Assembly: GCA_003131625.1 (NCBI GenBank)
Contig: PKVY01000081.1
Coordinates: 27,232-91,231 of the forward strand
Length of the DNA: 64,000 nt
Reading direction: 5' to 3'
Source of the DNA: Acidobacterium sp.
GTDB taxonomy: Bacteria; Acidobacteriota; Terriglobia; Terriglobales; Acidobacteriaceae
Part shown: piece by piece, positions 1 to 64,000 of the stretch
How positions within the stretch are numbered: the stretch's first letter is position 1
How the letters are laid out: each line of letters opens with the position of its first letter
The notes under the pieces: model-generated
The model's input: the letters and a program-made list of their open reading frames with translations, nothing else
Told to the model about the DNA's origin: nothing
Databases searched by the model: none
Position numbers and translations under genes: made by a program

Positions 1-324
1 TATCCGGGCGGGGCGGTGTATTGCGGGACGAAGGCGGCGGTGAAGCTGATCAACGACGGGCTGCGCCAGGATCTGATGGGGACGCCGGTGCGAGTGAGCG
101 ACATCGGAGCGGGGATGGTGGAGACGGAGTTCAGCGAAGTGCGTTTTCGCGGAGATCAGGAGCGGGCGGCGAAGGTGTATCAGAACATCACGCCGCTCAC
201 GCCGGACGATGTGGCCGATGCGATTGTGTGGGCGACGACGCGTCCGGCGCATGTGAATGTTGCGCACCTGATCGTTACGACGATCGATCAGGCGAATTCG
301 ATTATGTTCAATCGCAGGGGATAG
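1..324 (+). CDS. ydfG: NADP-dependent SDR oxidoreductase, YdfG-like (5' partial)
   Basis: C-terminal 107 residues of a short-chain dehydrogenase/reductase; the Rossmann-fold start lies outside the window. The catalytic Tyr-x-x-x-Lys is visible as VYCGTK at the very beginning, followed by the substrate/C-terminal part with the sequence order typical of E. coli YdfG (TDIEPG-like segment, VRFRGD, YQN, LTPDDVADAI, PAHVN). YdfG-type enzymes reduce malonic semialdehyde and oxidise 3-hydroxy acids or L-allo-threonine with NADP in the cytoplasm. The frame is open from base 1, so the true start is upstream. The stop codon lies inside a 7-base G-triplet repeat array. Confidence 0.85.
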   Translation, partial: YPGGAVYCGTKAAVKLINDGLRQDLMGTPVRVSDIGAGMVETEFSEVRFRGDQERAAKVYQNITPLTPDDVADAIVWATTRPAHVNVAHLIVTTIDQANSIMFNRRG

Positions 325-347
325 GGTATAGGGATCAGGGTTTAGGG
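317..347 (+). repeat. Heptanucleotide GGG array (copy A)
   Basis: Five GGG runs begin at 317, 324, 331, 338 and 345, exactly 7 bases apart (units of the form YAGGGNN). The array overlaps the stop codon of the ydfG-like gene. It matches the spacing of arrays at about 5072, 7248, 22168 and 41348. Four or more GGG runs with loops of 4 bases are formally compatible with a G-quadruplex on this strand. Confidence 0.8.
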
Positions 348-401
348 AAATGCGACGGGGTACGGGTGGTCGTAGTTCAACAGCACTCATCGGAGATCGA
401 G

Positions 402-992
402 TTGCTTTACCGCAAGCCGTGGTTCCTCTGCCTGCTCGTGAGCAGTAGCGTGGGATGGTCCCAGACGCAGCCTCCCCGTGAAGGGCTGCATGTTGGGGCG
501 GATGTTTTCGCCGGTTACACCTACGTCGCTCCCGACTTTGGAGACTACGACCAGAGCGGCGGGGAGAATGGAGTCGATGGGGCGCTGGACGTGCGATTCA
601 CGCGTCTGTTCGCGGTGGCCGTGGACGCCGGATATCTTCACACGAGCTACAACCCGGTGGAGAGTTCCAGTACAGCAACCGTGCTGGCTGGGCCGAGGTT
701 CTTCTTTCCTGTCGGGCGCGACTCCGCGATTGAACCCTTTGCGGACTTTCTCGGGGGCCTGGCAACCTTCAGCTGGACGGACAGCCACGGCAACGCGTCA
801 CCGTTTACCGGCACGGTTTCGGGCGCTTTTGCGGTGGATGGCGGGCTCGACGTTCGCGCCACGCGGCACCTCTGGGTGCGTGCGCAGGGGGGATATCTGA
901 ACAGCAGCTTCAATACTGTGTTTCCGTCCCTGCAGAGCAGCGCGCATAACGAGCACGGCAGAGCTGCGGTTGGGGTCGTCTGGCGGTTTTGA
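402..992 (+). CDS. Small outer-membrane beta-barrel protein
   Basis: 196-residue exported protein. TTG at 402 is chosen because a GGAG sits 6 bases upstream and because it places a signal peptide (LYRKPWFLCLLVSSSVGWSQ) at the N-terminus. The mature part has alternating hydrophobic/aromatic strands (GADVFAGYTYV, VAVDAGYLHTSY, LWVRAQGGYLNSSF) and ends in a terminal Phe (VVWRF), the usual C-terminal signature of BAM-inserted barrels. It resembles the OmpA-like/OMP_b-brl 8-strand family; the cargo or ligand is unknown. No operon partner is evident. The start codon is the least certain part. Confidence 0.65.
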   Translation: MLYRKPWFLCLLVSSSVGWSQTQPPREGLHVGADVFAGYTYVAPDFGDYDQSGGENGVDGALDVRFTRLFAVAVDAGYLHTSYNPVESSSTATVLAGPRFFFPVGRDSAIEPFADFLGGLATFSWTDSHGNASPFTGTVSGAFAVDGGLDVRATRHLWVRAQGGYLNSSFNTVFPSLQSSAHNEHGRAAVGVVWRF

Positions 993-1046
993 GGGAAGCT
1001 GGTTCGAGATTCCTGTTCTTTGTCGCGGGTATCGGGCGGCGGAGTT

Positions 1047-1292
1047 CTACAGCGCGGCGAGTTTGGCTTCGATTTCCTTCAGCGCGGCCTGGAGGGCTTT
1101 GCGGCGGATGGGGCTGGAGGTGCGCTCGTCGAGAATGCGTTCGCGCTGGATCTCCAGCGCCTCACGCTCGAGGGTGCGGGTGGCTTTGGCGGCGTCGGCG
1201 GCATCCTGACCAGTTTTGACTTTGGTTGATGGCTCGGCAGAACGCTGCTCGACCTGTTCTTCCACGGACTTGCTTTCCCATCCTCTGGCCAT
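1047..1292 (-). CDS. Small charged coiled-coil protein, unknown function
   Basis: 81 residues beginning MARGWESKSVEEQ. The body is very rich in Glu, Lys, Arg and Ala with a heptad-like pattern (LEREALEIQRERIL, RKALQAALKEIEAKLAAL), suggesting one or two long alpha helices or a coiled coil. No signal peptide or membrane segment. It runs convergently towards the barrel gene and divergently from the alcohol dehydrogenase. The open frame extends 41 codons further upstream, but that part is low-complexity and crosses towards the dehydrogenase start, so the internal ATG is preferred. I do not recognise the family. Confidence 0.55.
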   Translation of the reverse strand: MARGWESKSVEEQVEQRSAEPSTKVKTGQDAADAAKATRTLEREALEIQRERILDERTSSPIRRKALQAALKEIEAKLAAL

Positions 1293-1424
1293 GGATCCAT
1301 GGTAGCCCCGAAACGCGGGCGCAGTGTGATTAGTTCGCACCATTCGGGCGCGACGGCCCACTTCGGTTCCTTTGTGGCGGGGTGAACGCTGCATCCTTTG
1401 TTCACGGTGTGGCATCCTGCGTTT

Positions 1425-2438
1425 ATGAAAGCCTGGCGCCTTCCTTCATTTGGCATTGACAAGCTGGAACTGGTGACGCTGCCGGATCCGAAGCCGCAGC
1501 GCGGCGAGGTGGTGATCAAAGTACACGCAGTGTCGTGGAACTTTCGTGACCTGATGGTGGTGCAGGGACGATACAACCCGAAGATGCATCTGCCGCGCAT
1601 CCCGTGTTCTGACGGGGCAGGCGAAGTGATGGCGATCGGCGAAGGCGTGACGCGCGTGCAGGTGGGCGATCGCGTGGCGGGCATTTTTATGCAGAACTGG
1701 ATCGACGGCGAGGCGGATGCGGCGAAGATTCGCGGAGCGCTGGGCGGCGACATCGATGGCATGCTGGCGGAATTTGTTGTGCTGCGCGAAGAAGGGGTGC
1801 TGCGTTTTCCAGAGCATTTGTCGTATGAAGAGGCGGCGACGCTGCCGTGCGCCGCGGTAACAGCGTGGAATGCGCTTTTTCATACCGGCGGAGTAACGCC
1901 GGGCGACACCGTGGTAATCCAGGGAACGGGCGGAGTGTCCACTTTTGCACTGCTGTTCGCGAAAATGCTGGGAGCGCGCGTGCTCGGTACATCGAGCAGC
2001 GACGCGAAGCTGGAGCGTGCGAAGACGCTGGGGCTCGATGATGGAGTGAACTATCGCCAGCATCCTGAATGGGATAAGTGGGTAGTAGAAAAAACGGGTG
2101 GGCGTGGCGCCGATCTTATTGTGGAAGTGGGCGGAGCGGGGACGCTGATGCAATCGTTGCGCGCGGTGCGGATCGGCGGAGCGGTTGCGCAGATTGGCGT
2201 GTTGAGCGGAAAAGGGGAGGGGGTTGAAATCTCGTTACTGTTGCACAGGCAGGTTCGTCTTCGCGGGATTTATGTAGGATCGCGGTTCGATTTTGAGAAG
2301 ATGAACCGAGCAATCGCACAGCAGAAATTGAAACCCGTGGTAGATGAGGTGTTTAGCTTCAGCGACGCGTCATCAGCGTTGCGCCGTATGGAGTCAGGGG
2401 CTCATTTTGGGAAGCTGGTTACTTCCGTGACGCACTGA
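1425..2438 (+). CDS. Zinc-independent-type medium-chain alcohol dehydrogenase
   Basis: 337-residue medium-chain dehydrogenase/reductase. The N-terminal GroES-like catalytic domain (about 1-130) carries the family segments VSWNFRDLMVVQGRY and PCSDGAGEV. The Rossmann domain (about 130-290) has the nucleotide loop QGTGGVSTFAL. The structural zinc cysteine cluster of classical ADHs is absent, which fits the MDR subfamily of NAD(P)-dependent alcohol dehydrogenases/quinone reductases. It probably reduces or oxidises a small carbonyl/alcohol in the cytoplasm; the substrate cannot be read from sequence. ATG 1425 gives the expected N-terminus (MKAWRLPSFG). It stands alone. Confidence 0.85.
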   Translation: MKAWRLPSFGIDKLELVTLPDPKPQRGEVVIKVHAVSWNFRDLMVVQGRYNPKMHLPRIPCSDGAGEVMAIGEGVTRVQVGDRVAGIFMQNWIDGEADAAKIRGALGGDIDGMLAEFVVLREEGVLRFPEHLSYEEAATLPCAAVTAWNALFHTGGVTPGDTVVIQGTGGVSTFALLFAKMLGARVLGTSSSDAKLERAKTLGLDDGVNYRQHPEWDKWVVEKTGGRGADLIVEVGGAGTLMQSLRAVRIGGAVAQIGVLSGKGEGVEISLLLHRQVRLRGIYVGSRFDFEKMNRAIAQQKLKPVVDEVFSFSDASSALRRMESGAHFGKLVTSVTH

Positions 2439-2482
2439 AAATGTTTGTTGCAATGGCGACATTTTGCCTCAAGATGCATCTT
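2438..2482. promoter_or_regulatory. Inverted repeats between dehydrogenase and zinc-ribbon gene
   Basis: AAAATGT (2438-2444) is complementary to ACATTTT (2459-2465), and a perfect 12-base palindrome AAGATGCATCTT follows at 2471-2482. They lie 70 bases before the next start codon. They could be a weak terminator arm plus an operator; there is no T-run after the first hairpin, so intrinsic termination is doubtful. Confidence 0.3.
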
Positions 2483-2550
2483 AACAAGTGCTCGCTGCAA
2501 GCGATCACAGCACGATCAGAGAGACCAGAAAGAAAGGAGCTGCTAACGCT

Positions 2551-2844
2551 ATGAACTTCCTGATGGCCTGCCTGCAATCGGTTCTCAATTTCTTCTCAAA
2601 GATTTTCTTTGGCTGCACGCATTCGAGGGTGACGCGCCCGTTCACGATCGCCGAGGAGACGTACGAGGTCTGCCTCGATTGCGGGAAACAGATTTTCTAC
2701 TCCGCGCAGGAAATGCGGCCACTGACGCCGTGGGAAATCCGGCGGATGAAGGCCGCGCGAGCGGGCGAACTGAAAGTGGTCCCTATCAACTCCGCGGTTC
2801 CGCGTCTGGTTCCGGGGGGTCAGAAGCCCAATATCGCCGCGTAA
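2551..2844 (+). CDS. Small putative zinc-ribbon protein
   Basis: 97 residues, start fixed by AAAGGAG 11 bases upstream. An N-terminal hydrophobic stretch (LMACLQSVLNFFSKIFFG) is followed by Cys22-x-His24 and, 17 residues later, Cys41-x-x-Cys44 (CLDCGKQ). Together they look like one four-ligand zinc site. The remainder is basic and ends without recognised domains. The gene is monocistronic, closed by a clear intrinsic terminator. Function is unknown; a membrane-associated zinc-ribbon protein is the most that the sequence supports. Confidence 0.65.
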   Translation: MNFLMACLQSVLNFFSKIFFGCTHSRVTRPFTIAEETYEVCLDCGKQIFYSAQEMRPLTPWEIRRMKAARAGELKVVPINSAVPRLVPGGQKPNIAA

Positions 2845-2869
2845 AAGTTTCTCCTTGTTGTTCCTCTTG

Positions 2870-2895
2870 AAGGGAGCGTTTCGGCGCTCCCTTTT
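2870..2895 (+). terminator. Intrinsic terminator
   Basis: GGGAGCG (2872-2878), a 6-base loop and CGCTCCC (2885-2891) form a perfect 7-bp stem followed directly by TTTT. It ends the zinc-ribbon gene. Confidence 0.8.
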
Positions 2896-2956
2896 CACTT
2901 TTGTGGGACAGCGGCCCGGGGGGCGAGGAGGCTAAGATAGACACTGGCTTTCCCCC

Positions 2957-5110
2957 ATGGGTCGTGTTCTGACAAGTCGGCTGCTGCTGGCGGTTCTGGC
3001 TCTCGGTGTGGCCGGGTGCGGCAGCGTCAACTATGCCGCGCAGGCGGGGGATGGCAGCTTTTCGCTGAGCGCAGCGACGCGGTCGACCGGCACGAACGGG
3101 CAAATCGCGCTGCATGCGATGCTGCCATCGGGCGATGCGGCTTCGGTGACGTGGAAGATTGCGTCGGGGACGAATGCGGCGACGCTGGGCCAGGGAAACG
3201 TCGACGCGACGGGCGTTTATACCGCGCCGGGATCGCTTTCCGCAGACGGGATTACGGTGCGGGTGGAAGCGACGCTCCGGAGCGACGCGCAGAGCACGGC
3301 CTCGCTGACGATCGCGGTACATCCTGGATTTGTGCAGCCGCTGCTGCCGCAGAATGTGGCGCTGACGGCGGGGGCGACAGCCGATGTGACGGCGCAGATT
3401 GCCGAAGTGGATGCCGGCAGCGTGAAGTGGTCGCTCGAGAGCGCGCCGAATGGCGAGCAGAATTCAACGACAGGAACGCTGGGTTCGGTGAGTGGCTCGT
3501 CGTGCCAGCGCAGCTCCGACCGCTACACCACGTGCACGGCAACGTACACGGCGCCGAGCGCGATTCCGCAGCAGGATGTGTATGTGGTGGCGGCGGTGAA
3601 TGGGAGTAAAGTGACGTCGCCGCTGCACGTGCTGCTGAACAGCCGCGGGGTGGTGAGCAATCCGATTGCGAATCAGGCGATCCAGACAGGACCGGCGATG
3701 CTGGGTGCGTCGGGCGGGAACGATGGGGATTACGACACCTGGGAGGACCGCAAAGGCGAGTCGTTTGTGGCCGATTGCTGTGGCGGCACGCTGGGCGCGC
3801 TGGTGGAAGACGGGCAGAACAACCAGTACATCCTGAGCAACAACCATGTGCTGGCGGAGTCGGATCAAGGGCACGTGGGGGACACCATCGATCAGCCGGG
3901 GATGATCGATGGCGGGTGCACGCCGCTGAGCCGGCCGGGATCGACGCTGCACCCGATTGGGACTCTGCAGTACTTCGTGCCGCTGGCTTCGCAGCAGACG
4001 AATGTGGACGCAGCGCTGGCGCTGGCTGCGCCGGGCTCGGTGGATCCATCGGGGAGCATTCTGGGGCTGGGCACGTCGGGACGCGATCAGGCGCTGAGCG
4101 GGGCTCCGCCGATGGCGGGGCATGGCGAGACGCTGACGGCAGCGAACCTGGGCATGGACGTGGCGAAGAGCGGGCGCACAACGGGGCTGACCTGCTCCAG
4201 CATTAACGCGGTTGCGCTGACGGTGAAGGTGGACTACTACAAGGATTGCGCGGAGACGCAGCCCTACACCACGAAGACATTTGAGAATCAGATTGGGATT
4301 GGCGGCACGCACTTCACCGACAGCGGCGACTCGGGCGCGCTGGTGCTGGATGCGAGCAATGCGCAGGCGGTGGGGCTGTACTTCGCCGGCGGGACCGATG
4401 GGGATGGCAACGGGTTGAGCGTGGTCAATCCCATTGGCGATGTGCTGCACGAGCTGAGCACGGAGACGGGCAGCCCACTGAGCCTGGTGGGCACGAACAC
4501 GGCCCATTCGATTGCGTGCCTGCGCTACGATCCCGCGGTGCCGACGGAGCCGCCGTACGTGGGGCCTGCGGCGCTGGATCGGGCGCAGGCGATTGCCGAG
4601 GGCGCGGCGGATACTCTGCGCGGCAATGGGGTTTTGGGAACGGCGGCGGGGCATAGTCTGGACAGCCCGGGCGATCCAGCGGTGGTGGTTTATGTCGATC
4701 ACGCGACAGCGACCGTGCCGGAGACGATTGAGGGCATGCGGACGCAGGTGATCGTGACGGATGCTGGCGCAGTGGCACGCGGGACGGCTCCGGCGATGCC
4801 TGCGCTGGAAGCGGGGCTGCATTTATCGAGCGCGGCGCTGGCCGGCGCGACGGCGGTGGAGCAAGGTGTGGCTCCGGGGCTGATGGCCGATCCGGCGGTT
4901 TTTGGCGTGGGCGTGACCGAGAGCCGGGATAATCCTGCGGAAGCGGCACTGCTGGTGCTGGTGGACATCGGGCGGAATCCGCAGTCGATGCCGATGACGA
5001 TGGGCGGGCTGCGGGTGGAGTATATGCGGCTGCATCGGTTTCACACGACGCTGTCGAAGTTTGCGACGGCACAGCGTTCAGGGTGCAGCGTTCAGCGTTC
5101 AGCGAATTAG
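2957..5110 (+). CDS. Lipoprotein with Ig-like region and trypsin-like protease domain
   Basis: 717 residues. The signal peptide ends in a lipobox (LGVAGC), so the protein is probably membrane-anchored outside the cytoplasm. Residues about 30-240 are Ser/Thr/Ala-rich, Ig/BIG2-like beta repeats. A chymotrypsin-fold domain follows, with a complete triad: His297 (SNNHVLAES), Asp351 (TNVDAALAL) and Ser459 (SGDSGALVL). After it comes a tandem duplication of about 75 residues (see findings). An endopeptidase acting in the periplasm or at the outer membrane is inferred; the substrate is unknown. The last ten codons are made from a 7-base tandem repeat. Monocistronic; convergent with the vapBC pair. 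Confidence 0.75.
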   Translation: MGRVLTSRLLLAVLALGVAGCGSVNYAAQAGDGSFSLSAATRSTGTNGQIALHAMLPSGDAASVTWKIASGTNAATLGQGNVDATGVYTAPGSLSADGITVRVEATLRSDAQSTASLTIAVHPGFVQPLLPQNVALTAGATADVTAQIAEVDAGSVKWSLESAPNGEQNSTTGTLGSVSGSSCQRSSDRYTTCTATYTAPSAIPQQDVYVVAAVNGSKVTSPLHVLLNSRGVVSNPIANQAIQTGPAMLGASGGNDGDYDTWEDRKGESFVADCCGGTLGALVEDGQNNQYILSNNHVLAESDQGHVGDTIDQPGMIDGGCTPLSRPGSTLHPIGTLQYFVPLASQQTNVDAALALAAPGSVDPSGSILGLGTSGRDQALSGAPPMAGHGETLTAANLGMDVAKSGRTTGLTCSSINAVALTVKVDYYKDCAETQPYTTKTFENQIGIGGTHFTDSGDSGALVLDASNAQAVGLYFAGGTDGDGNGLSVVNPIGDVLHELSTETGSPLSLVGTNTAHSIACLRYDPAVPTEPPYVGPAALDRAQAIAEGAADTLRGNGVLGTAAGHSLDSPGDPAVVVYVDHATATVPETIEGMRTQVIVTDAGAVARGTAPAMPALEAGLHLSSAALAGATAVEQGVAPGLMADPAVFGVGVTESRDNPAEAALLVLVDIGRNPQSMPMTMGGLRVEYMRLHRFHTTLSKFATAQRSGCSVQRSAN
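5072..5104 (+). repeat. Heptanucleotide array inside a coding 3' end (copy E)
   Basis: CAG phases recur every 7 bases from 5072 (CAGCGTT, CAGGGTG, CAGCGTT, CAGCGTT, CAGCGAA). The array forms the last codons of the protease-like lipoprotein just before its TAG. It has the same period and core as the G-triplet arrays elsewhere in the window, but with fewer G-runs. Confidence 0.75.
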
Positions 5111-5151
5111 AGTTCCGGACGCGGCGTAAAACACGGCCCGAGTAAGGGTGA

Positions 5152-5538
5152 TCAGAAGAGATGGATTGGTCCTTGGTAGCGGGCGATTGCGGGATCGACG
5201 GTGAGCAGCAGCAGCCCGTCGGCGGTGGCCTGCGCGATGAGCATGCGGTCGAAAGGGTCTTTGTGCAGAGGGGGGAGTCCGGCGACTGCGACTGCGTGCC
5301 TGCCGGTGATGGCGAGTTCGGTATAGCCGTTGTCGAGCAGGCCGCGGCGGAGGAGGGCCGGATCGGCACGAAAGTCGGTGCGGCCGAGGCTGTTCTTGAT
5401 GGCAATCTCCCACAGGCTGGCGGCGCTGAAGACGAGCTGATGCTCGGGTTCTTCGATCATCGCGCGCGCGGCAGCCGGCAGGTGGTTGGGTTCGCTCGCT
5501 CCCCAGAGGAGCAGGTGGGTATCGAGGAGCAGCCTCAT
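5152..5538 (-). CDS. vapC: VapC-type PIN-domain toxin
   Basis: 128-residue PIN ribonuclease. The four acidic active-site positions are present: Asp6 (LLLDTHLLLW), Glu44 (SLWEIAIKNS), Asp97 (DPFDRMLIAQ) and Asp115 (LTVDPAIARY). VapC toxins cut tRNA or rRNA with Mg2+ and are held inactive by the cognate antitoxin. The start ATG overlaps the antitoxin stop (ATGA), so the two are translationally coupled. The family is the LLDTHLLLW branch usually paired with Phd/YefM-type antitoxins, as here. Confidence 0.92.
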   Translation of the reverse strand: MRLLLDTHLLLWGASEPNHLPAAARAMIEEPEHQLVFSAASLWEIAIKNSLGRTDFRADPALLRRGLLDNGYTELAITGRHAVAVAGLPPLHKDPFDRMLIAQATADGLLLLTVDPAIARYQGPIHLF

Positions 5539-5789
5539 TGCCCGCCATCGAACAGCGTGGCGATTTCATCCGCGCCCAGCCGATCGAAATCCTCGGGAAC
5601 AGAGATCTGCCCGGCGAGGAACCCGGTGCGGCGGACGGCCAGCGGCAGCGGCGCATCGATGGCGGTGACCCTGACGACGGGTTTGCCGGCCTTGGCAATG
5701 ACGAAGGGCTCTCCCTGGACTGCTTCCTCGATGAGGCGGGAGAGGTGGGTCTTGGCTTCGTGGATATTGACCGTTTTGGCGGGCTTCAT
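5535..5789 (-). CDS. Phd/YefM-type antitoxin
   Basis: 84 residues. The N-terminal dimer/DNA-binding part (VNIHEAKTHLSRLIEEAVQG, then FVIAKAGKPVVRV) is the typical Phd/YefM fold; the C-terminal tail that wraps the toxin is variable. It is the first gene of the pair and probably represses its own promoter, where a perfect inverted repeat is seen 5 bases upstream of the start codon. It neutralises the downstream VapC. Confidence 0.92.
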   Translation of the reverse strand: MKPAKTVNIHEAKTHLSRLIEEAVQGEPFVIAKAGKPVVRVTAIDAPLPLAVRRTGFLAGQISVPEDFDRLGADEIATLFDGGQ

Positions 5790-5794
5790 GATGA

Positions 5795-5813
5795 ACTAAG
5801 TCTACTTAGTCTA
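5795..5813 (-). promoter_or_regulatory. Probable operator of the vapBC pair
   Basis: Inverted repeat ACTAAG-TCTA-CTTAGT (5795-5810) plus a direct repeat AGTCTA (5799-5804 and 5808-5813) immediately upstream of the antitoxin start. Position and symmetry suit autoregulation by the antitoxin/toxin complex. The AT-rich island stands out in GC-rich DNA. Confidence 0.6.
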
Positions 5814-5843
5814 GTCCATCACTGTCAAGCAAGAGACAGCGCC

Positions 5844-7247
5844 TCAGCTATGCAGAGCGGCGATCGCCTCCGGAGCCGCCTTTTCGGTGCGGAATTCGCC
5901 TTCCCATTGGGCGACGACGGCGGAGGCGAGACAGTTGCCGACGACGTTGACGACGGTGCGGCCCATGTCCATGATGGCGTCGACGCCGAGGATGACGAGG
6001 ATGGGCTCGACGGGCAGCGCGAAGATGGAGGCGGTGGCGAGAATCACGACCAGGACGGAGCGGGCGACGCCGGCGACGCCTTTGCTGGTCAACATGAGGA
6101 CGCCGACCACGGTGAGCTGGCGGCCGAGGCTCATGTGGATGCCAGCAGCCTGGGCGGTGAAGATGACGGCGATGGAGCAGTAGAGCGCCGATCCCGCCGT
6201 GTTGAAGGTGTAGCCGGTGGGGATGACGAAGGCGACGATATTGCGCGGGACGCCGTAGGCTTCCATGGCCTCGATGGCCCGTGGGAGCGCGGCTTCGCTG
6301 GTGCTGGTGGCGAAGGCGATGGTGGCGGGTTCGGCGACGGCGCGGAGAAACTCACGCAGGGGCAGGCGCGCGATCAGCAGCGCGGGCAGCATGGCCACGA
6401 GCGCGAAGACGACGATCGCAATGTAGAGGGTGAGCGCAAGCTTGCCGAGGTTGAGCATGACGCCGAGTCCCGATTGCGCGACGGTGAAGGCGAGAGCGGC
6501 GGCGACTCCAACGGGCGCGTAGAGCATGACGAAGTTGGTGAAGGCGAACATCACCTCGGTGAGCGATTCGCAAAGGCGGAGCATGGGCGCGCGCTTCGTT
6601 TCGCTGACGCGGCTGAGGGCGAGTCCGAAGAAGATGGCGAAGACGGCGACCTGGAGGATTTGATTGTCGGCGACGGCGCTGGCGATGTTTTCAGGGAAAA
6701 CGTGCAGCAGGAATTGCTGCCAGGAGATGGCGGTTTGCTGCGGGAGCGCGGCCGTGGAGACCGCGGCGTGCGCGGCCATGTTGAGGCCGACACCGGCTTT
6801 CGAAATGTTGATGGCGACGAGACCGATGACCAGCGCGATGGTGGTCAGGGTTTCGAAGTAGACGAGAGATTTCAGGCCAAGCCGACCGACGGTTTTGGCG
6901 TCGGCGTGGCCGGCGATGCCGGTGACGAGGGTTCCGAAGATGAGGGGCGCGACGATGACGCGGATGAGGCGGAGGAAGATGTCGCCGAAGACGCGACCGG
7001 ACAAGGCGACATGTGGAGCGTCGACGCCGAACTCGATGCCTGCCAGCATGCCGACGAAGATCCAGCCGGTGAGGGAGCGGCGGCGCGACGCTGCCCAGGC
7101 GAGAAGGACAAGCGCGACGATGCGGACAGCGATGGCTGCGACGCGCGCAGCAGGCCAGGAATGCTGCGCTGCGGCTGCGGCGGCGTAGAGCACGAGGCCG
7201 GTGATCGCCAGCATCGAGACATTCGGCTTTTGCGCGGCCGACTTCAT
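5844..7247 (-). CDS. Dicarboxylate/amino acid:cation symporter (DctA/GltP family)
   Basis: 467-residue inner-membrane transporter of the DAACS family. It shows many hydrophobic helices and the signature elements of the transport core: re-entrant hairpin 1 as TSTSEAALP, helix 7 as PTGYTFNTAGSALY, and helix 8 as MGRTVVNVVGN. DctA-like members import C4-dicarboxylates and GltP-like ones glutamate/aspartate, driven by Na+ or H+. The Asn in VVGN is usual for DctA; the helix-7 motif is not (usual NxDGT, here NTAGS). The N-terminus is longer than average, with two extra hydrophobic segments. Monocistronic; a heptanucleotide array abuts the start codon. Confidence 0.88.
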   Translation of the reverse strand: MKSAAQKPNVSMLAITGLVLYAAAAAAQHSWPAARVAAIAVRIVALVLLAWAASRRRSLTGWIFVGMLAGIEFGVDAPHVALSGRVFGDIFLRLIRVIVAPLIFGTLVTGIAGHADAKTVGRLGLKSLVYFETLTTIALVIGLVAINISKAGVGLNMAAHAAVSTAALPQQTAISWQQFLLHVFPENIASAVADNQILQVAVFAIFFGLALSRVSETKRAPMLRLCESLTEVMFAFTNFVMLYAPVGVAAALAFTVAQSGLGVMLNLGKLALTLYIAIVVFALVAMLPALLIARLPLREFLRAVAEPATIAFATSTSEAALPRAIEAMEAYGVPRNIVAFVIPTGYTFNTAGSALYCSIAVIFTAQAAGIHMSLGRQLTVVGVLMLTSKGVAGVARSVLVVILATASIFALPVEPILVILGVDAIMDMGRTVVNVVGNCLASAVVAQWEGEFRTEKAAPEAIAALHS

Positions 7248-7284
7248 GGGAGCAGGGTACAGGGTACAGGGCGCAGGGTGCAGC
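7248..7284 (+). repeat. Heptanucleotide GGG array (copy B)
   Basis: GGG runs start at 7248, 7255, 7262, 7269 and 7276, exactly 7 bases apart (core CAGGGTA). It begins at the base next to the start codon of the minus-strand symporter, so it would lie in that gene's 5' leader (as C-runs in the mRNA). A 2-unit echo is at 7306-7317. Confidence 0.85.
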
Positions 7285-7348
7285 GAAAAGCGGCCGGGGA
7301 GTGATCAGCGTTCAGGCACCCGGCGTCGGGCTGTTTTATCCTGCTGGC

Positions 7349-7888
7349 ATGCGTAGTTATTTTGCAGTCGTGCTTTCCTGTTTGCTGATGCTGGCAGCCG
7401 CGGCGACGGCGCAGACGCTCGATCCTTTGGCGCCGAAGCCTCCGGAGAATCAGAACGGCAATGCGCTCACGAACCCGGGACTGTCGCCGGAGGTTGAGTT
7501 CCTGTACGAGCTGGAGGTGAAATTCGCCGCTGATACGGCGAAGGGCGGGGGTGCAGCCTTCAGTTCATGGTTCGCGCCCGACGCAGTGACCCTGGGCAAC
7601 GGCAAAGCGCCAGTGGTCGGCTACGATGCGATTGCCGCGGCGGCGACCTGGTCTCCGGACGCCTATCAGCTGACGTGGACGCCGGAGGGGGCGCGGATGG
7701 GTCCCGCGGGGGACATGGGCTTTACGTGGGGGCACTACCAGGGGGTGTCGAAGGACGGCCAGGGAAGCGCGGCGAAGACGACGGGCCGGTACATGACGGT
7801 GTGGAAAAAGCAACCGGATGGGTCCTGGAAGGTGGCCCTGGACGCCAGCAACGAGGGGCCTGCGGAGGACTGTTGCCGGGTAAAGTGA
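7349..7888 (+). CDS. Secreted SnoaL/DUF4440-like protein
   Basis: 179 residues. ATG 7349 gives a standard signal peptide (MRSYFAVVLSCLLMLAAAAT then AQ). The mature domain of about 120 residues (EVKFAADTAKGG, AFSSWFAPDAV, GYDAIAAAATW, GRYMTVWKKQPDGSWKVALD) has the order of the NTF2-like DUF4440/SnoaL fold, including the closing motif where a polar dosage strand ends in Trp-Lys-Val. Such domains bind small ligands or act as subunits; no enzyme activity can be assigned. Cys-Cys near the C-terminus. Monocistronic. Confidence 0.7.
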   Translation: MRSYFAVVLSCLLMLAAAATAQTLDPLAPKPPENQNGNALTNPGLSPEVEFLYELEVKFAADTAKGGGAAFSSWFAPDAVTLGNGKAPVVGYDAIAAAATWSPDAYQLTWTPEGARMGPAGDMGFTWGHYQGVSKDGQGSAAKTTGRYMTVWKKQPDGSWKVALDASNEGPAEDCCRVK

Positions 7889-8148
7889 ACGATTTCTGAG
7901 GCGAAATAGGGCGGTTATGTTACCGTAGTGCCTGAATAAGGCGCGCCATTCCGTTACTACCGGAAAGTACCGTAAGCGATACGTATAACAGGACTTGGGA
8001 TCACCCGAACGGGGCAGAGCGGGGGCGAAAATACTTTGGGACAATGCTTGTGACGCTCCGGCGTCTGGACTACGGTTGCACTTTTGCCCTGGCAACAACA
8101 TATGCCTGAAGACAGGGGTCCCGGGCTCGCCGGAGTCTGCGGAGAGGG

Positions 8149-10587
8149 ATGAGTTACCTGGCCACCAGCGCGCAGTGGAGCGAAGCCGAAAGGCTGAAAT
8201 CCCTGCTGGAATACGACATTCTCGATACGCCGGCGGACCCGGCGTTTGACGAGATAGTTCGTGTCGCGGCCCAGGCGACGGGCGCCCCTTTCGCGTATCT
8301 CGGTTTCCTCGACGCGAATCGTCTATGGTTCAAGTCGCGGTTTGGTTTCCAGGGGACGGAGATTCCCCGGCTGGCGACGGCGGACCAGTACACCATTCTT
8401 GAACCGGAGCCTTTGCTGATTGCGGACGCGGCGATGGAGCCGCGGTTTCCGGTGCGGGGCATTCCGCTGACGCGGACCGTGCATTGCCGCTCGTATCTGG
8501 CTGCGCCGCTGGTGGGTATGGAAGGCGGCATCGGCACGCTCGCGGTGCTTTCGCCGAAACCGAATCAGTTTACGGAGCAACATGCGTCGATCCTGGGCGT
8601 GCTGGCGCGCCAGGTGATGATGCGGCTGGAGTATTCGGTTCATTCGAAGGGACAGGATCACTCGCTGCGCAGCCGGCAACGGATTGAGCGGGCGCTGACC
8701 GTAGAGCGGAACTTTGTGTCGGCGGTGCTCGATACGATGAGCGCGCTGGTTCTGGTCGTGGACACGGCCGGACGCATTGTGCGGTTCAATCGCGCCTGCG
8801 AAGAAATATCGGGATATACGTTTGCGGAGCTGGCGGGGCGATCATTTCCGCAAGAGCTGTTCCTGACGGAAGAGCGGCCACAGGCGTTCGATCTGATCGA
8901 GCAGTCGCGCCGGGAGGCGCGGCGCGAACCGACGGAATTGCACTGGCTCTCGCGCGACGGACGGCGGCGGCGCATTGCGTGGAACACGACCACGCTGACC
9001 GATGGGCTCGGCGACATCAACTTCATCATCATGACGGGCGTCGACGTCACCGATCAGCGGGAGGCGACCGCGGCCCTGTATGCGAGCGAAGCGCGCTACC
9101 GGCAACTGGTGGAAAGCTCGCTGGGCATGGTGTGCACGCACGATCTGGAGGGCAGGATTCTCTCGATCAACACCAACGCGGCGGAGAGTCTGGGGTATCG
9201 CTCCGAAGAGATGGTGGGCAAGCGGATGATCGACTTCGTTCCCGAGGATCAGAAGCCGGCATTCGAGCATTATCTTGCGAGCATCGCGCAATCGGGCGAG
9301 GAGCAGGGCATGCTGAGCCTGCGGCACCGCAACGGCCAGGTGCGGTTCATTGCGTGGCGCAACCGGCTGCTCGATCTGCCCGACACGCCGCCCTTCGTGC
9401 TGGGCCACGGCATCGACGTGACGGAGAAGACGGACGCCGAGAACAAGCTGCATGCGGTGATGCGGCAGCGGGAGTCGATTCTAGAGTCGGTGGGAGACGG
9501 CATTTACGGCGTGGACATGGAGGGCCAGATCATCTTCGTGAACGAAGTGGGCGCGCGGATGATGGGATACACGCAGGAGGAGATGGAGGGCAAGGAACTG
9601 TTGCAGATGCTGGGGCACGCGCGCGCGGATGGTTCGGTGTTCCGGATCGAGGACAGCCCCATCTATGCGGCGAGCCGTTCGAGCGCGCCGATTCGCGCCC
9701 GCGACGAAGTTTTCCGGCACAAGGACGGGCATCCGGTTCCGGTGGAATACGTGGCCTGCCCGATGCTTTCGAACGGGCGCGTGACGGGCGTGGTGGTGGC
9801 GTTCCAGGACGTGACGGAGCGGCGGCGTCTGGACCGGATGAAGGACGAGTTTATTTCGACGGTGAGCCACGAACTGCGCACACCGCTGACGGCTCTGCGC
9901 GCTGCGCTGGGACTGATTGCGGGCGGGGCGCTGGAGAAGCGGCCGGAAAAGCGCGCGCAGATGATGGATGTGGCGATCGGCAACTGCGACCGGCTGGTGC
10001 GCCTGGTGAACGACATTCTGGATTTCGAGCGCATGGGCGCGGGACGGTTGCCGATGCGATTCCAGGAGGTGGAGGCCAAGGATCTGCTGCGGAGGGCGAC
10101 GGATCTGCAGCATCCGAACGCGCAGAAGGCGGGCATTGGGTTCCTGATCGACGCGGGACCGCTGACGCTTTGGGTGGACGAGGACCGGATTCTGCAGACG
10201 CTGGGCAACCTGATCAGCAATGCGATCAAGTTCTCGCCGGCGGGCAGCGAGATCACGCTGCGAGCGCGGACACAAAGTGCAACCGAGGCGATTATCTCGG
10301 TTTCGGATCGCGGCCGCGGAGTTCCTCCGGAAAAGCTGGAGATCATCTTCGAGCGCTTCCAGCAGGTGGATGCGTCGGATTCGCGCGACATGGGGGGAAC
10401 CGGGCTGGGACTGGCGATCTGCCGCAATATCGTGCGCCAGCACGGTGGGCGGATCTGGGCGGAAAGCATCGTGGGCCGGGGAAGCACGTTCTACTTCACG
10501 GTGCCCCGGACCTCCGCGCGCCAGGAGCAGGGCGAGGCTACGGCTCAGTCTTCGAGTCAGTCTCCGGTTGGGACGCGGCTGCTGTAG
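8149..10587 (+). CDS. Soluble GAF-PAS-PAS-PAS sensor histidine kinase
   Basis: 812 residues with no membrane helix, so a cytoplasmic sensor. Order: GAF-like domain (about 15-170), three PAS domains (about 190-310, 315-435, 440-560), HisKA with phospho-acceptor His574 (STVSHELRTPLTALR), and HATPase_c with N box (NLISNAIKFS), G1 (SDRGRGVPP), F box and G2 (GGTGLGLAI). No receiver domain and no adjacent response regulator, so the partner is encoded elsewhere. The 3' end overlaps the convergent XRE-cupin regulator by 50 bases. The 260 bases upstream contain two copies of TACCGTA (7921, 7968) but no promoter I can name. Confidence 0.93.
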   Translation: MSYLATSAQWSEAERLKSLLEYDILDTPADPAFDEIVRVAAQATGAPFAYLGFLDANRLWFKSRFGFQGTEIPRLATADQYTILEPEPLLIADAAMEPRFPVRGIPLTRTVHCRSYLAAPLVGMEGGIGTLAVLSPKPNQFTEQHASILGVLARQVMMRLEYSVHSKGQDHSLRSRQRIERALTVERNFVSAVLDTMSALVLVVDTAGRIVRFNRACEEISGYTFAELAGRSFPQELFLTEERPQAFDLIEQSRREARREPTELHWLSRDGRRRRIAWNTTTLTDGLGDINFIIMTGVDVTDQREATAALYASEARYRQLVESSLGMVCTHDLEGRILSINTNAAESLGYRSEEMVGKRMIDFVPEDQKPAFEHYLASIAQSGEEQGMLSLRHRNGQVRFIAWRNRLLDLPDTPPFVLGHGIDVTEKTDAENKLHAVMRQRESILESVGDGIYGVDMEGQIIFVNEVGARMMGYTQEEMEGKELLQMLGHARADGSVFRIEDSPIYAASRSSAPIRARDEVFRHKDGHPVPVEYVACPMLSNGRVTGVVVAFQDVTERRRLDRMKDEFISTVSHELRTPLTALRAALGLIAGGALEKRPEKRAQMMDVAIGNCDRLVRLVNDILDFERMGAGRLPMRFQEVEAKDLLRRATDLQHPNAQKAGIGFLIDAGPLTLWVDEDRILQTLGNLISNAIKFSPAGSEITLRARTQSATEAIISVSDRGRGVPPEKLEIIFERFQQVDASDSRDMGGTGLGLAICRNIVRQHGGRIWAESIVGRGSTFYFTVPRTSARQEQGEATAQSSSQSPVGTRLL

Positions 10588-11284
10588 CGGGGCGAATCGG
10601 GGTGGGTGCTGGCGCGGGACGCGGGGCTGCAGCGGGCTGCGGGGTCATCTGATGCATCGTGACAATCAGAGCAACGGCAGGAGCTGAGCCGGCGCATCGG
10701 TAGGCGTGGGGAGTAGCGGCGTCGAAGTAGACGCTGTCGCCAGCCTCGAGCGTATGGGTGCGGTCGCCGTGGCGAATCTCGAGGTCTCCCTGGAGAAGGT
10801 AGAGGAACTCGTAGCCGGGATGGACATGCGGCCGGACCTCGGCGCCTTTCCTGACGGGCACGAATTCTGCGAAGTACGGGTCGAGCTGGCGGTCGGGCAC
10901 CATGTAGGCCAGACTCTCGAAGTAGTAGGTCGGGTCTTCGACGCCGGACTGCGGCAGGCGGACGCGTTCGGAGCGGCGATGGACGCGGAAGAGGGGATGC
11001 GGTTCGGGCTCGAAGAAGTAGGAGAGGTCGCGGCCGAAGACCAAGGCGACGCGGGCCAGGTTACGCAGGGTGGGGACCACGCGCCCGGTTTCGAGCTGAG
11101 AGAGGAAGCTGGCGGAGAGGCCGGTATGGCGTCCGAGCTCAACCAGGCCCATGGAGCGCTTCAGGCGGAGGCGGCGGATTCTTTCGCCGATTCGTTTTTC
11201 TGCGATGAAAGCCTCGGCCGAGGGAGCGGCGGCGGGCAGGGAATCGAAGTGGGGCGCGGTTGGCTCGAGCTTGTTTTCCATCAC
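10538..11284 (-). CDS. XRE-cupin transcriptional regulator
   Basis: 248 residues. N-terminal helix-turn-helix of the Cro/XRE type (about 32-88: IGERIRRLRLKRSMGLVELG, LSASFLSQLETG). C-terminal cupin_2 sensor barrel (about 140-220) with the metal/ligand-type motif PHVHPGYEFLYLLQG and DAATPHAYR. Proteins of this build repress catabolic or stress genes (PuuR, SinR-like families) and respond to a small molecule bound in the cupin. The tail is Ala/Pro-rich and encoded antisense to the end of the kinase gene. No regulated neighbour is obvious. Confidence 0.9.
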   Translation of the reverse strand: MMENKLEPTAPHFDSLPAAAPSAEAFIAEKRIGERIRRLRLKRSMGLVELGRHTGLSASFLSQLETGRVVPTLRNLARVALVFGRDLSYFFEPEPHPLFRVHRRSERVRLPQSGVEDPTYYFESLAYMVPDRQLDPYFAEFVPVRKGAEVRPHVHPGYEFLYLLQGDLEIRHGDRTHTLEAGDSVYFDAATPHAYRCAGSAPAVALIVTMHQMTPQPAAAPRPAPAPTPIRPATAAASQPETDSKTEP

Positions 11285-11497
11285 TGCCCCAGTCGGAGGT
11301 TAGCGATTTGTTGCGATGAGTGAAACTAACAGAGTGTTCTTCAAATCACAAGAACTTTTGATGGCGTGAATAGCGGGCGCGGTGGCCCACCGGCGAGGCT
11401 TTTTCCGGGTTCGCGCGGCATGGCGGATGGTCTTTTGTGGTTGCGGCGAGCGGTAAACAGGGTTTAATACCCTGTGTTTCCCCCAGGGAAAGTGGGA

Positions 11498-12412
11498 ATG
11501 GGCAAGCCAACACAACGCATCCTGCTGAGCGGGGCATCCGGGCTGATTGGGTCGGCGATACGGGGCGCGGCTCGCGAGCAGGGCATGGAAGTGACAGCGC
11601 TGGTCCGCAGGCACCACCTCGTGGGTCCGGGCGCGGTCTACTGGAATCCAGCCAAAGCAGACGCAAAGGTTCATCCTGTGGGGTTGGAGGGTTTCGACGC
11701 GGTCGTTCATCTGAGCGGGGCGAACGTCGCACGCCGGTGGACGGGGGAGTATCGCCGGGAGATTGTCGAGAGCCGGGTGGCAAGTACACGGATGCTGTGC
11801 GAATCGCTGGCGCAGGTGCGGCGGCGGCCTCGCGTGCTGTTGTGCGCTTCGGCGGTGGGGATCTACGGGGATCGCGGCGACGAAGTGCTGACCGAGGAGA
11901 GCACGGAAGGGACAGGATTTCTGGCGGAAACCTGCACCGCGTGGGAGGCGGCCGCGAAGAATGCGTGCGCGCTGGGAATCCGCGTGGTGCATTTGCGCCT
12001 TGGCGTGATGCTGAGTCGCAAGGGCGGTGCGCTGGGGAAGATGCTGCCGGCATTTAGATGCGGACTGGGTGGACGGTTGGGCTCGGGACGCCAGTGGATG
12101 AGTTGGATCAGCATGCGCGATTTGGTGCGGGCTGCGATTTTTTTGATGGATCACGAGGAACTGGCCGGAGCCTTCAATCTAACGGCGCCGAATCCGGTGA
12201 CGAACGCGACGTTTACAGCGGTGCTGGCTTCGGCGGTGCATCGGCCCGCGCTGCTGCCGGTACCCGCGGGAATGCTGCGGATGATTTTTGGCGAGATGGC
12301 GGATCAGACGCTGCTCGCCTCGCAGCGCGTGTTGCCGCGCGGGTTGGCCGACGCGGGATTTCGGTTTGAAGACCAGGAGGTCAAAGCAGCGCTCGGGGCT
12401 CTGCTACGCTGA
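11498..12412 (+). CDS. TIGR01777-family epimerase (YfcH-like)
   Basis: 304 residues, NAD(P)-binding extended-SDR fold. Starts with the Rossmann loop SGASGLIGSA and contains LCASAVGIYGDRGDE, the family's characteristic Ser/Tyr region, then HLRLGVMLSRKGGALGKMLP and the C-terminal DUF1731 part (LLPVPAGMLRMIFGEMADQ). Cytoplasmic; the reaction is unknown for the family. ATG 11498 is preferred to GTG 11474 because AGGGA lies about 9 bases upstream. Six bases separate it from the FN3 lipoprotein, suggesting one transcript. Confidence 0.9.
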   Translation: MGKPTQRILLSGASGLIGSAIRGAAREQGMEVTALVRRHHLVGPGAVYWNPAKADAKVHPVGLEGFDAVVHLSGANVARRWTGEYRREIVESRVASTRMLCESLAQVRRRPRVLLCASAVGIYGDRGDEVLTEESTEGTGFLAETCTAWEAAAKNACALGIRVVHLRLGVMLSRKGGALGKMLPAFRCGLGGRLGSGRQWMSWISMRDLVRAAIFLMDHEELAGAFNLTAPNPVTNATFTAVLASAVHRPALLPVPAGMLRMIFGEMADQTLLASQRVLPRGLADAGFRFEDQEVKAALGALLR

Positions 12413-12418
12413 AAAGCG

Positions 12419-13615
12419 ATGAAGATGGCACCGCCCAGCCCTCGACCCAAACAACTGGGGAGTTGGGGACCCCGGATTGCGTGGGCTACGGCCGCATCGG
12501 GATGGCTGGTCTTGCTGGCGGGATGCGGGCTGGCGGCGAATCCGCAACCGCCCACGCTGTGGCTGCCCACGCCGGTGAAGGACCTGACGGCGACGCGTGT
12601 GGGGGATGAAGTTCACCTGCACTGGACGATGCCCAAAGAAACAACCGATAAGGTGATGCTGAAGGGGGAACAGCGGGCGCATTTCTGCTGGGAGAGGGAA
12701 GCGCCACTGGCGGAGAAGCCTGCGGCTGCGGGAAAGGCGAGATCTGGCAAGGTGGGGGCGCCGGTGCCGAAGATAGGGCCGGATCCGTGCCGGGCTCTGG
12801 CGGATGGGATGTTTCCGCCGGACAAGCCTGCGGATTTTACGGTGAAAATGCCCGCGGAGTTCGTTGCGGGGGCGCCGCAGGCCGTGGCGTTTTTTGTTGA
12901 GCTACAAAATCATGCAGGGAAAACGGCGGGACCGTCGAATGCGGCGTGGGTGGCGACGGGTGCGGCTCCGGCGGGCGTGACGGGGCTTCGCCTGGAGACG
13001 CGGGCTGCGGGTGTCGTCCTGCACTGGGACGGGGCGGCTCCGCAGGCGAAGATGGTGCTGCGGATTCATCGGACGCTGGTCCCAAAGCCGGCTGCAGCGA
13101 AGTCGAGTGGGGCGAACGGGGCGTCTCCGGAGCAGCAGGTGCTGGAAGTGGATTTGGACAAGGCGGATCCGGGCGTGGCTCTGGATCATGACGCCGTGCT
13201 CGATCATGCATGGAAGTACGCAGTGGAGCGAGTGTTGAAGGTGGAGATCAACCAGCACGCTCTGGAGATTGCAGGGCCGCCATCGAAGACGGAGACGATC
13301 GACGCGAAGGATGTGTTTCCACCGGCGGTTCCGGCGGAAGTGGCGGCGGTGGCGGATGCGCAGGCGCGGGCGATTGATCTGTCGTGGACGCCGGACACGG
13401 ATGCCGATCTGGCGGGGTATGTGGTGTATCGACGCGACGTGACAGCGGGAACGGCGATGGAGCGGATTTCTGGCAAGTCTCTGGTGGCGCCTCCATCGTT
13501 TGGGGACACGACGGTGGTCGCGGGGCATCGCTACGCGTATGCGGTGAGTGCGGTGGATCAGGATGGGAACGAGAGCGCGCGGTCGGGCGAAGTGGAGGAG
13601 CAAATACCGCAGTGA
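12419..13615 (+). CDS. Fibronectin type III lipoprotein
   Basis: 398 residues. A long basic N-terminus leads into a signal peptide with a lipobox (VLLAGC), so an exported lipoprotein is predicted. Two or three FN3-like beta domains follow: about 50-185 (PTPVKDLTATRVGDEVHLHW), 190-300 and, clearest, 305-395 (PPAVPAEVAAVADAQARAID, LAGYVVYRR, YAYAVSAVDQDGNES). Such domains bind proteins or sugars; no catalytic motif. It follows the TIGR01777 gene by 6 bases. Confidence 0.8.
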   Translation: MKMAPPSPRPKQLGSWGPRIAWATAASGWLVLLAGCGLAANPQPPTLWLPTPVKDLTATRVGDEVHLHWTMPKETTDKVMLKGEQRAHFCWEREAPLAEKPAAAGKARSGKVGAPVPKIGPDPCRALADGMFPPDKPADFTVKMPAEFVAGAPQAVAFFVELQNHAGKTAGPSNAAWVATGAAPAGVTGLRLETRAAGVVLHWDGAAPQAKMVLRIHRTLVPKPAAAKSSGANGASPEQQVLEVDLDKADPGVALDHDAVLDHAWKYAVERVLKVEINQHALEIAGPPSKTETIDAKDVFPPAVPAEVAAVADAQARAIDLSWTPDTDADLAGYVVYRRDVTAGTAMERISGKSLVAPPSFGDTTVVAGHRYAYAVSAVDQDGNESARSGEVEEQIPQ

Positions 13616-13659
13616 GTGAGGAATTCTGACACAATAAGAGAGCGATATCGGAGCTAACT

Positions 13660-13890
13660 ATGGAGCCATTCGACCGTATTAGCCAAGACCCTGAAGTGAT
13701 GGGCGGAAAGGCCTGCATCCGGGGCACTCGTGTGACGGTGGGGACCATCGTTGGGCAGATTGGCGCGGGACACACGATTGAGGATCTGTTGGCGGATTAT
13801 CCCTATCTGAGTCGCGAAGATATTTTGCAAGCTCTCCGATATGCCTCTTGGCTGGCCAACGAGCGCGAGACGCTGATCGCGAATGCATAA
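13660..13890 (+). CDS. DUF433 antitoxin
   Basis: 76 residues with the DUF433 pattern: RISQDPEVMGGKACIRGTRV, then VGQIGAGHTIEDLLADYPYL and EDILQALRYAS. DUF433 proteins are HTH-like antitoxins paired with PIN-like DUF5615 toxins (VapB45/VapC45-type systems). The partner is the next gene. The 96-base gap between the two is larger than usual. Confidence 0.88.
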   Translation: MEPFDRISQDPEVMGGKACIRGTRVTVGTIVGQIGAGHTIEDLLADYPYLSREDILQALRYASWLANERETLIANA

Positions 13891-13986
13891 ACCATTGCGA
13901 AAGGCGGCCGGCTTCATCGGCGAACCTCGATAGTCACTTGCTGCGATGCCTGACGCTATGCCCCGAAATGCTAATCTCTGCGCGCG

Positions 13987-14349
13987 ATGAAAGTCCTCAT
14001 TGATATGTGTTTTCCTCCGCGATGGGTGGAGTTGCTGGAGAAGGCAGGAATCAACGCGGTCCACTGGTCGACCCTGGGTCGCGGCGATGCCCCTGATTCC
14101 GAAATCATGAAGTTCGCGGCCGACAAACGATATGCCGTGCTGACTCACGATCTTGATTTTGGCGCAATTCTCGCTGCGACAAAGGGCAAGCGCCCGAGTG
14201 TAGTGCAGGTTCGAGCGAAAGACATCAGCCCCGATGCGACCGGGGCGAGAGTCATAGCCGCATTGAGGCAAGTGGAAGCAGAACTTGAAATAGGTGCTTT
14301 GTTAACGATTGATACATATCGCGACCGGCTGCGGCTGCTGCCGCTTTGA
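13987..14349 (+). CDS. DUF5615 PIN-like toxin
   Basis: 120 residues of the Mut7-C/PIN-like DUF5615 family: MKVLIDMCFPPRWVELLEKA supplies the first Asp, GRGDAPDSEIMKFA and VLTHDLDFGAIL the conserved acidic positions, and a short C-terminal helix closes the fold. Presumed RNase toxin neutralised by the DUF433 protein upstream. No Shine-Dalgarno is evident before ATG 13987. Confidence 0.85.
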   Translation: MKVLIDMCFPPRWVELLEKAGINAVHWSTLGRGDAPDSEIMKFAADKRYAVLTHDLDFGAILAATKGKRPSVVQVRAKDISPDATGARVIAALRQVEAELEIGALLTIDTYRDRLRLLPL

Positions 14350-14400
14350 CTTTGCCGGAATCGATTTCGGATACGTTCGTGAGTTGGAGAGTGCTTAGCA

Positions 14401-15189
14401 ATGAAGTATTGCCGGTTTGAAACGGATGCGGGTCCGCAGTATGGGGAAGTGGTGGATCGGGCGGGGACGCTGTGGGTCGAGCGGCTGCTGCCGCCGTTCG
14501 AGGAGGATCCATGGACGAAGCTTTCGGCTGGGGCCTTTGCGCCGGCGCCGTTGGCAACGGTGAAGCTGCTGGCGCCCGTGGTTCCGTCGAAGATTGTCTG
14601 TATCGGGAGGAATTATCGCGAGCATGCGGCGGAACTGGGCAACGAGGTTCCGAAGGAGCCGCTGCTGTTTCTGAAGGCGCCGTCGTCGGTGATTGCGCCC
14701 GAGGAGGCAATCCGGATTCCAGCGCTCTCGCAGCGGGTGGACTTCGAGGGCGAGCTGGCGGTGGTGATTGGGCGGAAGGCGACGCGCATCTGGCCCGATG
14801 AAGATGTGCGGCGCTACATTCGCGGATACACGATCGTGAATGACGTGACGGCGCGCGATCTGCAGAAATCCGACGGGCAATGGTCGCGAGCGAAGGGATT
14901 CGACACGTTTTGCCCGATGGGGCCGCTGGTGACGGACGAGGTCGATCCGGATGCGGGGCTAGCCGTCGAAACCAGGCTGAATGGCGAGGTGAAGCAACGC
15001 GGAACCACGAGCGATCTGATTTTCGGCATCGCGGCCCTGCTGCGGCACATCACGGCAGCGATGACGCTGCTGCCGGGCGATGTGATTCCAACGGGTACGC
15101 CTGCTGGAGTGGCGGCGATGCGGCCGGGGGACCGGGTCGAGGTGACGGTGGAGGGGATTGGGACGCTGGGAAATCCGGTCGCACGATAA
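14401..15189 (+). CDS. Fumarylacetoacetate hydrolase-family protein
   Basis: 262 residues of the FAH superfamily (YcgM/HpcE-like). The divalent-metal ligands are visible as Glu116 and Glu118 (DFEGELAVVIG) and Asp148 (IVNDVTARDLQ). CIGRNYREHA, KGFDTFCPMGP and GDVIPTGTPAGV are the other family blocks. Members act on 2-keto acids: acylpyruvate hydrolysis, oxaloacetate decarboxylation or homoprotocatechuate breakdown. The substrate cannot be fixed from sequence, and no aromatic-degradation genes surround it. 129 bases separate it from transaldolase, so co-transcription is possible. Confidence 0.9.
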   Translation: MKYCRFETDAGPQYGEVVDRAGTLWVERLLPPFEEDPWTKLSAGAFAPAPLATVKLLAPVVPSKIVCIGRNYREHAAELGNEVPKEPLLFLKAPSSVIAPEEAIRIPALSQRVDFEGELAVVIGRKATRIWPDEDVRRYIRGYTIVNDVTARDLQKSDGQWSRAKGFDTFCPMGPLVTDEVDPDAGLAVETRLNGEVKQRGTTSDLIFGIAALLRHITAAMTLLPGDVIPTGTPAGVAAMRPGDRVEVTVEGIGTLGNPVAR

Positions 15190-15318
15190 CTGCGACAGGA
15201 GAGCCGGACCGGCATCAAACAAAGTGGGCATTCTCCGAATATTTGCAGGATCCGGCCAGGCGGTCTGCAGGGAGAGCGCCGAATGCCGGATAATCGAGAG
15301 ACAGGCTGGAGGGATGGA

Positions 15319-16329
15319 ATGGCGAAGACATTGCTGGCACAGCTCCGCACGATGACGACGGTGGTCGGCGACACGGGCGACATCGAGGCGATTGAAAAGG
15401 TAAAGCCGCAGGATGCGACGACGAATCCGTCGCTGCTGACCGCAGCGGCGCAATTGCCGCAATACGGCAAGCTCGTCGATGGCGTGCTGCTGGACGCGAA
15501 GAAGCAGCTGGGCGAGGACGCCGAAGACGCGAAGGTCTCGAAACTGGCGTTCGAGAATTTGGCTGTTGCGTTCGGCAAGAAGATTCTGCAGATCATCCCC
15601 GGGCGGGTTTCGACCGAAGTGGACGCGCGCAAGTCGTACGACACCGAGGGGACGATCGAGCAGGCGCACTCGATCATTCAGAAGTACGAGAGCGCGGGGG
15701 TGTCGCGCCAGCGCGTACTGATCAAGATTGCGTCGACCTGGGAGGGAATTCGCGCCGCGGAGAAGCTGGAGAAGGAAGGCATCCACTGCAACCTGACACT
15801 GCTCTTTGGCATTCACCAGGCGATCGCCTGCGCGGATGCGGGCGTGACGCTGATTTCGCCATTCGTCGGGCGCATTCTCGACTGGTACAAGAAGGACACC
15901 GGCAAGGACTACAAGGGCGCGGACGATCCGGGCGTGCAATCGGTGACGAAGATCTACGACTACCTCAAGAAGTACGGATACAAGACGCAGGTGATGGGCG
16001 CGAGCTTCCGCAACACCGGCGAGATTATCGAGCTGGCCGGTTGCGATCTGCTGACGATTTCGCCGCAGCTGCTTGAGGAACTGGATGCGACCGAGGGCAC
16101 GCTGGAACGGAAGCTCGACCCGGCGAAGGCGCAGTCGATGCAGATCGAGAAGCTGACCATCGACAAGGCGACCTTTGACAGGATGCACGCTGCCGATCGC
16201 ATGGCGCACGACAAGCTGAAGGAAGGAATCGAGGGCTTCAGCAAAGCGCTGGAACAGCTGGAGCAGCTCCTGGCGAAGCGGCTGAGCGAACTGGAAGCGG
16301 GATCGCCGAAGCCGGTGGGCGCGCGCTGA
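15319..16329 (+). CDS. tal: Transaldolase
   Basis: 336 residues, the length of the E. coli-type (TalB) subfamily. It transfers the dihydroxyacetone unit between sugar phosphates in the non-oxidative pentose phosphate pathway. Catalytic Asp18 ([11 protein letters not shown]), TTNPSLL and the Schiff-base Lys136 ([12 protein letters not shown]) are all present. ATG 15319 is preferred over an upstream ATG at 15283 because of the GGAGGG just before it and because MAKTLLAQL is the usual beginning. A strong terminator follows. Confidence 0.95.
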
Positions 16330-16352
16330 AGGCTGTTACGATCGAATTACCA

Positions 16353-16380
16353 CAGGCAGCCCTGCGGGGCTGCCTGTTTT
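16353..16380 (+). terminator. Intrinsic terminator after tal
   Basis: CAGGCAGCCC (16353-16362), loop TGCG, GGGCTGCCTG (16367-16376), then TTTT: a perfect 10-bp stem. Confidence 0.9.
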
Positions 16381-16533
16381 GGTTTCTGAGGCTGAGCCCC
16401 TGGCGGATTCGGATCGAGTAAACGACAAAACGACGCCAGGAGCTTGACTGAAGAGTTACAGGCTTGGCATGATCGGACTTCCGGTGCGGATATCGCACCG
16501 TTTCCCAGGCTCGGATCGTCATAGGCGCATCAC

Positions 16534-18246
16534 TTGCAGAAAACGAAGTTATTTCCGTCGCCCCCATCGGCGGTTCAAGCTGCCCGCACCGTTGTTCGTC
16601 TCACCGCGGGCCGGGCGAGGACCCGGTGGGAGCTGCTGCTGGCAGTTCCGCTCCTGTTGGGGCCGCTCTCGTTTGCGCAGGATACTGGCCCCCTGGCGCC
16701 GCAGGCGCTGGCCGCGCTTCCGGACGCGCCGGTTCCCGCGGCTTCTGTGACAGAAGGGGCGAAGGCCGAGTCTACGAGCGTTGTTGCAGTGAGCGCGCCG
16801 CGCGATCATGTGTCGCCGGAAGATTGTTCGCTGGATACGACGCATTCGCGGAGATGCCGGGTTCACTGGGGCCATTTGACCCTCACGACGACGCTGTTCA
16901 ACGCTTTTGAAGACGCAGGCAATCTGTACACCGGCTACTGGTATCGCGAGGAGACAACCAAGGGTGACTGGTGGGATCGCTATATCAATTCCGCTTCGGA
17001 CTGGGTATGGAATCGATGGCCGGACTACAATCCCTTCCTTGACGATTACGTAGGGCACCCGATGATGGGCGCCATCACCAACGATCTGTGGATCCAGGAC
17101 GATCCGAAGAGTATGACGGTCGGGCCGTCGAACACATGGCCCTACTGGCGGCGGATGCTGCGCGCCGGCGCGTTTTCGACCGCATATAGTTTTTGGTGGA
17201 AGCTGGGCCCGACCGGGGAAGCGTCGATCGGGCACAACGGCGACCACGCCGAACCTTACGGAAACGGACACATCAGCAACGAAACGGGCTGGGTGGAGCT
17301 GGTGACCACGCCGGTGGGCGGAGCCCTGTGGACGATGGGCGAGGATGTGCTGGACAAGCACGTCGTCGCTCCAGTGGAAGGTGATGGGCGCAATCCTTTT
17401 GCGCTGCTGGGGCTGAGTTTTCTGGAGCCGGCGCATGCGACGGCGAACATTTTCCGCTTCCGGCCACCCTGGTACCGGGATGATCGGGTGGTCAAGGCGA
17501 AGTCGTTCTGGAGCGATCCTGTCGGCGAGAACGAGGTGCGGTTCGAGAAAGCAGAGACTGGACCGAGCGGAAGCACGAGTGGGGCTGAGGGTGAGGCGAA
17601 CACGGTGTCTTCGGTGGTCCCGGGGGTTTCCCCTGTGGTCCGGAGCGCGAGTTCGGCGGGAGAATTGCCGGTGTGGCCGCATCCAGGAGGCGAGCACGAG
17701 TTTGGAGCGTGGTGGGGACTCTCGCTGATGAGCGGGCATCTCTGGGGCTACTCCGGTGACGTGAAATATATGCCCATCGATGTGCGATACAGCTATCTGA
17801 TCAGCCCGCACGACAGCTGGACGCTGCGCTACGCTCCGGAATTGACGGCGCTGGCGATGCTGGATTGGCCGGTGCCAGGAGCTGTGCCTACCAAGAATCA
17901 ACCGTATACCCAGTACCTGCGCACGCGGGCCTATGGCAGCGGCTTTAGCCCGGTTGGATTCGAGACGGATTTTCTGCCGGCAAAACGGATCCAGCCTTTC
18001 CTGAGCACGAACGGCGGGTTCGTTTATTACGACGAGCGCGTGCTCTCCCCGCAAGGATCGCAGTGGATGTACACAATCGATTTCGGCTGCGGGCTGCATA
18101 TTTTCCGTAAGGCGCGCCAGGACTGGAGCCTTGGCTACCGGTACCAGCATCTGTCCAATGCAAACATCAGCCAGCACAATCCGGGAACGGACACAAATGT
18201 GTTCTATGTTGCGGTGTCGCGCTTCCGCAGCAAGGGATATCGCTAG
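16534..18246 (+). CDS. DUF3943-like protein fused to a PagL-like C-terminal domain
   Basis: 570 residues with a late signal peptide (RTRWELLLAVPLLLGPLSFA). The first half carries the DUF3943-type blocks: NPFLDDYVGHPMMGAITNDL, SFWWKLGPTGEASIGH, ELVTTPVGGALWTMGEDVLD. After a Ser/Gly-rich linker the last 170 residues look like an outer-membrane barrel of the lipid A deacylase family, ending with LGYRYQHLSNANISQHNPG, which contains the His-x-Ser-Asn motif of PagL. Removal of the 3-O acyl chain of lipid A is the inferred activity. TTG 16534 is the only plausible start in reach and is uncertain. Monocistronic. Confidence 0.65.
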   Translation: MQKTKLFPSPPSAVQAARTVVRLTAGRARTRWELLLAVPLLLGPLSFAQDTGPLAPQALAALPDAPVPAASVTEGAKAESTSVVAVSAPRDHVSPEDCSLDTTHSRRCRVHWGHLTLTTTLFNAFEDAGNLYTGYWYREETTKGDWWDRYINSASDWVWNRWPDYNPFLDDYVGHPMMGAITNDLWIQDDPKSMTVGPSNTWPYWRRMLRAGAFSTAYSFWWKLGPTGEASIGHNGDHAEPYGNGHISNETGWVELVTTPVGGALWTMGEDVLDKHVVAPVEGDGRNPFALLGLSFLEPAHATANIFRFRPPWYRDDRVVKAKSFWSDPVGENEVRFEKAETGPSGSTSGAEGEANTVSSVVPGVSPVVRSASSAGELPVWPHPGGEHEFGAWWGLSLMSGHLWGYSGDVKYMPIDVRYSYLISPHDSWTLRYAPELTALAMLDWPVPGAVPTKNQPYTQYLRTRAYGSGFSPVGFETDFLPAKRIQPFLSTNGGFVYYDERVLSPQGSQWMYTIDFGCGLHIFRKARQDWSLGYRYQHLSNANISQHNPGTDTNVFYVAVSRFRSKGYR

Positions 18247-18311
18247 TAATCTAACCAGACGATAAAAGCAGCGGTATCATGATAGCCGCTCTCCCGGAAT
18301 GCGAGGCTATC

Positions 18312-19160
18312 ATGTCTCTTGTCCAGCGTGCGCTGCTTTGCGCCGCGGTGCTCTTCACGACTCCGTACCTTCTTCACGCCGACAACGAATCCAAAATTGC
18401 GGGCCGCTTGCAGAATCTGCGCTCTCTTTCCGACGCGCAGAGGCCCGGGGCTACAGTTCAGTTAGCTGCCGATGTCCAAGCGTTGCCTCCCGGTCCCAAC
18501 AAGGTGAAGCTGGCCGATGACCTGGCCCATCTGGTGACGGAAGGCGACCAGGGACAGGCGACGGTTCAGGCGGTCGCCGACGCGCTGCGGCAGTCTTTGT
18601 CGGAGACGCCGGTGCCTTCGAAGAAAGGCGAGACACCGATGCCCTATATGGACCTCGCCAACCTTGTGCGCTACGAGGGCGCAGCGGAGGAACTGAACGA
18701 CCCACTGTATGCGAAAGCGCAGCAGACCCTCGTGGACGAGGAAACCGAAATTGCGAAGGCGGACTTCACGCTGAGGGATCTTCACGGAAAGAAATGGACG
18801 CTTTCCGAACTGCGCGGGAAGATCGTGATGGTGAACTTCTGGGCGACGTGGTGCGGCCCGTGCAAACTGGAGATGCCCAATCTCGACTTCTTCTATACCC
18901 GGTTTCAGTCGCAGGGCCTGGTGGTGCTGTCCATCACCAGCGAGGAAGGGTTCAAGGTTGCTTCCTACACGAGCGCATGGAATTATCATCCGCCCATCCT
19001 GATCGATGTGGGAGGGAAAGTCTTTCAGCAATTCCATATACAGGGAGTTCCGAGGACCTTTCTTTTCGATCGCGACGGGAAGCTGCTGGCGGAGGCCATC
19101 GACCAACGGACGCAACGGCAGTTTCTGGTGATGCTGTCGAAGACCGATCTGCACCCGTAG
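18312..19160 (+). CDS. TlpA-type thiol-disulfide oxidoreductase
   Basis: 282 residues. A signal peptide (MSLVQRALLCAAVLFTTPYL) exports it. An N-terminal helical region of about 110 residues precedes a thioredoxin fold with WCGPC (Cys181, Cys184) in FWATWCGPCKLEMPNL and the cis-Pro loop GVPRTFLFDRDGK. A periplasmic thiol reductant, for cytochrome c maturation or outer-membrane protein repair, is the usual role. ATG 18312 is chosen for the signal peptide and the nearby GAGG; an ATG at 18279 is in frame. Follows the PagL-like gene by 65 bases. Confidence 0.88.
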   Translation: MSLVQRALLCAAVLFTTPYLLHADNESKIAGRLQNLRSLSDAQRPGATVQLAADVQALPPGPNKVKLADDLAHLVTEGDQGQATVQAVADALRQSLSETPVPSKKGETPMPYMDLANLVRYEGAAEELNDPLYAKAQQTLVDEETEIAKADFTLRDLHGKKWTLSELRGKIVMVNFWATWCGPCKLEMPNLDFFYTRFQSQGLVVLSITSEEGFKVASYTSAWNYHPPILIDVGGKVFQQFHIQGVPRTFLFDRDGKLLAEAIDQRTQRQFLVMLSKTDLHP

Positions 19161-19189
19161 CTCAGCCGGGAGACCGCCGGTTCCAGGTT

Positions 19190-20449
19190 TCAGCTCACTG
19201 TGTGTGTGGCCAGGGTTACGGTGACGACGTCGTCCGGCGTTTTCGTTGTGCCGCCGTCGCTCTGCGGATGGAATTCGACGGTCAATGTTGTGGCGTTCAC
19301 GATGACGCGCAGATAGCCGTAGTCCGTGCCGTCATAGCTTTCGAGCGTCAGAGTGCTGTCGATGGGATAGGGTGTGCGGAAAGTGCCGCGCATCGTTTCC
19401 AGGGGCGAGTGGCCGCCGCAGCCGGCGACGATGTAGGGAATCGAAAGGCCATTGATGGTGCGGGTATAGCGCTGGTAGTTGTGCGCGTGGCCGGCGAAGA
19501 CCGCGTGCGGCCAGGCGCCCGCGGCGGTGCAGGCGCTGTCGATATCGGCCAGCATGTCGGGGCTGCCGCCGTGCGTGGTGCCGCCGGTGAAGGGCGGATG
19601 ATGCACGGCGATGATGACGGCTCCGGTGAACTTGTCGCTTTTGACACGCTTGAGGGCGGCGGTTAGAAAGGCGATCTGGCGCTGATCGAGGGTGGTGTAA
19701 GTCCCCTTCTGATCGGAGATGACGCCGGGATCCTCGAGAACATTGCTGTAGAGGCCGAAGATACGCACGAAGGGTGCTTCGAGCGTGAAGTAGACGCCGG
19801 GCTGAATCATGGTGGTGCGGATCAGACCGCCGGCGTCGGGCGAGGGCGCAGCGGAAGGGGCGCAGAAATTGCGCAGGAAAGCTTCGAGGGTGGTCTCGGG
19901 ATCGCCCGACCAGACAACGCCGTCATGATTGCCGGGAATGGCGATGATGGGCGCGGGATAGCTGCGGAAGGGTTCGTAGAACTGGTCGTAGTAATACGTT
20001 GCTTCGCCGAAGTAGTAGACGACGTCGCCGAGATGGTAGAAGAACGAGGGCACGTCGGCGGGGTTGGCTTCGCTGAAGTCGGCGACCATTTTGTCCGCGA
20101 CCAGACTCTGCGTGTTGGGGCCTTTGACGCTGCCGGTGTCGCCGACGCAATGGAAGACGACCTGGCCGGAGGCGGTGATCGCCTGGATCTTCGCCGCTCC
20201 CTGGGTGCCATAGACCTGCTGGAGCGGGAGGACGGGCTCCACGGCGTTGCCCGCCGGCTGCGGTACGGGCTCGACCGAGGCGATTTCCTTGTCGGTCTGA
20301 TCGGTGACCGGGTCTTTGAAACCGGTTGGGTCGGGCGAGGGCTGGGGCTGCGCGAAGACGGGATCGCCGGCAGCTGCGGCCGGATGGGGTGGCTTCCGTG
20401 GATGCTTCCTGGGCTTGGGCTTCGGTGCAGTCGCAGTGTGTCTAGGCAT
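19190..20449 (-). CDS. Calcineurin-like metallophosphoesterase
   Basis: 419 residues. The two-metal site motifs appear in order: CVGDTG, YHLGDVVYY, IPGNHDG, VHHPPF and GHAHNYQRY, as in purple acid phosphatase-like enzymes. A Lys/Pro-rich N-terminal tail of about 80 residues precedes the domain, and there is no convincing signal peptide. Phosphomonoesterase or phosphodiesterase activity is inferred; the substrate is unknown. AGGAGAGG lies just upstream of the start. Monocistronic, convergent with tlpA. Confidence 0.88.
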   Translation of the reverse strand: MPRHTATAPKPKPRKHPRKPPHPAAAAGDPVFAQPQPSPDPTGFKDPVTDQTDKEIASVEPVPQPAGNAVEPVLPLQQVYGTQGAAKIQAITASGQVVFHCVGDTGSVKGPNTQSLVADKMVADFSEANPADVPSFFYHLGDVVYYFGEATYYYDQFYEPFRSYPAPIIAIPGNHDGVVWSGDPETTLEAFLRNFCAPSAAPSPDAGGLIRTTMIQPGVYFTLEAPFVRIFGLYSNVLEDPGVISDQKGTYTTLDQRQIAFLTAALKRVKSDKFTGAVIIAVHHPPFTGGTTHGGSPDMLADIDSACTAAGAWPHAVFAGHAHNYQRYTRTINGLSIPYIVAGCGGHSPLETMRGTFRTPYPIDSTLTLESYDGTDYGYLRVIVNATTLTVEFHPQSDGGTTKTPDDVVTVTLATHTVS

Positions 20450-20533
20450 CGTCCTCTCCTGGGAAGAGAATAGGCGATTCTGACGATCAGGATGTGAATG
20501 GCTGGTTGCGCGTTGGTTTTTGGGACTTCGGGC

Positions 20534-21310
20534 TTACTCGGAGTGCGGCTTGCCGAAGTGGTAGCTCAACGCCACGGTCGCGTTCATGACGTCGAGGCCG
20601 GGATTGGACGGGGTCATGAAGCCATTGGAAAAATGAAAGTCGCCCCACAGGCCGAGGCGGAGGTCGTAACGCGGCGATGCCTTCACCAAAATGCCCAAGG
20701 ACGACTGAAGAGTGAAGTTCTCATAGGTGGACGAGGGGGAGAGCGCTTTTTGATTGAAAGCGAGCATGCCTCCCTTGAAGAGGAGAAACGGTTTCAGGCT
20801 CTTGTTGCTGCGCCATTCCATGCGCAAGCCGATGGGAGAAATGCCGACACCGTAGAGGTTTTTGCGGCCGGGACCAATCGTATCGCCCCACAGATCGGTT
20901 TTTGCAGGTTCATTGAGGATCATGATCGGCAGAATTTCTGCGACGTAGTCCATCTGCGCGCCCAGGAAGTAGTCCCAGGAATGGCGGTCGTACTCGATGC
21001 CGCCGGTGTAGAGATGGCTGCTGCCGCCGCCGGCAAAGATGTAGTAATGGCCAAAGGAGTCGAGACCTTCGAAGGCAATTTCGCGTTCCGGCGGCTGTTT
21101 GACCGGGGCCGGTTGGGTTTCGACGAGGGAGCCGGTGGAAATGGCGGTTGTCGCCGGTGAGGGAGGAGGAGCCGTTTCCTGCGCGCGAGCCCATGGCAAG
21201 CCGGTCACGGAGAGAGCGGCGAGCAGGATGGTGCATTTCAGGAAAGCGCCGCAGGGGCGCCGGTTCCGGAGCGCGCCACCCACCGACCGAGCAAGCCAGT
21301 TCGTCAGCAA
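20534..21310 (-). CDS. PagL-like acyloxyacyl hydrolase (lipid A deacylase)
   Basis: 258 residues. A signal peptide (about 24-44, ILLAALSVTGLPWARA) is followed by a Pro-rich linker and an 8-strand outer-membrane barrel. Near the C-terminus, WGDFHFSNGFMTPSNPGLD holds the His-x-Ser-Asn catalytic motif and NPG turn of the PagL family, and the protein ends with aromatic-rich ALSYHFGKP. PagL removes a 3-O-linked acyl chain from lipid A at the outer membrane. It is the second such domain within 5 kb. The start is TTG 21310; no stronger in-frame alternative is seen. Confidence 0.72.
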   Translation of the reverse strand: MLTNWLARSVGGALRNRRPCGAFLKCTILLAALSVTGLPWARAQETAPPPSPATTAISTGSLVETQPAPVKQPPEREIAFEGLDSFGHYYIFAGGGSSHLYTGGIEYDRHSWDYFLGAQMDYVAEILPIMILNEPAKTDLWGDTIGPGRKNLYGVGISPIGLRMEWRSNKSLKPFLLFKGGMLAFNQKALSPSSTYENFTLQSSLGILVKASPRYDLRLGLWGDFHFSNGFMTPSNPGLDVMNATVALSYHFGKPHSE

Positions 21311-21641
21311 AAGTCACCCGTGGAGCAGGAAGTCACTTCAACCGGGACGCAGATGCTCATTGCGGGACAGTTAAGCGAACCGTAGTACTGTTCGCCGGGG
21401 CTGTCAAGAAGGTAATCGGCGATGGGAACTCATGGGGATAACGGAGGTGGGTTGCAGTCGCATGCCAGGACTGCCAAAAAGTTCGGGAAATGTACAACGA
21501 AAGGTTCTTGTTTGGCGCAACAAATGCGGTAAAGTGCCGATTCATATACAACAACAAGCTTCTTCAGCCGGTGGGAGCCGGAGAAGCCAGGGTGTATCCC
21601 TATCTCCAATACCGGCTTGGCGAAGAAGCGCGGAGGAAACG
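21311..21641. other. Intergenic region, divergent promoters expected
   Basis: 331 bases between two divergently transcribed genes, so promoters for both should lie here. A short hairpin (TTGTT...AACAA) and AT-richer patches are visible around 21510-21560. I see no riboswitch signature, tRNA or repeat. Confidence 0.4.
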
Positions 21642-22163
21642 ATGATTCCCGAACGCCACCCCTTGCGCCAGCTGTTTCATGAGGTCGTTGCCGGTTGCTA
21701 TCACAGACACACCGGAATCGACGACCCGGAATTGACCTCGTATATCGGGGACTTGTTGACGGAATTTACCGCGACGGAGAGCCTCTACAGCATCCGGGAC
21801 CCGGAGGGGAGACCGGTGAGGGATCTGCGAGACATGATCGCAGCGTCGGACCCGGTCTTTGGCGTGGCGGCCTCTTTTGACGAGGAGCGTAAAGTGCGCC
21901 GGCACATTGGCGACTATGCCCTGTTCGCCACCGGGATGTATCCGGAGTCGACGCAGTTGTGGCGGCACAGCGGGGAATCGGGGTTCGCGGAGATGGTGCA
22001 GACGGGCAAGGAGAGCTACTACATCGTCTCGCAGTTCGACCTGTTCGAGTACCGGGACGAGGCGCCTTTGTTTGCGCAGTTGTCGAGCGAATTTGAGCGC
22101 TGCATGCACGGGCTGAAGCACGTCCGTGAAGAGCTGGACCGGATGGGCGGGATGATTCAGTAA
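21642..22163 (+). CDS. Conserved-looking cytoplasmic protein, unknown function
   Basis: 173 residues, start fixed by GGAGG 5 bases before ATG. Soluble and acidic; begins MIPERHPLRQLFHEVVAGCY and contains DPELTSYIGDLLTEFT, an extended charged helix region and a C-terminal helix (FERCMHGLKHVREELDRMGG). No enzyme motif, signal peptide or membrane segment. The density of conserved-type aromatic and charged residues suggests a real globular protein. I do not recognise the family. A heptanucleotide array starts right after the stop. Confidence 0.75.
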   Translation: MIPERHPLRQLFHEVVAGCYHRHTGIDDPELTSYIGDLLTEFTATESLYSIRDPEGRPVRDLRDMIAASDPVFGVAASFDEERKVRRHIGDYALFATGMYPESTQLWRHSGESGFAEMVQTGKESYYIVSQFDLFEYRDEAPLFAQLSSEFERCMHGLKHVREELDRMGGMIQ

Positions 22164-22166
22164 GAC

Positions 22167-22203
22167 AGGGTACAGGTTGCAGGGTACAGGTTGCAGGGTA
22201 CAA
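22167..22203 (+). repeat. Heptanucleotide array (copy C)
   Basis: Units of 7 alternate between CAGGGTA and CAGGTTG, with G-runs starting at 22168, 22175, 22182, 22189 and 22196. It follows the TAA of the preceding gene by 4 bases. Confidence 0.85.
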
Positions 22204-22276
22204 GTGCGGCGCGGAGACCGCAGGGTTTGGTTGTTGAGGCGCGCCTTGAATCTGAGCGTGCCGTGGACCGAAACTC

Positions 22277-23857
22277 TCAGCGCTTTGGCACGCGCTGGAA
22301 GAGCATAGCGAGTGGGATCGCGAGCAAGGCAAGCCATCCCAGCAAACTGAAGCTATCGGAATAAGCGAGCAGCGATGCCTGTTGCTCGACCATTCTGTAC
22401 ATCGCGCCCACCGCCATGTGGTGCGCAGTCCATGCGTCAAATCCGGACTGGGAGAGTTTGGCTTCGAGGCCGGCGACGACGCCGCTGGCCGTGTGTGCGC
22501 CGGCGGTGAGATGGCCAACGAGATAGTTCTGATGCACCTGTGAACGGCGTACCAGCAACGTGGTTGCGGTGGCGATGCCAATGCTGCCGCCGACGTTGCG
22601 CATCAGGTTGTAGATGCCGGAAGCATTGCCGATTTCCTCGCGGCGCAGCCTTCCCATCGCCATCGTCGTGAGCGGGACGAAGACGAGGCCGCCGCCGAAT
22701 CCGTTGATGATGTTCGGTACGGCGACCGACGACATGGAAATGCCCAGGTTCAGGTGGCTGAGCATGAGCGTGGAGACGCCGAAGATGGCGAGGCCGCTGG
22801 CCAGCATCACGCGGCCGTCGAACCGCGCCGCGATGCTTCCGGCGACCACCATGGCGAGCATGGAGCCGAGGCCGCGCGGACTAACGGCGAGGCCGCTGTC
22901 GAGGGCGGGATATCCCAGCAGGGTCTGGAGAAAGAGCGGGAGCATCGCGGTGACGCCGTAGAGGCCGAAGCCGAAGATGGCGGTGACGAGCGTGCCGACA
23001 AGGAAGTTGCGGTTGCGGAGCACGTGCAGTTGCACGATGGGATCGCGGCAGCGCAGCTCGCGGACGACGAAGGCGAGAAAGGCGGCGACCGAGATGAAGA
23101 ACGCACAGCGGATCCAGACGGCGCCGAACCAATCCGACTCCTGGCCTTTATCGAGCATGAGCTGCAGCGAGCCGAGCCACAGGGCCATAAAGGCGAAGCC
23201 GGCGTAATCGATGGCGGCGTGGAGAGTGCGGCGAAGGTACGGCGGATCTTCAATAAACATGCCGACGAGGAAAAGCGCCAGCACGCCGACGGGCAGGTTG
23301 ATGTAGAAAATCCAGCGCCAGGAATAGGTGTCGGTGATCCAGCCGCCCAGGGTGGGGCCGATGACTGGCGCGACCACGATGCCGGTGCCGTAGACGGCCA
23401 TCGCCGTCCCGTGCTCACGGGGTGGAAAGCTCTCCAGCAGGATGGCCTGGGCGATGGGCTGCATGCCGCCTCCGCCAACCCCTTGCAGGATGCGGGCAAG
23501 GATGAGCATGGGCATGTTGACGGCGAGACCGCAAAACAGAGAGGCCACGGTGAAGAGCACGATGGAGGCGATCAGGAGGCGCTTGCGACCGAGGCGGCCG
23601 GCGATCCAGCTGGTGGCGGGGATCATGATGGCGTTCGAAACCAGATAGCTGGTGAGCACCCATGTGGCCTCGTCGGTGGAGGCGGAGAGATTGCCGGCAA
23701 TATGCGGGAGGGCGACGTTCGCGACCGAGGAGTCAAGCACCACCATGAAGGTGGCGGTCATCACGGAGGCGGCGATCATCCAGCGATTCGCCGAAGGGGT
23801 CCACGGAGCGGGTTGGGGAGCGGCGCGTGCGAGCGGGATTGCGGGCGCGGAGGTCAA
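22277..23857 (-). CDS. DHA2-family drug/proton antiporter (EmrB/QacA type)
   Basis: 526 residues and about 14 transmembrane segments, the DHA2 branch of the major facilitator superfamily. Motif A appears as AGRLGRKRLL, the DHA2 motif as LDSSVANVALPHIAGNL, and motif C as GTGIVVAPVIGPTLGGWITD. EmrB-type pumps export lipophilic drugs in exchange for protons, usually with a membrane-fusion partner; no emrA or TolC gene is adjacent. The frame starts at TTG 23857; Met at 23779 is an alternative that begins just before helix 1. Confidence 0.9.
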   Translation of the reverse strand: MTSAPAIPLARAAPQPAPWTPSANRWMIAASVMTATFMVVLDSSVANVALPHIAGNLSASTDEATWVLTSYLVSNAIMIPATSWIAGRLGRKRLLIASIVLFTVASLFCGLAVNMPMLILARILQGVGGGGMQPIAQAILLESFPPREHGTAMAVYGTGIVVAPVIGPTLGGWITDTYSWRWIFYINLPVGVLALFLVGMFIEDPPYLRRTLHAAIDYAGFAFMALWLGSLQLMLDKGQESDWFGAVWIRCAFFISVAAFLAFVVRELRCRDPIVQLHVLRNRNFLVGTLVTAIFGFGLYGVTAMLPLFLQTLLGYPALDSGLAVSPRGLGSMLAMVVAGSIAARFDGRVMLASGLAIFGVSTLMLSHLNLGISMSSVAVPNIINGFGGGLVFVPLTTMAMGRLRREEIGNASGIYNLMRNVGGSIGIATATTLLVRRSQVHQNYLVGHLTAGAHTASGVVAGLEAKLSQSGFDAWTAHHMAVGAMYRMVEQQASLLAYSDSFSLLGWLALLAIPLAMLFQRVPKR

Positions 23858-23993
23858 TCGGTCCTCGCGCGGTGCGGTGAGGATTCAGGGCTCAACAAGC
23901 TACTGTAGTCCGTTGCGGCGAGGGCAGCGCCGCTGAAGTGGTCGCGCGCGGCGCGGCGCGGGTTACTTTCGGAAGGGCTCGGTGCTGGGGTGC

Positions 23994-24779
23994 TTAGGTC
24001 AGAGCGCGGTCGAGGTGCGTGTAGCCGCCGTCGACGACGATGATTTGGCCTGTGGTGTGGCCGCTCTGCGACGGAGACAGCAGAAAGACGGCCATTGCGG
24101 CGATCTCAGAGGCTTCGGTGAAGCGATGCCCGAGGGGAATGCGGCGGCGGATTTCGTCGAGCGCCTGCTGGGGGTTTTCGCGCGTGGAGATCCAGCGCTG
24201 GTAGAGCGGGGTCATCACTTCAGCCGGCAGGACCGCATTGGCGCGCACGCCGAAGGGGGCAAGCTCGGCAGCCCATTCGCGAGTCAAGGCAAGCTGGGCG
24301 CCTTTGGCGGCGGCGTAGGCGGAGGTTCCTCCCTGGCCGGTGAGCGCGACCTTGGAGCTGATGTTGACGATGGAGCCGCGCGAGGCCTTGAGCATGGGCA
24401 GCGCATAGTGCGCCATGGCGTAGTAGTGGACGAGATTCTGCTGCAGGCTCTCGACGAAGCGATCGGGCGAACCGGATTCGAGGCCGACCCCGTCGTTCGC
24501 GCCCGCGTTGTTGACGAGGCCGACCATGCGCCCGTACCGGCTGCGGACGTAGTCGATGGCGTGCTCGCACTGTTTGGTATCGGCGAGGTGCGCTTCGACG
24601 AAGTCGCATTTGCGCCTGCTGTTGAGCATTTCGGCGAGGAAGTTTTTGACGTTGTCGGAGGCGCGGCTGACGACCACCACCGTCGCGCCCTCGTCGAGGC
24701 AGGCGCGCGAGATGGCCTGGCCGATGCCGGCGCCGCCGCCGGTGACTACGATGACGCTGTCGTGGAGGCCGAGGTCCAT
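23994..24779 (-). CDS. SDR oxidoreductase (classical type)
   Basis: 261 residues of the classical SDR fold: cofactor loop TGGGAGIGQA, NNAG (VNNAGAND), catalytic Ser (NISSKVALTGQGG) and Tyr-x-x-x-Lys (AYAAAKGAQLAL), with the closing TGQIIVVDGGY. The sequence resembles sugar dehydrogenases such as L-fucose dehydrogenase, but the substrate is not certain. It lies 136 bases downstream of nothing co-directional, upstream of the MFS pump on the same strand (137-base gap), so weak coupling is possible. Confidence 0.88.
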   Translation of the reverse strand: MDLGLHDSVIVVTGGGAGIGQAISRACLDEGATVVVVSRASDNVKNFLAEMLNSRRKCDFVEAHLADTKQCEHAIDYVRSRYGRMVGLVNNAGANDGVGLESGSPDRFVESLQQNLVHYYAMAHYALPMLKASRGSIVNISSKVALTGQGGTSAYAAAKGAQLALTREWAAELAPFGVRANAVLPAEVMTPLYQRWISTRENPQQALDEIRRRIPLGHRFTEASEIAAMAVFLLSPSQSGHTTGQIIVVDGGYTHLDRALT

Positions 24780-24800
24780 GAAGGAAGGATAAGCTTGGAA

Positions 24801-24877
24801 TGGTCGGGGCGGAGGGATTCGAACCCCCGACCCTCTGCTCCCAAAGCAGATGCGCTACCAGGCTGCGCTACGCCCCG
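24801..24877 (-). tRNA. tRNA-Pro (UGG)
   Basis: 77 bases including an encoded CCA. Acceptor CGGGGCG pairs with CGCCCCG, the discriminator is A, the anticodon loop CTTTGGGAG carries TGG, and the T arm reads GGTTCGAATCC. Confidence 0.96.
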
Positions 24878-24953
24878 ACTGATGCGATTGTATCGCACGC
24901 GCATAGGCTCCTGAGCAGTGTTGGCGCGGGTTCGAGGGGTCAGCGCAGCGCGC

Positions 24954-25493
24954 TCACATGCGATGGGCAATCCAGATGAGGATGAGCAGGAGCACGATGA
25001 TGGGGGTCGCGAGGATAGCAAGCACTGCGGCGAGCAGGCTGAGCAGGAAAGCGTAGTCCTTCCAGGTGTGCTGGTGGGGCTGGTGGAGATGGCGCATCAT
25101 CAGCCGGTAATTGCGGCGGTTCGCCTTCCACGCGATGTCGAAGATGTCGCCGAAAAGCGGGATGGAGCCAATGAGCACCTCGATCGCGATGTTGACCATC
25201 ATGCGCACGAGGGTGATGTAAGGAACGCCGCGAATCCACGCGGCCAGGACAAGCACAAAGGAAGCGATGCCGGCGAGCACGTCGCCGAGGCCGGGGATGA
25301 GGCCGATGAGGCCGTCGAGCCCGACGCGAATGGGCGTGAAGGGGATGCGGAACCAGTCGTCGAGAAGATGGGCGAAGAAGTCGAGATTCTCGTCGGAGAA
25401 CCAGCGCTCAGCTCGCTTGCGCAGGGTAAGCGCGGGGCCCGGCGGAGGAGCGTTTGCGGGCGGCAGAATCTCGGGTTTTGCGGGCTCGGGCAT
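24954..25493 (-). CDS. DUF4112 membrane protein
   Basis: 179 residues. A Pro-rich N-terminus is followed by LDDWFRIPFTPIRVGLDGLI and the DUF4112 hallmark GLIPGLGDVLAG, then GSIPLFGDIFDIAWKANRRN. Two hydrophobic stretches in the domain and a strong C-terminal helix (FLLSLLAAVLAILATPIIV) predict an inner-membrane protein. Function is unknown for the family. The internal Met at 25493 is preferred to 25520. Confidence 0.82.
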   Translation of the reverse strand: MPEPAKPEILPPANAPPPGPALTLRKRAERWFSDENLDFFAHLLDDWFRIPFTPIRVGLDGLIGLIPGLGDVLAGIASFVLVLAAWIRGVPYITLVRMMVNIAIEVLIGSIPLFGDIFDIAWKANRRNYRLMMRHLHQPHQHTWKDYAFLLSLLAAVLAILATPIIVLLLILIWIAHRM

Positions 25494-25558
25494 GAGGTTT
25501 CGCGACGCGGCGCAGCGCAAGTGGGCTGTGCCGCCAATGCTACAATCAGGGTTGGTAT

Positions 25559-25634
25559 GGCGGCTATAGTTCAGTGGCAGAACACCGGACTGTGGCTCCG
25601 GGTGTCGTGGGTTCGACCCCCACTAGCCGCCCCA
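25559..25634 (+). tRNA. tRNA-His (GUG)
   Basis: 76 bases counted with the extra G-1 (25559), which opposes C73, the identity element of tRNA-His. Acceptor GCGGCTA pairs with TAGCCGC; anticodon GTG in CTGTGGC; CCA is encoded. Confidence 0.96.
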
Positions 25635-25672
25635 GATGATTGTTTCGCAGCCACTCCCGGCTGCATAGTCCC

Positions 25673-26422
25673 GTGAACAATCCAGCAGAGAAAAGCAGCG
25701 GCGGGGCGGTCTATGTGGGCTGCTCGGGATGGGCGTATCCGACGTGGAAGCCGGCGTTTTATCCGGAGAAGCTGCCGTCGAAGAAGTTTCTGGAGTACTA
25801 CGCGACGCGGCTCAACTCGGTCGAGGTGAACTACACCTTCCGGAGTTTTCCGCGGCGGACGGCCATCGATGCGTGGCTTGCGCAGACGGGCGAGGGCTTT
25901 CGATTCTCGTTCAAGGCTCCGCAGCGGATCACGCATTTTCAGCGGCTGCACGAATGCGGGCCGACGCTCGAGGCTTTTGCCGGCGCGATTCAGCCGGTGG
26001 CCGATGCGGGCCGTCTGGGTCCTGTGCTGTTTCAACTACCGCCGAATTTCAAGGCCGATGAAGGGCGGCTCGCGCAGTTTCTTGCCGATGCGAAGGGGTG
26101 CCGTTTTCGCATGGCGTTTGAGTTTCGGCATGAATCGTGGTTCGACGCAGCGATCTATCGGCTGCTGGAACGGCATGAGGCCGCATTGTGCGTCGCCGAG
26201 AGCGACGATCTGGTGACGCCGGACGTCGCGACCGCCCCGTTCGCGTGCTATCGCCGACGGAAGACCGAGTACTCCGATGCGCAGCTGGCGGAGATCAGCA
26301 GGGGACTGGCAGAACGCGCGGCCCGGGGCGATGTGTTCGCGTACTTCAAGCATGAAGAGGAGCCGATGGGAGCTTTGTGGGCGGCTTCCGTGCTCGCGTC
26401 GGTGCAGGGGCGCGCTTCGTGA
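25673..26422 (+). CDS. DUF72 (YecE-like) protein
   Basis: 249 residues of the TIM-barrel-like DUF72 family: YVGCSGWAYPTWKPAFYP, LNSVEVNYTFRSFP, FSFKAPQRITH, LGPVLFQLPPNF, MAFEFRHESWFD and the closing VFAYFKHEE. The biochemical role of the family is unknown. GTG 25673 is the likely start because the tRNA-His gene ends at 25634. Its TGA overlaps the start of the YheT-like gene (GTGA). Confidence 0.88.
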   Translation: MNNPAEKSSGGAVYVGCSGWAYPTWKPAFYPEKLPSKKFLEYYATRLNSVEVNYTFRSFPRRTAIDAWLAQTGEGFRFSFKAPQRITHFQRLHECGPTLEAFAGAIQPVADAGRLGPVLFQLPPNFKADEGRLAQFLADAKGCRFRMAFEFRHESWFDAAIYRLLERHEAALCVAESDDLVTPDVATAPFACYRRRKTEYSDAQLAEISRGLAERAARGDVFAYFKHEEEPMGALWAASVLASVQGRAS

Positions 26423-27495
26423 ATGTGCTGCCGTCGCCTGCCGCCTTCGAAAATGCGCGGTGGTGGACGGACTTTATCCCGCGGCGCTGGCTGCGCAACG
26501 GACATCTGCAAACCCTGGCGGGGAATTTTCTGCCGCGGCGTCTGACGCTGCCCGAACCGGAGCCGTTGCTGGTGGAAGTGGAAGGCCCAGTGGCGGGCTA
26601 CGGGCCGAGCCGGGTGCTGTGCCATTGCCACTGGCAGCCACGCGAGGTGCGCAGCCGGCGGTTGACCGTGGTCCTGGTGCATGGGCTCGAGGGATCGTCG
26701 AACTCGCAGTACATCGTGGGCAATACAGCGCGCGCGCTCGCGGCAGGGCTCAATGTGGTGCGCATGAACATGCGTTCCTGCGGCGGGACGGATGATCTTT
26801 CGCCGACGATTTATCACTCTGGGCGATCGGGCGACATGGGGCGCGTGGTAGACGCCATCATTCGCGAGCAGCGGCTGGAGGCCGTGGCGCTGGTCGGCTA
26901 CTCGATGGGCGGGAATCTGGTGCTGCGCTGGGCGGGAGAAGCGGGGGCGAACCCGCCGCGCGAACTGAAAGCTGTGGTGGGCGTTTCGCCGCTGATGGAT
27001 CTGGCGGCTTCGTCGGCTGCGTTGCATCGACCGCAGAATCGTCTTTATGAGCGGCACTTTTTGCGGTCGATGATCGCGCGGGTACGGCGGCGGATGACGA
27101 TGTACCCCAGGATTTATGCCGATGCGGCGCTCGATCGGATTCACACCATGAGGCAGTTCGACCATCACATCGTCGCGCGCTACGGAGGCTTCGCCGACGC
27201 GGACGATTACTACTACAGCGTGGCCAGCTCACATTACGCGGGGTCGCTGCGGGTCCCGACGCTGATTGTGCATGCGCTCGACGACCCTTTTATCCGCATG
27301 TTGCCGCAGACGCGCGCAGCGCTGATCGGGAACCCGCACGTGACATTTCTTGAGACGCAGCACGGAGGGCACTGCGCCTTTCTGGCGCCGGCGACTGAGA
27401 CGAGCCGCGACGGCTACTGGGCGGAGAAGACGCTGCTGGGATTCCTGACGCGAGAGGATCCGGAACGTGCGGGGGCTTCGGCGCATGGAAGCTGA
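26419..27495 (+). CDS. YheT-like alpha/beta hydrolase
   Basis: 358 residues. Begins with the family segment [20 protein letters not shown]. The oxyanion loop is [11 protein letters not shown], the nucleophile elbow [14 protein letters not shown], the acid HALDDPF and the base GGHCAF. YheT-type enzymes are cytoplasmic esterases or lipases of unknown physiological substrate. GTG 26419 overlaps the DUF72 stop, and the 3' end overlaps the next gene by 11 bases, so the three are one operon. Confidence 0.9.
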
Positions 27496-28060
27496 CTGGG
27501 CTGCGGAGGTCGGCCGGAATCTTGCTTCCATCGACGTGGACTGGCCGGGATTTGTCGATCTGCGGAAACGTCCCGAAGAGATTGGGTCGATTGGCGAGGC
27601 GGTCGAGAGCACGGCCTTGCGCGATGTGCTTGTGCTGCTGAACGGTTCGGACTCGCCGGTGCTCTCCTCGAAATGCGATGTATGGGCGCTGGCCGCAGAG
27701 GAGATCGATCCTCTGGAGTTCGATTGCGTGGCGGCGGAAGCTGGAGTTGGGTTGGCATCCTGGATCGACGTGGTTGCGCGGGATTCGAGCGCCTTCGGCT
27801 CGTTCGGAGAGCACGAGGCCTGGGTTCGCCGCGCCGTGAAGCGGCTGCGGGCGATGCCGGAGTCGCAGGGGAGAGTGGATCTGGTGATTCGCGGTGCGAC
27901 ATCGGGCGGCGCGGAGGGCTTCGGAATCACCCTCTACGCCGCCGGTTGTGGAACGGATACTCTCGCGGCGCGCGACGCCTGGGAGGCGATTTTGCGGGCT
28001 GCGGCGCCGATTACAATGAGAGAGGCAGCGCCGCGCAATGCGGCAACCGCGGGCGAGTAG
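27485..28060 (+). CDS. Conserved-looking acidic protein, unknown function
   Basis: 191 residues from ATG 27485, overlapping the YheT-like gene by 11 bases. Soluble, acidic, Ala-rich; starts [20 protein letters not shown] and contains [26 protein letters not shown] and [18 protein letters not shown]. No known motif, signal peptide or membrane span. Its last ten bases, including the stop, lie inside the tRNA-Arg gene. Coding is supported by its coupling with the two upstream genes rather than by homology. Confidence 0.6.
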
Positions 28061-28127
28061 CTCAATTGGATAGAGCACCGGCCTTCTAAGCCGGGGGTTG
28101 TGGGTTCGATTCCCGCCTCGCCTACCA
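28051..28127 (+). tRNA. tRNA-Arg (UCU)
   Basis: 77 bases with CCA encoded. Acceptor GGGCGAG pairs with CTCGCCT (first pair G-U), D arm TAGCTCAATTGGATAGAGC, anticodon TCT in CCTTCTAAG, T loop GGTTCGATTCC. The 3' 20 bases are repeated downstream at 28155-28174. Confidence 0.95.
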
Positions 28128-28154
28128 CATTGCATCAAGGAATCTGAGCAGAAG

Positions 28155-28174
28155 GATTCCCGCCTCGCCTACCA
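28155..28174 (+). repeat. Duplicate of the tRNA-Arg 3' end (att-like)
   Basis: Perfect 20-base copy of tRNA-Arg positions 28108-28127 (half the T loop, the T-stem 3' strand, acceptor 3' strand and CCA), separated from the original by 27 bases. This is the sequence normally left by tyrosine-recombinase integration into a tRNA gene. No integrase is nearby. Confidence 0.85.
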
Positions 28175-28195
28175 AGCTATGCTGAACAGCCGAAA

Positions 28196-29122
28196 TCACA
28201 CGGCGCTCAAGGCAGATTCGTAGCGAGATCCTGTGGCCATCAGGTTTTCAATGCTGCTGACGGCCTGAATGCCGCCCCTTGCGCCAACGGCGGTGCAGTT
28301 CAGGGCCGCGGCGGCACAGGCAAAATCGAGTGTTTGCGCCAGAGGCGATCTTTGCAGCAGGCCGTAGATGAATCCCGCATGAAAGATGTCACCGGCTCCG
28401 GTTGTATCGACCACTTCGACACGATAAGCAGGCCGATAACAGAAATCATGACCGTCCCAGGCCAGCACCCCGTCCTGTCCGAGCGTTGCTGCCGTCAGGC
28501 GGCAGCCGTATTGCAGCCGCGTCGCCATCAGTGATTCTCTTAGATCGGACTTGCCGGTAAGCTGACCGGGGATATTCCGGCTCACGATCAGGTAATCCAC
28601 TTTTTCGATCAATTGCTCGACGTCCGGATACAGTTCGTCAAGATCGGCGACCACGGGAATTCCCGCCTCCCGCGCCCAGCCTGCCGCAGAGATGGCCGCG
28701 GCTGTGTCGCGACCATCGACATGAAGGGCGCGGGCATCGGTGATCCATTCCCTGCGCAGTTCTTCGGGGCGTAGGGTAAGACGTTCATCACGCTTCCAGA
28801 GAACGGTTCTCTCGCCTGAATCTTCGACCAGAATGAAGGACTGGTGGCTGGCACAGTCGCGGGCGGTGATGATTTTCGCTTCCACTCCTGCGCGAGCGAA
28901 TTCGGCACGATGCAGATCGGCAGCGGCGTCGTCGCCGAGCTTGCCAACGTAGCGCGCCCGCAAGCCCCAGCGCTGGCAGGCGACCATGGCGCTGGCCACT
29001 TGTCCTCCGGGCAATACGGAGGCAGAGCGAATCTCGACTTTAGACCCCGAAACGGGATACTGCGAAACGGGAATCAGCGTATCCGTGGCGTTGAGTCCAA
29101 CGCCCACGATATCGATTGGCAC
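28196..29122 (-). CDS. PfkB-family carbohydrate kinase
   Basis: 308 residues of the ribokinase/PfkB fold. Signature 1 region PGGQVASAMVACQRWG; signature 2 DTTGAGDIFHAGF with the catalytic Asp and anion hole. VSRNIPGQL and LGQDGVLAWDG are family blocks. It phosphorylates a sugar or nucleoside with ATP in the cytoplasm; the substrate cannot be decided. It lies 72 bases after a GRP/RhaT-type transporter on the same strand, a natural import-then-phosphorylate pair. Confidence 0.88.
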   Translation of the reverse strand: MPIDIVGVGLNATDTLIPVSQYPVSGSKVEIRSASVLPGGQVASAMVACQRWGLRARYVGKLGDDAAADLHRAEFARAGVEAKIITARDCASHQSFILVEDSGERTVLWKRDERLTLRPEELRREWITDARALHVDGRDTAAAISAAGWAREAGIPVVADLDELYPDVEQLIEKVDYLIVSRNIPGQLTGKSDLRESLMATRLQYGCRLTAATLGQDGVLAWDGHDFCYRPAYRVEVVDTTGAGDIFHAGFIYGLLQRSPLAQTLDFACAAAALNCTAVGARGGIQAVSSIENLMATGSRYESALSAV

Positions 29123-29194
29123 TAATTTTTCCTCAAGCCGATGATGTCAATGTAACTGGAACGCGCGCCGTTGCGAAAGGCGACTTTACAGTTC

Positions 29195-30535
29195 TCATGC
29201 GAACCGCGTTTTTTTCCAGAGCATCCATCCACAGACGACGAGTACCGCGATCAGAATTGCGATGAGCGCGAGGGCAGGGGGAAACTGCATCGTCAGCCGC
29301 GGAATACGGACGCCGACCGCAGACCACGCGAAAACTCCGACGGCCGCGATCAGGATGAGATAGTCCCACCAGCGGCGGGCTCCTGCTCCGCCGGAGTCGC
29401 TCTCCAGACCATCCTGAGCGCGCAATGTCTGCGCCAGATCGAGATTGTAGCGGTTGCATTCTCGCTCGACTGCCCGCATGCAGGATGCGGATTCGGCTGC
29501 GGAAACGCCAGCTCCGGCGATCAACATCGCTCCTGCAATCATCACGCCGGACGCAGCCAGCGCCAGCAGTCGCGCGGAGCCCTGGGTATGGGATAACTCA
29601 CCGAAGACGAGCACCCCCCAGGCAAATCCCCACAGCTGATTTGTGTTCGAAAGCGGAATGGCGCGGCTGATGCCCACATATTTTGTTGCATATTGCTGGA
29701 ACAGGTCGCCGATGACCCAGCAGAATCCGCCGAGCAGCAGCCAGAAGAGCCAGGGACGCATGGCATGGAGGTCCAGCCAGAGGGATGGAATTCCTCCTGG
29801 TAATGCGGCGGCCAAACCGAGCATGGTTCCGACCTCTCCGAAAGTGAAAATGGTGACAAAGGAGAGAGGGTTCATTCCGGTGAGATAGGCTTTGCGATAC
29901 GGCACATACATCGTGCCCCAAAGCAGACCCGCTCCCAGAGCCGCAACAACGCCGTTCAGGGCGCGACCCGGGGTTCCGGCGAAGGTATGAATGGAAATCG
30001 CGGAGAGGAGGACGGAGCCGAGGACAATCGCGCCTGCGCCGCCCAGCACTTTGGCCCAGCTTCCGGCTGAGGCTCCGCGCAACTCGTGGAAGAGCGCCCA
30101 TCCCCAAAAGATGCCGACGAGCGTATTCGTGTTCCACAGGGGAAAGGCGATGGCGAGGCCGACATCGCGAATGGCGAAGATAGTGAGGGTATTGGCCACG
30201 GACCAGAGCGCTCCCGCGAGAATCGCCCACAAAATTAAATGCGGCCGCTGGCGCAGGTCGCGCAGAACCGACTCGGTACCTTTCATCGCGACCGGCAAAG
30301 TCCATCGGGCGAGGAAAACTCCAAGCACCATGCAAAAGGAGATTGCGAAGGGCCGGAACCCCGATGCGACCAGGCGGGCTGGGGCTTCCGCGGCTCCCAG
30401 CCATGCGCCGGCAGCAAACGCGCACAAGGTACCGAGCCGATGCCGTATCTGCGGAACCGGAAGTGAAGTGCGGGCCGGCTCCGGAGTCGGGACAGAATTC
30501 GAAATCAAAAGTTCGCTCCGCTGATACGGCTGCAT
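29195..30535 (-). CDS. GRP/RhaT-type sugar permease
   Basis: 446 residues and about ten membrane helices of the DMT-type glucose/rhamnose transporter families: LIAWAILAGALWSVANTL-like helix, AFPLWNTNTLVGIFWGW, GLLWGTMYVPYRKAY, LGGFCWVIGDLFQQYA, IPLSNTNQLWGFAWGVLVFG. The repeated PLxNTN motif in both halves reflects the internal duplication of the family. ATG 30535 is chosen because GGAAG lies about 8 bases upstream. The C-terminus has an extra cytosolic loop and an additional helix or two. Probably transcribed with the PfkB kinase downstream. Confidence 0.85.
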   Translation of the reverse strand: MQPYQRSELLISNSVPTPEPARTSLPVPQIRHRLGTLCAFAAGAWLGAAEAPARLVASGFRPFAISFCMVLGVFLARWTLPVAMKGTESVLRDLRQRPHLILWAILAGALWSVANTLTIFAIRDVGLAIAFPLWNTNTLVGIFWGWALFHELRGASAGSWAKVLGGAGAIVLGSVLLSAISIHTFAGTPGRALNGVVAALGAGLLWGTMYVPYRKAYLTGMNPLSFVTIFTFGEVGTMLGLAAALPGGIPSLWLDLHAMRPWLFWLLLGGFCWVIGDLFQQYATKYVGISRAIPLSNTNQLWGFAWGVLVFGELSHTQGSARLLALAASGVMIAGAMLIAGAGVSAAESASCMRAVERECNRYNLDLAQTLRAQDGLESDSGGAGARRWWDYLILIAAVGVFAWSAVGVRIPRLTMQFPPALALIAILIAVLVVCGWMLWKKTRFA

Positions 30536-30636
30536 TAGTGTATCTTCCGGGCGTATGCTGGCAATGCTCTTCCTGATTTCCCGCTGGAGGCAGCCGCCGA
30601 ATTTCTGACCCATATACCTCGATCCGCAGAGGGACA

Positions 30637-30726
30637 ATGGTGCGAGCTATCGTGACCGACGGCCACTTTTGGGCGCCGCTGCTGGTGCTGATTTTGGGGA
30701 TTGCGCTCCTGGTGCACATGACTTAG
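30637..30726 (+). CDS. Predicted 29-residue single-span membrane peptide
   Basis: A short frame: charged start (MVRAIVTDGHFW) and one hydrophobic helix (APLLVLILGIALLVHM). GAGGG 5 bases before the ATG supports translation. It lies divergent to the sugar permease and 180 bases before the sigma factor. No homology claim is made; too short for coding statistics. Confidence 0.35.
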   Translation: MVRAIVTDGHFWAPLLVLILGIALLVHMT

Positions 30727-30861
30727 TCATCGTCTGCCGGTCGGGCGCGGTACCCGTCGAGTCGCGATCGGTATCTTCACTTATGCCGTCGGCCACTTCC
30801 GGTCACCGTCGCAATTTCATCGAGGCGATCCGGAAGGTGATCGCAGGGAAATCCCGCGGGT

Positions 30862-30884
30862 GGTAACGTCCAACATGAAGTAAC
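30862..30884 (+). promoter_or_regulatory. Possible sigma-factor autoregulatory site
   Basis: GTAAC occurs at 30863-30867 and 30880-30884, 17 bases apart and just upstream of the ECF-like sigma gene. ECF promoters often have an AAC-containing -35 about 16-17 bases before a short -10. This is only a candidate; one occurrence cannot define a promoter class. Confidence 0.25.
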
Positions 30885-30906
30885 ATCGGCAGATGCGCGT
30901 GCATTG

Positions 30907-31617
30907 ATGGATCTGAGCACGATTTCCTCGGAAGAACTCACCCGGCTCTGCGTCGAAGCCGGCGAATCAGAGGCATGGACGGAATTCGTGCGCCGGTTCC
31001 AGAAGCCGATTGCCCTCACCGTTCTGCGAATTTCTCGTATATGGGGGCTGGCCTGCCCCTCCACAGTGGATGACCTGGTCCAGGATACCTACCTGCGCCT
31101 ATGTGCCGACGGATGCCGGCTCCTTCGTGATTTCAGAACCGGCACGGAAGGGGCGAACTCCCTGACGGCGCTGGTAAGAGTCGTGGCATCGAATATTGCG
31201 CACGACTATTTCCGCAACAAGACGGCACAAAAACGAGGGGGCATCCAGACTGCAGGGGGGCAGGAACTGCCCGATGAGGCTCTTCTGAGCGACTTATGGA
31301 CCGGTGCGCAGGATATTGAGCGCACCGTCCAGCTTCGAGAAATCGACCGCGTTTTGAGCGATGCGCCCGATGCAGCCATCTCGACGCGGGAGCGACTGAT
31401 CTTCCGGCTGTATTTCCAGCAAGGGCTGACAGCGGCCGCCATTGCCACGCTTCCAGGTATCGATCTCAGCACCAAGGGGGTCGAAAGCGCCATTTTTCGT
31501 GTTTCCAGGTACTTGCGGCTGCGTCTGAATCCGCAGCCGAACTGTGGTGAAGATTCTCGCAGTTTGCCGGAGGGGCAGATCGATCGAATTCCGATCAAGA
31601 GAGAGGGAGCCTGTTGA
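30907..31617 (+). CDS. ECF-like sigma-70 family RNA polymerase sigma factor
   Basis: 236 residues. Region 2 is visible as VDDLVQDTYLRLC and LVRVVASNIAHDYFRNK (core binding and -10 recognition), region 4 as RERLIFRLYFQQGLTAAAIA and TKGVESAIFRVSRYLRLRL (HTH for the -35). Region 3 is missing, as in ECF factors. Between the domains is a longer than usual linker (about 100-135). It directs RNA polymerase to a dedicated promoter set. The next gene, 78 bases downstream, begins with an anti-sigma-type zinc motif, so that protein is the expected regulator. Confidence 0.88.
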   Translation: MDLSTISSEELTRLCVEAGESEAWTEFVRRFQKPIALTVLRISRIWGLACPSTVDDLVQDTYLRLCADGCRLLRDFRTGTEGANSLTALVRVVASNIAHDYFRNKTAQKRGGIQTAGGQELPDEALLSDLWTGAQDIERTVQLREIDRVLSDAPDAAISTRERLIFRLYFQQGLTAAAIATLPGIDLSTKGVESAIFRVSRYLRLRLNPQPNCGEDSRSLPEGQIDRIPIKREGAC

Positions 31618-31695
31618 TGACTGGAAAAGACAGGTTTGCTGCCTCATCGCCCCGTCGGGGATCGCTGCTTCGATTCGACGCGGAGAGGAGGGTCT

Positions 31696-34600
31696 GTGGC
31701 CGATCAGGAATCTGAAATGCGCCCTGATAATCCGTCATTGCGGTCATGCCCTGAGCCGTCCGTCTGGGCGTCCTTCTGCACGGGTCAAATGGCCGAGACG
31801 AACGACGCGGAATCCCTGCTCGCTCATGCCGCGGAGTGCTTGAGGTGCGGACTTCTTCTCAAAGAGGCGCTCGCTGTCTTCGCTCAGGATCCGGATCCGG
31901 AAGAAAGAGAGATTCTGGCCCGGCTCGCCAGCAGCCAGGAAGATTGGCAGAGGCGGGTTGGCGGCGAGCTCTTTGCCGTGTCCCGGACGGCGCAAGGGAA
32001 GACGGCGCCCCCTCGGTCCCGCATCCGCCTGGTGTTGTGGCCGGTCTCTGTCGCCGCGGTTCTGGCTGTCGGCGCCGTGGCGCTGTGGCTCTACCGGGCA
32101 AACCACTCCGTCGATCGATTGCTGGCTCGGGCCTATGACCAGCGGAGACTCACGGAACTGCGGATTCCCTATGGGATGCCAGTGGCGCTGTACTCACCGG
32201 TTCGCGGCGCCGGGGCCGCGGAGTTGCCCGACATGCTGGAAGCGCGGCTCACCGCCGAACGAGGGCTCGAGAAGGATCCCATGAGTCCACAATGGCACCA
32301 AATCCTCGGCCGGATCGACGTCGTCGCCATGGAGCCCGCATCGGCTCTGGCACAATTCCAGATTGCGGAAGTGCGCGATCCCCATCTTGCGCGGATCCAG
32401 TTCGATCTCGGAACGGCCTGGTTCGAGCTCGGTGAGAGCACAGGCGACACCAGCAACTACGGCTATGCGGCGGAACGCTTCAGCCGATTCCTGAATTCGG
32501 TGAACGGCCGCGATGCTGTGGCGCTCTATGACCGGGCTCTTTGCTGGGAAAGGACCGGAGTTCTCGAGCTGGCGCGCAGGGACCTGAGGGCAGCGCTCGA
32601 TGCGGAAAGCAATAGAAACTGGCGTCGTGCTATGGAACAGAAGCTTCACGCGCTCGATCAGCCGGCGCCTGGCGGCGCGGCATCGAAGGCCGAGCCGGGT
32701 TCCTTCACTTCCGGGAAACTCGATGATTATGAAGAGCACCTGACACCGGCGCTTGCAAGGCAGCTGTCTCATCCCTCTGCTGATAACCTGGCGGAGCTTC
32801 GTCGCATCGCAAGCATCGGAGAAAGCCACCACGATTACTGGCTTGCCGACTGGCTGACCGCATCTGCACGCATGCAGTCGGCCCAGGGAGACGCAGCGCT
32901 TGCGGCTGCGATTGAGGAGAATCTGAGCGGGAACTCCGGGCGCGGTCTGGACGACTCCATTGCGGCGCAGCGCTTCTATCGATTTGCCGGGAACACGGCG
33001 GGTGGACTCCGAGCGGCATACGAGGAAGCCTATGCGCTGCGAAGAACAGGGCGACCGCAGGATTGTCTGCAGAAGCTTGTGCCTTTGCTTCGTGCCGTGG
33101 TGGAACTGCGATATTCGTACATGAACGCGTCTCTGCTCCTGGACAGGAGTGTATGTCTGGCGATGGTCGGACAGTTTGAGAACGCCAGAAGCGATGCGCA
33201 GGCGGGACTCAGCCTGGCAAAGGCCTCCGGCTTCCCGGCCCTGGAAATGCGTGCAATGGGCTTTATGGCGGGTTTCTTCTCAGAAGAAGGCCTGGTGGAA
33301 CAAGGCTGGAACAGGGACACAGCAGGCCTCCTGGGAGCGGCGGGCCCGCTGCTTTCGCCCATGCGGCAGTACCAGTTTCTTGCGGATATGACCCTGGACG
33401 CTGGCACTTTGGGTCTGACCGAGGTTGCTGCGCAGCTCGCGGCCGAGAGCGCCCGAGCGTCGACCCGTACGGGAGATCTGCAGATTGCCGCCTATGCGAC
33501 GGAGTTGCTGGGGCAAAAAGACACGGTCGCGGGAAAGCCGCGGGATGCCGCCCAGGCGTTCGCACGGGCGGACTCCACCTTGGGACAACTGGGGAACAGT
33601 AGTGCTTTGCGACTTTATCGCGCGGACTGGTCTGCTGATCGTGCCGAGCTGGATTTGCAGCAAGGTCATCGCGACCTCGCGGCCCGGCAGCTCGACGACG
33701 CGCTCCCTGCGGTGGAAGCTAGTCGCGATCTCATCATTGAACTGAATTACTGGACCAGGAGAGCGCAGCTGGAAGGTGCGGAGGGGCGTTGGGACTGCTC
33801 GCTCGCCAGCGCCACGAAAGCGACTGGATATGCTGAGACGGCGTTTGCGGGACTCCGAACCAGCGATGAGCGCCGCGCCTGGCAACAAAACACGCGGAGC
33901 GCCTGGCTGGCTCTGGTCGATTCGCTTCTGGCGGACCAGAAGCCGACCGAGGCGCTGAACGCGTGGCTCCATTTCCGTGCTGCGCCTGAGCTTCCTTTTG
34001 CCGCGTCGGGATCTTTCGTGACCGCGGCAGAAGGACCTCTCCCGGGACTGCATGCGCCTTCTATCTCTGAAGTGCTGATCTATGTTCGACTGCCGGATCG
34101 GTATGTCGCGTTGCGTCCGGCATCACCCGGCAAACCGGAACAGGTGGTGCCTCTCCGGGTGAATCCCGATTCACTGGACCAGATGGTGCGTACTTTTTCG
34201 CTCCTTTGCGCGAACCCCCGTTCGCCGCCCGCGGACATTGAGTCGCTGGGCGGCCAGCTTTATTCGATCCTGATCGCACCGCTGGAGCCGCTGCCCGCGG
34301 AGCTGCGCATCGATACTTCCGGCGCGCTCGACCGGTTGCCGTTCGTCGCCCTGGTCGCTCCCGACGGCAGTTATCTGGCCAGCCGGATTCCTGTTGTTCA
34401 GTTGCCGGACTTCTGGGCGCTGCGACCGCCGCAGGATGCGCCGCCAGTCACCGCCAGGGATCGCCTTGTGCTCGCAGACGTACCGCGAGATGCAGATCGG
34501 AATCTCGCCTCGATCCCGCAGCTTTACGACGAAAGCGATAGTCTGGCGAGCCGCTTTCCCCACCTCAAGAGGGTTGGAACGGGTGACGCTATGGCCGCGC

Positions 34601-35049
34601 GTCTGATCGGGCAGCTTGCCTCCTCCGATATTTTCCATTTCGTCGGCCACTCTGTTTCTGAGGGTTCCTCCGCCGGCCTGCTGCTCGGCTCGTCGCCGGA
34701 TCATGCCGCGGCGCTTTTGACGCCGTCTTCGCTGGATGGGAAATTCCTGCCCCACTGCCGTCTGGTGGTTCTTGCGGCTTGTTCGACGATGGGAGAGGAC
34801 CCGCGTCCGGTGGATGAGCCTTTCGCCCTGCCGGCTGCCTTTCTTCGCGCTGGCGCAAACGATGTTCTGGCGACGCGCTGGAATGTGGACTCGGCAGCAA
34901 CGAAGTCCCTCGTGATCGCCTTCTACGACGAACTCCTCAAAGGGAAAACTCCCGCAGTTGCGTTAATGAGTGCACAGGCGGTTGTCCGAGGGATCACTTC
35001 CTTCCGGCACCCCTATTACTGGGCATCATTTTCGCTGTTCGAACAGTGA
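31696..35049 (+). CDS. Membrane anti-sigma-like/TPR/CHAT protease fusion
   Basis: 1117 residues. GTG 31696 is fixed by GGAGAGGAGGG a few bases upstream. Residues 1-75 contain His44-x3-Cys48-x2-Cys51 (LLAHAAECLRCG), the zf-HC2 pattern of zinc-binding anti-sigma factors. One membrane helix lies at about 111-133, with Arg-rich flank on its N side, predicting a cytoplasmic N-terminus and an external remainder. About 140-830 is an Ala/Leu-rich helical region with TPR-like repeats. The C-terminal 300 residues form a CHAT domain with the caspase-like dyad His985 (HFVGHSVSEG) and Cys1029 (VVLAACSTMGED). Cleavage of a partner and control of the upstream sigma factor are inferred. Confidence 0.85.
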   Translation: MADQESEMRPDNPSLRSCPEPSVWASFCTGQMAETNDAESLLAHAAECLRCGLLLKEALAVFAQDPDPEEREILARLASSQEDWQRRVGGELFAVSRTAQGKTAPPRSRIRLVLWPVSVAAVLAVGAVALWLYRANHSVDRLLARAYDQRRLTELRIPYGMPVALYSPVRGAGAAELPDMLEARLTAERGLEKDPMSPQWHQILGRIDVVAMEPASALAQFQIAEVRDPHLARIQFDLGTAWFELGESTGDTSNYGYAAERFSRFLNSVNGRDAVALYDRALCWERTGVLELARRDLRAALDAESNRNWRRAMEQKLHALDQPAPGGAASKAEPGSFTSGKLDDYEEHLTPALARQLSHPSADNLAELRRIASIGESHHDYWLADWLTASARMQSAQGDAALAAAIEENLSGNSGRGLDDSIAAQRFYRFAGNTAGGLRAAYEEAYALRRTGRPQDCLQKLVPLLRAVVELRYSYMNASLLLDRSVCLAMVGQFENARSDAQAGLSLAKASGFPALEMRAMGFMAGFFSEEGLVEQGWNRDTAGLLGAAGPLLSPMRQYQFLADMTLDAGTLGLTEVAAQLAAESARASTRTGDLQIAAYATELLGQKDTVAGKPRDAAQAFARADSTLGQLGNSSALRLYRADWSADRAELDLQQGHRDLAARQLDDALPAVEASRDLIIELNYWTRRAQLEGAEGRWDCSLASATKATGYAETAFAGLRTSDERRAWQQNTRSAWLALVDSLLADQKPTEALNAWLHFRAAPELPFAASGSFVTAAEGPLPGLHAPSISEVLIYVRLPDRYVALRPASPGKPEQVVPLRVNPDSLDQMVRTFSLLCANPRSPPADIESLGGQLYSILIAPLEPLPAELRIDTSGALDRLPFVALVAPDGSYLASRIPVVQLPDFWALRPPQDAPPVTARDRLVLADVPRDADRNLASIPQLYDESDSLASRFPHLKRVGTGDAMAARLIGQLASSDIFHFVGHSVSEGSSAGLLLGSSPDHAAALLTPSSLDGKFLPHCRLVVLAACSTMGEDPRPVDEPFALPAAFLRAGANDVLATRWNVDSAATKSLVIAFYDELLKGKTPAVALMSAQAVVRGITSFRHPYYWASFSLFEQ

Positions 35050-35094
35050 ACCTGCGGATCGCGAATCCCCCCATCGATGCCGGAGGAGTACGCC

Positions 35095-36069
35095 ATGACA
35101 CCCTGGTCTCGCCGCCGGGTGCTGCGCGATCTTTCTGTCGCATCGGCCGCAGCACTCACCGCCTCGCCACTCCGCGCTTTTGCTCCCGCAAAAGCCAGTG
35201 CCGCCACCACGTGCACACCGACCGGATCGGCGGACCTGTACGTGATCGTGAGCGGACCGTGGCTGTTCCACGTGCAACCGGCCGGCATTCGCGCGGTCAC
35301 CATCGACGACAGCAGCCATACTTATCTGGCGGGAGAGTTGCCGCCGGGGAGTCGATACCCGCAAGCTCCAATATCCAACGGGCAGGACATCAGTCTGGCC
35401 ATGACCTGGCAGACAAGCCCGCCGGTCACGCCGATCAGCAGCCTGATCCTGCCCCTGGCAGCCAACGGCACAGGGCTGGTCTACGCTTCGGGAGTAACTC
35501 CGGTCCCGTCGCCTCCTGTGCTCCGCAGTGTTACCCTCCCCACTCCCACGGCGATTACACCGCTGGCGCTGCTGACCAACGCCAATTACTTCACCTTCAC
35601 CGCCAGCGATCTCCGGAATGCTCAGGGCATCATCGCCCAGTGGCCGTTTGCGCTGGCGTTCATCTACAAGGGGTGGAATACTGCCACCTTCACCAGTGCG
35701 CAGTTCTCGTCCCCAATCGTCATCGCCAACGACAACAAGACTCCCACGCACATCCAGTTCCGGATCATGATGGCCGGTGCGACGCCGGCGCAGCATGGGC
35801 ACGACTTCTTCAGTAATCTGATGAAGACTCTGAGTTTCCCTTCCGGTAGTCCGCCGAGTGTCAATCCCCCAACCCAGACGGTGTGCTACAGCCTGGGCGA
35901 TGACCCGAACATTCTCCCCTGCGAAGTGGGATTGCAGGGCACCGGTTGTCTCACTCCGATTCCGCCCACAGCGGCAGGCGCTCAGATCTCGGGAGAATTT
36001 GTGAATGTGAGGAGTGGCCCGCTCGTGAATTGCGCGAATGGCGGCGGCGGAATCACCGGCTGCTGTTGA
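35095..36069 (+). CDS. Tat-exported protein of the sigma/CHAT locus
   Basis: 324 residues. GGAGGAG 6 bases upstream fixes ATG 35095. The N-terminus is a twin-arginine signal (SRRRVLRD, then an Ala-rich hydrophobic stretch and AKASAA). The mature part is rich in Thr, Pro, Asn and beta-type segments, with six or more cysteines in three places, ending GGGGITGCC. No catalytic motif or known domain recognised. It lies 45 bases after the CHAT gene on the same strand, so it is probably co-expressed. It may be the substrate, inhibitor or effector of the CHAT protease. Confidence 0.7.
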   Translation: MTPWSRRRVLRDLSVASAAALTASPLRAFAPAKASAATTCTPTGSADLYVIVSGPWLFHVQPAGIRAVTIDDSSHTYLAGELPPGSRYPQAPISNGQDISLAMTWQTSPPVTPISSLILPLAANGTGLVYASGVTPVPSPPVLRSVTLPTPTAITPLALLTNANYFTFTASDLRNAQGIIAQWPFALAFIYKGWNTATFTSAQFSSPIVIANDNKTPTHIQFRIMMAGATPAQHGHDFFSNLMKTLSFPSGSPPSVNPPTQTVCYSLGDDPNILPCEVGLQGTGCLTPIPPTAAGAQISGEFVNVRSGPLVNCANGGGGITGCC

Positions 36070-36112
36070 TCGTCGGACGCCAAAGAAGCTCCACAACTCG
36101 CGATCTTCGTCT

Positions 36113-36523
36113 TTACGATTTTGCCTCTTCGCGGTTCGATACCGCGGTGACGCGCATGGAGTTTTCCAGGCGGATGGCGTTCTGCACCAGCCCGGCGGGG
36201 AACGATTTCTCGAGGGCGCGCAGTTGGCGGTCGCTGAGGCCGGGCACCGTGACTGTAACCTGAAAATCCCCAAAGTGCAGCGAGCGCGGGGAGGGCTGGG
36301 TTTCAACACGAAGCAGCAGGCCCTCGGACGAGAGCCCGCGCAGACTCAAATATTGCGCCACGTACTGGCCCACGCACCCGCCCAATGACGCGAGCAGCAG
36401 CTCCGCCGGGGACATGCCCTGGTCGGTGGCTCCGTCTTCCGCGGGCTGGTCGAGCAGGACCCGATGATGGCGCGCCTCCGCGGTGAAGCGCGCGCCGCCC
36501 GTGTGACGCAAGGAAATTTCCAA
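36113..36523 (-). CDS. OsmC-family protein
   Basis: 136 residues of the OsmC/Ohr fold: GATDQGMSPAELLLASLGGC with Cys50 at the N-terminus of the central helix, then VGQYVAQYLSLRG and the C-terminal beta/helix part. OsmC and Ohr reduce organic hydroperoxides with two cysteines. Only Cys50 is present here; the second position reads AGLVQNAIRLEN without Cys. So it is either a YhfA-like or atypical member. Convergent with the Tat-exported protein gene. Confidence 0.85.
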   Translation of the reverse strand: MEISLRHTGGARFTAEARHHRVLLDQPAEDGATDQGMSPAELLLASLGGCVGQYVAQYLSLRGLSSEGLLLRVETQPSPRSLHFGDFQVTVTVPGLSDRQLRALEKSFPAGLVQNAIRLENSMRVTAVSNREEAKS

Positions 36524-36728
36524 AGCTTACTCCTGGCTTAACCTGATCTCGATTGCACATTGCTGGCCACTCGCGTGGAAGCGGAAAAAACGGGGAAATC
36601 TCGCAAAACCGCTGCATTTCGAAGGTCCGCGCGTGCGTGCGAGGGCGCTTCAGGGAGCGCGACACTGCGTGAAATGGCGCAGGCAGTGCCATGTGCGGGC
36701 GGGCGCGGGTACACTATCACCCTGTTCG

Positions 36729-39461
36729 ATGAAGCTCCGCCGCTCCAGGAACGAACCCGCTGCACCCGCCCAAAACGCACCGTCAACGCCTCCAACCGAC
36801 GGTGGCGCCGCAGCGTCTGCTGAGCCGCGCGTCGACGTCCTGCGCGCGCTGGTGGACAACCTGGAGGAGGCGGTCGTGGTGCTGGGCCGGGATGGGCGAG
36901 TGCAGTTCGCGAATGCGGCTGCCGAACGGCTCTACGGCATCAAGACGCAGGGCGCGCCGATCTCAGGATGGAGCGAGGCGTACGGTATCTATTTGCCGGA
37001 CCGCCAGACGCTGTGGCCAGCCGATGAGCTACCCGGCGCCGTCGCCTTGCAGGGTCGAACAATCGAGGGGGAGCAATATGTTCGTCCGCCCGGCGCTTCC
37101 GCAGGCTACTGGATCGAGGTCCGTGCCCGGCCGCTCTTCGGTGCCAACGGCGAAGTGGACGGCGCCTTGCTGGCCTGGCGCGATATTTCCGAGGAAAAGC
37201 GAACGGCGGAGAACCAGCGAAGGCTGCTGGCGATCGTCGAGAACACGCCGGATCTGGTCAGCCTGACCGATCCCACGCTGAAGACGAGCTTTATCAATCA
37301 AGCCGGGCGCGAGCTCTTGGGCCTGGCGGATGCCGACGACGTGCGGCGCTATCCCGTGTTCGACACGGAATTCGAAGGTCAACGAGAGATCTTCGATTCT
37401 GAGATTCTTCCGGTCCTTCTCCGCGGCGAGCCGTGGTATGGAGAATTTCGTCTCCGGCATGCGCGCACGGGCGACGTGATCACGGTCGACATGCGCGCTT
37501 TCGGCATCTTCGGCCTGTATGGGCAACTGCTGGGGTTCGCCAGTATCAGCCGCGACATTACGGCGAGGCGGCAGGCGGAGGAGGCGCGGCAACGCCTGGC
37601 GTCGATCGTTGAGTTCTCCTACGACGCGATCGTCAGCGAAACGCTGGAGGGCATCGTGGTCACGTGGAACCGCGGCGCCGAAAGGACGTTCGGTTACACG
37701 GCAGCGGAGATGATCGGAGAGCCGATCACGCGGCTGGCCTGGCCCGGCTACGAAGACGACATGCGCGAGCTGCTGCGCCGCATCGGAAACGAAGACGTGG
37801 TGGAGCGTTACGAGACGCTGCGGCGGCACAAGGACGGGCGATGCCTGGTGGTCTCGCTCACGCTTTCTCCGGTGCGCGATGACAGCGGCAGGCTGATCGG
37901 CATCTCCAAGATCGCGCGCGACATTACGGAGCAAAAGAAGCAACAGGAGCTGGCGCAACGGCAGGCGCAGTTGCTGGATCAGGCTTACGAGCCGATTCTG
38001 GTCCGCGATCCTCAGGATCGCATCGTTTACTGGAACAAGGGTGCGGAGCGGCTGTACGGCTGGAAGGCGGCGGAGGCCCTGGGGCGGGTCAGCCACGAGC
38101 TGCTGCAGACCACCTTTCCCGAGCCGGTGGAGGACATCGCCAAACGCCTCGAGCGCGATGGCCACTGGGAGGGCGAGCTGTTGCATCGCACGCGCGCCGG
38201 CAAACGGGTGACGGTACTCAGCCGGTGGATTCGCGAGCTGGGAGTTGCCGAGTCGCATGTGATGGAGACGAGCGTCGACATGTCGGAGCGGGAGCAGCGG
38301 CTGGTGGCCGAGGAGCAGTCGCGCCTGGAGCGCCGCTTTCGGCAGTTGCTGGAGGCGGCTCCCGACGCGATTGTAGAAGTCGCTGCGGATGGCCAGATTG
38401 TGCTGGTGAACCGCATCGCGGAGGAGATGTTCGGCTACGTACGCGACGAGCTGATGGGCCAGTCGGTGGATCTGCTGGTCCCGGATGCGATCCGCCATCA
38501 GCACTATCGCCACCGCGACAGCTACCTGGAGCATCCGCGCACGCGGCCCATGGGCACGGGCCTGGAACTGCACGCCCGCCGCCGCGACGGGTCGCTTTTC
38601 CCCGTCGAGATCAGCCTCAGCCCCATCCAGACGGAAAACGGTATGCATGTGACGGCGGTGATTCGCGACGTGACCGAACGTAAGCGCGCGGAAAAAGAGG
38701 TGCGACGGCTACAGATGCAATATACCGGTGAACTGGAGGCGCGCAATCGCGACGTTGAGCGCGCCAACCGGCTCAAAAGTGAGTTTCTGGCGAGCATGAG
38801 TCACGAGCTGCGCACGCCGCTGCACACCATCATTGGGTTCGCCGAGCTGTTGCAGGAGGGGCACGAAGGCGCGCTGAATGAGTCACAAAAGCGATTCGTG
38901 AACCATATCCATCGCGACTCCGAACACTTGCTGGAGCTGATCAACGACGTTCTCGATCTAAGCAAGGTTGAAGCCGGCCAGCTCACGCTCAAGCGGGAGA
39001 TCTATCCGTTGACGCGGAGCGTCGGGGAGGCGCTCGATGCCATTCGGCCAGGGGCAGCAGCGAAAGGCATCATGATCGAGGAGCGCGGCGAGCGCAATTC
39101 GCTGATCGACGCGGATCCGCTGCGCGTGAAGGAGATGCTCTATAACCTGCTGAGCAACGCGGTGAAATTCACACCCGAGGGGGGAAAGGTCTGGATCGAT
39201 ACTGCGGAAGAAGCGGGCTTCGTTCGTGTCACGGTAGGCGATACCGGGATCGGCATTCCCGCCGAGGAGCAGGAGAACATCTTCGATAAGTTTTACCAGG
39301 TGGGGAATACGACGCGAGGCGTTCGCGAAGGGACGGGGCTGGGCCTGTCGATCACCAAGGAACTGGTGCAAATGCACGGCGGCTGGATGGAAGTGGAGAG
39401 CGCGCCGGGCCAGGGCAGCCGATTTACTTTCACTCTTCCCACTGTCGCGCTGGGGCAGTAG
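36729..39461 (+). CDS. Five-PAS sensor histidine kinase
   Basis: 910 residues, no membrane helix. Five PAS/PAC units (about 38-155, 160-285, 290-410, 420-545, 555-670), a coiled linker, HisKA with His692 (SMSHELRTPLHTI) and HATPase_c with NLLSNAVKFT, GDTGIGIPAEE and GTGLGLSI. A cytoplasmic sensor of redox, light or ligands through PAS-bound cofactors; none can be named. A single-domain response regulator starts 82 bases downstream and is the likely phosphate acceptor. No good Shine-Dalgarno for ATG 36729; the frame is open farther upstream. Confidence 0.92.
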   Translation: MKLRRSRNEPAAPAQNAPSTPPTDGGAAASAEPRVDVLRALVDNLEEAVVVLGRDGRVQFANAAAERLYGIKTQGAPISGWSEAYGIYLPDRQTLWPADELPGAVALQGRTIEGEQYVRPPGASAGYWIEVRARPLFGANGEVDGALLAWRDISEEKRTAENQRRLLAIVENTPDLVSLTDPTLKTSFINQAGRELLGLADADDVRRYPVFDTEFEGQREIFDSEILPVLLRGEPWYGEFRLRHARTGDVITVDMRAFGIFGLYGQLLGFASISRDITARRQAEEARQRLASIVEFSYDAIVSETLEGIVVTWNRGAERTFGYTAAEMIGEPITRLAWPGYEDDMRELLRRIGNEDVVERYETLRRHKDGRCLVVSLTLSPVRDDSGRLIGISKIARDITEQKKQQELAQRQAQLLDQAYEPILVRDPQDRIVYWNKGAERLYGWKAAEALGRVSHELLQTTFPEPVEDIAKRLERDGHWEGELLHRTRAGKRVTVLSRWIRELGVAESHVMETSVDMSEREQRLVAEEQSRLERRFRQLLEAAPDAIVEVAADGQIVLVNRIAEEMFGYVRDELMGQSVDLLVPDAIRHQHYRHRDSYLEHPRTRPMGTGLELHARRRDGSLFPVEISLSPIQTENGMHVTAVIRDVTERKRAEKEVRRLQMQYTGELEARNRDVERANRLKSEFLASMSHELRTPLHTIIGFAELLQEGHEGALNESQKRFVNHIHRDSEHLLELINDVLDLSKVEAGQLTLKREIYPLTRSVGEALDAIRPGAAAKGIMIEERGERNSLIDADPLRVKEMLYNLLSNAVKFTPEGGKVWIDTAEEAGFVRVTVGDTGIGIPAEEQENIFDKFYQVGNTTRGVREGTGLGLSITKELVQMHGGWMEVESAPGQGSRFTFTLPTVALGQ

Positions 39462-39543
39462 GATGGCTACATCGCTTCCCCAGGGTTATTGCGTCGTCAA
39501 AGAATAAGGCGGGACCTCGTCCCTGCGGGGCTGAGTGCGTACC

Positions 39544-39954
39544 ATGGCGACAACTCCACGGAAATCTCGCATCCTGATCGCGGATGACCGGCCCAGCAGC
39601 CGTGAGTTGCTGCGCCTGGTGCTGGAGCGGGCCGGATACGAAGTGATCGAAGCGGAGGACGGCGAACAGGCCCTGGATCGGGCGCGCACGGGAGCTCCAG
39701 ACCTCATCCTGCTGGATCTGCAGATGCCCGGCCTCGATGGGTATGGCGTGCTGGCTGCGCTGCGCGGTGACACGCGGTTTCAAACTCTGCCCATCCTTGC
39801 GCTCACCGCCAGCGCCATGCGCGGGGATCGCGAGAAGATTCTGGCGGCCGGATTCACAGATTATCTGGCAAAGCCCGCTGGCCCGGAGATTGTGCGGGAG
39901 ACGGTTGCGAGGCTGCTGCGGGAGCCACCAGTGACACGGGAAGAGACGGCGTGA
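39544..39954 (+). CDS. Single-domain response regulator
   Basis: 136 residues, receiver domain only (CheY/DivK-like). Acidic pocket RILIADDRPSSREL, phospho-acceptor Asp58 (LILLDLQMPG), switch Thr (LALTAS) and Lys (YLAKPAG). It carries no output domain, so it signals by protein contact, perhaps to the NtrC-type activator encoded convergently. It follows the five-PAS kinase and is probably its direct partner. Confidence 0.9.
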   Translation: MATTPRKSRILIADDRPSSRELLRLVLERAGYEVIEAEDGEQALDRARTGAPDLILLDLQMPGLDGYGVLAALRGDTRFQTLPILALTASAMRGDREKILAAGFTDYLAKPAGPEIVRETVARLLREPPVTREETA

Positions 39955-39973
39955 GCCAGTCCGGCCCGGATAT

Positions 39974-41332
39974 CTACAGCAGTCCGTACTTTTTCATCTT
40001 GTAGCGGAGCGCGTCGCGGCCAATGCCCAGTGCCCGCGCCGCATGAGACTGGTTTCCCTGCGCCTTTTCGAGCGCGCTGACTACCAGCTGGCGTTCGTGC
40101 TCGGCCAGCGAAGCGTCTTCCCCCATTGTGGACGGCTGGCCGGGCGGCGGCCCGGTACTTCCGTTGGCGGTGGTGTCTAAGGGATCTCCGAGAAGTGAGG
40201 CCGGCAAATCGCCGACGTCGATCTCGTCCGATTCCGCCATCATGCTCGCGTGGCCGATGGCGTTCTCCAGCTCCCGCACGTTGCCCGGCCAGGAGTGGCG
40301 CTCGAGTACGAGACGCGCGCGGGGCGAGACGCCACGAATCGTCTTGCCGTACTGCTGGGAAAACTTCTCGACAAAATGGCGCGTCAGCAGCGGAAGGTCT
40401 TCTCTGCGTTCAGCCAGAGAGGGAACGGGAATCTCGACCATGGCGAGACGGTAGTAGAGGTCCTCGCGAAAGAGCCGGTCGGCAACGGCCTGGCGCAGGT
40501 TTCTGTGCGTCGCCGCGATGACACGCACGTTGACTTTGCGCGACTGGAGCGAGCCGACGCGCTGGATTTCCTGATTCTGCAAAGCGCGCAGCAGCTTGGC
40601 CTGCGTGGCAATCGGCATGTCGCCGATTTCATCGAGAAACAGCGTACCCTCATTGGCTGCTTCGAAGAGCCCGGGCTTGTCGCGATCGGCGCCGGTGAAG
40701 GCGCCGCGTACGTGGCCGAAGAGCTCGCTCTCAAAGAGCGTCTCGACGACTGCGGAGCAGTTGAGGACGACGTATTGCCCCTTGACCCCGCTGCGAGCAT
40801 GCAGAGCGCGGGCGACCAGGTCTTTGCCGGTCCCGGTGGCTCCCTGGATGAGAGCGGAGCGATAATGTGGCGCAATGCGGCGGATGCGGGCGAACATCTG
40901 GGCCATGCGCGGGCTGGCGCCGATGATGCCCTCGAACTCCGCGTCGGAGGCGGACTCCTGGCGGCGGCGCGCGTCTTCGATCAGCCGACCCACTCGCTCG
41001 CGCAGGACGGTCAGACGGATGGGCTTTTCGAGATAATCCGCCGCGCCGTTGCGGATCGCCTGAACGGCCGTTTCGGTCGTGTAGTGCGCGGTCATCAGGA
41101 CCACATCCGTGGCCGGCGCAATTTCCATGATGCGGTTGAGGACATCGAGGCCAGTCATCTCGGGCATGACCAGGTCGGTGAGGACGAGCTGGGGATGATG
41201 CTGGTTGACCAGCGCCAGCGCCTCGCTGGGTCGCGAGGCGGTATGAATCGTGATCCCATCGCGGGCGAGCGCAGTCGAGAGCAGGTCCAGGCTGCCTGGA
41301 TTGTCGTCGAGAATGACGATGGAAATGTCCAT
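39974..41332 (-). CDS. NtrC-type sigma-54 activator with receiver domain
   Basis: 452 residues. Receiver domain (1-120) with Asp53 (LVLTDLVMPEM); AAA+ domain (about 145-370) with Walker A GATGTGKDL, the sigma-54 contact loop GAFTGAD, Walker B GTLFLDEIGDM and an Arg finger region; C-terminal Fis-type HTH (HAARALGIGRDALRYKMKK). It activates sigma-54 promoters after phosphorylation. The internal Met at 41332 is chosen since the sequence before it is translated from the heptanucleotide array. Ends 20 bases from the response regulator, tail to tail. Confidence 0.93.
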   Translation of the reverse strand: MDISIVILDDNPGSLDLLSTALARDGITIHTASRPSEALALVNQHHPQLVLTDLVMPEMTGLDVLNRIMEIAPATDVVLMTAHYTTETAVQAIRNGAADYLEKPIRLTVLRERVGRLIEDARRRQESASDAEFEGIIGASPRMAQMFARIRRIAPHYRSALIQGATGTGKDLVARALHARSGVKGQYVVLNCSAVVETLFESELFGHVRGAFTGADRDKPGLFEAANEGTLFLDEIGDMPIATQAKLLRALQNQEIQRVGSLQSRKVNVRVIAATHRNLRQAVADRLFREDLYYRLAMVEIPVPSLAERREDLPLLTRHFVEKFSQQYGKTIRGVSPRARLVLERHSWPGNVRELENAIGHASMMAESDEIDVGDLPASLLGDPLDTTANGSTGPPPGQPSTMGEDASLAEHERQLVVSALEKAQGNQSHAARALGIGRDALRYKMKKYGLL

Positions 41333-41345
41333 AGAAGACAGAGCG

Positions 41346-41370
41346 CAGGGTACAGGGTACAGGGTACAAG
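41346..41370 (+). repeat. Heptanucleotide GGG array (copy D)
   Basis: GGG at 41348, 41355 and 41362, core CAGGGTA, in the 5' leader of the minus-strand NtrC-type gene. Confidence 0.8.
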
Positions 41371-41456
41371 TACGGAGCGCAGAGCGCACACTCCACTTGA
41401 TCCCTTTGCGGCAGCCGCTCAGGGAAGTCCCCGCGCAGAGCGCTAAACTGATCGGA

Positions 41457-41726
41457 GTGGCCCGAAATCTTTACATCCTGGCGGCGGTGCTGCTTCTGTT
41501 TGCGGCGATCTCATTTGTGATGGCGATGACCTCGGGCCGGATGCAGCCCGCGCTGCCTGCCAACGGAACGCTTTGGAAGACGAGTGCGCTGTTCCTGACC
41601 GTGGGTGGGCTGATTGTGGCGCTGCTGGCCGTGATGACCGCGATGTTTGAACAGGTAGATCGCCGCAACGAGGAGCGGAGAACGAGTCATCGTGGACGAC
41701 GGGGGCCGGGAAGCCGCGAACGATAG
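41457..41726 (+). CDS. Small two-span membrane protein
   Basis: 89 residues from GTG 41457. Two hydrophobic helices (LYILAAVLLLFAAISFVMA and TSALFLTVGGLIVALLAVMT) separated by a short loop; a basic C-terminal tail follows. No motif; function unknown. It lies 47 bases before queD on the same strand. The start is weakly supported, but the two clean helices and the absence of a competing frame favour a real gene. Confidence 0.6.
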   Translation: MARNLYILAAVLLLFAAISFVMAMTSGRMQPALPANGTLWKTSALFLTVGGLIVALLAVMTAMFEQVDRRNEERRTSHRGRRGPGSRER

Positions 41727-41773
41727 AATGGTAGCGGGATTGGTAATTTCGTTTCAGGGAAGCTGCCGCAGCT

Positions 41774-42151
41774 ATGTACGAAGTGACAGTGGAGCGCGGG
41801 TTTTCATCCGGACACTATCTCCGCAACTACAAAGGGAAGTGCGAAAACCCGCATGGGCATAACTATAAAGTGCGGATTACGCTGTGCGGCGACGCGCTGG
41901 ACGCAGCGGGCCTGTTGCTGGACTTTCGCGAACTGAAGCACGTGATGGCCCCGGTGATTGAGCGCATCGACCACCAGATGCTGAACGATCTGGAACCATT
42001 CACGAGGATCAATCCGTCGGCGGAGAACCTGGCGCGCTATTTCTATGACGAGACCAATCGCCAGCTAAGCGAGATGACCAGCGGGCGCGTGCGCGTGAAG
42101 GACTGCACGATCTACGAGACTGACACCACGACTGCGACGTATTACGAGTAG
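41774..42151 (+). CDS. queD: 6-carboxytetrahydropterin synthase QueD
   Basis: 125 residues. It converts dihydroneopterin triphosphate to 6-carboxy-tetrahydropterin, an early step of queuosine/7-deazaguanine synthesis. Zinc ligands His14, His27 and His29 and the catalytic Cys23 are present (SGHYLRNYKGKCENPHGHNY); LDFRELK and the late Glu (IYETDT) complete the active site. queE follows after 3 bases. Confidence 0.95.
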   Translation: MYEVTVERGFSSGHYLRNYKGKCENPHGHNYKVRITLCGDALDAAGLLLDFRELKHVMAPVIERIDHQMLNDLEPFTRINPSAENLARYFYDETNRQLSEMTSGRVRVKDCTIYETDTTTATYYE

Positions 42152-42154
42152 CCC

Positions 42155-42835
42155 TTGTACCTCATCGAGATTTACAAATCCATTCAGGGCGAATCGAGCT
42201 TCGCCGGGCTACCGTGCATTTTTGTGCGCCTGGCCGGGTGTAATCTGCGCTGCTCTTGGTGCGACTCGGAGTATACGTTCACCGGCGGTTACAAATCGAC
42301 CGAAGACCAGGTGACGGCCGAGATAGAAAAGCTGGCGCCGGTAACGCTGATCGAGTTCACGGGCGGGGAACCGATGCTGCAGGAGCGCGAACTGGTTCCG
42401 TTGATGGAGCGGCTGCTGCGCGGCGGATACGAGCTGATGATGGAGACCAGCGGAGAACGGCCGCTGGAGCGGGTGCCGGCCGCAGTGCATAAGATCGTGG
42501 ATGTGAAATGCCCCGGCTCCGGCGAAGCGGGCAGCTTTCAGATGTCGAATCTCGAGTGCCTGACCGATCGCGACGAGGTGAAATTCGTCATTGCAAGCCG
42601 CGGGGACTACGAATTTGCTCGGGATTTTATTCGGGAGCACAAGCTGGAGACGCACGCCGGTCAGTTGCTTCTCTCTCCGGCATTTTCAAAGACGTCATCT
42701 GCCGAGCGCACGACCGAGAATTGCCTGCTCGATCCGCGGGAGCTGGTGGACTGGATGCTGGCTGACTCTCTGCCTGCGCGGCTGAGCCTGCAGATTCACA
42801 AATACGTCTGGGAGCCGCAGAAGAAGGGCGTCTGA
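42155..42835 (+). CDS. queE: 7-carboxy-7-deazaguanine synthase QueE
   Basis: 226 residues, radical SAM enzyme that contracts the ring of 6-carboxytetrahydropterin to 7-carboxy-7-deazaguanine. The [4Fe-4S] motif is Cys29-x3-Cys33-x2-Cys36 (CNLRCSWCD); GGEP (FTGGEPMLQ) binds SAM. Starts at TTG 42155, directly behind queD, so translation is probably coupled. queC and queF are not in this window. Confidence 0.94.
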   Translation: MYLIEIYKSIQGESSFAGLPCIFVRLAGCNLRCSWCDSEYTFTGGYKSTEDQVTAEIEKLAPVTLIEFTGGEPMLQERELVPLMERLLRGGYELMMETSGERPLERVPAAVHKIVDVKCPGSGEAGSFQMSNLECLTDRDEVKFVIASRGDYEFARDFIREHKLETHAGQLLLSPAFSKTSSAERTTENCLLDPRELVDWMLADSLPARLSLQIHKYVWEPQKKGV

Positions 42836-42862
42836 GCCGGGGCAGGGAGCGGTTCGACGGCG

Positions 42863-43519
42863 TTAGCGCTTCGCTTCGAGATACTTATCAAAAGGGATTT
42901 CGAAATAGAAAAGTTCGTTGCCGTCGGAATCGCGCAGCTCGCGCAAAACCAGTTTCCCGCCGTGCAGCGGAGTGTCGCCCAGACCCTGCATATCGTAGAA
43001 CAGGAATCCGGCACGCGTAGTATGCGGCTCTACGGCCAGAGCTGCGTATTCGAAGCGGTCGAAGTCGGCCTCGATCTTGTCGTCGGAGGCGCTGCCCTTG
43101 GTGTGCAGTTTAATGGGGCCGACCGGGATGTCGTGACCGCGGCTGTCTTTGGGCCGCACCCGGCGCTCGACGTCCTCCGGTTCGGCGGCGGGAACCTTAT
43201 CGCCCTCCGCGCTGATGAAGAAGATGCGCGCGTCACGCAGTGAGACAGGATGATCGCCGGTATTGGTGACGATGATGCGGATGGGAAGAAAGCGATACTT
43301 GAGGTAGTCGACCTGAAAGATCTTGCATTTCTCCGCGGTGTCGAAGGGCTCGGCTGCGATCGCGACCTGTTCTTTGGTATGGAAGTCGACGGCGGGGTAA
43401 GCAGTGGCGTCTTTGGCGGGGGGAAGATCGGATTCTCCAAGTGAGACGGAGCCGGCGGCGGCGAGCAGAAGGCAGGATAGCAAGACGCGCATGACGGCAG
43501 GGAACGGGCGTGAGCGCAT
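42863..43519 (-). CDS. Exported protein of unknown function
   Basis: 218 residues with a signal peptide (AVMRVLLSCLLLAAAGSVSL). The mature part looks beta-rich, with IRIIVTNTGDHPVSLRDARI (a pattern of Ig-like/DUF4352-type domains that handle surface loading), then a basic region and LFYDMQGLGDTPLHGGKLVL. No catalytic motif. The start is one of several in-frame Mets between 43534 and 43492. Convergent with queE; divergent with the LPS operon. Confidence 0.65.
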   Translation of the reverse strand: MRSRPFPAVMRVLLSCLLLAAAGSVSLGESDLPPAKDATAYPAVDFHTKEQVAIAAEPFDTAEKCKIFQVDYLKYRFLPIRIIVTNTGDHPVSLRDARIFFISAEGDKVPAAEPEDVERRVRPKDSRGHDIPVGPIKLHTKGSASDDKIEADFDRFEYAALAVEPHTTRAGFLFYDMQGLGDTPLHGGKLVLRELRDSDGNELFYFEIPFDKYLEAKR

Positions 43520-43573
43520 GGTCACCATTATCATCTTGCCTTATGACCCAGGGAAGGCGAGATTGGTAAGCGG

Positions 43574-44893
43574 ATGCTGATTCTGTACAGCTGCGCGTTG
43601 GTGCTGGTTCTGGTTGTGGGCGCTCCGTGGTGGCTGTTTCGCATGGCCACGAGCGGGAAATACCGCGAGGGCTTAGCGGAGCGTCTTGGTTTTGTGCCGG
43701 CGCGCATTCGCGAGCGATTAGACGGGCAGAGTGTCATCTGGGTTCACGCCGTTTCTGTTGGTGAAGTGCTGGCCGCCAGCCGATTGATCGAGGAATTGGG
43801 GCCGAGATTGTCCGGGGTCACGGGTCGGCGGGAAACAAGCGCCTGGCGTGTGATGATTTCGACGACGACAAGAACCGGGCAGGAGCTGGCGCGCAAGCGC
43901 TTCGGCGCGGATCGTGTGTTCTATTTTCCGCTGGATCTGGGCTGGGCTGTGCGGGCGTGGATCGAGGCAGTGCGTCCCAGGCTGGTGGTTTTGGTCGAGA
44001 CGGAGTTTTGGCCGCGCATGCTGGTCGAGTGCCGGAGAAAGGGAATTCCGGTGGCCGTGGTGAACGCCCGTATCTCCGATCGCTCGTGGCCGCGCTATCG
44101 GCGATTCGCATGGATGTGGCGCTCTCTGTTGCGCGGGTTGGCGGTGGTTCTGGCGCAGACCGATTTGGATGCGCAACGGCTGCGCGCTCTGGGCGCGAAC
44201 CATGTGCGAGTGACAGGGAATCTGAAATACGACGTGCGCGCGGCTGGATCCGGGAGCCTCGTCGCGCTGCTGAGGGAAAATATCCCGGCGGGAACGCGCG
44301 TCCTGGTATGCGGGTCGACCCTGGCGGGCGAAGAGGAATTGCTGCTGGCCGGGCTGCCGGGCGATGTTGTGACGGTGCTGGCGCCGCGTCACCCAGAGCG
44401 GTTCGCCGAAGTCGCGGAAATCCTGAGAAAGCGCGGGGCGCACTGGGTGCGGCGGTCGGAATGGTTGGAGGCTCCATCGAAAATCGAACCGGGCACGGTC
44501 TTCCTGCTCGATTCGATCGGCGAGCTGGCTTCGGTCTACTCGCTGGCGCACGCGGCCTTTGTGGGTGGGAGCCTCGTTTCGACCGGCGGTCACAACCCGC
44601 TCGAGGCCGCGCAGTTCGGGGTGCCAATCGTGATGGGACCGAGTTACGAGAATTTTCGAGCCATCGTGGAAAAGCTGCGCGAGCACGATGCGATTTGGAT
44701 CGTGCAGGCTGCCGATCTGAAGGGCGAGCTGGCGCGCATGCTGATCGGCGCAACCGAATCTAAGGCCATGGGCACGCGGGCGCGAGAAGTCTTCGAAAAC
44801 GAGGCGGGAGCAACGGAGCGCGCGGTTCAGGCTCTGGCGGAAGTCGTTGCGGCTGGCTTGCCCGTATCAGCGCCAGACGGGGCTCGGTCATGA
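43574..44893 (+). CDS. waaA: Kdo transferase (lipid A Kdo transferase)
   Basis: 439 residues; adds 3-deoxy-D-manno-octulosonic acid from CMP-Kdo to lipid IVA on the inner membrane. N-terminal membrane anchor (LILYSCALVLVLVVGAPWWL), then the family blocks WVHAVSVGEVLAA, YFPLDLGWAV, VLVETEFWPRMLVECR, VTGNLKYD, VLAPRHPERF, GGSLVSTGGHNPLEAAQFG. Glu in VETE and the PRHPER loop are the conserved catalytic/substrate elements. The stop overlaps the start of lpxK (ATGA). Confidence 0.95.
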   Translation: MLILYSCALVLVLVVGAPWWLFRMATSGKYREGLAERLGFVPARIRERLDGQSVIWVHAVSVGEVLAASRLIEELGPRLSGVTGRRETSAWRVMISTTTRTGQELARKRFGADRVFYFPLDLGWAVRAWIEAVRPRLVVLVETEFWPRMLVECRRKGIPVAVVNARISDRSWPRYRRFAWMWRSLLRGLAVVLAQTDLDAQRLRALGANHVRVTGNLKYDVRAAGSGSLVALLRENIPAGTRVLVCGSTLAGEEELLLAGLPGDVVTVLAPRHPERFAEVAEILRKRGAHWVRRSEWLEAPSKIEPGTVFLLDSIGELASVYSLAHAAFVGGSLVSTGGHNPLEAAQFGVPIVMGPSYENFRAIVEKLREHDAIWIVQAADLKGELARMLIGATESKAMGTRAREVFENEAGATERAVQALAEVVAAGLPVSAPDGARS

Positions 44894-45903
44894 TCCGCGC
44901 AGTGGCGCCGCTGGTACCGCTATATGCCGCAGCGGTGCGTGCGAAGAATCTGGCGTACGAGCGCGGTTGGGCGCGTCCAAAGCGGTTGCGATGGCCGGTC
45001 GTGAGCATTGGGAATCTGTCAGTGGGCGGATCGGGCAAGACACCCCTGACGATCCGTCTCGCACAACTGTTGCTCGAGCGTGGTATCGCGGTCGATGTGC
45101 TTTCGCGCGGCTACGGCCGGCGATCAAAAGTTGTGGAGCGAGTGACGACCGGCGGCTCGGCGGAAGAATTTGGGGACGAGCCGCTGCTGATCGCGGAAGC
45201 GTCCGGCGTCCCAGTATTTGTAGGCTCCAGTCGGTATCGAGCGGGCCTGTTGGCGGAGGCAGGGGCCACCGGGCCGATGCTCCATCTGCTCGACGACGGA
45301 TTCCAGCACCGGGAGCTGGTTCGCGACGTGGACATCGTGGTGCTGCATGGCAGCGATTTCACACAGCGGCTGCTACCCGCGGGGCGGCTGCGCGAGGGAT
45401 TCTCGTCACTGTCACGGGCACAAATCCTCGCGGTGCGGCAGGAGGATCGGGCACTGGAAGCCAAACTGCGAGGACGGGGTTTTACCCAGCCGGTGTGGTG
45501 GATGGAGCGGCGGCTGGAGGTTCCGGAGGTCAGGCGTGTCATCGCCTTCTGCGGGATTGCGCGCGAGGAAGAATTTTTTCCCGCACTCCGATCGCGTGGG
45601 GTTGCCGTCATGGCGATGCGCGCTTGGCGCGATCATCACCACTACACGCAGGCCGATATTGCCGAACTGCTCGAGCTGCGGCGGCAACACGAGGCAGATG
45701 CCTTTCTGACCACGGAGAAAGACCTGGTGCGGCTGCAGCCGGAGCAGCGTCGGATGCTTGAAAGCACTGCGCCGCTGCACGCGGCGAAGTTGCTGGTGAA
45801 GCTGGCCGATGAGGCAATGGCGATCCAGCAGCTTTGCGGTTTACTGCCCATGAACTGGCGGGACCCAGACGGGCGAATTGCAGCAGATCCCATGAGAAAA
45901 TGA
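44890..45903 (+). CDS. lpxK: Tetraacyldisaccharide 4'-kinase LpxK
   Basis: 337 residues; phosphorylates the 4' position of the lipid A disaccharide with ATP at the inner membrane, the step before Kdo addition. Walker A SVGGSGKTP (about 44-52), LSRGYGRRSK, GDEPLLIA, LDDGFQHREL and FCGIA with C-terminal DHHHYT are the family blocks. Four-base overlap with waaA; the next gene starts 4 bases downstream. Confidence 0.95.
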   Translation: MIRAVAPLVPLYAAAVRAKNLAYERGWARPKRLRWPVVSIGNLSVGGSGKTPLTIRLAQLLLERGIAVDVLSRGYGRRSKVVERVTTGGSAEEFGDEPLLIAEASGVPVFVGSSRYRAGLLAEAGATGPMLHLLDDGFQHRELVRDVDIVVLHGSDFTQRLLPAGRLREGFSSLSRAQILAVRQEDRALEAKLRGRGFTQPVWWMERRLEVPEVRRVIAFCGIAREEEFFPALRSRGVAVMAMRAWRDHHHYTQADIAELLELRRQHEADAFLTTEKDLVRLQPEQRRMLESTAPLHAAKLLVKLADEAMAIQQLCGLLPMNWRDPDGRIAADPMRK

Positions 45904-45907
45904 AGGA

Positions 45908-46954
45908 TTGCCGGAGATTCCAAAGCAACTGCGTCTGCTCGTCGTGCGTCTGGGCGCGATGGGGGACGTTCTCCATTCCATGCCCGCGGTCACGGCGCTG
46001 CGCCAGGCGCACCCGGACTGGGTGATTGGGTGGGCGATTGAGCCGCAGTGGCGCGGGCTGTTCTGCGCGAATGGCTGCGAACCCCGGACTCCCAGTATGC
46101 CGCTGGTGGATCAGGTGCACGTCGTTCCGGCGAAGCAGTGGGCAAGATCTCCGCTGAAGCCAGCGACCCTGCGAGACATTCGCCGCGTGCGGCGCGAACT
46201 GCGCGCGATGCGGTATGACATTGCCGTTGATATGCAGGGCGCGGTGCGCTCGGCGATGGTGGCGCGCTGGGCGCGGACGAGCAACGTCATCGGCGAAGCG
46301 AAGCCGCGCGAATTTGCGGCAAAGTGGCTCTTCGATCAAAAAGTCGTGACGCAGGGCATCCACGTGATCGAGCAGTCGGTCGAAGTTGCCAATGCGATTT
46401 TTGGAGAAAGCCTGCCGATGACGTTGCCGCTGTTGCCGTGCGATCCGGCGGCCGAGGCGAAAGCGGCAGAGTTGCAACAGCCCTTCGTGCTGCTCAGCCC
46501 TGGAGCCGGATGGGGCGCGAAACGCTGGCCGGCGGACCGCTATGGCGTGGTTGCAAAGCAGATCGCAGAGGCCGGCTTTGGAGTGGTGATCAACAGCGGT
46601 CCAGCGGAAGAACATCTGGCGCACGAAATTGCCGAAAGCAGCGGCGGCGCGGCGCGCGTGCTCTCGCTGGGTTTGGCCGAGCTGATTGCGGTGACACGGC
46701 GGGCTTCGCTGGCCATCGCTGGGGATACGGGTCCTCTGCATCTGGCGTGTGCGCTGGGCAAACCAGTGGTGGGCATCTATGGGCCGACGGACCCGGCGCG
46801 CAATGGTCCGTTTCATTGCCCGAATCGGGTGCTGCGGCATCCGGAGAGCGTGCGCGACCACTCCCGGCGCAGCGAGCCGGAAGCAGGACTGCTGACCATC
46901 ACGCCCGAAGCGGTGACCGATGCGGCGCTCGAACTGCTGCGGGAGGCGCGGTAA
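45908..46954 (+). CDS. waaC: LPS heptosyltransferase I-like glycosyltransferase (GT9)
   Basis: 348 residues of glycosyltransferase family 9: LLVVRLGAMGDVLHSMPAVT at the start, LSPGAGWGAKRWPADRYG and AGDTGPLHLACALGKPVVGIYG in the donor-binding half. It probably adds the first heptose to Kdo2-lipid A from ADP-heptose. TTG 45908 is the only start upstream of the first strand and sits right against AAGGA, so initiation may be weak or the true start unusual. The gene abuts the next one without a gap. Confidence 0.85.
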   Translation: MPEIPKQLRLLVVRLGAMGDVLHSMPAVTALRQAHPDWVIGWAIEPQWRGLFCANGCEPRTPSMPLVDQVHVVPAKQWARSPLKPATLRDIRRVRRELRAMRYDIAVDMQGAVRSAMVARWARTSNVIGEAKPREFAAKWLFDQKVVTQGIHVIEQSVEVANAIFGESLPMTLPLLPCDPAAEAKAAELQQPFVLLSPGAGWGAKRWPADRYGVVAKQIAEAGFGVVINSGPAEEHLAHEIAESSGGAARVLSLGLAELIAVTRRASLAIAGDTGPLHLACALGKPVVGIYGPTDPARNGPFHCPNRVLRHPESVRDHSRRSEPEAGLLTITPEAVTDAALELLREAR

Positions 46955-47512
46955 GTGGCGATGGGCTGGAATCGCGTCGCGCGGCGGATTCGCGTCCCGT
47001 TGGGATTTGCATTCGCAGTGCTTTTCCTGTGGCTGGCGAAGCCAACGTGGTTGTTTCTGGCCCTGAGCCTTGTGTTAGTCGTACCTGGCTTGCTGTTACG
47101 CGGATACGCTTCAGGCTACGTGAAGAAAAATGCCGAGCTGACCATGACGGGACCGTACGCGCACACGCGAAATCCCTTGTATCTGGGCTCGATCCTGATT
47201 GCCTTCGGATTTGCGCTGGCTGCGCACAGCCTGTGGATCGCACTGATTCTCGCGATCTTGTTCGCGGCGATCTACATTCCCGTGATCCGCTCGGAGGAAG
47301 AGTATCTGCGTTCGGTGTTTCCGGAGTTCGACGCGTACGCGACGACAGTGCCGAGGTTGCTGCCGAGGGTTGTTGCAGCCGAGGGTTCAGGGGCCACCAA
47401 AGGGGTATTCTCGGGAGCACTCTACCGAAAGCATCGTGAATATAACGCATTGCTGGGGGCCGCCGGCATGTATGCTGCCCTCATCCTGAAGCTGGTGCTG
47501 CTCAGGAAATAG
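46955..47512 (+). CDS. Isoprenylcysteine/phospholipid-type methyltransferase
   Basis: 185 residues and about five membrane helices. MTGPYAHTRNPLYLGSILI, and the IYIPVIRSEEEYL segment, are the SAM-binding motifs of the ICMT/PEMT superfamily. It may methylate a lipid, phosphoethanolamine or isoprenoid in the inner membrane. Last but one gene of the waaA-lpxK-waaC operon, hence a possible role in LPS or lipid modification (inference). GTG 46955 (or ATG 46961) is the start. Confidence 0.8.
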   Translation: MAMGWNRVARRIRVPLGFAFAVLFLWLAKPTWLFLALSLVLVVPGLLLRGYASGYVKKNAELTMTGPYAHTRNPLYLGSILIAFGFALAAHSLWIALILAILFAAIYIPVIRSEEEYLRSVFPEFDAYATTVPRLLPRVVAAEGSGATKGVFSGALYRKHREYNALLGAAGMYAALILKLVLLRK

Positions 47513-47522
47513 AAGGAGTCGA

Positions 47523-48335
47523 TTGCAGGAGCATCGCATTTTTCCCAGGCCTGCCCAAAAAACTCGTGCGCTGCGAAAATCGCTGCCGATCGCCGCGGCC
47601 ATCGGGCTGGCGGCGATTGCCGCAGCCGCGCAGAGTGCGCCGCCGCTCCTCCCTCCACGCTCGGGCTACAACTTTCCTGCGAAGCAGACACTGACGTACG
47701 CCGTGGACTGGCGGGTCTTTCCGGCGGGAACGACGGTGATGCATCTCCAGCAGGACGGAGATGAGGAGCGCGTGTCGGCGACCGGGGACACACTGGGCGC
47801 GATCAATCTCATCTATCGCGTGAGCGATCGGTTTCAGTCTTCCTTCAATCGGCGCACGGGATGTTCGGCGGGTTTTGCGAAGCAACTGCAGGAGGGCCGG
47901 CGCCAGGTGAACACCGATTTGAAGTTCGACTATGCGCAGGGCAAGGCGCTGCTCGACGAGAAGAATCTGGTGAAAGGAAACAGCAAGCACCAGGAAGCGC
48001 CCATAGGTCCGTGTGTGACCGATCTTCTATCGGCGATTTTTTATCCGGCTGCCCTGACTCTGACGCCGGGAGTAAGCTTCCGCGTTCCGGTCGCGGACGC
48101 AATGCACACGGTTGCTGTGACGATGAAGGTGGAGGCGCGTGAGACCGTCCGCACGCCTCTGGGAACGTATCAGACGGTTCGCGTGCAGCCGACAGCCGAC
48201 GCCGGCGTGGTCAAAACTCGAGGCAACATCTGGATCTGGTATACGGACGACGAGCGGCATGTGCCCGTCCAGATGCGGGCGCGGCTGTTCTGGGGAACGA
48301 TTACGTTCCGCCTGACGGCAATGGAGCAAAAATAA
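47523..48335 (+). CDS. DUF3108 exported protein
   Basis: 270 residues. TTG 47523 has GGAG 4 bases upstream. A signal peptide (IAAAIGLAAIAAAAQSA) is followed by the DUF3108 sequence order: FPAKQTLTYAVDWRVFPAGT, YRVSDRFQSSF, PLGTYQTVRVQPTADAG, NIWIWYTDDERHVPVQM. DUF3108 proteins are predicted outer-membrane/periplasmic lipid or protein carriers of unknown function. 10 bases after the methyltransferase, so it belongs to the LPS operon. Confidence 0.82.
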   Translation: MQEHRIFPRPAQKTRALRKSLPIAAAIGLAAIAAAAQSAPPLLPPRSGYNFPAKQTLTYAVDWRVFPAGTTVMHLQQDGDEERVSATGDTLGAINLIYRVSDRFQSSFNRRTGCSAGFAKQLQEGRRQVNTDLKFDYAQGKALLDEKNLVKGNSKHQEAPIGPCVTDLLSAIFYPAALTLTPGVSFRVPVADAMHTVAVTMKVEARETVRTPLGTYQTVRVQPTADAGVVKTRGNIWIWYTDDERHVPVQMRARLFWGTITFRLTAMEQK

Positions 48336-48351
48336 GGGCGGCCCTGGTGGG

Positions 48352-48645
48352 CTAGTGGATTCGAAAACGCTCGCGCATCAGGCGCTGCAGGCGAGGCTTG
48401 TAGAGGAGATCGAAAGCGAGCTCCTTGCCGGGAAACATCGCGAGGGCGGCCCGCCGTGTATCGGCCACCATTTCTGATGCCTCGTCGACGGTGAGCGACA
48501 AATCCTGGCTGATAACGGACATCACCATGTTCACCATGATCTGCAGGCGGCGCAGCCTGCGCTGCTCATCCTGAAGCTCCTGGGGAGTTTGCCGGACCGA
48601 TTCTGGGCGGGAATCGAGGGCGGGATACTCAGGTTGTGACCCCAT
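48352..48645 (-). CDS. Small conserved-looking protein, unknown function
   Basis: 97 residues starting MGSQPEYPALDSRPESV, with GGAGGT 9 bases before the ATG. Mostly helical, mixed charge: QELQDEQRRLRRLQIMVNMV, VDEASEMVADTRRAALAM, KPRLQRLMRERF. No signal, no zinc motif, no membrane segment. Convergent with the LPS operon and near the urocanase-like gene upstream on the same strand (96 bases), possibly one transcript. Confidence 0.65.
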   Translation of the reverse strand: MGSQPEYPALDSRPESVRQTPQELQDEQRRLRRLQIMVNMVMSVISQDLSLTVDEASEMVADTRRAALAMFPGKELAFDLLYKPRLQRLMRERFRIH

Positions 48646-48741
48646 GCAATGCGGACCTCCGTTGCAGGATCGTACAACAGTAAGACTCTGCTGCAAACGG
48701 AAAAGATGCGCAGAGGCCGGTTGAGGCATGGCGGAATTGGA

Positions 48742-49467
48742 TTATGGTTTCTCCCCGTCGCGGGTGACGATAGCCGAGGGAAGTTCGGATCGCACCCGGG
48801 AGAGGAAGGCGGTGATTTCCGCTTCGGTCACGCGCAGGCATTGCCGCGGTCCAAAGGTGCGGCCGAGATAGCGCGGCGATCGCTCCAGCCAGAGGCGGCG
48901 GGCAGCCGTGTCAGCGCCCGCTGGATCGAGGCAGTCGGATGCGATGCGGGCCATGCGGGGCATCGATCGCGCTGGGTCGTCCGCAATCGTCCAATGCAGG
49001 ATTGAGGCTGAGCCGTCCGCCGGGTTGACTTCGAGGAGCGTCATCGCTCCGCGTTCCAGGAAACTGCTGGCGAAGAGTTGTGGAACCCCGGAGAGCAGGT
49101 CTGGCTGCAAGCCGCGATCGATCATCGCAGCAATGCAGTCTTCGGCATTGACGGCGAGCCCGACAGACACGGGCAGCCCGCGGCGCAATTCGTTTTTCAA
49201 AATGCGCAGCGCTTCGTCGAGATTGCCGACGACGAAATCGATGAATCCCGAACGCAGACCCTGGCGAAGGCCATCGGCATCCGCATCGACGCACAACGAA
49301 GCGGCTCCGGCGACGCTTGCCGCGATGACTGCGGCGATCCCGTCGGCGTTCCATACGGAGCGGAGCAGAAGCTTTCCGCCCAGAGTGTCGTGGAATTGTT
49401 CACGGGCCACGCCGGCAATGGAGAGGTATCGATCGTGAACGCGCGCCAGTTCCGGAACGGTAAGCAT
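48742..49467 (-). CDS. Urocanase-like domain protein
   Basis: 241 residues. About 28-135 resembles the central Rossmann-like part of urocanate hydratase: LLLRSVWNADGIAAVIAAS, GLRSGFIDFVVGNLDEALRI, GLPVSVGLAVNAEDCIAAMI, GLQPDLLSG, where urocanase has the GLxGNA and pDvvTDQ blocks. The N-terminal and C-terminal thirds of the 550-residue enzyme are missing and the TDQTSAHD active loop is altered. Catalysis of histidine breakdown is therefore doubtful. Function is unknown; it is probably a repurposed domain. Confidence 0.6.
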   Translation of the reverse strand: MLTVPELARVHDRYLSIAGVAREQFHDTLGGKLLLRSVWNADGIAAVIAASVAGAASLCVDADADGLRQGLRSGFIDFVVGNLDEALRILKNELRRGLPVSVGLAVNAEDCIAAMIDRGLQPDLLSGVPQLFASSFLERGAMTLLEVNPADGSASILHWTIADDPARSMPRMARIASDCLDPAGADTAARRLWLERSPRYLGRTFGPRQCLRVTEAEITAFLSRVRSELPSAIVTRDGEKP

Positions 49468-49600
49468 CGTCGCAGTTATTCTGCCATGCCGTACGGGCGC
49501 GTTACCTGAGTTTCGGAGAAGCGCACAGAAGTGACTTGCGTGCGGACAGCACTCCCTAAACTGGAAGTGCCTCTTTCAAAGTGCGAATGCGGATGACGCA

Positions 49601-49655
49601 GAGATCGGTCCGGACGATGGACCGACGACTCGCAGGCCGCGATGAACGACCTGCG
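49601..49655 (+). other. Two stem-loops upstream of a small membrane peptide
   Basis: TCGGTCC-7 nt-GGACCGA (49605-49625) and CGCAGG-13 nt-CCTGCG (49631-49655) are perfect stems. They lie within the region 49601-49688 that leads to the 34-residue frame at 49689. They may form a leader or small RNA. The rest of the 395-base gap between genes has no other feature that I can see. Confidence 0.45.
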
Positions 49656-49688
49656 GGCCGTTCCGATGAAAGGGGGTGAGTGCCAGGG

Positions 49689-49793
49689 ATGAATAAGAAA
49701 TCATCCTGGACTCGCATCGCTATAACGATTGCGCTGGACTGGCGCTTCGTTCTGGCAGCTGCTGTCCTCGTACTCATGCTACTGATGAAGTAG
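49689..49793 (+). CDS. Predicted 34-residue membrane peptide
   Basis: A short frame: MNKKSSWTRIAITIALDW, then RFVLAAAVLVLMLLMK. Basic N-terminus, then a single hydrophobic helix ending in Lys. AGGG just before the ATG and the two stem-loops upstream support it. A hairpin (49801-49826) follows. Candidate small membrane protein; no homology claimed. Confidence 0.5.
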   Translation: MNKKSSWTRIAITIALDWRFVLAAAVLVLMLLMK

Positions 49794-49800
49794 CCAACCT

Positions 49801-49826
49801 CCCGGGAGGGCACGCACCCTTCCGGG
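49801..49826 (+). terminator. Hairpin after the 34-residue frame
   Basis: CCCGGGAGGG-CACGCA-CCCTTCCGGG, ten pairs with one G-T wobble. It is not followed by a T-run, so it may be a stabilising or Rho-independent-like element rather than a full terminator. Confidence 0.45.
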
Positions 49827-49862
49827 AACTACTTCACCCTGAGTATACCATCGGCAGAACGC

Positions 49863-50273
49863 TCACCAGGTAGAGTACGGTTGCCCGTCCGATCCCTGTT
49901 CCTCTGAACCACTGTGCACATCGTTGACGCCGGGTTCCGTCTGATCGAGATCCGCGTACGTATCGTCACTTGCGGTCACCCAGGTGTCGCGGCTGTGGGT
50001 GAAGGGATCTTCGGGGATCACTTTCAGGTAGCCGTTCTGTACCAGATCGTCGAGCGACTGCGGCGCTTTGTTCTTGTCCATCGTGTAGGAGTCGATGGCG
50101 TCGCGCAGCACGTGCAGATCCTCCTTCAGCGCAGCCTCCTTCGCACTCTTGATGGCGGCGACGAAGCTGGGGATCGCCACCGTGGCGAGCACGCCAATGA
50201 TCAGCATGACGACCATGAGTTCCAGAAGGGTGAAGCCGCCTTCCTGTCTTCGAATTGGGGGTTTCAGCCGCAT
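49863..50273 (-). CDS. Type II secretion pseudopilin (GspG-like)
   Basis: 136 residues. The prepilin signal QEGGFTLLELMVVMLIIGVL has the cleavage Gly-Phe and Glu5; then AIPSFVAAIKSAKEAALKED and YLKVIPEDPFT, the calcium-loop region of major pseudopilins. It would be processed by a prepilin peptidase and assembled in a short pilus. Internal Met 50273 is used since its upstream extension is low-complexity. Four bases separate it from the second pseudopilin. Confidence 0.85.
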   Translation of the reverse strand: MRLKPPIRRQEGGFTLLELMVVMLIIGVLATVAIPSFVAAIKSAKEAALKEDLHVLRDAIDSYTMDKNKAPQSLDDLVQNGYLKVIPEDPFTHSRDTWVTASDDTYADLDQTEPGVNDVHSGSEEQGSDGQPYSTW

Positions 50274-50277
50274 AGGA

Positions 50278-50760
50278 TCACCAGTCCGAGTATTTCGTTC
50301 CGTCCAGGGCCACTCCGTCGGATTTCGTGAAAACGTCGAAAACATTCTGGCCGCCCCATGAGTCGCTGGTGGGGTCATCCTGCATCGAGCGCAGCCCCCA
50401 GTCGTCGTTGCCGGTCATCGGATCGATAGGAATGTGCCGCAGGAAGCGCACTTTTTTTCCCTGCACATCGACGCCGTCGACCAGAGTCTGCAGATCGGGC
50501 GGATAATTCTGGCTGTCCACCTTGGTCTGGAATGCATGTTTCTCGGCGGCATCCTTGTAGGCGTCGATAGCGGCGCGCATCTGCCACAGGTCGTAGCGCA
50601 ACATGCGCTCCTTCTGGCGCTTCACCTGGAAGCGGGCGATGGGTATCGCCGCCGACGCAAGGATGCCGAGGATCGCGACCGTGACGATGAGCTCGACCAG
50701 CGTGAGGCCGGCATCCCGGCCCCGCCGCGCTTGCTCTCGGTTGTACAAGATCAACTGCAT
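50278..50760 (-). CDS. Second type II secretion/pilin-like pseudopilin
   Basis: 160 residues with prepilin signal RDAGLTLVELIVTVAILGIL (cleavage after Gly, Glu5 present). The globular part has IPIDPMTGNDDWGLRSMQDD, the GspG/pilin-like turn, and ends VALDGTKYSDW. Met 50760 is chosen as the signal starts near the N-terminus (MQLILYNREQARRGRDAGLT). Second gene in the operon after the secretin. Confidence 0.85.
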   Translation of the reverse strand: MQLILYNREQARRGRDAGLTLVELIVTVAILGILASAAIPIARFQVKRQKERMLRYDLWQMRAAIDAYKDAAEKHAFQTKVDSQNYPPDLQTLVDGVDVQGKKVRFLRHIPIDPMTGNDDWGLRSMQDDPTSDSWGGQNVFDVFTKSDGVALDGTKYSDW

Positions 50761-50783
50761 AGTTTCACCACTTCGACAGCCGC

Positions 50784-53150
50784 TCACTGAATGTGCACGA
50801 CCGCCTGAGATCCCATCGCGGGGATCGGCTGCTGCTGGCTGTTGCGGACAACCGGTCTCACAATGGCAACCGACGCGTCGCCTGGGGCTTTCGCCTGGAA
50901 GGTGAGCACGCACAGCGCGCCCGAGCCAGTAACGCCTTTGGTTCCAGGCGGACGCGAAGCGGCGACAGCGGCGTTGCCTTTTCCGTCATCGCGATGCGCC
51001 AGGGCTACGGCCTGTCCGTCTTTCCCCAGGACGTTCGGATTCTGCGGATCGTCGGTGTCCACATTGATAAGGGTCAGCTTTGAGGCGTCATACTGCACGT
51101 CCATGGGCACAGCAAAAACGTCGCTTCCGCCTGAAAGATTGACGATCATTTTGAAACTCGAACCCACTTTCTGCGTGGACTGCGGTGGGGTCAGCTGCAG
51201 ATTCACCGGCGCCGCGGCACTCGCCTGCTGCTGCATGTTGGTCATGGCCTGCTGGGCCGCCGTGGCTGCGGTGGCCGGCGTCGGCGTCGGCGCCGGCGGT
51301 GGAGGTACCGGAGCAGCCTGCTGTCCGCCAAAAGCCGGCGTGACGGATTGTGCTGGCGCCTGCATCGCGGCCGCTAACTGCTGCGGCGAGTTAATGGGGC
51401 GCAGTTCGATATTGTTTGTCGTGCCCGTATCGATCTGCTGGATATTTTCCGGGTCGACTTCTTCGGCACGCACAACGTGGGGGATCATCAGGAAGATCAC
51501 CTCGTCGTCGGTGACTTCCTTCTGCTGGGTGCTGAAGAGGTATTTGATGAGCGGAAGCTGCGCCAGACCCGGATAACCGCTGATGGCGAAAGTGGTCTGA
51601 TGCTGCAGGATGCCGCCCAGCAGATTGGCTTCGCCGTCTCGCAGGCGCACCGTGTGATCCACGGAGCGCTGGGTGATGATGGGCTCCGTAATGCCGCCGA
51701 TACTCGAATTGCCGTTGGTGGCCGACACCTCAATCTTGCTTTTCAGCGTGACGTCGCGATCGAAGTGCACGGTCGGCTTGATGGTCATATTGACGCCGAC
51801 ATCGATGTACTGAAACTGGGTGTTCACCAGCGAGCTGACGATGGCTGTGGCGGCGCCGGTCTGGTAAGAACCGGTGGCGATGGGGATGCGTTCGCCGATC
51901 TTCAGCGTTGCCTCCTGTCCGTCAGAGGCGCGAATCTGCGGATTCTGAATGATGCGCGAGCGCGTGTCGGTGAGCAGCAGATCCACGGCCGCCTGACCGA
52001 TGGTGACCGCGAAGTTGGTCGAGTTCAGATGCGCCAGGTTATTGAGCGTGATGCTGCTGTTGGGAGTTGTCGTGCCATTGGTGCCGTTGGTGCCAGTGGT
52101 GCCGGTATTGGTGGTCGAGCCGGTGTTGGTCAGGTTGGCGTTCGACGGCTGGAAATTGATACTAGCCGTCTGCGGCAGCTGCACACCGATATTGCGCAGC
52201 AGATCGCGGCTCACTTCCAGCACTGCTACATCGATGACCACTTCCGGACGCGCTTTATCGAGATCGTCGATGAGCCGGCGCGCCAGCAGCAACTCATCGG
52301 GCGTGCCGCGCATGACGATCGCATCCTCACTGGCGACGCCGTTGATGCGCGCCCCCTGGAAGAGATTGCGCAGGACGGTCTGTACCTCGGTGAAATCGTT
52401 TTGCTGCGCCACGTTGTGCAGATAAAACGTCTCGACCGCCTGCTCGTCGAGCTCGGTGTGCTTGCTGCGCGAATTCTCGGCGACAAAAATAGTGTTCGAG
52501 GTGATGGGCCGCCAGAAGGTGTTGGAGACGGTGGCCACTATGCGCAGCCCGTCACTCAGCGTGACGTTCTGCAGGTCCACCTGGATGCGCTTGGAGCTGT
52601 AGGCAGGATCGAACAGGACGTTAATGCCCGCGGCCTTGCCCACCGCCTGATAGACAATCCGGCTGTCTTCGACCATGTGCAGGGTGAGCGGCTCGTTCGA
52701 GATGGGTCTGAGCTGGATGGGAGCAGCCAGTTCGAGGGCCTCGTCCGTGGTTCGCGGCGCATTTTCCGGCGCCGGCGTCTGCGAGTTCAGCTTCTCGCGC
52801 GTGGCCTTGATGTCCTGAGACGCCAGCTCATTGCTGGGGTCGATCTCGAGAGCCCGCAGGAACTCGGTGAGGGCCCCGGTGTAGTCGCCCTGGTCGCGCA
52901 GCCGCTCCCCGTGCTCGACACGCAGAGCCGCCGCGGGAAACCGGGTCCGCTCCCACGCGAGCTTGTAGCGTTCGTCGGAGGGCTTCTTCTGGTAGGCCTG
53001 ATAGAAGGCCTCGTAGGCGCCCACCGTATCGTCTTTCGCCTCAGCGGCCTGACCCTGCTTGAACCAGTGGGCCGCGGACTGCGCGTGCGCCGCTGGCAGG
53101 GCCGCCAAAATCATGGCGAGGAAAGCCCAGATGACAAGACTTCTCTTCAT
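50784..53150 (-). CDS. Secretin (GspD/PilQ-like) with TPR and cohesin-like domains
   Basis: 788 residues. Signal peptide (MKRSLVIWAFLAMILAALPA); TPR-like region about 30-115 (GQAAEAKDDTVGAYEAF, YTGALTEFLRALEIDPSN); secretin N-domains about 140-330; outer-membrane secretin domain about 300-560 with LTDTRSRIIQNPQIRASDGQ, a Gly/Thr/Asn-rich loop and DDEVIFLMIPHVVRAEEVD. After a Pro-rich linker, the last 125 residues read as a cohesin-like fold (KVGSSFKMIVNLSGGSDVFA, VLTFQAKAPGDASVAI). It forms the outer-membrane channel. First gene of an operon with two pseudopilins. Confidence 0.88.
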   Translation of the reverse strand: MKRSLVIWAFLAMILAALPAAHAQSAAHWFKQGQAAEAKDDTVGAYEAFYQAYQKKPSDERYKLAWERTRFPAAALRVEHGERLRDQGDYTGALTEFLRALEIDPSNELASQDIKATREKLNSQTPAPENAPRTTDEALELAAPIQLRPISNEPLTLHMVEDSRIVYQAVGKAAGINVLFDPAYSSKRIQVDLQNVTLSDGLRIVATVSNTFWRPITSNTIFVAENSRSKHTELDEQAVETFYLHNVAQQNDFTEVQTVLRNLFQGARINGVASEDAIVMRGTPDELLLARRLIDDLDKARPEVVIDVAVLEVSRDLLRNIGVQLPQTASINFQPSNANLTNTGSTTNTGTTGTNGTNGTTTPNSSITLNNLAHLNSTNFAVTIGQAAVDLLLTDTRSRIIQNPQIRASDGQEATLKIGERIPIATGSYQTGAATAIVSSLVNTQFQYIDVGVNMTIKPTVHFDRDVTLKSKIEVSATNGNSSIGGITEPIITQRSVDHTVRLRDGEANLLGGILQHQTTFAISGYPGLAQLPLIKYLFSTQQKEVTDDEVIFLMIPHVVRAEEVDPENIQQIDTGTTNNIELRPINSPQQLAAAMQAPAQSVTPAFGGQQAAPVPPPPAPTPTPATAATAAQQAMTNMQQQASAAAPVNLQLTPPQSTQKVGSSFKMIVNLSGGSDVFAVPMDVQYDASKLTLINVDTDDPQNPNVLGKDGQAVALAHRDDGKGNAAVAASRPPGTKGVTGSGALCVLTFQAKAPGDASVAIVRPVVRNSQQQPIPAMGSQAVVHIQ

Positions 53151-53362
53151 GCAGCTCCAGTTTCGGGAGAGAGAATCATGGGCGCTGGAGCGGTTGGCCT
53201 TGCGTCCCCTGCCATGGAAGAGTGGCTCGACGGTGCTACCCCTTCGCGCTGCGTATAGTATCGCATTCCGGCCCTTTCGATTGTGGCCGGAGCGCCGGCC
53301 TCCAATTCAGCGGTACCAGCGCCTGCAATAACGATATACGATGAAAAATTGCGACCACCGCC

Positions 53363-53890
53363 ATGGCCCGAACCTCCAGCCATCCCGTAAAGCAAGCTCC
53401 GCCGAAGCCCAAATCGCGCGACCCGGTGGCTTCCGGCACCCGCGATGCCGCCCAGAACCGCCAAGCCAGCCACAACTACTTCATCCTCGAAAAGTACGAG
53501 GCGGGCGTGGCCCTGCGCGGGAGCGAGGTCAAGTCGATCCGCGAGGGCAAGGCCAATCTCAGGGACGCCTATGGCCTCGTCAAGGATGGGGAAGCCTTTC
53601 TGTTGAACGCGCATATCGGAGCGTATTCCCATGCGAGCTACAACAACCACGACGCGCTGCGCACGCGGAAGCTGCTGCTGCACCAGGAGGAAATCCGTAA
53701 ACTCACGGGAAAGACGCAACAGAAGGGGTTAACGCTCATCCCCACAAGGCTTTATTTTCGCAATGGCCGGGTCAAATGCGAGCTGGCCGTCGCCCGCGGC
53801 AAGCAGGAGTGGGATAAGCGCGAAACCGAACGCCGGCGGGAGGCCGATAAGGAAGCGCGGGCAGCCGTTGCCCGGGGAAGAAAGTCCTAG
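53363..53890 (+). CDS. smpB: SsrA-binding protein SmpB
   Basis: 175 residues; binds tmRNA and rescues stalled ribosomes. Core blocks: NYFILEKYEAGVALRGSEVK, SIREGKANLRDAYG, LLHQEEIRKLTGKTQQKGLT, LIPTRLYFRNGRVKCELAVA and the basic C-terminal tail. The N-terminus has an extra 30 residues rich in Pro, Lys and Ser. ssrA is not in this window. Confidence 0.96.
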   Translation: MARTSSHPVKQAPPKPKSRDPVASGTRDAAQNRQASHNYFILEKYEAGVALRGSEVKSIREGKANLRDAYGLVKDGEAFLLNAHIGAYSHASYNNHDALRTRKLLLHQEEIRKLTGKTQQKGLTLIPTRLYFRNGRVKCELAVARGKQEWDKRETERRREADKEARAAVARGRKS

Positions 53891-53892
53891 AA

Positions 53893-53914
53893 GTTGTACA
53901 AGACTTGTTGTACA
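53893..53914 (+). promoter_or_regulatory. Probable operator of the Phd/VapC pair
   Basis: TTGTACA is repeated at 53894-53900 and 53908-53914, 14 bases apart, with the inverted ACAAG-A-CTTGT between them. It lies 8 bases before the antitoxin ATG, where autorepression is expected. Confidence 0.5.
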
Positions 53915-53922
53915 CTATCGGC

Positions 53923-54180
53923 ATGCCGAAGAAGATCAGCGCCGCGCAGGCCCGAGCAACTTTGCCGCAGATTCTCGACGATGTTGAGAAGGGCAAAAGC
54001 ATCGTAATCTACCGTTACAAACGGCCAATCGCGCTGGTTTCCCCGGCGCCTAAAGAGGAATCCGAGAAGCCGGTGCGACGATTTGGCACCGGAAAGGGGA
54101 GGGTCAGGATCATCGATCCGCATGCCTTTGATCCGATGACTGACGAGGAAGTCGACGCGTTCCTGGAGGGCCGTTATTAG
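53923..54180 (+). CDS. Phd/YefM-type antitoxin
   Basis: 85 residues: KISAAQARATLPQILDDVEK, then IVIYRYKRPIALVSP form the Phd/YefM DNA-binding fold; the acidic C-terminus (DPMTDEEVDAFLEG) wraps the toxin. ATG 53923 follows the operator. Its TAG overlaps the ATT that appears to start the toxin frame. Confidence 0.88.
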   Translation: MPKKISAAQARATLPQILDDVEKGKSIVIYRYKRPIALVSPAPKEESEKPVRRFGTGKGRVRIIDPHAFDPMTDEEVDAFLEGRY

Positions 54181-54550
54181 GGTCCTCCTGGACACCCAGG
54201 TTCTGATTCTCGCCCACCTGGGGTCGCTGCCGTCGCGGGTACAGCAAGTGCTCGCGCCCGTCGAAGTCGAAGTGAACCTGAGTGCCGCCTCGATCTCCGA
54301 AATTGCGATCAAGAATGCCATCGGCAAGCTCGAAATGTCGGAGGAGGAAACAAAGAACGCAATTCGCGAATTGCGGATTACCCTTCTCCCCTTCGAGTCT
54401 CACCATGCCTTTGGTTTGTTCTCCTTGCCCCTGCACCATCGCGACCCCTTCGACCGCATGATCCTGGCGACCGCTCTGGCCGAGCGCCTGCCCATTGTCA
54501 CCGGAGACCGGGCCTTCCGCCGCTACGCAGACGTTAAAGTGATCTGGTAG
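54176..54550 (+). CDS. vapC: VapC-type PIN toxin with apparent ATT start
   Basis: 124 residues if translated from ATT 54176, giving MRVLLDTQVL. With that start the PIN site is complete: Asp6, Glu42 (ISEIAIK), Asp93 (DPFDRMILA) and Asp111 (VTGDRAF). There is no ATG, GTG or TTG between the antitoxin stop and residue 25 (GTG 54248), so a conventional start would lose the first catalytic Asp. ATT is a rare start codon. Alternatively the toxin is inactivated at its start. The ATT overlaps the antitoxin stop (ATTAG). Confidence 0.75.
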   Translation: MRVLLDTQVLILAHLGSLPSRVQQVLAPVEVEVNLSAASISEIAIKNAIGKLEMSEEETKNAIRELRITLLPFESHHAFGLFSLPLHHRDPFDRMILATALAERLPIVTGDRAFRRYADVKVIW

Positions 54551-54577
54551 GCCTCATGGTCCCGAAGACGAAAACCT

Positions 54578-56098
54578 ATGAATACGAAAATCCTCTTTGC
54601 CCCCTCCTCTAACGTTGAAACCGAACTGCTGGCCGTCTTTGCAGTCGATGCCTCGGCCAATAAGGCCGCAAAGCCCGAAATTCGTCTCCTGGCGAGTGAC
54701 GAGTCCGCAGCCAGAGCCGCACAGACCGTGCTCGATGGCGGCGAGTTCAAGGCTGAATCCTGCGAGACCCTGCTGCTGCATAGTCCGGCTGGACTGAAGG
54801 CAAAGCGGCTCCTCATCGTTGGCCTGGGCAAGCTGGCGAAGCTGACACCGCACGAAGTCCGCAAGAGCGCGGGAACCGCGGTTCGCTTCGCTAAACCGCG
54901 CGGGCTGCGGGAAGTCGCGATTGCTGTCCCGGTGGCTGAGGCGCTTGATCCAAAGCTGACGGTGCGCGCGCTCGCGGAGGGCGCGGTGATCGCGGATTAC
55001 GACTCCGATACCTACCGCTCTGACCGCAAGGACCGCAGCGTGCAATCGTTGCAGGTCATAGCTCCTCCCTCAGCGGACCAAGCCGCCGCGGAAGCAGGCT
55101 TGCGCGAAGGCGTGATCGTCGGCGAATCGCAGAATTTTGCCCGCGCCCTGGTCAACGAGCCCGGCAATCGCCTCACGCCAACCATCCTCGGCGAGCGGGC
55201 TGCGGAGATGTGCCGCGAGTTCGGGATCGAATGCAAAGTTCACAGCACCGACCAGATCCGCGAGTTGAAGATGGGCGCTTTCCTCAGCGTCACGCAGGGC
55301 TCCGACGAGCCGCCCGCGCTGATCGTGATGATTTACGAACCCAAAGGGGCGCCGGCTGGTCCGGTCCTGGGGCTGGTAGGGAAGGGGATCACCTTCGATA
55401 CGGGCGGCATTTCCATCAAGCCCTCCGACAACATGGAGAAGATGAAGTACGACATGGCCGGAGGCGCCGCCATGATCGGCGCGATGCGCGCTATTGCGCA
55501 GCTTCAGCCGCCGGTGAAGGTAATCGGCATCGTCTGTGCCGCGGAGAATATGCCCTCCGGCAAAGCGCAGAAGCCGGGCGACGTGCAGATCGCCATGCCC
55601 GCCCCCGGCAAGCCTGGCAAGGCGATCGAGATCATCAATACGGACGCCGAAGGACGTCTGGTGCTGGCGGATGGCCTCACCTACGCGAAGCAGCTGGGCG
55701 CAACCCATCTAATCGACGCGGCCACCCTGACCGCGGCCGTTGGTGTAGCGCTGGGCCTGCTCAACGCCGGTATCTTTGCCAACGACGAGGACACCTACCA
55801 GCGCTTCTCCGATGCCCTGAAGATCTCTGGAGAGCGCTTCTGGCGGCTGCCACTCGACGACGATTATCGCGACGTCATCAAATCGACCATTGCCGACATC
55901 AAAAACACCGGTGGCCGCTATGGTGGGGCCATCAACGCGGCCATGTTCCTGAAAGAATTTGCTGAAGAAACCCCCTGGATCCACCTGGACATCGCCGCCG
56001 TGGCCTGGAGCGACGAGGCGAAGCCATGGATGGCCTCGGGACCGACCGGAGCTGCGATGCGCAGCATCGTAGAGTGGATCAGGAGCTTCGCGCAATAG
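54578..56098 (+). CDS. pepA: Leucyl aminopeptidase (M17)
   Basis: 506 residues; removes N-terminal residues from peptides in the cytoplasm with two metal ions. Catalytic C-terminal domain with GKGITFDTGGISIKP, KYDMAGGAA, and the M17 signature NTDAEGRLVLADGL; the N-terminal macro-like domain carries LLIVGLGK. A short Pro/Gly insertion (AMPAPGKPGK) precedes the signature. Monocistronic, between two toxin-antitoxin pairs. Confidence 0.96.
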   Translation: MNTKILFAPSSNVETELLAVFAVDASANKAAKPEIRLLASDESAARAAQTVLDGGEFKAESCETLLLHSPAGLKAKRLLIVGLGKLAKLTPHEVRKSAGTAVRFAKPRGLREVAIAVPVAEALDPKLTVRALAEGAVIADYDSDTYRSDRKDRSVQSLQVIAPPSADQAAAEAGLREGVIVGESQNFARALVNEPGNRLTPTILGERAAEMCREFGIECKVHSTDQIRELKMGAFLSVTQGSDEPPALIVMIYEPKGAPAGPVLGLVGKGITFDTGGISIKPSDNMEKMKYDMAGGAAMIGAMRAIAQLQPPVKVIGIVCAAENMPSGKAQKPGDVQIAMPAPGKPGKAIEIINTDAEGRLVLADGLTYAKQLGATHLIDAATLTAAVGVALGLLNAGIFANDEDTYQRFSDALKISGERFWRLPLDDDYRDVIKSTIADIKNTGGRYGGAINAAMFLKEFAEETPWIHLDIAAVAWSDEAKPWMASGPTGAAMRSIVEWIRSFAQ

Positions 56099-56106
56099 AA
56101 TCAGAG

Positions 56107-56159
56107 TGCAATCAATGACAGCAATGATTGCATTGCTGGCATTGACAGCATTGATTGCA
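56107..56159 (+). promoter_or_regulatory. Nested operator of the FitAB pair
   Basis: Outer inverted repeat TGCAATCAATG (56107-56117) with CATTGATTGCA (56149-56159) and inner inverted repeat CAGCAATG (56119-56126) with CATTGCTG (56131-56138), plus further ATTG/CAAT half-sites. It lies 18 bases before the antitoxin start. FitA-type RHH antitoxins bind such repeats with FitB as co-repressor. Confidence 0.65.
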
Positions 56160-56176
56160 TCGGCTACGTTGGATCC

Positions 56177-56473
56177 ATGGCAAGCCTGACCATCCGCAAA
56201 CTCGACGATTCCGTCAAGGCGAAGCTCCGCGTGCGCGCCGCCGAGCATGGCCGATCCATGGAAGAAGAGGTGCGGGCGATTCTGGAGGGGGCGGTTCAGG
56301 TTCAGGTGCCTGCGGCTGCTCTGGGGAAGCCACGCAGCTTCTATCAGTCGATCCGGCGCTGCTTGGCTGATGCAGGCGTCGACGGTATCGACCTGGAGAT
56401 TCCTCCGCGCGGGCCCATGCGGGCACTCCCCGACTTCAGCGGCCCCGAATTTCGAGCCAGCGACGATGAATAG
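56177..56473 (+). CDS. fitA: FitA-like ribbon-helix-helix antitoxin
   Basis: 98 residues. N-terminal RHH: MASLTIRKLDDSVKAKL then RAAEHGRSMEEEVRAIL, the FitA/VapB pattern. The C-terminal part (LPDFSGPEF) would contact the toxin. Binds the nested operator upstream. The toxin gene starts 3 bases after the stop. Confidence 0.85.
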   Translation: MASLTIRKLDDSVKAKLRVRAAEHGRSMEEEVRAILEGAVQVQVPAAALGKPRSFYQSIRRCLADAGVDGIDLEIPPRGPMRALPDFSGPEFRASDDE

Positions 56474-56476
56474 CCG

Positions 56477-56896
56477 ATGATCATCGTCGACACGAACGTG
56501 CTCTCGGAAGCGATGCGTGAGCGACCAGAGCTTCGCGTCGCGGCGTGGCTCGACCAGCAGCCGGAAGCTGAAATGTTCACAACCGCGATCACGAAGGCGG
56601 AAATTCTATATGGGATTGCGATATCGCCCCCCGGAAAGAAGCGTGCGGCGAGAGAGACGGCTGCCGAGTACATATTTAGCGGCCCGTTTTCTGGTCGGAT
56701 CCTCCCGTTTGAAGACGACGCGACGATTTACTATGCGCAAATCTCGGCCGAGCGTAGGGCGCATGGACGCGAAATGAACCAAGCCGATGCTCTGATCGCC
56801 GCGATCACCCGCTTATACGGTGCCACCTTGGCCACACGTAACAGCCCGGACTTCGAAGACTGCGGCATTCGCCTCGTGAACCCCTGGAAAGTCTGA
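56477..56896 (+). CDS. fitB: FitB-like PIN-domain toxin
   Basis: 139 residues of the PIN family in its FitB form: MIIVDTNVLSEAM (Asp5), TKAEILYGI (Glu42), NQADALIAAI (Asp104) and RNSPDFEDCGI (Asp125), then NPW near the end. An Mg2+-dependent RNase held by FitA. Ends 24 bases from the convergent lgt gene. Confidence 0.92.
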   Translation: MIIVDTNVLSEAMRERPELRVAAWLDQQPEAEMFTTAITKAEILYGIAISPPGKKRAARETAAEYIFSGPFSGRILPFEDDATIYYAQISAERRAHGREMNQADALIAAITRLYGATLATRNSPDFEDCGIRLVNPWKV

Positions 56897-56920
56897 AGCC
56901 GAGGCTGAGAGAGAGCAGCC

Positions 56921-57715
56921 CTAAGAACTATGTGCGGCTGCGGTCCGCCGCTCAGCGGCCGCCCCTTTCGCACCAGCGCGAGCCCGCGCTACCAGGATCA
57001 ATCCGAAGCCAAACCCAATCGCTCCCAGGCTGGCCAGCTGAGCGTTGGTCATCCCCCAGAGGATTCGCGGATTGATCCGAATGAACTCCACCAGAAAGCG
57101 CGCGATGCCGGTGAGGATCAGGTATTCGCCGGTGATCTGGCCCAACGGTTTGGGTCGCTCGGGCCCGCCCCGCCGCCACAGGATCCACGTGATCAGCAAC
57201 GCGCCCAGCAACTCGTAAATCGGCGTGGGATGCACGCGCTGGAAGGTTGGCACCAGCCCATGGGGAAAGCTCATGCCCCATGGCAGATTCGTCGGGATGC
57301 CGTAGTCGCCGTCGCCGGAAACGAGACAGCCCAGCCGGCCAACGCCATAGCCAATCGCGGCAGCAGGCGAGGCCAGGTCGAGCATCCGCAGCGAGCCCAG
57401 CTTGTAGACGCGTGCCTGCCACAGCAAAGTGAGGATGCCGACGATCAGGCCGCCGTACCAGGCGAATCCGGCGCGATCGAAGAGCAGATCGGCGGGATGG
57501 CGCATCAGAGCATGGGGGGTTTCGAGGACGTGCCAGATCTTCGATCCCAGAACGCCGGCCACAGTGGAGACGGCCACGACGCTGATGGCGTCGGCGTCAA
57601 TCCCCCAGCGGCGAAAATTCCGGTAGAGAATCCAGCAGGCAGCCACCGCCGCCAGCCAAAGCATGATGCCAAAAGTGCCAACCGAGAAGCGGCCAATATG
57701 AATAAACGGATACAT
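56921..57715 (-). CDS. lgt: Prolipoprotein diacylglyceryl transferase Lgt
   Basis: 264 residues, about seven membrane helices. Transfers diacylglyceryl from phosphatidylglycerol to the lipobox cysteine, the first step of lipoprotein maturation, needed by the lipoproteins encoded here. The signature reads GYGVGRLGCLVSGDGDYG; WYGGLIVG and the late Arg (GIARFLVEFIR) are conserved. The helix-4 His of the E. coli enzyme is Tyr here, as in many relatives. ATG 57715 is chosen, with a helical start MYPFIHIG. Divergent from hpt. Confidence 0.93.
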   Translation of the reverse strand: MYPFIHIGRFSVGTFGIMLWLAAVAACWILYRNFRRWGIDADAISVVAVSTVAGVLGSKIWHVLETPHALMRHPADLLFDRAGFAWYGGLIVGILTLLWQARVYKLGSLRMLDLASPAAAIGYGVGRLGCLVSGDGDYGIPTNLPWGMSFPHGLVPTFQRVHPTPIYELLGALLITWILWRRGGPERPKPLGQITGEYLILTGIARFLVEFIRINPRILWGMTNAQLASLGAIGFGFGLILVARARAGAKGAAAERRTAAAHSS

Positions 57716-57771
57716 ACGCGCGTTTTTCAAGTATAGCTTCCACAGGCGGGTTTGGAGTTAATCTGAGCTGC

Positions 57772-58332
57772 GTGAGCACGACAAGCATTTACTCAGGACT
57801 TGAGGTTCTGTTTAGCCGCGAACAGATTCGTCATCGCGTGCTGGAGATGGGACGCCAGATCGATCGGGATTACGCGGGCGAGAAGATCGTTCTCGTCGGA
57901 GTGTTGAAGGGCGCGGCCATTTTCCTCGCCGATCTCGCGCGCAGCATCTCCGTCGACAACACCTTTGACTTCGTCGCCGTGACCAGCTACGGCAAGGGGG
58001 CGCGTTCCAGTGGCGCGGTGAAGCTGATCAAGGATCTCGATCAGTCCATCGAAGGCAAGAACGTCATTGTCGTCGAAGACATCCTGGATACGGGGCTGAC
58101 GTTGGGATTCCTGCGCAGCCTCTTCGAGCAGCACCACCCCAAAACCCTGCGCATTGCCGCCCTGCTTGACAAACCATCGCGGCGCGTGGAAAAAATCGAT
58201 GCCGATTATGTGGGATTCACGATCCCCAATCAGTTCGTTATTGGTTATGGGATGGATTTCGCAGAGCGATACCGGAACCTGCCGGACATCTGTCTGATGC
58301 CTTCGGACGCACCGGAATTATCGGCGGGCTGA
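57772..58332 (+). CDS. hpt: Hypoxanthine phosphoribosyltransferase
   Basis: 186 residues; converts hypoxanthine (and guanine) with PRPP to IMP/GMP. PRPP loop VVEDILDTGLTL with the flexible loop SYGKGARSSG; KLIKDLD and the base-binding VIGYGMDFAERYRN. GTG start at 57772. deoC follows after 17 bases, so a nucleotide-salvage operon is likely. Confidence 0.95.
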   Translation: MSTTSIYSGLEVLFSREQIRHRVLEMGRQIDRDYAGEKIVLVGVLKGAAIFLADLARSISVDNTFDFVAVTSYGKGARSSGAVKLIKDLDQSIEGKNVIVVEDILDTGLTLGFLRSLFEQHHPKTLRIAALLDKPSRRVEKIDADYVGFTIPNQFVIGYGMDFAERYRNLPDICLMPSDAPELSAG

Positions 58333-58349
58333 AAAAGGAGTTTGCCCCC

Positions 58350-59105
58350 ATGAGCACACAGATTCACCTCCTCGACGAAGAAGAGGAACAGGAAGTACCA
58401 GGCTTTGACGCGGAAGGGTTTGCGATGCAGGCCCTGTTGTCCAGGCGAACCCTCGCGGCAGCAATCGACCACACCCTGCTGAAACCCGAAGCGACCCAGG
58501 AGCAGGTGATTCGGCTTTGCCGCGAAGCGGCGGAGTACGGCTTCGCCTGCGCCATGGTCAATCCCACATGGGCGGCTCTGGCGCACGCCGAGCTGGCTGG
58601 AACCGGCATCCCTGTTGGCGTTGTCGTCGGCTTTCCGCTGGGCGCCTCGCTCGGAACCACCAAGCGCGAGGAGGCCCTTGCCCTGGTGAAGATCGGCGCG
58701 CACGACGTGGACATGGTGATCAACATCGGGCTGCTGAAGTCAGGCGAGAATCAGGCCATGCTGCAGGAGATTCAGGGAGTGGTCGAGGTCGCGCACGAAG
58801 CCGGAGCCATCGTGAAGGTGACTCTCGAAACGTGTCTACTCACGGTCGAAGAGAAGCTGCGGGCATCGGAGCTGGCCATTGCCGCCGGCGCCGACTTCAT
58901 CAAGACCAGCACAGGGTTCTCGACGAGTGGGGCGACTCCGGAAGACGTGGCAATGATGCGCGGCGTGGCCGGCGGCCGCTGCGGGGTAAAAGCCTCGGGC
59001 GGGATTCGCACGCTTGCCGACGCGCGGCGCATGCTCGAAGCCGGAGCCAACCGCATCGGCGCCAGCGCCAGTGTGGTGATCGTCGGCGAGCTGAAAACGG
59101 CCTGA
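58350..59105 (+). CDS. deoC: Deoxyribose-phosphate aldolase
   Basis: 251 residues, class I aldolase splitting 2-deoxyribose-5-phosphate to acetaldehyde and glyceraldehyde-3-phosphate. Schiff-base Lys in IVKVTLETC and the second Lys in DFIKTSTGFSTSGAT; DHTLLKPEAT and VKASGGIRT are the other family blocks. An N-terminal tail of 33 acidic residues precedes the barrel. Salvage partner of hpt. Confidence 0.95.
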   Translation: MSTQIHLLDEEEEQEVPGFDAEGFAMQALLSRRTLAAAIDHTLLKPEATQEQVIRLCREAAEYGFACAMVNPTWAALAHAELAGTGIPVGVVVGFPLGASLGTTKREEALALVKIGAHDVDMVINIGLLKSGENQAMLQEIQGVVEVAHEAGAIVKVTLETCLLTVEEKLRASELAIAAGADFIKTSTGFSTSGATPEDVAMMRGVAGGRCGVKASGGIRTLADARRMLEAGANRIGASASVVIVGELKTA

Positions 59106-59244
59106 GATTCTCGCGCTGCCGGGCCTCGAAATTCGCAGCGCGGTGCGGTTTCTCGACGTTTGCGCGCTCCCGACGGGCCGCCGCAAAACCTCGTATCATG
59201 ACATTCGGTCAGCGCGCGCGGCGCCCTGCGTCCCCAGGAGAATT

Positions 59245-61167
59245 GTGAGCGAAGATCCCCGGCAGAACCCGGCAGAGCAGTCGTGGGAAGGGGATTACCG
59301 GCCCATTTCACCCGAGGCCTCGCAGCGCCCTGCGCAGGTGCACGTGGATCCGCTGCAAACGGAATTCCTGGTTCGCCTGGCCGACGCGCTGAACACCACG
59401 CTGGACCTGAAGACTCTGCTGGAACGCACCGCGTCGCTGGTGCGGGCGGTTATCGACTACCGCATCTTCGCTATTCTGCTGGTCAACGACCGCACTCACG
59501 ACCTGCGCATGCGCTTTCAGATCGGCCACAAGCCGGAAGCCGAGCGGATGCGCATCCGGATGGGGCAGGGCATCGTGGGCGAGGTGGCGCAGAGCCGCCA
59601 GGCCAAGCTGGTGAACGATGTCACCAAGGCGGAGAACTACATCAACGTTAATCCCGATGTGCGGTCGGAGCTGGCCGTGCCGCTGATCACGAAGAATCGC
59701 ATGATTGGCGTGATCGACATTCAGGCCGAGCAGCCGAATTACTTCAAACCGGAACACCTGCATCTGCTCACCCTCACCGCCTCCCGTATTGCGGGCGCCA
59801 TCGAAAACGCGCGCCTCTACACGCGTGTCGCCCGTCAGGCGCAGACGCTGCAGGTGCTGAACGAAATCAGCCGGGAAATCACCTCCATTCTGGATCCCAA
59901 CGAGCTGCTGCAACGCGTGGGCCAGCTGGTTCGACGCATCATCGATTACCAGATGTTCTCCATCTGGCTGGTCAACGAGCGGGATCAGGTGCTCGAAAAT
60001 CGCTTGTCGATTCGGTTCGTCCACCGCTCCGATACAAAGGAGAAGCAGGAACCACGGCGCAGCATCTGGGACTCCTCGCCACCGGAACTGCCGGGGGGCT
60101 CTCCCCTCGCGGCGGCGGGTTTAACGGAAAACTCCGCGGCCATCGGCACCACCATTCCGCTCGATCGCGGGCTGGTGGGCGCGGCGATCCGCGAGAAGCG
60201 CGTCATTCACGTACCCGACGTGCGCAAGGACGCGCGCTACCACATGGTGAACCCGGAGACGCGCTCGGAGATGACGGTGCCGCTCATCTACAAGGGCACG
60301 GCGATCGGTGTGCTCGACGTCGAGCATACGCGCCTTCACTACTTCACTGAGGATCACGAGCGAGCGATGACCACGCTCGCTGCGCAAATTGCGATTGCGG
60401 TCGAAAATGCGCAGCTCTATCAGCGTGTCGCCCAGCAGGAACAGCGCCTCGAGCGCGATCTGGCCATGGCGCGGGAGGTGCAGCTGCGCCTGCTGCCTCC
60501 GGTGAAACCGCAGCACAAGCGGGCGGAATTTGCCTCGAGGTTCCTGCCCGCGCGCACCATCGGGGGCGACCTCTACGACTTCCTGCCGTACGACGCAAAC
60601 CGCAGCGCCATCGCGCTGGGAGATGTGAGCGGCAAAGCGGCTGCGGCCGCCCTGTATGCGGCGCTGGTGAGCGGCATCATGCGCTCGGTGGCTCCCCAGC
60701 ACCTCTCGCCCTCGGAAATGCTGAAGACGCTGAACGACGCGCTGCAGGAACGGAAGCTCGATTCGCAGTACGTCACCATGCTCTTCGGCGTCTGGAACGA
60801 CGAGAACCTGACCATGCAGATCGCCAACGGCGGATCGGTGCAGCCGCTGTTCTGCCGCGGCGAAGAGATTGAGACCATCCGCGCGGAGGGCTTTCCCCTC
60901 GGCATGTTCCCCAACGCCACCTGGGAGGAGTTCAGCATCGCCACCCAGCCCGGCGACTCGGTGGTCTTCTTCAGCGACGGCATCGTCGACGCGCAGAACG
61001 CCGCGGGCGAGATGTTCGGCAACGACCGGCTGATTGAGACCGTGAAAAAGCATCACCACAAATCAGCGTCGAAGCTGGCCGAGTGCATTCTGACCGAGGT
61101 TGGACGCTTCCAGGGCAAGCGCGACCGCTTCGACGATGAAACGGTCGTCGTGCTGCGCGTGATTTGA
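59245..61167 (+). CDS. GAF-GAF-PP2C (SpoIIE/RsbU-type) phosphatase
   Basis: 640 residues. GTG 59245 has AGGAG 4 bases upstream. Two GAF domains (about 45-200 and 205-395), a coiled coil (QQEQRLERDLAMAREVQLRL) and a PP2C-type domain (about 420-638) with the metal motifs GGDLYDF, ALGDVSGKA, FSDGI and the closing DRFDDETVVV. Enzymes of this type dephosphorylate anti-sigma-factor antagonists in partner-switching networks. No anti-anti-sigma gene is adjacent, so the target is elsewhere. Confidence 0.92.
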   Translation: MSEDPRQNPAEQSWEGDYRPISPEASQRPAQVHVDPLQTEFLVRLADALNTTLDLKTLLERTASLVRAVIDYRIFAILLVNDRTHDLRMRFQIGHKPEAERMRIRMGQGIVGEVAQSRQAKLVNDVTKAENYINVNPDVRSELAVPLITKNRMIGVIDIQAEQPNYFKPEHLHLLTLTASRIAGAIENARLYTRVARQAQTLQVLNEISREITSILDPNELLQRVGQLVRRIIDYQMFSIWLVNERDQVLENRLSIRFVHRSDTKEKQEPRRSIWDSSPPELPGGSPLAAAGLTENSAAIGTTIPLDRGLVGAAIREKRVIHVPDVRKDARYHMVNPETRSEMTVPLIYKGTAIGVLDVEHTRLHYFTEDHERAMTTLAAQIAIAVENAQLYQRVAQQEQRLERDLAMAREVQLRLLPPVKPQHKRAEFASRFLPARTIGGDLYDFLPYDANRSAIALGDVSGKAAAAALYAALVSGIMRSVAPQHLSPSEMLKTLNDALQERKLDSQYVTMLFGVWNDENLTMQIANGGSVQPLFCRGEEIETIRAEGFPLGMFPNATWEEFSIATQPGDSVVFFSDGIVDAQNAAGEMFGNDRLIETVKKHHHKSASKLAECILTEVGRFQGKRDRFDDETVVVLRVI

Positions 61168-61221
61168 GCGCCGCATCTCCGCGTAGCCGGGCCACTTGAT
61201 TACCTACGTACCTGTGATTGG

Positions 61222-61238
61222 TGCAACTAACGGTTGCA
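61222..61238 (+). promoter_or_regulatory. Inverted repeat before the exported 162-residue gene
   Basis: TGCAAC-TAACG-GTTGCA, perfect 6-base arms, 50 bases before the start codon of the next gene. It may be an operator; the surroundings (TTGATTACC at 61196) are AT-richer than neighbouring DNA. Confidence 0.35.
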
Positions 61239-61287
61239 ATCGGGTGGCCAAGGGCTAGAATTCCGGCGGATTCTCGAAGGAGTTCTA

Positions 61288-61776
61288 ATGAAAGACTTTC
61301 TGCGGGGCCTTTTTGCCCTGGTCCTATGTATTGTCATGCCCTTGGCTGCGTTCGCCGGAGATAGCGGCTACGGAGTTACTTACGATGGTGGATCTTTGCC
61401 CGGAATTAAGTCCGGAACAAAGGTGAAAATGTTCATCGAAGGCGACAAGGTGCGCTTTGCCGAGGAGGGCAAAGAGGGTAAAGACCTGGTTGTCGTGCCG
61501 GCGTCCGCGATCACGGAGATCAGTTACGGGCAGGATGTCCACCGGCGAGTCGGTGCGGCCATTGGTGTCGCTGTCGTGTCGCTGGGGATTGGGGCCCTTC
61601 TCGCGCTCAGCAAATCGAAGAAGCATTACGTGGGGCTCACCTGGGCCGCCGCCGACCAAAAGGGCGGCTTCGCCATGCAGTGCGACAAGAACGAATACAG
61701 AGGCATTCTGGCAGGGCTTGAAGGTGTCTCCGGCAAGAAAGCGATAGATTCGGATGCGATGACGGTGAAGAACTAA
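61288..61776 (+). CDS. Exported protein with one C-terminal-half membrane helix
   Basis: 162 residues, GAAGGAG 5 bases before the ATG. Signal peptide (MKDFLRGLFALVLCIVMPLA then AFAG). A beta-rich section (VTYDGGSLPGIKSGTKVKM, DKVRFAEEG) precedes a hydrophobic segment at about 90-112 (AAIGVAVVSLGIGALLALSK) and a second beta section. No enzyme motif; family not recognised. Ends with an excellent intrinsic terminator. Confidence 0.75.
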   Translation: MKDFLRGLFALVLCIVMPLAAFAGDSGYGVTYDGGSLPGIKSGTKVKMFIEGDKVRFAEEGKEGKDLVVVPASAITEISYGQDVHRRVGAAIGVAVVSLGIGALLALSKSKKHYVGLTWAAADQKGGFAMQCDKNEYRGILAGLEGVSGKKAIDSDAMTVKN

Positions 61777-61788
61777 TCGCCTGGGAAC

Positions 61789-61813
61789 GGGGCCTCTTCG
61801 GATGCCCCTTTTT
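61789..61813 (+). terminator. Intrinsic terminator with TTCG loop
   Basis: GGGGC-C-TC-TTCG-GA-T-GCCCC followed by TTTTT. It has one internal mismatch and the stable TTCG loop. Shared by two convergent genes, so it may work in both directions. Confidence 0.8.
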
Positions 61814-62238
61814 CATTTCTTGCCGAGCTTGATTTCTTCGATCACCGGCGGGTTCTGATCGAAGTCGCTGTAGCGAATCCATCGCGGCCGCACCACGAAG
61901 TACGCGATGCCCGGCCAGGCCATGCGCGCCGGACCATCCGGCCACGCGGTGAAGTAAATCTCCTGGCAGCGCTTCAGCTCGGCTCCGGTCGGCTCTTCGG
62001 CGATGCCTTCGAATTGCACCGTCTGCTCTCCGCTCCATCCCACGACAAAGGAACAGGCTGGCCGTGCGATCAGATTGGAATACTTTCGAGAGGACTTCAC
62101 CGTGTCGAAGATGATTTCGAGGTCAGGGCTGGTCGCGATGCCCACCAGGGCCGATTGGGGGTTGCCCTCGCCGCCGATGCTGGACACGACGCCGTAGCGA
62201 TGCTGCGACATAAAACGGTACAGAAAGAGTCGGTCCAT
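61813..62238 (-). CDS. Pyridoxamine 5'-phosphate oxidase-like flavoprotein
   Basis: 141 residues with the split-barrel FMN-binding fold of the PNPOx-like family: RYGVVSSIGGEGNPQSALVG, LEIIFDTVKSSRKYSNLIAR, ACSFVVGWSGEQTVQFEGIA. Acts on FMN or F420-dependent chemistry in relatives; substrate unknown. Monocistronic. Confidence 0.85.
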   Translation of the reverse strand: MDRLFLYRFMSQHRYGVVSSIGGEGNPQSALVGIATSPDLEIIFDTVKSSRKYSNLIARPACSFVVGWSGEQTVQFEGIAEEPTGAELKRCQEIYFTAWPDGPARMAWPGIAYFVVRPRWIRYSDFDQNPPVIEEIKLGKK

Positions 62239-62290
62239 ATTTCCCCTCAGGGTTCATGCAGCTGACGGGGCAGCATCGATGCAGTCCCGG

Positions 62291-62557
62291 TCAGCCGGCA
62301 GTCCGAAGCTCTTCGCGGACGATGCGCCGGAGCGTGTCCTCGAACCGGGGCGCGGTGCCTTGGACGTATTGGCGCAACGCATCATTGATGAGGGTCTGAT
62401 AGCCAACCGTTCCCCCGGAGGCATCCGCCTCTTTGAGGAAGTGGTCCATCAGATCGTCGTCAATGCGGATGGTGATGCGCGTCTTGCCGCGAGGCTCCGG
62501 TTCCGTCGGAAGAATCTTCCCTCGTTTGCCTTTGCTGAAGTCGTATCGCCGCTTCAT
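62291..62557 (-). CDS. brnA: BrnA-type antitoxin
   Basis: 88 residues. RHH-type C-terminus (TRITIRIDDDLMDHFLKEAD, then GYQTLINDALRQYV) typical of BrnA. It neutralises BrnT and represses the operon. Its ATG overlaps the stop of the toxin gene by 4 bases; toxin-first order is normal for BrnTA. Confidence 0.92.
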   Translation of the reverse strand: MKRRYDFSKGKRGKILPTEPEPRGKTRITIRIDDDLMDHFLKEADASGGTVGYQTLINDALRQYVQGTAPRFEDTLRRIVREELRTAG

Positions 62558-62829
62558 CGTTTCTCCTCGTACTCCGCCCGTTCGTGCGTTTCAGCTCTTC
62601 GCGCAGAGATGATACGAATGTTGGTCCGTCGCCAGCTATAAACGACCACCAGAACCCGGCCTTTTGCCCCCGTCCCTATCGATACGAACCGCCGCTCGAT
62701 GGGATCCGACGCGTCATCCGGGACGGTGATTGCAAGATCGTCGTCGAAGACAGAAAGACTCTCGGTGAACCGCACGCCATGCTTCGCGAAGTTCGCCTCG
62801 GCCTTCTCCGCGTCCCATTCGAAGCCCAC
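62554..62829 (-). CDS. brnT: BrnT-type RNase toxin
   Basis: 91 residues: FEWDAEKAEANFAKHGVRF, DDDLAITVPDDASDPIERRF, and SARRAETHERAEYEE are the BrnT blocks, with the His/Arg/Thr active-site positions (RRFVSIG, IRIISARRAETHE). A RelE-like mRNA/rRNA endonuclease inhibited by BrnA. Confidence 0.93.
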   Translation of the reverse strand: MGFEWDAEKAEANFAKHGVRFTESLSVFDDDLAITVPDDASDPIERRFVSIGTGAKGRVLVVVYSWRRTNIRIISARRAETHERAEYEEKR

Positions 62830-62835
62830 ACGACG

Positions 62836-62865
62836 ATTGTATGCACACTATGTACAGCAGCACAA
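62836..62865 (-). promoter_or_regulatory. Candidate brnTA promoter
   Basis: Read on the minus strand: TTGTGC (complement of 62860-62865), 18 bases, TACAAT (complement of 62836-62841). The -10 is only 6 bases from the brnT ATG, so a leaderless or near-leaderless transcript is suggested. Confidence 0.4.
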
Positions 62866-63015
62866 GCGTCCAGTAAGGATCCGCCGTTATCGTGAGCACT
62901 GTTTTCCTCGCCGGTCCCCGATGACGGCGTTCTCGCGCCCTCCACTCTGATATTCTCAAGGGTTTTCTTCCGTTCTGTGGTTACGCCGCGCAGTGCGGTC
63001 GAAGGAGTTGGGGCG

Positions 63016-63408
63016 ATGCTGGAACAGCGAGGACGCAAGTATCACCAGGAACGCGTGGCGGAGACGCTGCGTGATGAGATCGGCGCGATGATCGAGGGCG
63101 AGCTCTCCGACCCGCGCATCAGCTTCGCGTACATCAGCCAGGTCGTGCTCAATCCAGGAGGGAAGTCGGCCCTGATCTATGTGGCCGTCGACGGCGGCGC
63201 GCAGGAGGAGGCAGACACGCTGGAGGGCCTGATGGCCGCCCGCGGCTACATCCGCCACGAGCTGCTGGAGCGGATGGGCAAGCGCTACGTTCCCGAGCTG
63301 ACGTTCCACATCGACCGTTCCGAAAAGATGAAAGCCCGCATCGACGAGTTGCTGGGCAGGAAACGCAGGACAGGGCTGAGAGCGGAGACCACGGAGCAGA
63401 GCGGTTGA
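63016..63408 (+). CDS. rbfA: Ribosome-binding factor A
   Basis: 130 residues; KH-like protein that matures the 5' end of 16S rRNA in the 30S subunit. GAAGGAG 8 bases before the ATG. Blocks: RKYHQERVAETLRDEIGAMI, LSDPRISFAYISQVVLNPGG, ALIYVAV, GYIRHELLERMGKRYVPEL, FHIDRSEKM. nrnA follows after 17 bases, the conserved rbfA-nrnA order. Confidence 0.95.
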   Translation: MLEQRGRKYHQERVAETLRDEIGAMIEGELSDPRISFAYISQVVLNPGGKSALIYVAVDGGAQEEADTLEGLMAARGYIRHELLERMGKRYVPELTFHIDRSEKMKARIDELLGRKRRTGLRAETTEQSG

Positions 63409-63425
63409 AGGGCAGGGAAGACGCG

Positions 63426-64000
63426 ATGGTGGCACGTCAGAACATTCCGTTGCAGCACGCCAACGACGGAGGCGACTCCGGCCGTAGCCAGGCCGTCCCT
63501 GCTGCCACGGGTCCTGGCCAGGGGTTATCCGGAGTGCTGGACGTTGTCCGGCGCGGGCAGCGGTTTGCAATCTGCTCGCATGCACGCCCCGATGGAGATG
63601 CTGTTGGATCGATGCTGGCCTTCGGGATGATGCTCGATCAGCTCGGCAAGCAGGCCGACCTGGTTTCAGCCGACCCGGTGCCGCTGATCTATCGCGGCCT
63701 ACCTTGTGCGTCCAGGATCCGGCAGGCGACGCGGCTGGACGGCAACTACGATGCCGTCATTCTTTTGGAGTGCGACGGCATCCAGCGTTCGCGCCTTGCC
63801 GGCCTGGAGGGTCGAGTTCTCGTGAACATCGACCACCACACAACCGGCCGCGCCTTTGCCGACGTGAACTGGATCGACTTCGAGGCCTGCGCCGTCGCGC
63901 AGATGATCGGACGGCTGGCGATGGCCGTCGGCGCGGAAGTAACCCCGCAGATGGCCACTTGTCTCTACGCGGGCCTGCTGACCGATACGGGCTCGTTTTG
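63426..64000 (+). CDS. nrnA: DHH-family phosphoesterase NrnA-like (3' partial)
   Basis: 191 codons visible, running off the window end. DHH motifs: CSHARPDGDAVGSMLAFG (motif I), AVILLECDGIQRS (motif II), NIDHHTTGRAFADVNW (DHH) and LYAGLLTDTGSF (motif IV). NrnA hydrolyses oligoribonucleotides and pAp, linking RNA decay and sulfur assimilation. Twenty-four N-terminal residues before the fold look like a disordered extension. Confidence 0.9.
   Translation, partial: MVARQNIPLQHANDGGDSGRSQAVPAATGPGQGLSGVLDVVRRGQRFAICSHARPDGDAVGSMLAFGMMLDQLGKQADLVSADPVPLIYRGLPCASRIRQATRLDGNYDAVILLECDGIQRSRLAGLEGRVLVNIDHHTTGRAFADVNWIDFEACAVAQMIGRLAMAVGAEVTPQMATCLYAGLLTDTGSF

Follow-up and report, generated by a model that had tools for sequence, protein, structure and literature searches.

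The window analysed here, a 64-kb stretch of Acidobacterium DNA, carries short arrays with a 7-base period at the edges of genes, which raises the question of whether they belong to one genome-wide family and, if so, what keeps them at gene boundaries. A scan of both strands for YAG (CAG/TAG) recurring every 7 bases over at least three units recovered exactly five runs, each composed of five YAGNNNN heptads on the plus strand, and arrays are present at all five places named by an earlier sequence-only reading. Array A (315-349; CAGGGGA TAGGGTA TAGGGAT CAGGGTT TAGGGAA) extends over the stop (322-324) of a gene for a short-chain dehydrogenase, array B (5072-5106; CAGCGTT CAGGGTG CAGCGTT CAGCGTT CAGCGAA) occupies the last codons of gene 2957-5110, and array D (22166-22200; CAGGGTA CAGGTTG CAGGGTA CAGGTTG CAGGGTA) lies 2 bp past the stop of a gene ending at 22163. 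The remaining two are found immediately upstream of minus-strand genes: array C (7253-7287; CAGGGTA CAGGGTA CAGGGCG CAGGGTG CAGCGAA) next to the ATG of a dicarboxylate symporter (5844-7247), and array E (41332-41366; TAGAAGA CAGAGCG CAGGGTA CAGGGTA CAGGGTA) next to a gene for a sigma-54-type response regulator. The proposed placement at gene edges (across a stop, after a stop, in last codons and twice upstream of minus-strand starts) is borne out. The description as exact 7-base tandem arrays holds for the spacing, which is exactly 7, but not for the units, which differ. Elsewhere in the window (47356-47387), a 16-bp near-perfect repeat, GTTGCAGCCGAGGGTT, occurs twice in a predicted gene and is followed by CAGGGG; its period is unrelated.

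The window lies on contig 67 of a genome assembled in 148 contigs, 5.39 Mb in all. Our genome-wide counts rest on 1.63 Mb (30%) of this genome, where 1291 genes were predicted with a home-made, hexamer-based caller, so that their start positions are approximate. This sample holds 114 period-7 arrays. Of these, 105 (92%) are intergenic, even though coding DNA makes up 79% of the sample, and extrapolation to the whole genome gives about 380 arrays. Each of the other periods examined (5, 6, 8-13 and 15) yielded at most 7 intergenic arrays, and a separate scan of 0.85 Mb detected 41 arrays against none in a first-order shuffle. The period-7 arrays are real, abundant and non-random; with period 7 alone enriched, chance is ruled out and the arrays form a single genome-wide family, as had been suspected from the matching phase of the window copies. 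Counts are far above expectation and concentrated at gene edges, and therefore clearly do not follow from base composition. A CRISPR identity had also been dismissed, in agreement with the head-to-tail 7-nt units without spacers seen here, as opposed to CRISPR repeats, which measure about 21-40 bp and alternate with unique spacers.

The leading units are CAGGGTA and CAGGGTG, but the earlier label 'CAGGGTA-like' is too narrow, as unit families vary widely in the genome and are swapped at orthologous edges in congeners. Arrays are also formed by CAGGTTA, CAGGTGA, CAGGTTG, CAGCGTT, CAGCCTG, TAGCCGG, TAGGGAT, TAGAGTT, CAGTGAA and others. Their common skeleton is YAGNNNN, mostly homogeneous inside an array and differing from array to array. 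No fixed flanking motif surrounds the arrays, only purine-rich 5' and A-rich 3' ends. We identified 14 intergenic regions with multiple arrays, a few of them in +- patterns. The possibility that a whole spacer represents a decayed array was rejected, since only weak residual 7-periodicity is left outside the arrays.

The size of the arrays bears on a neutral explanation, according to which the heptamer is a favoured slippage length of the polymerase, and arrays arise anywhere and survive where they are harmless. In many bacteria, no other long simple repeat is as common as the heptamer, and a length set by polymerase contact has been proposed (PMC4679880, PMC4692102). The many unrelated unit families within one genome are also in accordance with this idea, and so is the patchy presence of arrays across the phylum (in 396 genomes, matches to YAGGNNN x3 are patchy, with about 47 genomes having at least 40). 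However, slippage predicts many 2-unit runs and a smooth tail. In the 1.63 Mb, we found no excess of 2-unit YAG runs at spacing 7 over other spacings, whereas three-unit runs exceed those at most other spacings by about 38, and runs of at least four units number about 97 against 0-2 at spacings 5, 6, 8, 9, 10, 11 and 13. With 43 four-unit, 31 five-unit and 8 six-unit runs, the excess lies at 3-5 units and drops sharply at 6.

Orientation is the most regular property of the arrays relative to genes. Taking the YAG strand as forward, we measured the distance from each of 100 intergenic arrays to its flanking gene edges, and 83 proved to be nearer to the gene on the 5' side (p about 1e-11), with a median distance of 11 bp to that gene and 117 bp to the other. 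The YAG strand, usually G-rich, typically begins no more than about 10 bp from a gene edge and is directed away from the gene; sense genes are abutted at their stop and antisense genes at their start. The polarity is retained in arrays with strong YAG (73/83) and in all gene contexts (24/25 for >>, 23/27 for ><, 16/20 for <> and 20/28 for <<), and it does not depend on start-site calls because convergent regions have stop codons only. It also recurs in another family of Acidobacteriota (32/39), in Oscillochloris of the Chloroflexota (35/42, judged by the G-rich strand) and in a set of arrays from mixed phyla (21/26, based on crude ORF calls). Under neutral slippage with purging, the strand preference would reflect the harm of having G-rich sense sequence ahead of a start or C-rich sequence behind a stop. 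A point in its favour is that only 1 of the 16 array-abutted starts in our genome (among them those at 7247 and 41332) has a Shine-Dalgarno-like motif, compared with 492 of 1272 other genes; G-rich sense arrays would therefore plausibly interfere there. Pure avoidance of starts does not, however, predict the << contexts, where 20 of 28 arrays hug the start side though the stop side should be freer. Altogether, we regard neutral slippage with purging as rather unlikely.

Could the polarity be a by-product of replication direction? The genome has a strong GC skew that is independent of gene orientation, and in 89 of 105 arrays (p = 2e-13; 34 of 40 in the congener G005) the YAG strand matches the local sign of the skew; it shows no relation to gene strand. 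This agreement is partly compositional. Lone AGGGTA motifs fall on the G-rich strand in 69% of cases. The arrays that are not G-rich nevertheless lean to that strand too (13/18, a proportion not significant alone), although lone CAGCC is mostly found on the opposite one. Edge polarity is present on both replication strands (55/64 and 9/10), which rules out replication direction as its source. As a rule, the G-rich strand is the leading strand, and primase has a specificity for CTR, of which YAG is the complement. A role of the arrays as primase sites is nevertheless disfavoured, because with YAG on the G-rich strand, presumably leading-sense, CTR would not be on the lagging template. Along the 232-kb contig of the window, the skew in 10-kb bins reaches about +/-0.2 regardless of gene orientation and flips sign several times within the one contig, which is odd for a simple replication skew.

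Another explanation is that the arrays are G-quadruplex (G4) regulatory elements, maintained for an influence on expression or stability that a G4 folded from at least four G-runs would exert, in DNA or mRNA. CAGGGTA units in at least four copies fit the rule of G3 with 4-base loops, the related repeats GGGAATC and GGGGA(C/T)T form G4 in vitro (PMC4692102), and the G4 model of ViennaRNA folds the window arrays at 317 and 7248 into G4. The sequence-only reading had pointed to G4 potential in these two, and both do have five GGG runs (317-347, and 7248-7284 if bases 7248-7250 are included with array C). The arrays at 22167 and 41346 have three, and the one at 5072 has one. As a unifying property the suggestion fails. 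A three-tetrad G4 is possible in only 36 of the 100 intergenic arrays, while 40 have GGG but too few runs and 24 lack GGG. Arrays without GGG show the same intergenic placement, a similar size preference and the same polarity (20/24, against 31/36 in the G4-capable class and 32/40 in those with too few runs). In addition, orthologous arrays trade G-run units for CCGG-type ones. G4 as the common cause of the arrays is thus ruled out; roughly a third of them could form a G4, but this is not what unites them, and we consider it improbable that they are retained as G4 elements.

The trading of units is best seen among the congeners, which fall into array-rich and array-poor species both by array counts and by the junctions of the window arrays. 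At gene edges that carry an array in our genome, array-rich congeners also carry one in 19 of 33 comparisons and array-poor congeners in 0 of 11; at edges without an array in ours, the figure for array-rich congeners is 13 of 186. Since the arrays of relatives were detected by YAG, the conservation of YAG at orthologous edges is partly by construction, and presence or absence and divergence of the N4 positions are the only unbiased measures. The N4 positions diverge at shared edges, with differences in 38-49% of units, a level nearing the 59-62% found between unrelated arrays. One edge, for instance, has CAGAGTT TAGGGAT TAGGGAT TAGGGAT here and CAGCCTG TAGCCGG TAGCCTG TAGCTAA in G005, while the adjoining coding DNA is 90% identical. 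The window arrays behave likewise. The edge of array B (gene 2957-5110) has an array in G005 and in G010 (a genome that matches Acidobacteriaceae bacterium JOPF049 base for base over 4 kb) and none in the other nine congeners, the position of array D holds CAG-heptads with other N4 in array-rich congeners, and that of array E reads CAGCGGT CAGCGTC CAGCGTA CAGAAAA in G005. The persistence of arrays at orthologous edges while their units are replaced is a further point against neutral slippage.

At one array, direct alignment of our genome with G005 revealed a length difference of one unit (7 bp), and at another locus a whole array of about 33 bp is present in our genome and missing from G005 and the other aligned orthologues. 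Phase-variation simple repeats change in copy number within a population and so alter a gene; the length differences seen here are between species. A segment of the congener G002 (contig C108, 11807-11911) is 96% identical to the array on contig C59 of our genome and the start of the next gene, while the two genomes are about 80% identical elsewhere; at this locus of the ~33-bp array, such identity in sequence hints at a recent transfer or a misbinned contig. The clean gain of a block would suit arrays that are mobile or enzyme-made, with a REP-associated tyrosine transposase or another dedicated enzyme inserting blocks of about 30 bp, and in G005 (contig C193, about 3.8-4.6 kb) a gene for a transposase of this type does lie in an intergenic insertion beside heptad arrays. 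Genes for such Y1 transposases, however, number 1-6 per congener whatever the array load, the density of arrays in their vicinity (81/Mb) is at the genome average (70/Mb), and the arrays have no common flanks beyond the mild purine and A bias. Gene counts and array density rule out the REP-associated transposase as the source, and we judge insertion of ready-made blocks to be very improbable in general.

We favour a combination of turnover by 7-nt slippage with selection on register, length and orientation, an explanation to which we give about an even chance of being right. Units would be gained, lost and homogenised in 7-nt steps through slipped-strand replication or unequal exchange, so that the NNNN positions would shift in concert inside an array and diverge between arrays and species, as in the swapping of units described above. 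Selection would purge arrays that lie in coding DNA or point the wrong way, a cause that we infer from their positions, and it may also retain the 7-nt YAG register and the size of 3-5 units. Register and orientation at the gene boundary are probably what is read, because arrays without G-runs behave alike, and the reader would be a putative factor acting at the level of DNA. A bolder and distinctly doubtful reading, which we offer tentatively, is a polar boundary code: YAG every 7 nt, repeated 3-5 times and oriented along the replication strand, would be read at gene edges by a putative DNA-binding or replication-associated factor, while the four bases in between would turn over freely and in concert. 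The heptamers of Xanthomonas, Nostoc and Chloroflexota would then be built on this architecture too, each with a skeleton of its own.

Heptamer repeats of bacteria have been noted for decades without explanation, and G-quadruplexes are the most developed idea. The genus studied here offers a natural test, with hundreds of arrays, many unit families with and without G-runs, and array-rich and array-poor sister species. Their common properties are the 7-nt register, the polarity at gene edges and the size, and therefore each of these can be varied separately in experiments. The agreement with the replication strand and the replacement of units at fixed places provide handles on the origin of the arrays.

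Public genomes from many phyla contain the exact sequence (CAGGGTA)3CAGGG in 108 stretches; among 2.9 million viral contigs, only 3 stretches have a slightly shorter version. The YAG skeleton is lineage-specific, being absent from part of the Oscillochloris arrays and from the published units of Xanthomonas and Beggiatoaceae, which counts against the explanation favoured above. A metagenome-assembled genome labelled Bifidobacterium breve (CALPQG020 records) has many GGGTACA heptamer arrays on several contigs, although its label or binning may be wrong. Among the papers covered by our literature search, none describes this repeat in Acidobacteria.

Among known systems, REP/RAYT elements combine a palindromic repeat with a REP-associated tyrosine transposase, a link that does not extend to our arrays, as transposase counts do not follow array load. 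Tandem heptanucleotide repeats, known as STRR, occur in the cyanobacterium Calothrix. As far as they are cited in PMC4692102, they too comprise several families in one genome but, according to that citation, were not further characterised. The TAACTGA direct repeats of marine Beggiatoaceae (MacGregor 2015, PMC4679880) resemble ours in their patchy distribution across phyla; they differ in that one unit is fixed and related heptamers seldom occur as repeats, and in being reported mainly upstream of starts. The G-rich heptameric intergenic repeats GGGAATC of Xanthomonas and GGGGA(C/T)T of Nostoc (Rehm et al. 2015, PMC4692102) share tandem 7-nt units, an intergenic location (89-93% there and 92% here) and a preference for about four units (here an excess at 3-5). 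Of the two neighbouring ORFs, the 5' one is the nearer in either orientation (28 versus 160 nt on average in Xanthomonas, against medians of about 11 and 117 here), and the position of the repeats is common to related species while sequence and length differ. Convergent inverted pairs within one intergenic region are a further trait looked for in this class. Unlike these repeats, our genome holds many unit families whose common element is YAG every 7 nt, and about two-thirds of its arrays are incapable of a three-tetrad G4, 24 of 100 being without GGG. No leading or lagging preference was reported for the Xanthomonas heptamers (PMC4692102), whereas the arrays here follow the GC skew (89/105, partly compositional). 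The heptad arrays are thus a new Acidobacteriota variant of the intergenic heptamer repeats, a class already known but still unexplained.

Follow-up and report, generated by a model that had tools for sequence, protein, structure and literature searches.

Two described systems lie closest to the locus analysed here. One is PagL (PF09411), the lipid A 3-O-deacylase, whose active-site His and Ser were reportedly described by Geurtsen in 2005. In the solved PagL of P. aeruginosa (2erv) we take the His and Ser of the H-x-S-N motif to be the catalytic residues, and Glu to be the third, acidic residue of the active site. The other is DUF3943 (PF13084), which the main text of Burroughs et al. (eLife 2025, PMC12419801) places in the lipocone superfamily under the name YfiM-Griddle. 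As described there, lipocones have a four-helix core with an ancestral His, Glu and Asp on helices 2, 3 and 4, and are predicted to remove or swap phosphate-linked lipid head groups. Griddle members have a C-terminal two-helix hairpin with an hhsP pattern in the turn and are usually, indeed nearly obligately, fused or linked with outer-membrane barrels; head-group chemistry at the outer membrane is ascribed to them in that main text from context. We found no tested substrate for DUF3943/Griddle lipocones in those parts of the literature that were covered. A Griddle-like domain joined to an outer-membrane barrel is a known type of architecture. PagL as the barrel did not come up in the open-access papers listed by our searches, none of which, by title and opening of the abstract, dealt with a PagL-DUF3943 fusion, and the name PagL is absent from the main text of PMC12419801. 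An analogy, and an analogy only, is offered by MapA, a Moraxella acid phosphatase-autotransporter. In the portion of its report consulted (PMC5424252), MapA likewise combines a phosphoester enzyme domain with an outer-membrane barrel, but the phosphatase domain is a different one and the barrel is a 12-strand autotransporter barrel.

The window, a stretch of 64,000 nucleotides, lies on one contig of a draft genome of 5.39 Mb. It carries on the plus strand, at 16534-18246, a gene with a TTG start for a protein of 570 amino acids, in which translation, Pfam and modelling point to a DUF3943-like, putatively lipocone-type domain joined to a PagL-type outer-membrane barrel. All features of this gene given here lie on the same strand. 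A probable signal peptide, read by eye in the translation, covers residues of about 29-48 (16618-16677), with cleavage near SFA-QD. Then come an N-terminal helical domain at residues of about 93-325 (16810-17508), which profile comparison, modelling and conservation suggest to be a remote relative of DUF3943/YfiM-Griddle lipocones; a faster-evolving linker at about 326-384 (17509-17685), modelled with low confidence (pLDDT below 50 at 328-372); and a PagL-type beta-barrel at about 385-570 (17686-18243). Upstream, also on the plus strand, pattern matching placed a terminator-like hairpin at 16352-16377, between a transaldolase gene and the fusion gene, and a weak promoter-like site at 16444-16473; the region as a whole gave seven such hairpins where 4.2 were expected, and two such sites where 1.0 was expected. 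An AhpC/TSA-type thioredoxin-fold protein, recognised by Pfam and in translation, is encoded on the plus strand 32 bases 3' of the fusion gene (18279-19160). The same gene order is common to three genus-mates (L078, L082 and L083), and in one of them, L082, the AhpC/TSA-type gene is split over two frames. A search of a plasmid collection gave no match.

A preliminary description of this DNA had assigned the C-terminus to the PagL type on a His-x-Ser-Asn signature, an assignment that was borne out by profile and by structure. Pfam PagL covers residues 470-561 with an E-value of 1.6e-12 and 48.2 bits against a cut-off of 23, so the HxSN of the fusion is not a chance motif. The active-site stretch, H539-x-S541-N542 ... 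N549-P-G-x-D553, lies at 18148-18192, and residues 539-551 read HLSNANISQHNPG. The fusion protein alone found no match in a sequence search of the PDB, and NCBIfam matched neither it nor the second PagL-like protein described below. With a profile of 66 sequences the best solved chain was 2erv, at an E-value of 0.026 that is weak by sequence alone. The alignment set H539-x-S541-N542, N549 and D553 opposite H-x-S-N, N and E of 2erv, where the motif facing H539 and S541 is HYSN; the His-Ser pair is thus in register with that of the solved enzyme, as the first description had implied. The AlphaFold model of the whole fusion protein had a pLDDT of 79, mostly above 90 in the barrel, and a pTM of 0.55, at which the mutual placing of the two domains is not given. 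The predicted barrel comprises nine strand segments, or eight strands if 429-433 and 436-446 are counted as one; in this model H539 and S541 end strand 7 and D553 begins strand 8. Compared with solved structures, the modelled barrel had 2erv as its top match in Foldseek (E 1.9e-6), and VIA aligned 146 residues of the two at Z 16.4 and an rmsd of 2.1 A, with other barrels at Z 14.9 or less. Barrel fold, profile match, His-x-Ser-Asn and the register of the second Asn and the acid are features shared with PagL, whereas the fusion differs from 2erv, a chain of 150 residues, in its large N-terminal domain and in having Asp for Glu as the third residue. Across 16 fusion sequences the catalytic His was kept in 15, and Ser541, Asn542, Asn549 and Asp553 were each kept in all 16; the exception, L092, has Asn in place of the His. 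His, Ser and both Asn were present in 14 of 14 PagL-only sequences, and the Asp in 12 of them. Judged by this conservation, the barrel probably functions as a PagL-type lipid A 3-O-deacylase.

A different C-terminal partner was observed in nine relatives (L065, L066, L067, L068, L016, L017, L073, L075 and L076), where the N-terminal domain is followed by a region of 204-228 residues that lacks HxSN. The region looked barrel-like by eye, and a Pfam barrel match, below the cut-off, was obtained for L068 only among five that were scanned. Its comparison with the PagL profile was not significant (P 0.099), and the N-domain proteins that carry it occupy their own part of the N-domain tree. Proteins of this kind, such as L065 and L068 from the same bacterial family, share with the fusion the N-terminal domain and a C-terminal region of barrel-like length, but neither the HxSN motif, nor a match to PagL, nor the place in the tree. 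They lend some support, as does the single fusion with Asn at the catalytic His, to the idea that the barrel of the window protein has the PagL fold without lipid A deacylation and is mainly an outer-membrane anchor for the N-terminal domain, as the unrelated C-terminal regions elsewhere may be. We consider this improbable: the catalytic residues are kept almost without exception in the fusions and recur in most of the PagL-only sequences, and the barrel evolves under a dN/dS of only 0.07-0.14. A probable deacylase therefore remains our preferred reading of the barrel.

The N-terminal half had been likened to DUF3943 in the preliminary description. What survived is a remote homology; the Pfam DUF3943 model itself found no match in the fusion protein, in its N-terminal domain alone or in the whole genome, and Pfam overall matched nothing in the N-terminal domain of the window protein. 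However, when 42 N-domain sequences (6 fusions and 36 unfused) were examined, 34 matched Pfam DUF3943 at an E-value of 0.1 or less, the best at 1.3e-8. Three relatives (L127, L128 and L129, which are the same genes as L018, L034 and L020, respectively) passed the Pfam cut-off, but two of the three did so only once adjoining sequence was included. With these three excluded, a profile-profile comparison of 55 N-domain with 23 DUF3943 sequences gave P 1.1e-9 and a score of 63.8, and the 16 fusion sequences alone gave P 7e-5 against the DUF3943 profile. In the controls, the best of 40 column shuffles reached P 0.028 (score 19.7), the reversed profile 0.13 and PAP2 0.5. On these sequence comparisons the N-terminal domain is DUF3943-like by remote homology and is not a Pfam member.

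A model of the N-terminal domain (pLDDT 89, pTM 0.88) consists of four long helices (112-133, 168-189, 202-224 and 254-281) and a C-terminal hairpin (288-295/299-307) with Pro299 at the turn. Twelve columns were invariant in 42 sequences, and the conserved residues are D164, H175, Y204, E229, T259-P260, E270, D271, D274, P299, N305 and R315. H175, which sits in helix 2 of the model, was kept together with E270, D274, N305 and R315 in 52 of 52 sequences; E229, just past helix 3, was kept in 50 of the 52 (16/16 fusions and 34/36 unfused). The domain resembles DUF3943/YfiM-Griddle (PF13084), as the latter is presented in the main text of PMC12419801, in remote profile homology, modelled four long helices, a modelled C-terminal hairpin with Pro at the turn, a conserved helix-2 His and linkage to an outer-membrane barrel. 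It differs in going unmatched by the Pfam model, in residues of its own (E270-D271-x-x-D274 and N305/R315), in having Glu as the helix-4 acid, and in that its partner barrel is of a known enzyme type. The hairpin turn reads F-L-E-P, and the 'small' position of the lipocone hhsP pattern is not small here. In helix 4 the N-terminal domain of the window protein has the motif G-W-V-E255-L-V-T-T-P. Position 255, the equivalent of the lipocone helix-4 Asp, is Glu in 13 fusions and Asp, Ser and Thr in one each (n=16), against Asp in 35 of 36 unfused sequences. The lipocone helix-3 Glu has no clear counterpart: position 221 in helix 3 is Trp in the window protein; the fusions have 10 Glu, 4 Trp, 1 Gln and 1 Ala there, compared with Gln in 32 of 36 unfused sequences. 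Since the helix-4 acid is Glu and position 221 is Trp, the chemistry of the N-terminal domain may be changed or weakened. Profile comparisons of the N-terminal domain with DUF2279 (P 0.079) and VanZ (P 0.32) were not significant, and those of DUF3943 with DUF2279 (P 0.024) and VanZ (P 0.0068) were weak, the two families being represented by 6 and 10 sequences; the best-scoring stretch between the N-terminal domain and DUF2279 falls on the helix-4 motif. Because of these weak or non-significant values the lipocone step rests on PMC12419801, and with that support we infer that the N-terminal domain is of the lipocone type.

The relaxation of the helix-4 acid and of the helix-3 position in the fusions, relative to their unfused relatives, leaves some weight for docking without catalysis, in which the N-terminal domain would serve as a lipid-binding or docking module, feeding lipid A to an active PagL barrel or orienting it there. 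In line with this, the fold of the N-domain model matched no solved enzyme: Foldseek returned no PDB match at an E-value of 0.001 or less, and the best Z in VIA was only 4.7. We nevertheless regard such a role as rather unlikely, for the residues kept in 52/52 and 50/52 sequences go beyond what a loosely binding module would require, and purifying selection on the N-terminal domain is about as strong as on the barrel. The same selection, the 12 invariant columns and the view of the family as head-group enzymes in the main text of PMC12419801 leave the 'sensing or docking' role proposed in the preliminary description without support. A catalytic N-terminal domain is accordingly the reading we prefer.

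The fusion was then placed among related genomes. Of 297 genomes surveyed across the phylum, 61 gave a match of some kind, and full-length matches occurred only in the window genome and in one other genome of the same bacterial family (G171). Among 398 genomes of that family we found at least 16 intact single-frame fusions (window included) and at least two interrupted ones, in six genera; these counts are lower bounds because no more than three candidates were scored per genome. An artefact or misassembly was considered and rejected, because intact fusions are present in 16 genomes. Of the 12 genomes listed for the genus of the window, 5 had the fusion, interrupted in one of them. L078 (G503, 2344-4054) is a broken fusion with its N-domain and barrel encoded in different, overlapping frames, which may be a sequencing slip or real, and L097 (G470, 7147-8979) has an in-frame TAG within the N-domain and is either a pseudogene or a sequence error.

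In a tree of 58 N-domain sequences, the 17 fusion sequences formed one clade with support of 100/99, adjoined by a clade of unfused genes from G550, G491, G535, G605, G517 and others; with L141-L143 added, the branch nearest the fusion clade was no longer resolved. A tree of 32 barrel sequences likewise united 18 fusion sequences (98/96), with the PagL genes of G535, G491 and G550 as neighbours. Both trees agree with a single joining event, and by its single clade in six genera the fusion is old. Both parts thus occur unfused in the same three genomes, G535, G491 and G550. In G550 the unfused pair is 18 bases apart, with the PagL gene first and the N-domain gene second; in G491 and G535 the two unfused genes are widely separated or on different contigs. 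In G307, from a more distant lineage, the N-domain gene precedes the PagL gene, and the stop of the former and the start of the latter overlap as ATGA. Compared with three genus-mates, the N-terminal domain had a dN/dS of 0.09-0.14 and the barrel one of 0.07-0.14; the values were 0.11-0.44 in the linker and 0.46-0.59 at the N-terminal end, with dS above 1 in several cells of the comparison. By these ratios both domains are under purifying selection and are being kept.

Gene neighbours common to different genera were absent from the 45 largest ORF clusters (19 loci), the fusion gene and overlapping frames aside. Ten neighbouring proteins scanned with Pfam included none of the lipid A pathway; two had no Pfam match and the others were assorted (NAD(P)H-hydrate repair, glycosyl hydrolases, a helicase and others). 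The lack of a cross-genus neighbour in these clusters, and the unlinked state of close relatives of both parts in G491 and G535, would suit a neutral fusion, in which two domains acting on unrelated substrates were joined for co-localisation only. This we hold to be very improbable, given that adjacent unfused pairs exist in two further genomes with opposite gene orders and that one old fusion has been retained in six genera; a functional link between the two domains is the reading carried forward here.

Several other arrangements of these genes were seen. In L142 (2581-4879) an unfused N-domain gene is convergent with a PagL-like gene about 260 bases away. This pair was not counted as evidence of linkage: its nearest N-domain relative, L141, has no such pair in the sequence examined, and the L142 PagL-like protein lacks the third-position acid by eye. 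L064 (G315, 3754-5659) has a divergently oriented, back-to-back pair of unfused N-domain genes. Glycosyl hydrolase family 92 genes adjoin the PagL genes of both G535 and G491 (L079 and L099).

The preliminary description also noted a separate PagL-like protein about 2.3 kb from the fusion gene and suggested, speculatively, that the two paralogues might act on different acyl chains. We confirmed the protein at 20534-21310; its location on the minus strand had not been stated. By Pfam and translation this gene encodes a second, divergent PagL-like protein of 258 amino acids that contains HFSNGFMTPSNPGLD and has no N-domain. It scored just below the Pfam PagL cut-off of 23 (20.9 bits, E 4.2e-4), retains the H-x-S-N ... 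N-P-G-x-D pattern and is 32% identical to the fusion barrel over about 100 residues. L082 has a second PagL-like gene at the same place downstream of its fusion (81% identity); L083 lacks one in the 3.9 kb beyond its fusion, and a search of the 3.0 kb beyond the fusion in L140 gave none. The second gene is not a conserved partner of the fusion. Elsewhere in the window genome a third PagL match lies above the cut-off on another contig, and there is a fourth, weak one. The third protein, L098 (contig 108 of G000, 8716-10020), has the motif HISS and Asn at the acid position and may be inactive.

Taken as a whole, the product of the fusion gene would be an exported two-domain outer-membrane enzyme that couples 3-O-deacylation with a periplasmic head-group reaction, a reading to which we give a probability of about 0.5. 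The two activities, the topology, what the N-terminal domain acts on and the coupling are what we infer from the comparisons above. The genome encodes LpxC, a protein of the lipid A pathway (E 3.6e-95), and lipid A is therefore expected in this cell. The barrel, whose His-Ser-acid site would lie at the outer rim, would cut lipid A of the outer leaflet. In an even-stranded barrel the N-terminus faces the periplasm, and the N-terminal domain should therefore face the inner leaflet; it would lie on the periplasmic side, tethered by a flexible linker of about 55 residues. There it would most likely act on a phosphate-linked lipid head group in, or reaching, the inner leaflet, either that of lipid A in transit or that of a glycerophospholipid, and deacylation and head-group change would be coupled at one spot in the outer membrane. 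In its specific form, an enzyme with two active sites in which PagL trims the 3-O chain in the outer leaflet and, on the periplasmic side, the lipocone-type domain removes or swaps a head group (lipid A phosphate or phospholipid), the proposal is a tentative one, with the odds somewhat against it.

If the reading is true, a single protein would set both the charge and the shape of outer-membrane lipids, and lipid A would be the first concrete substrate hint for the DUF3943/Griddle family. A DUF3943 relative is here fused to a barrel of a type whose substrate, lipid A, is known, and tight unfused pairs occur in other members of the bacterial family, which makes a lipid A-directed function directly testable.
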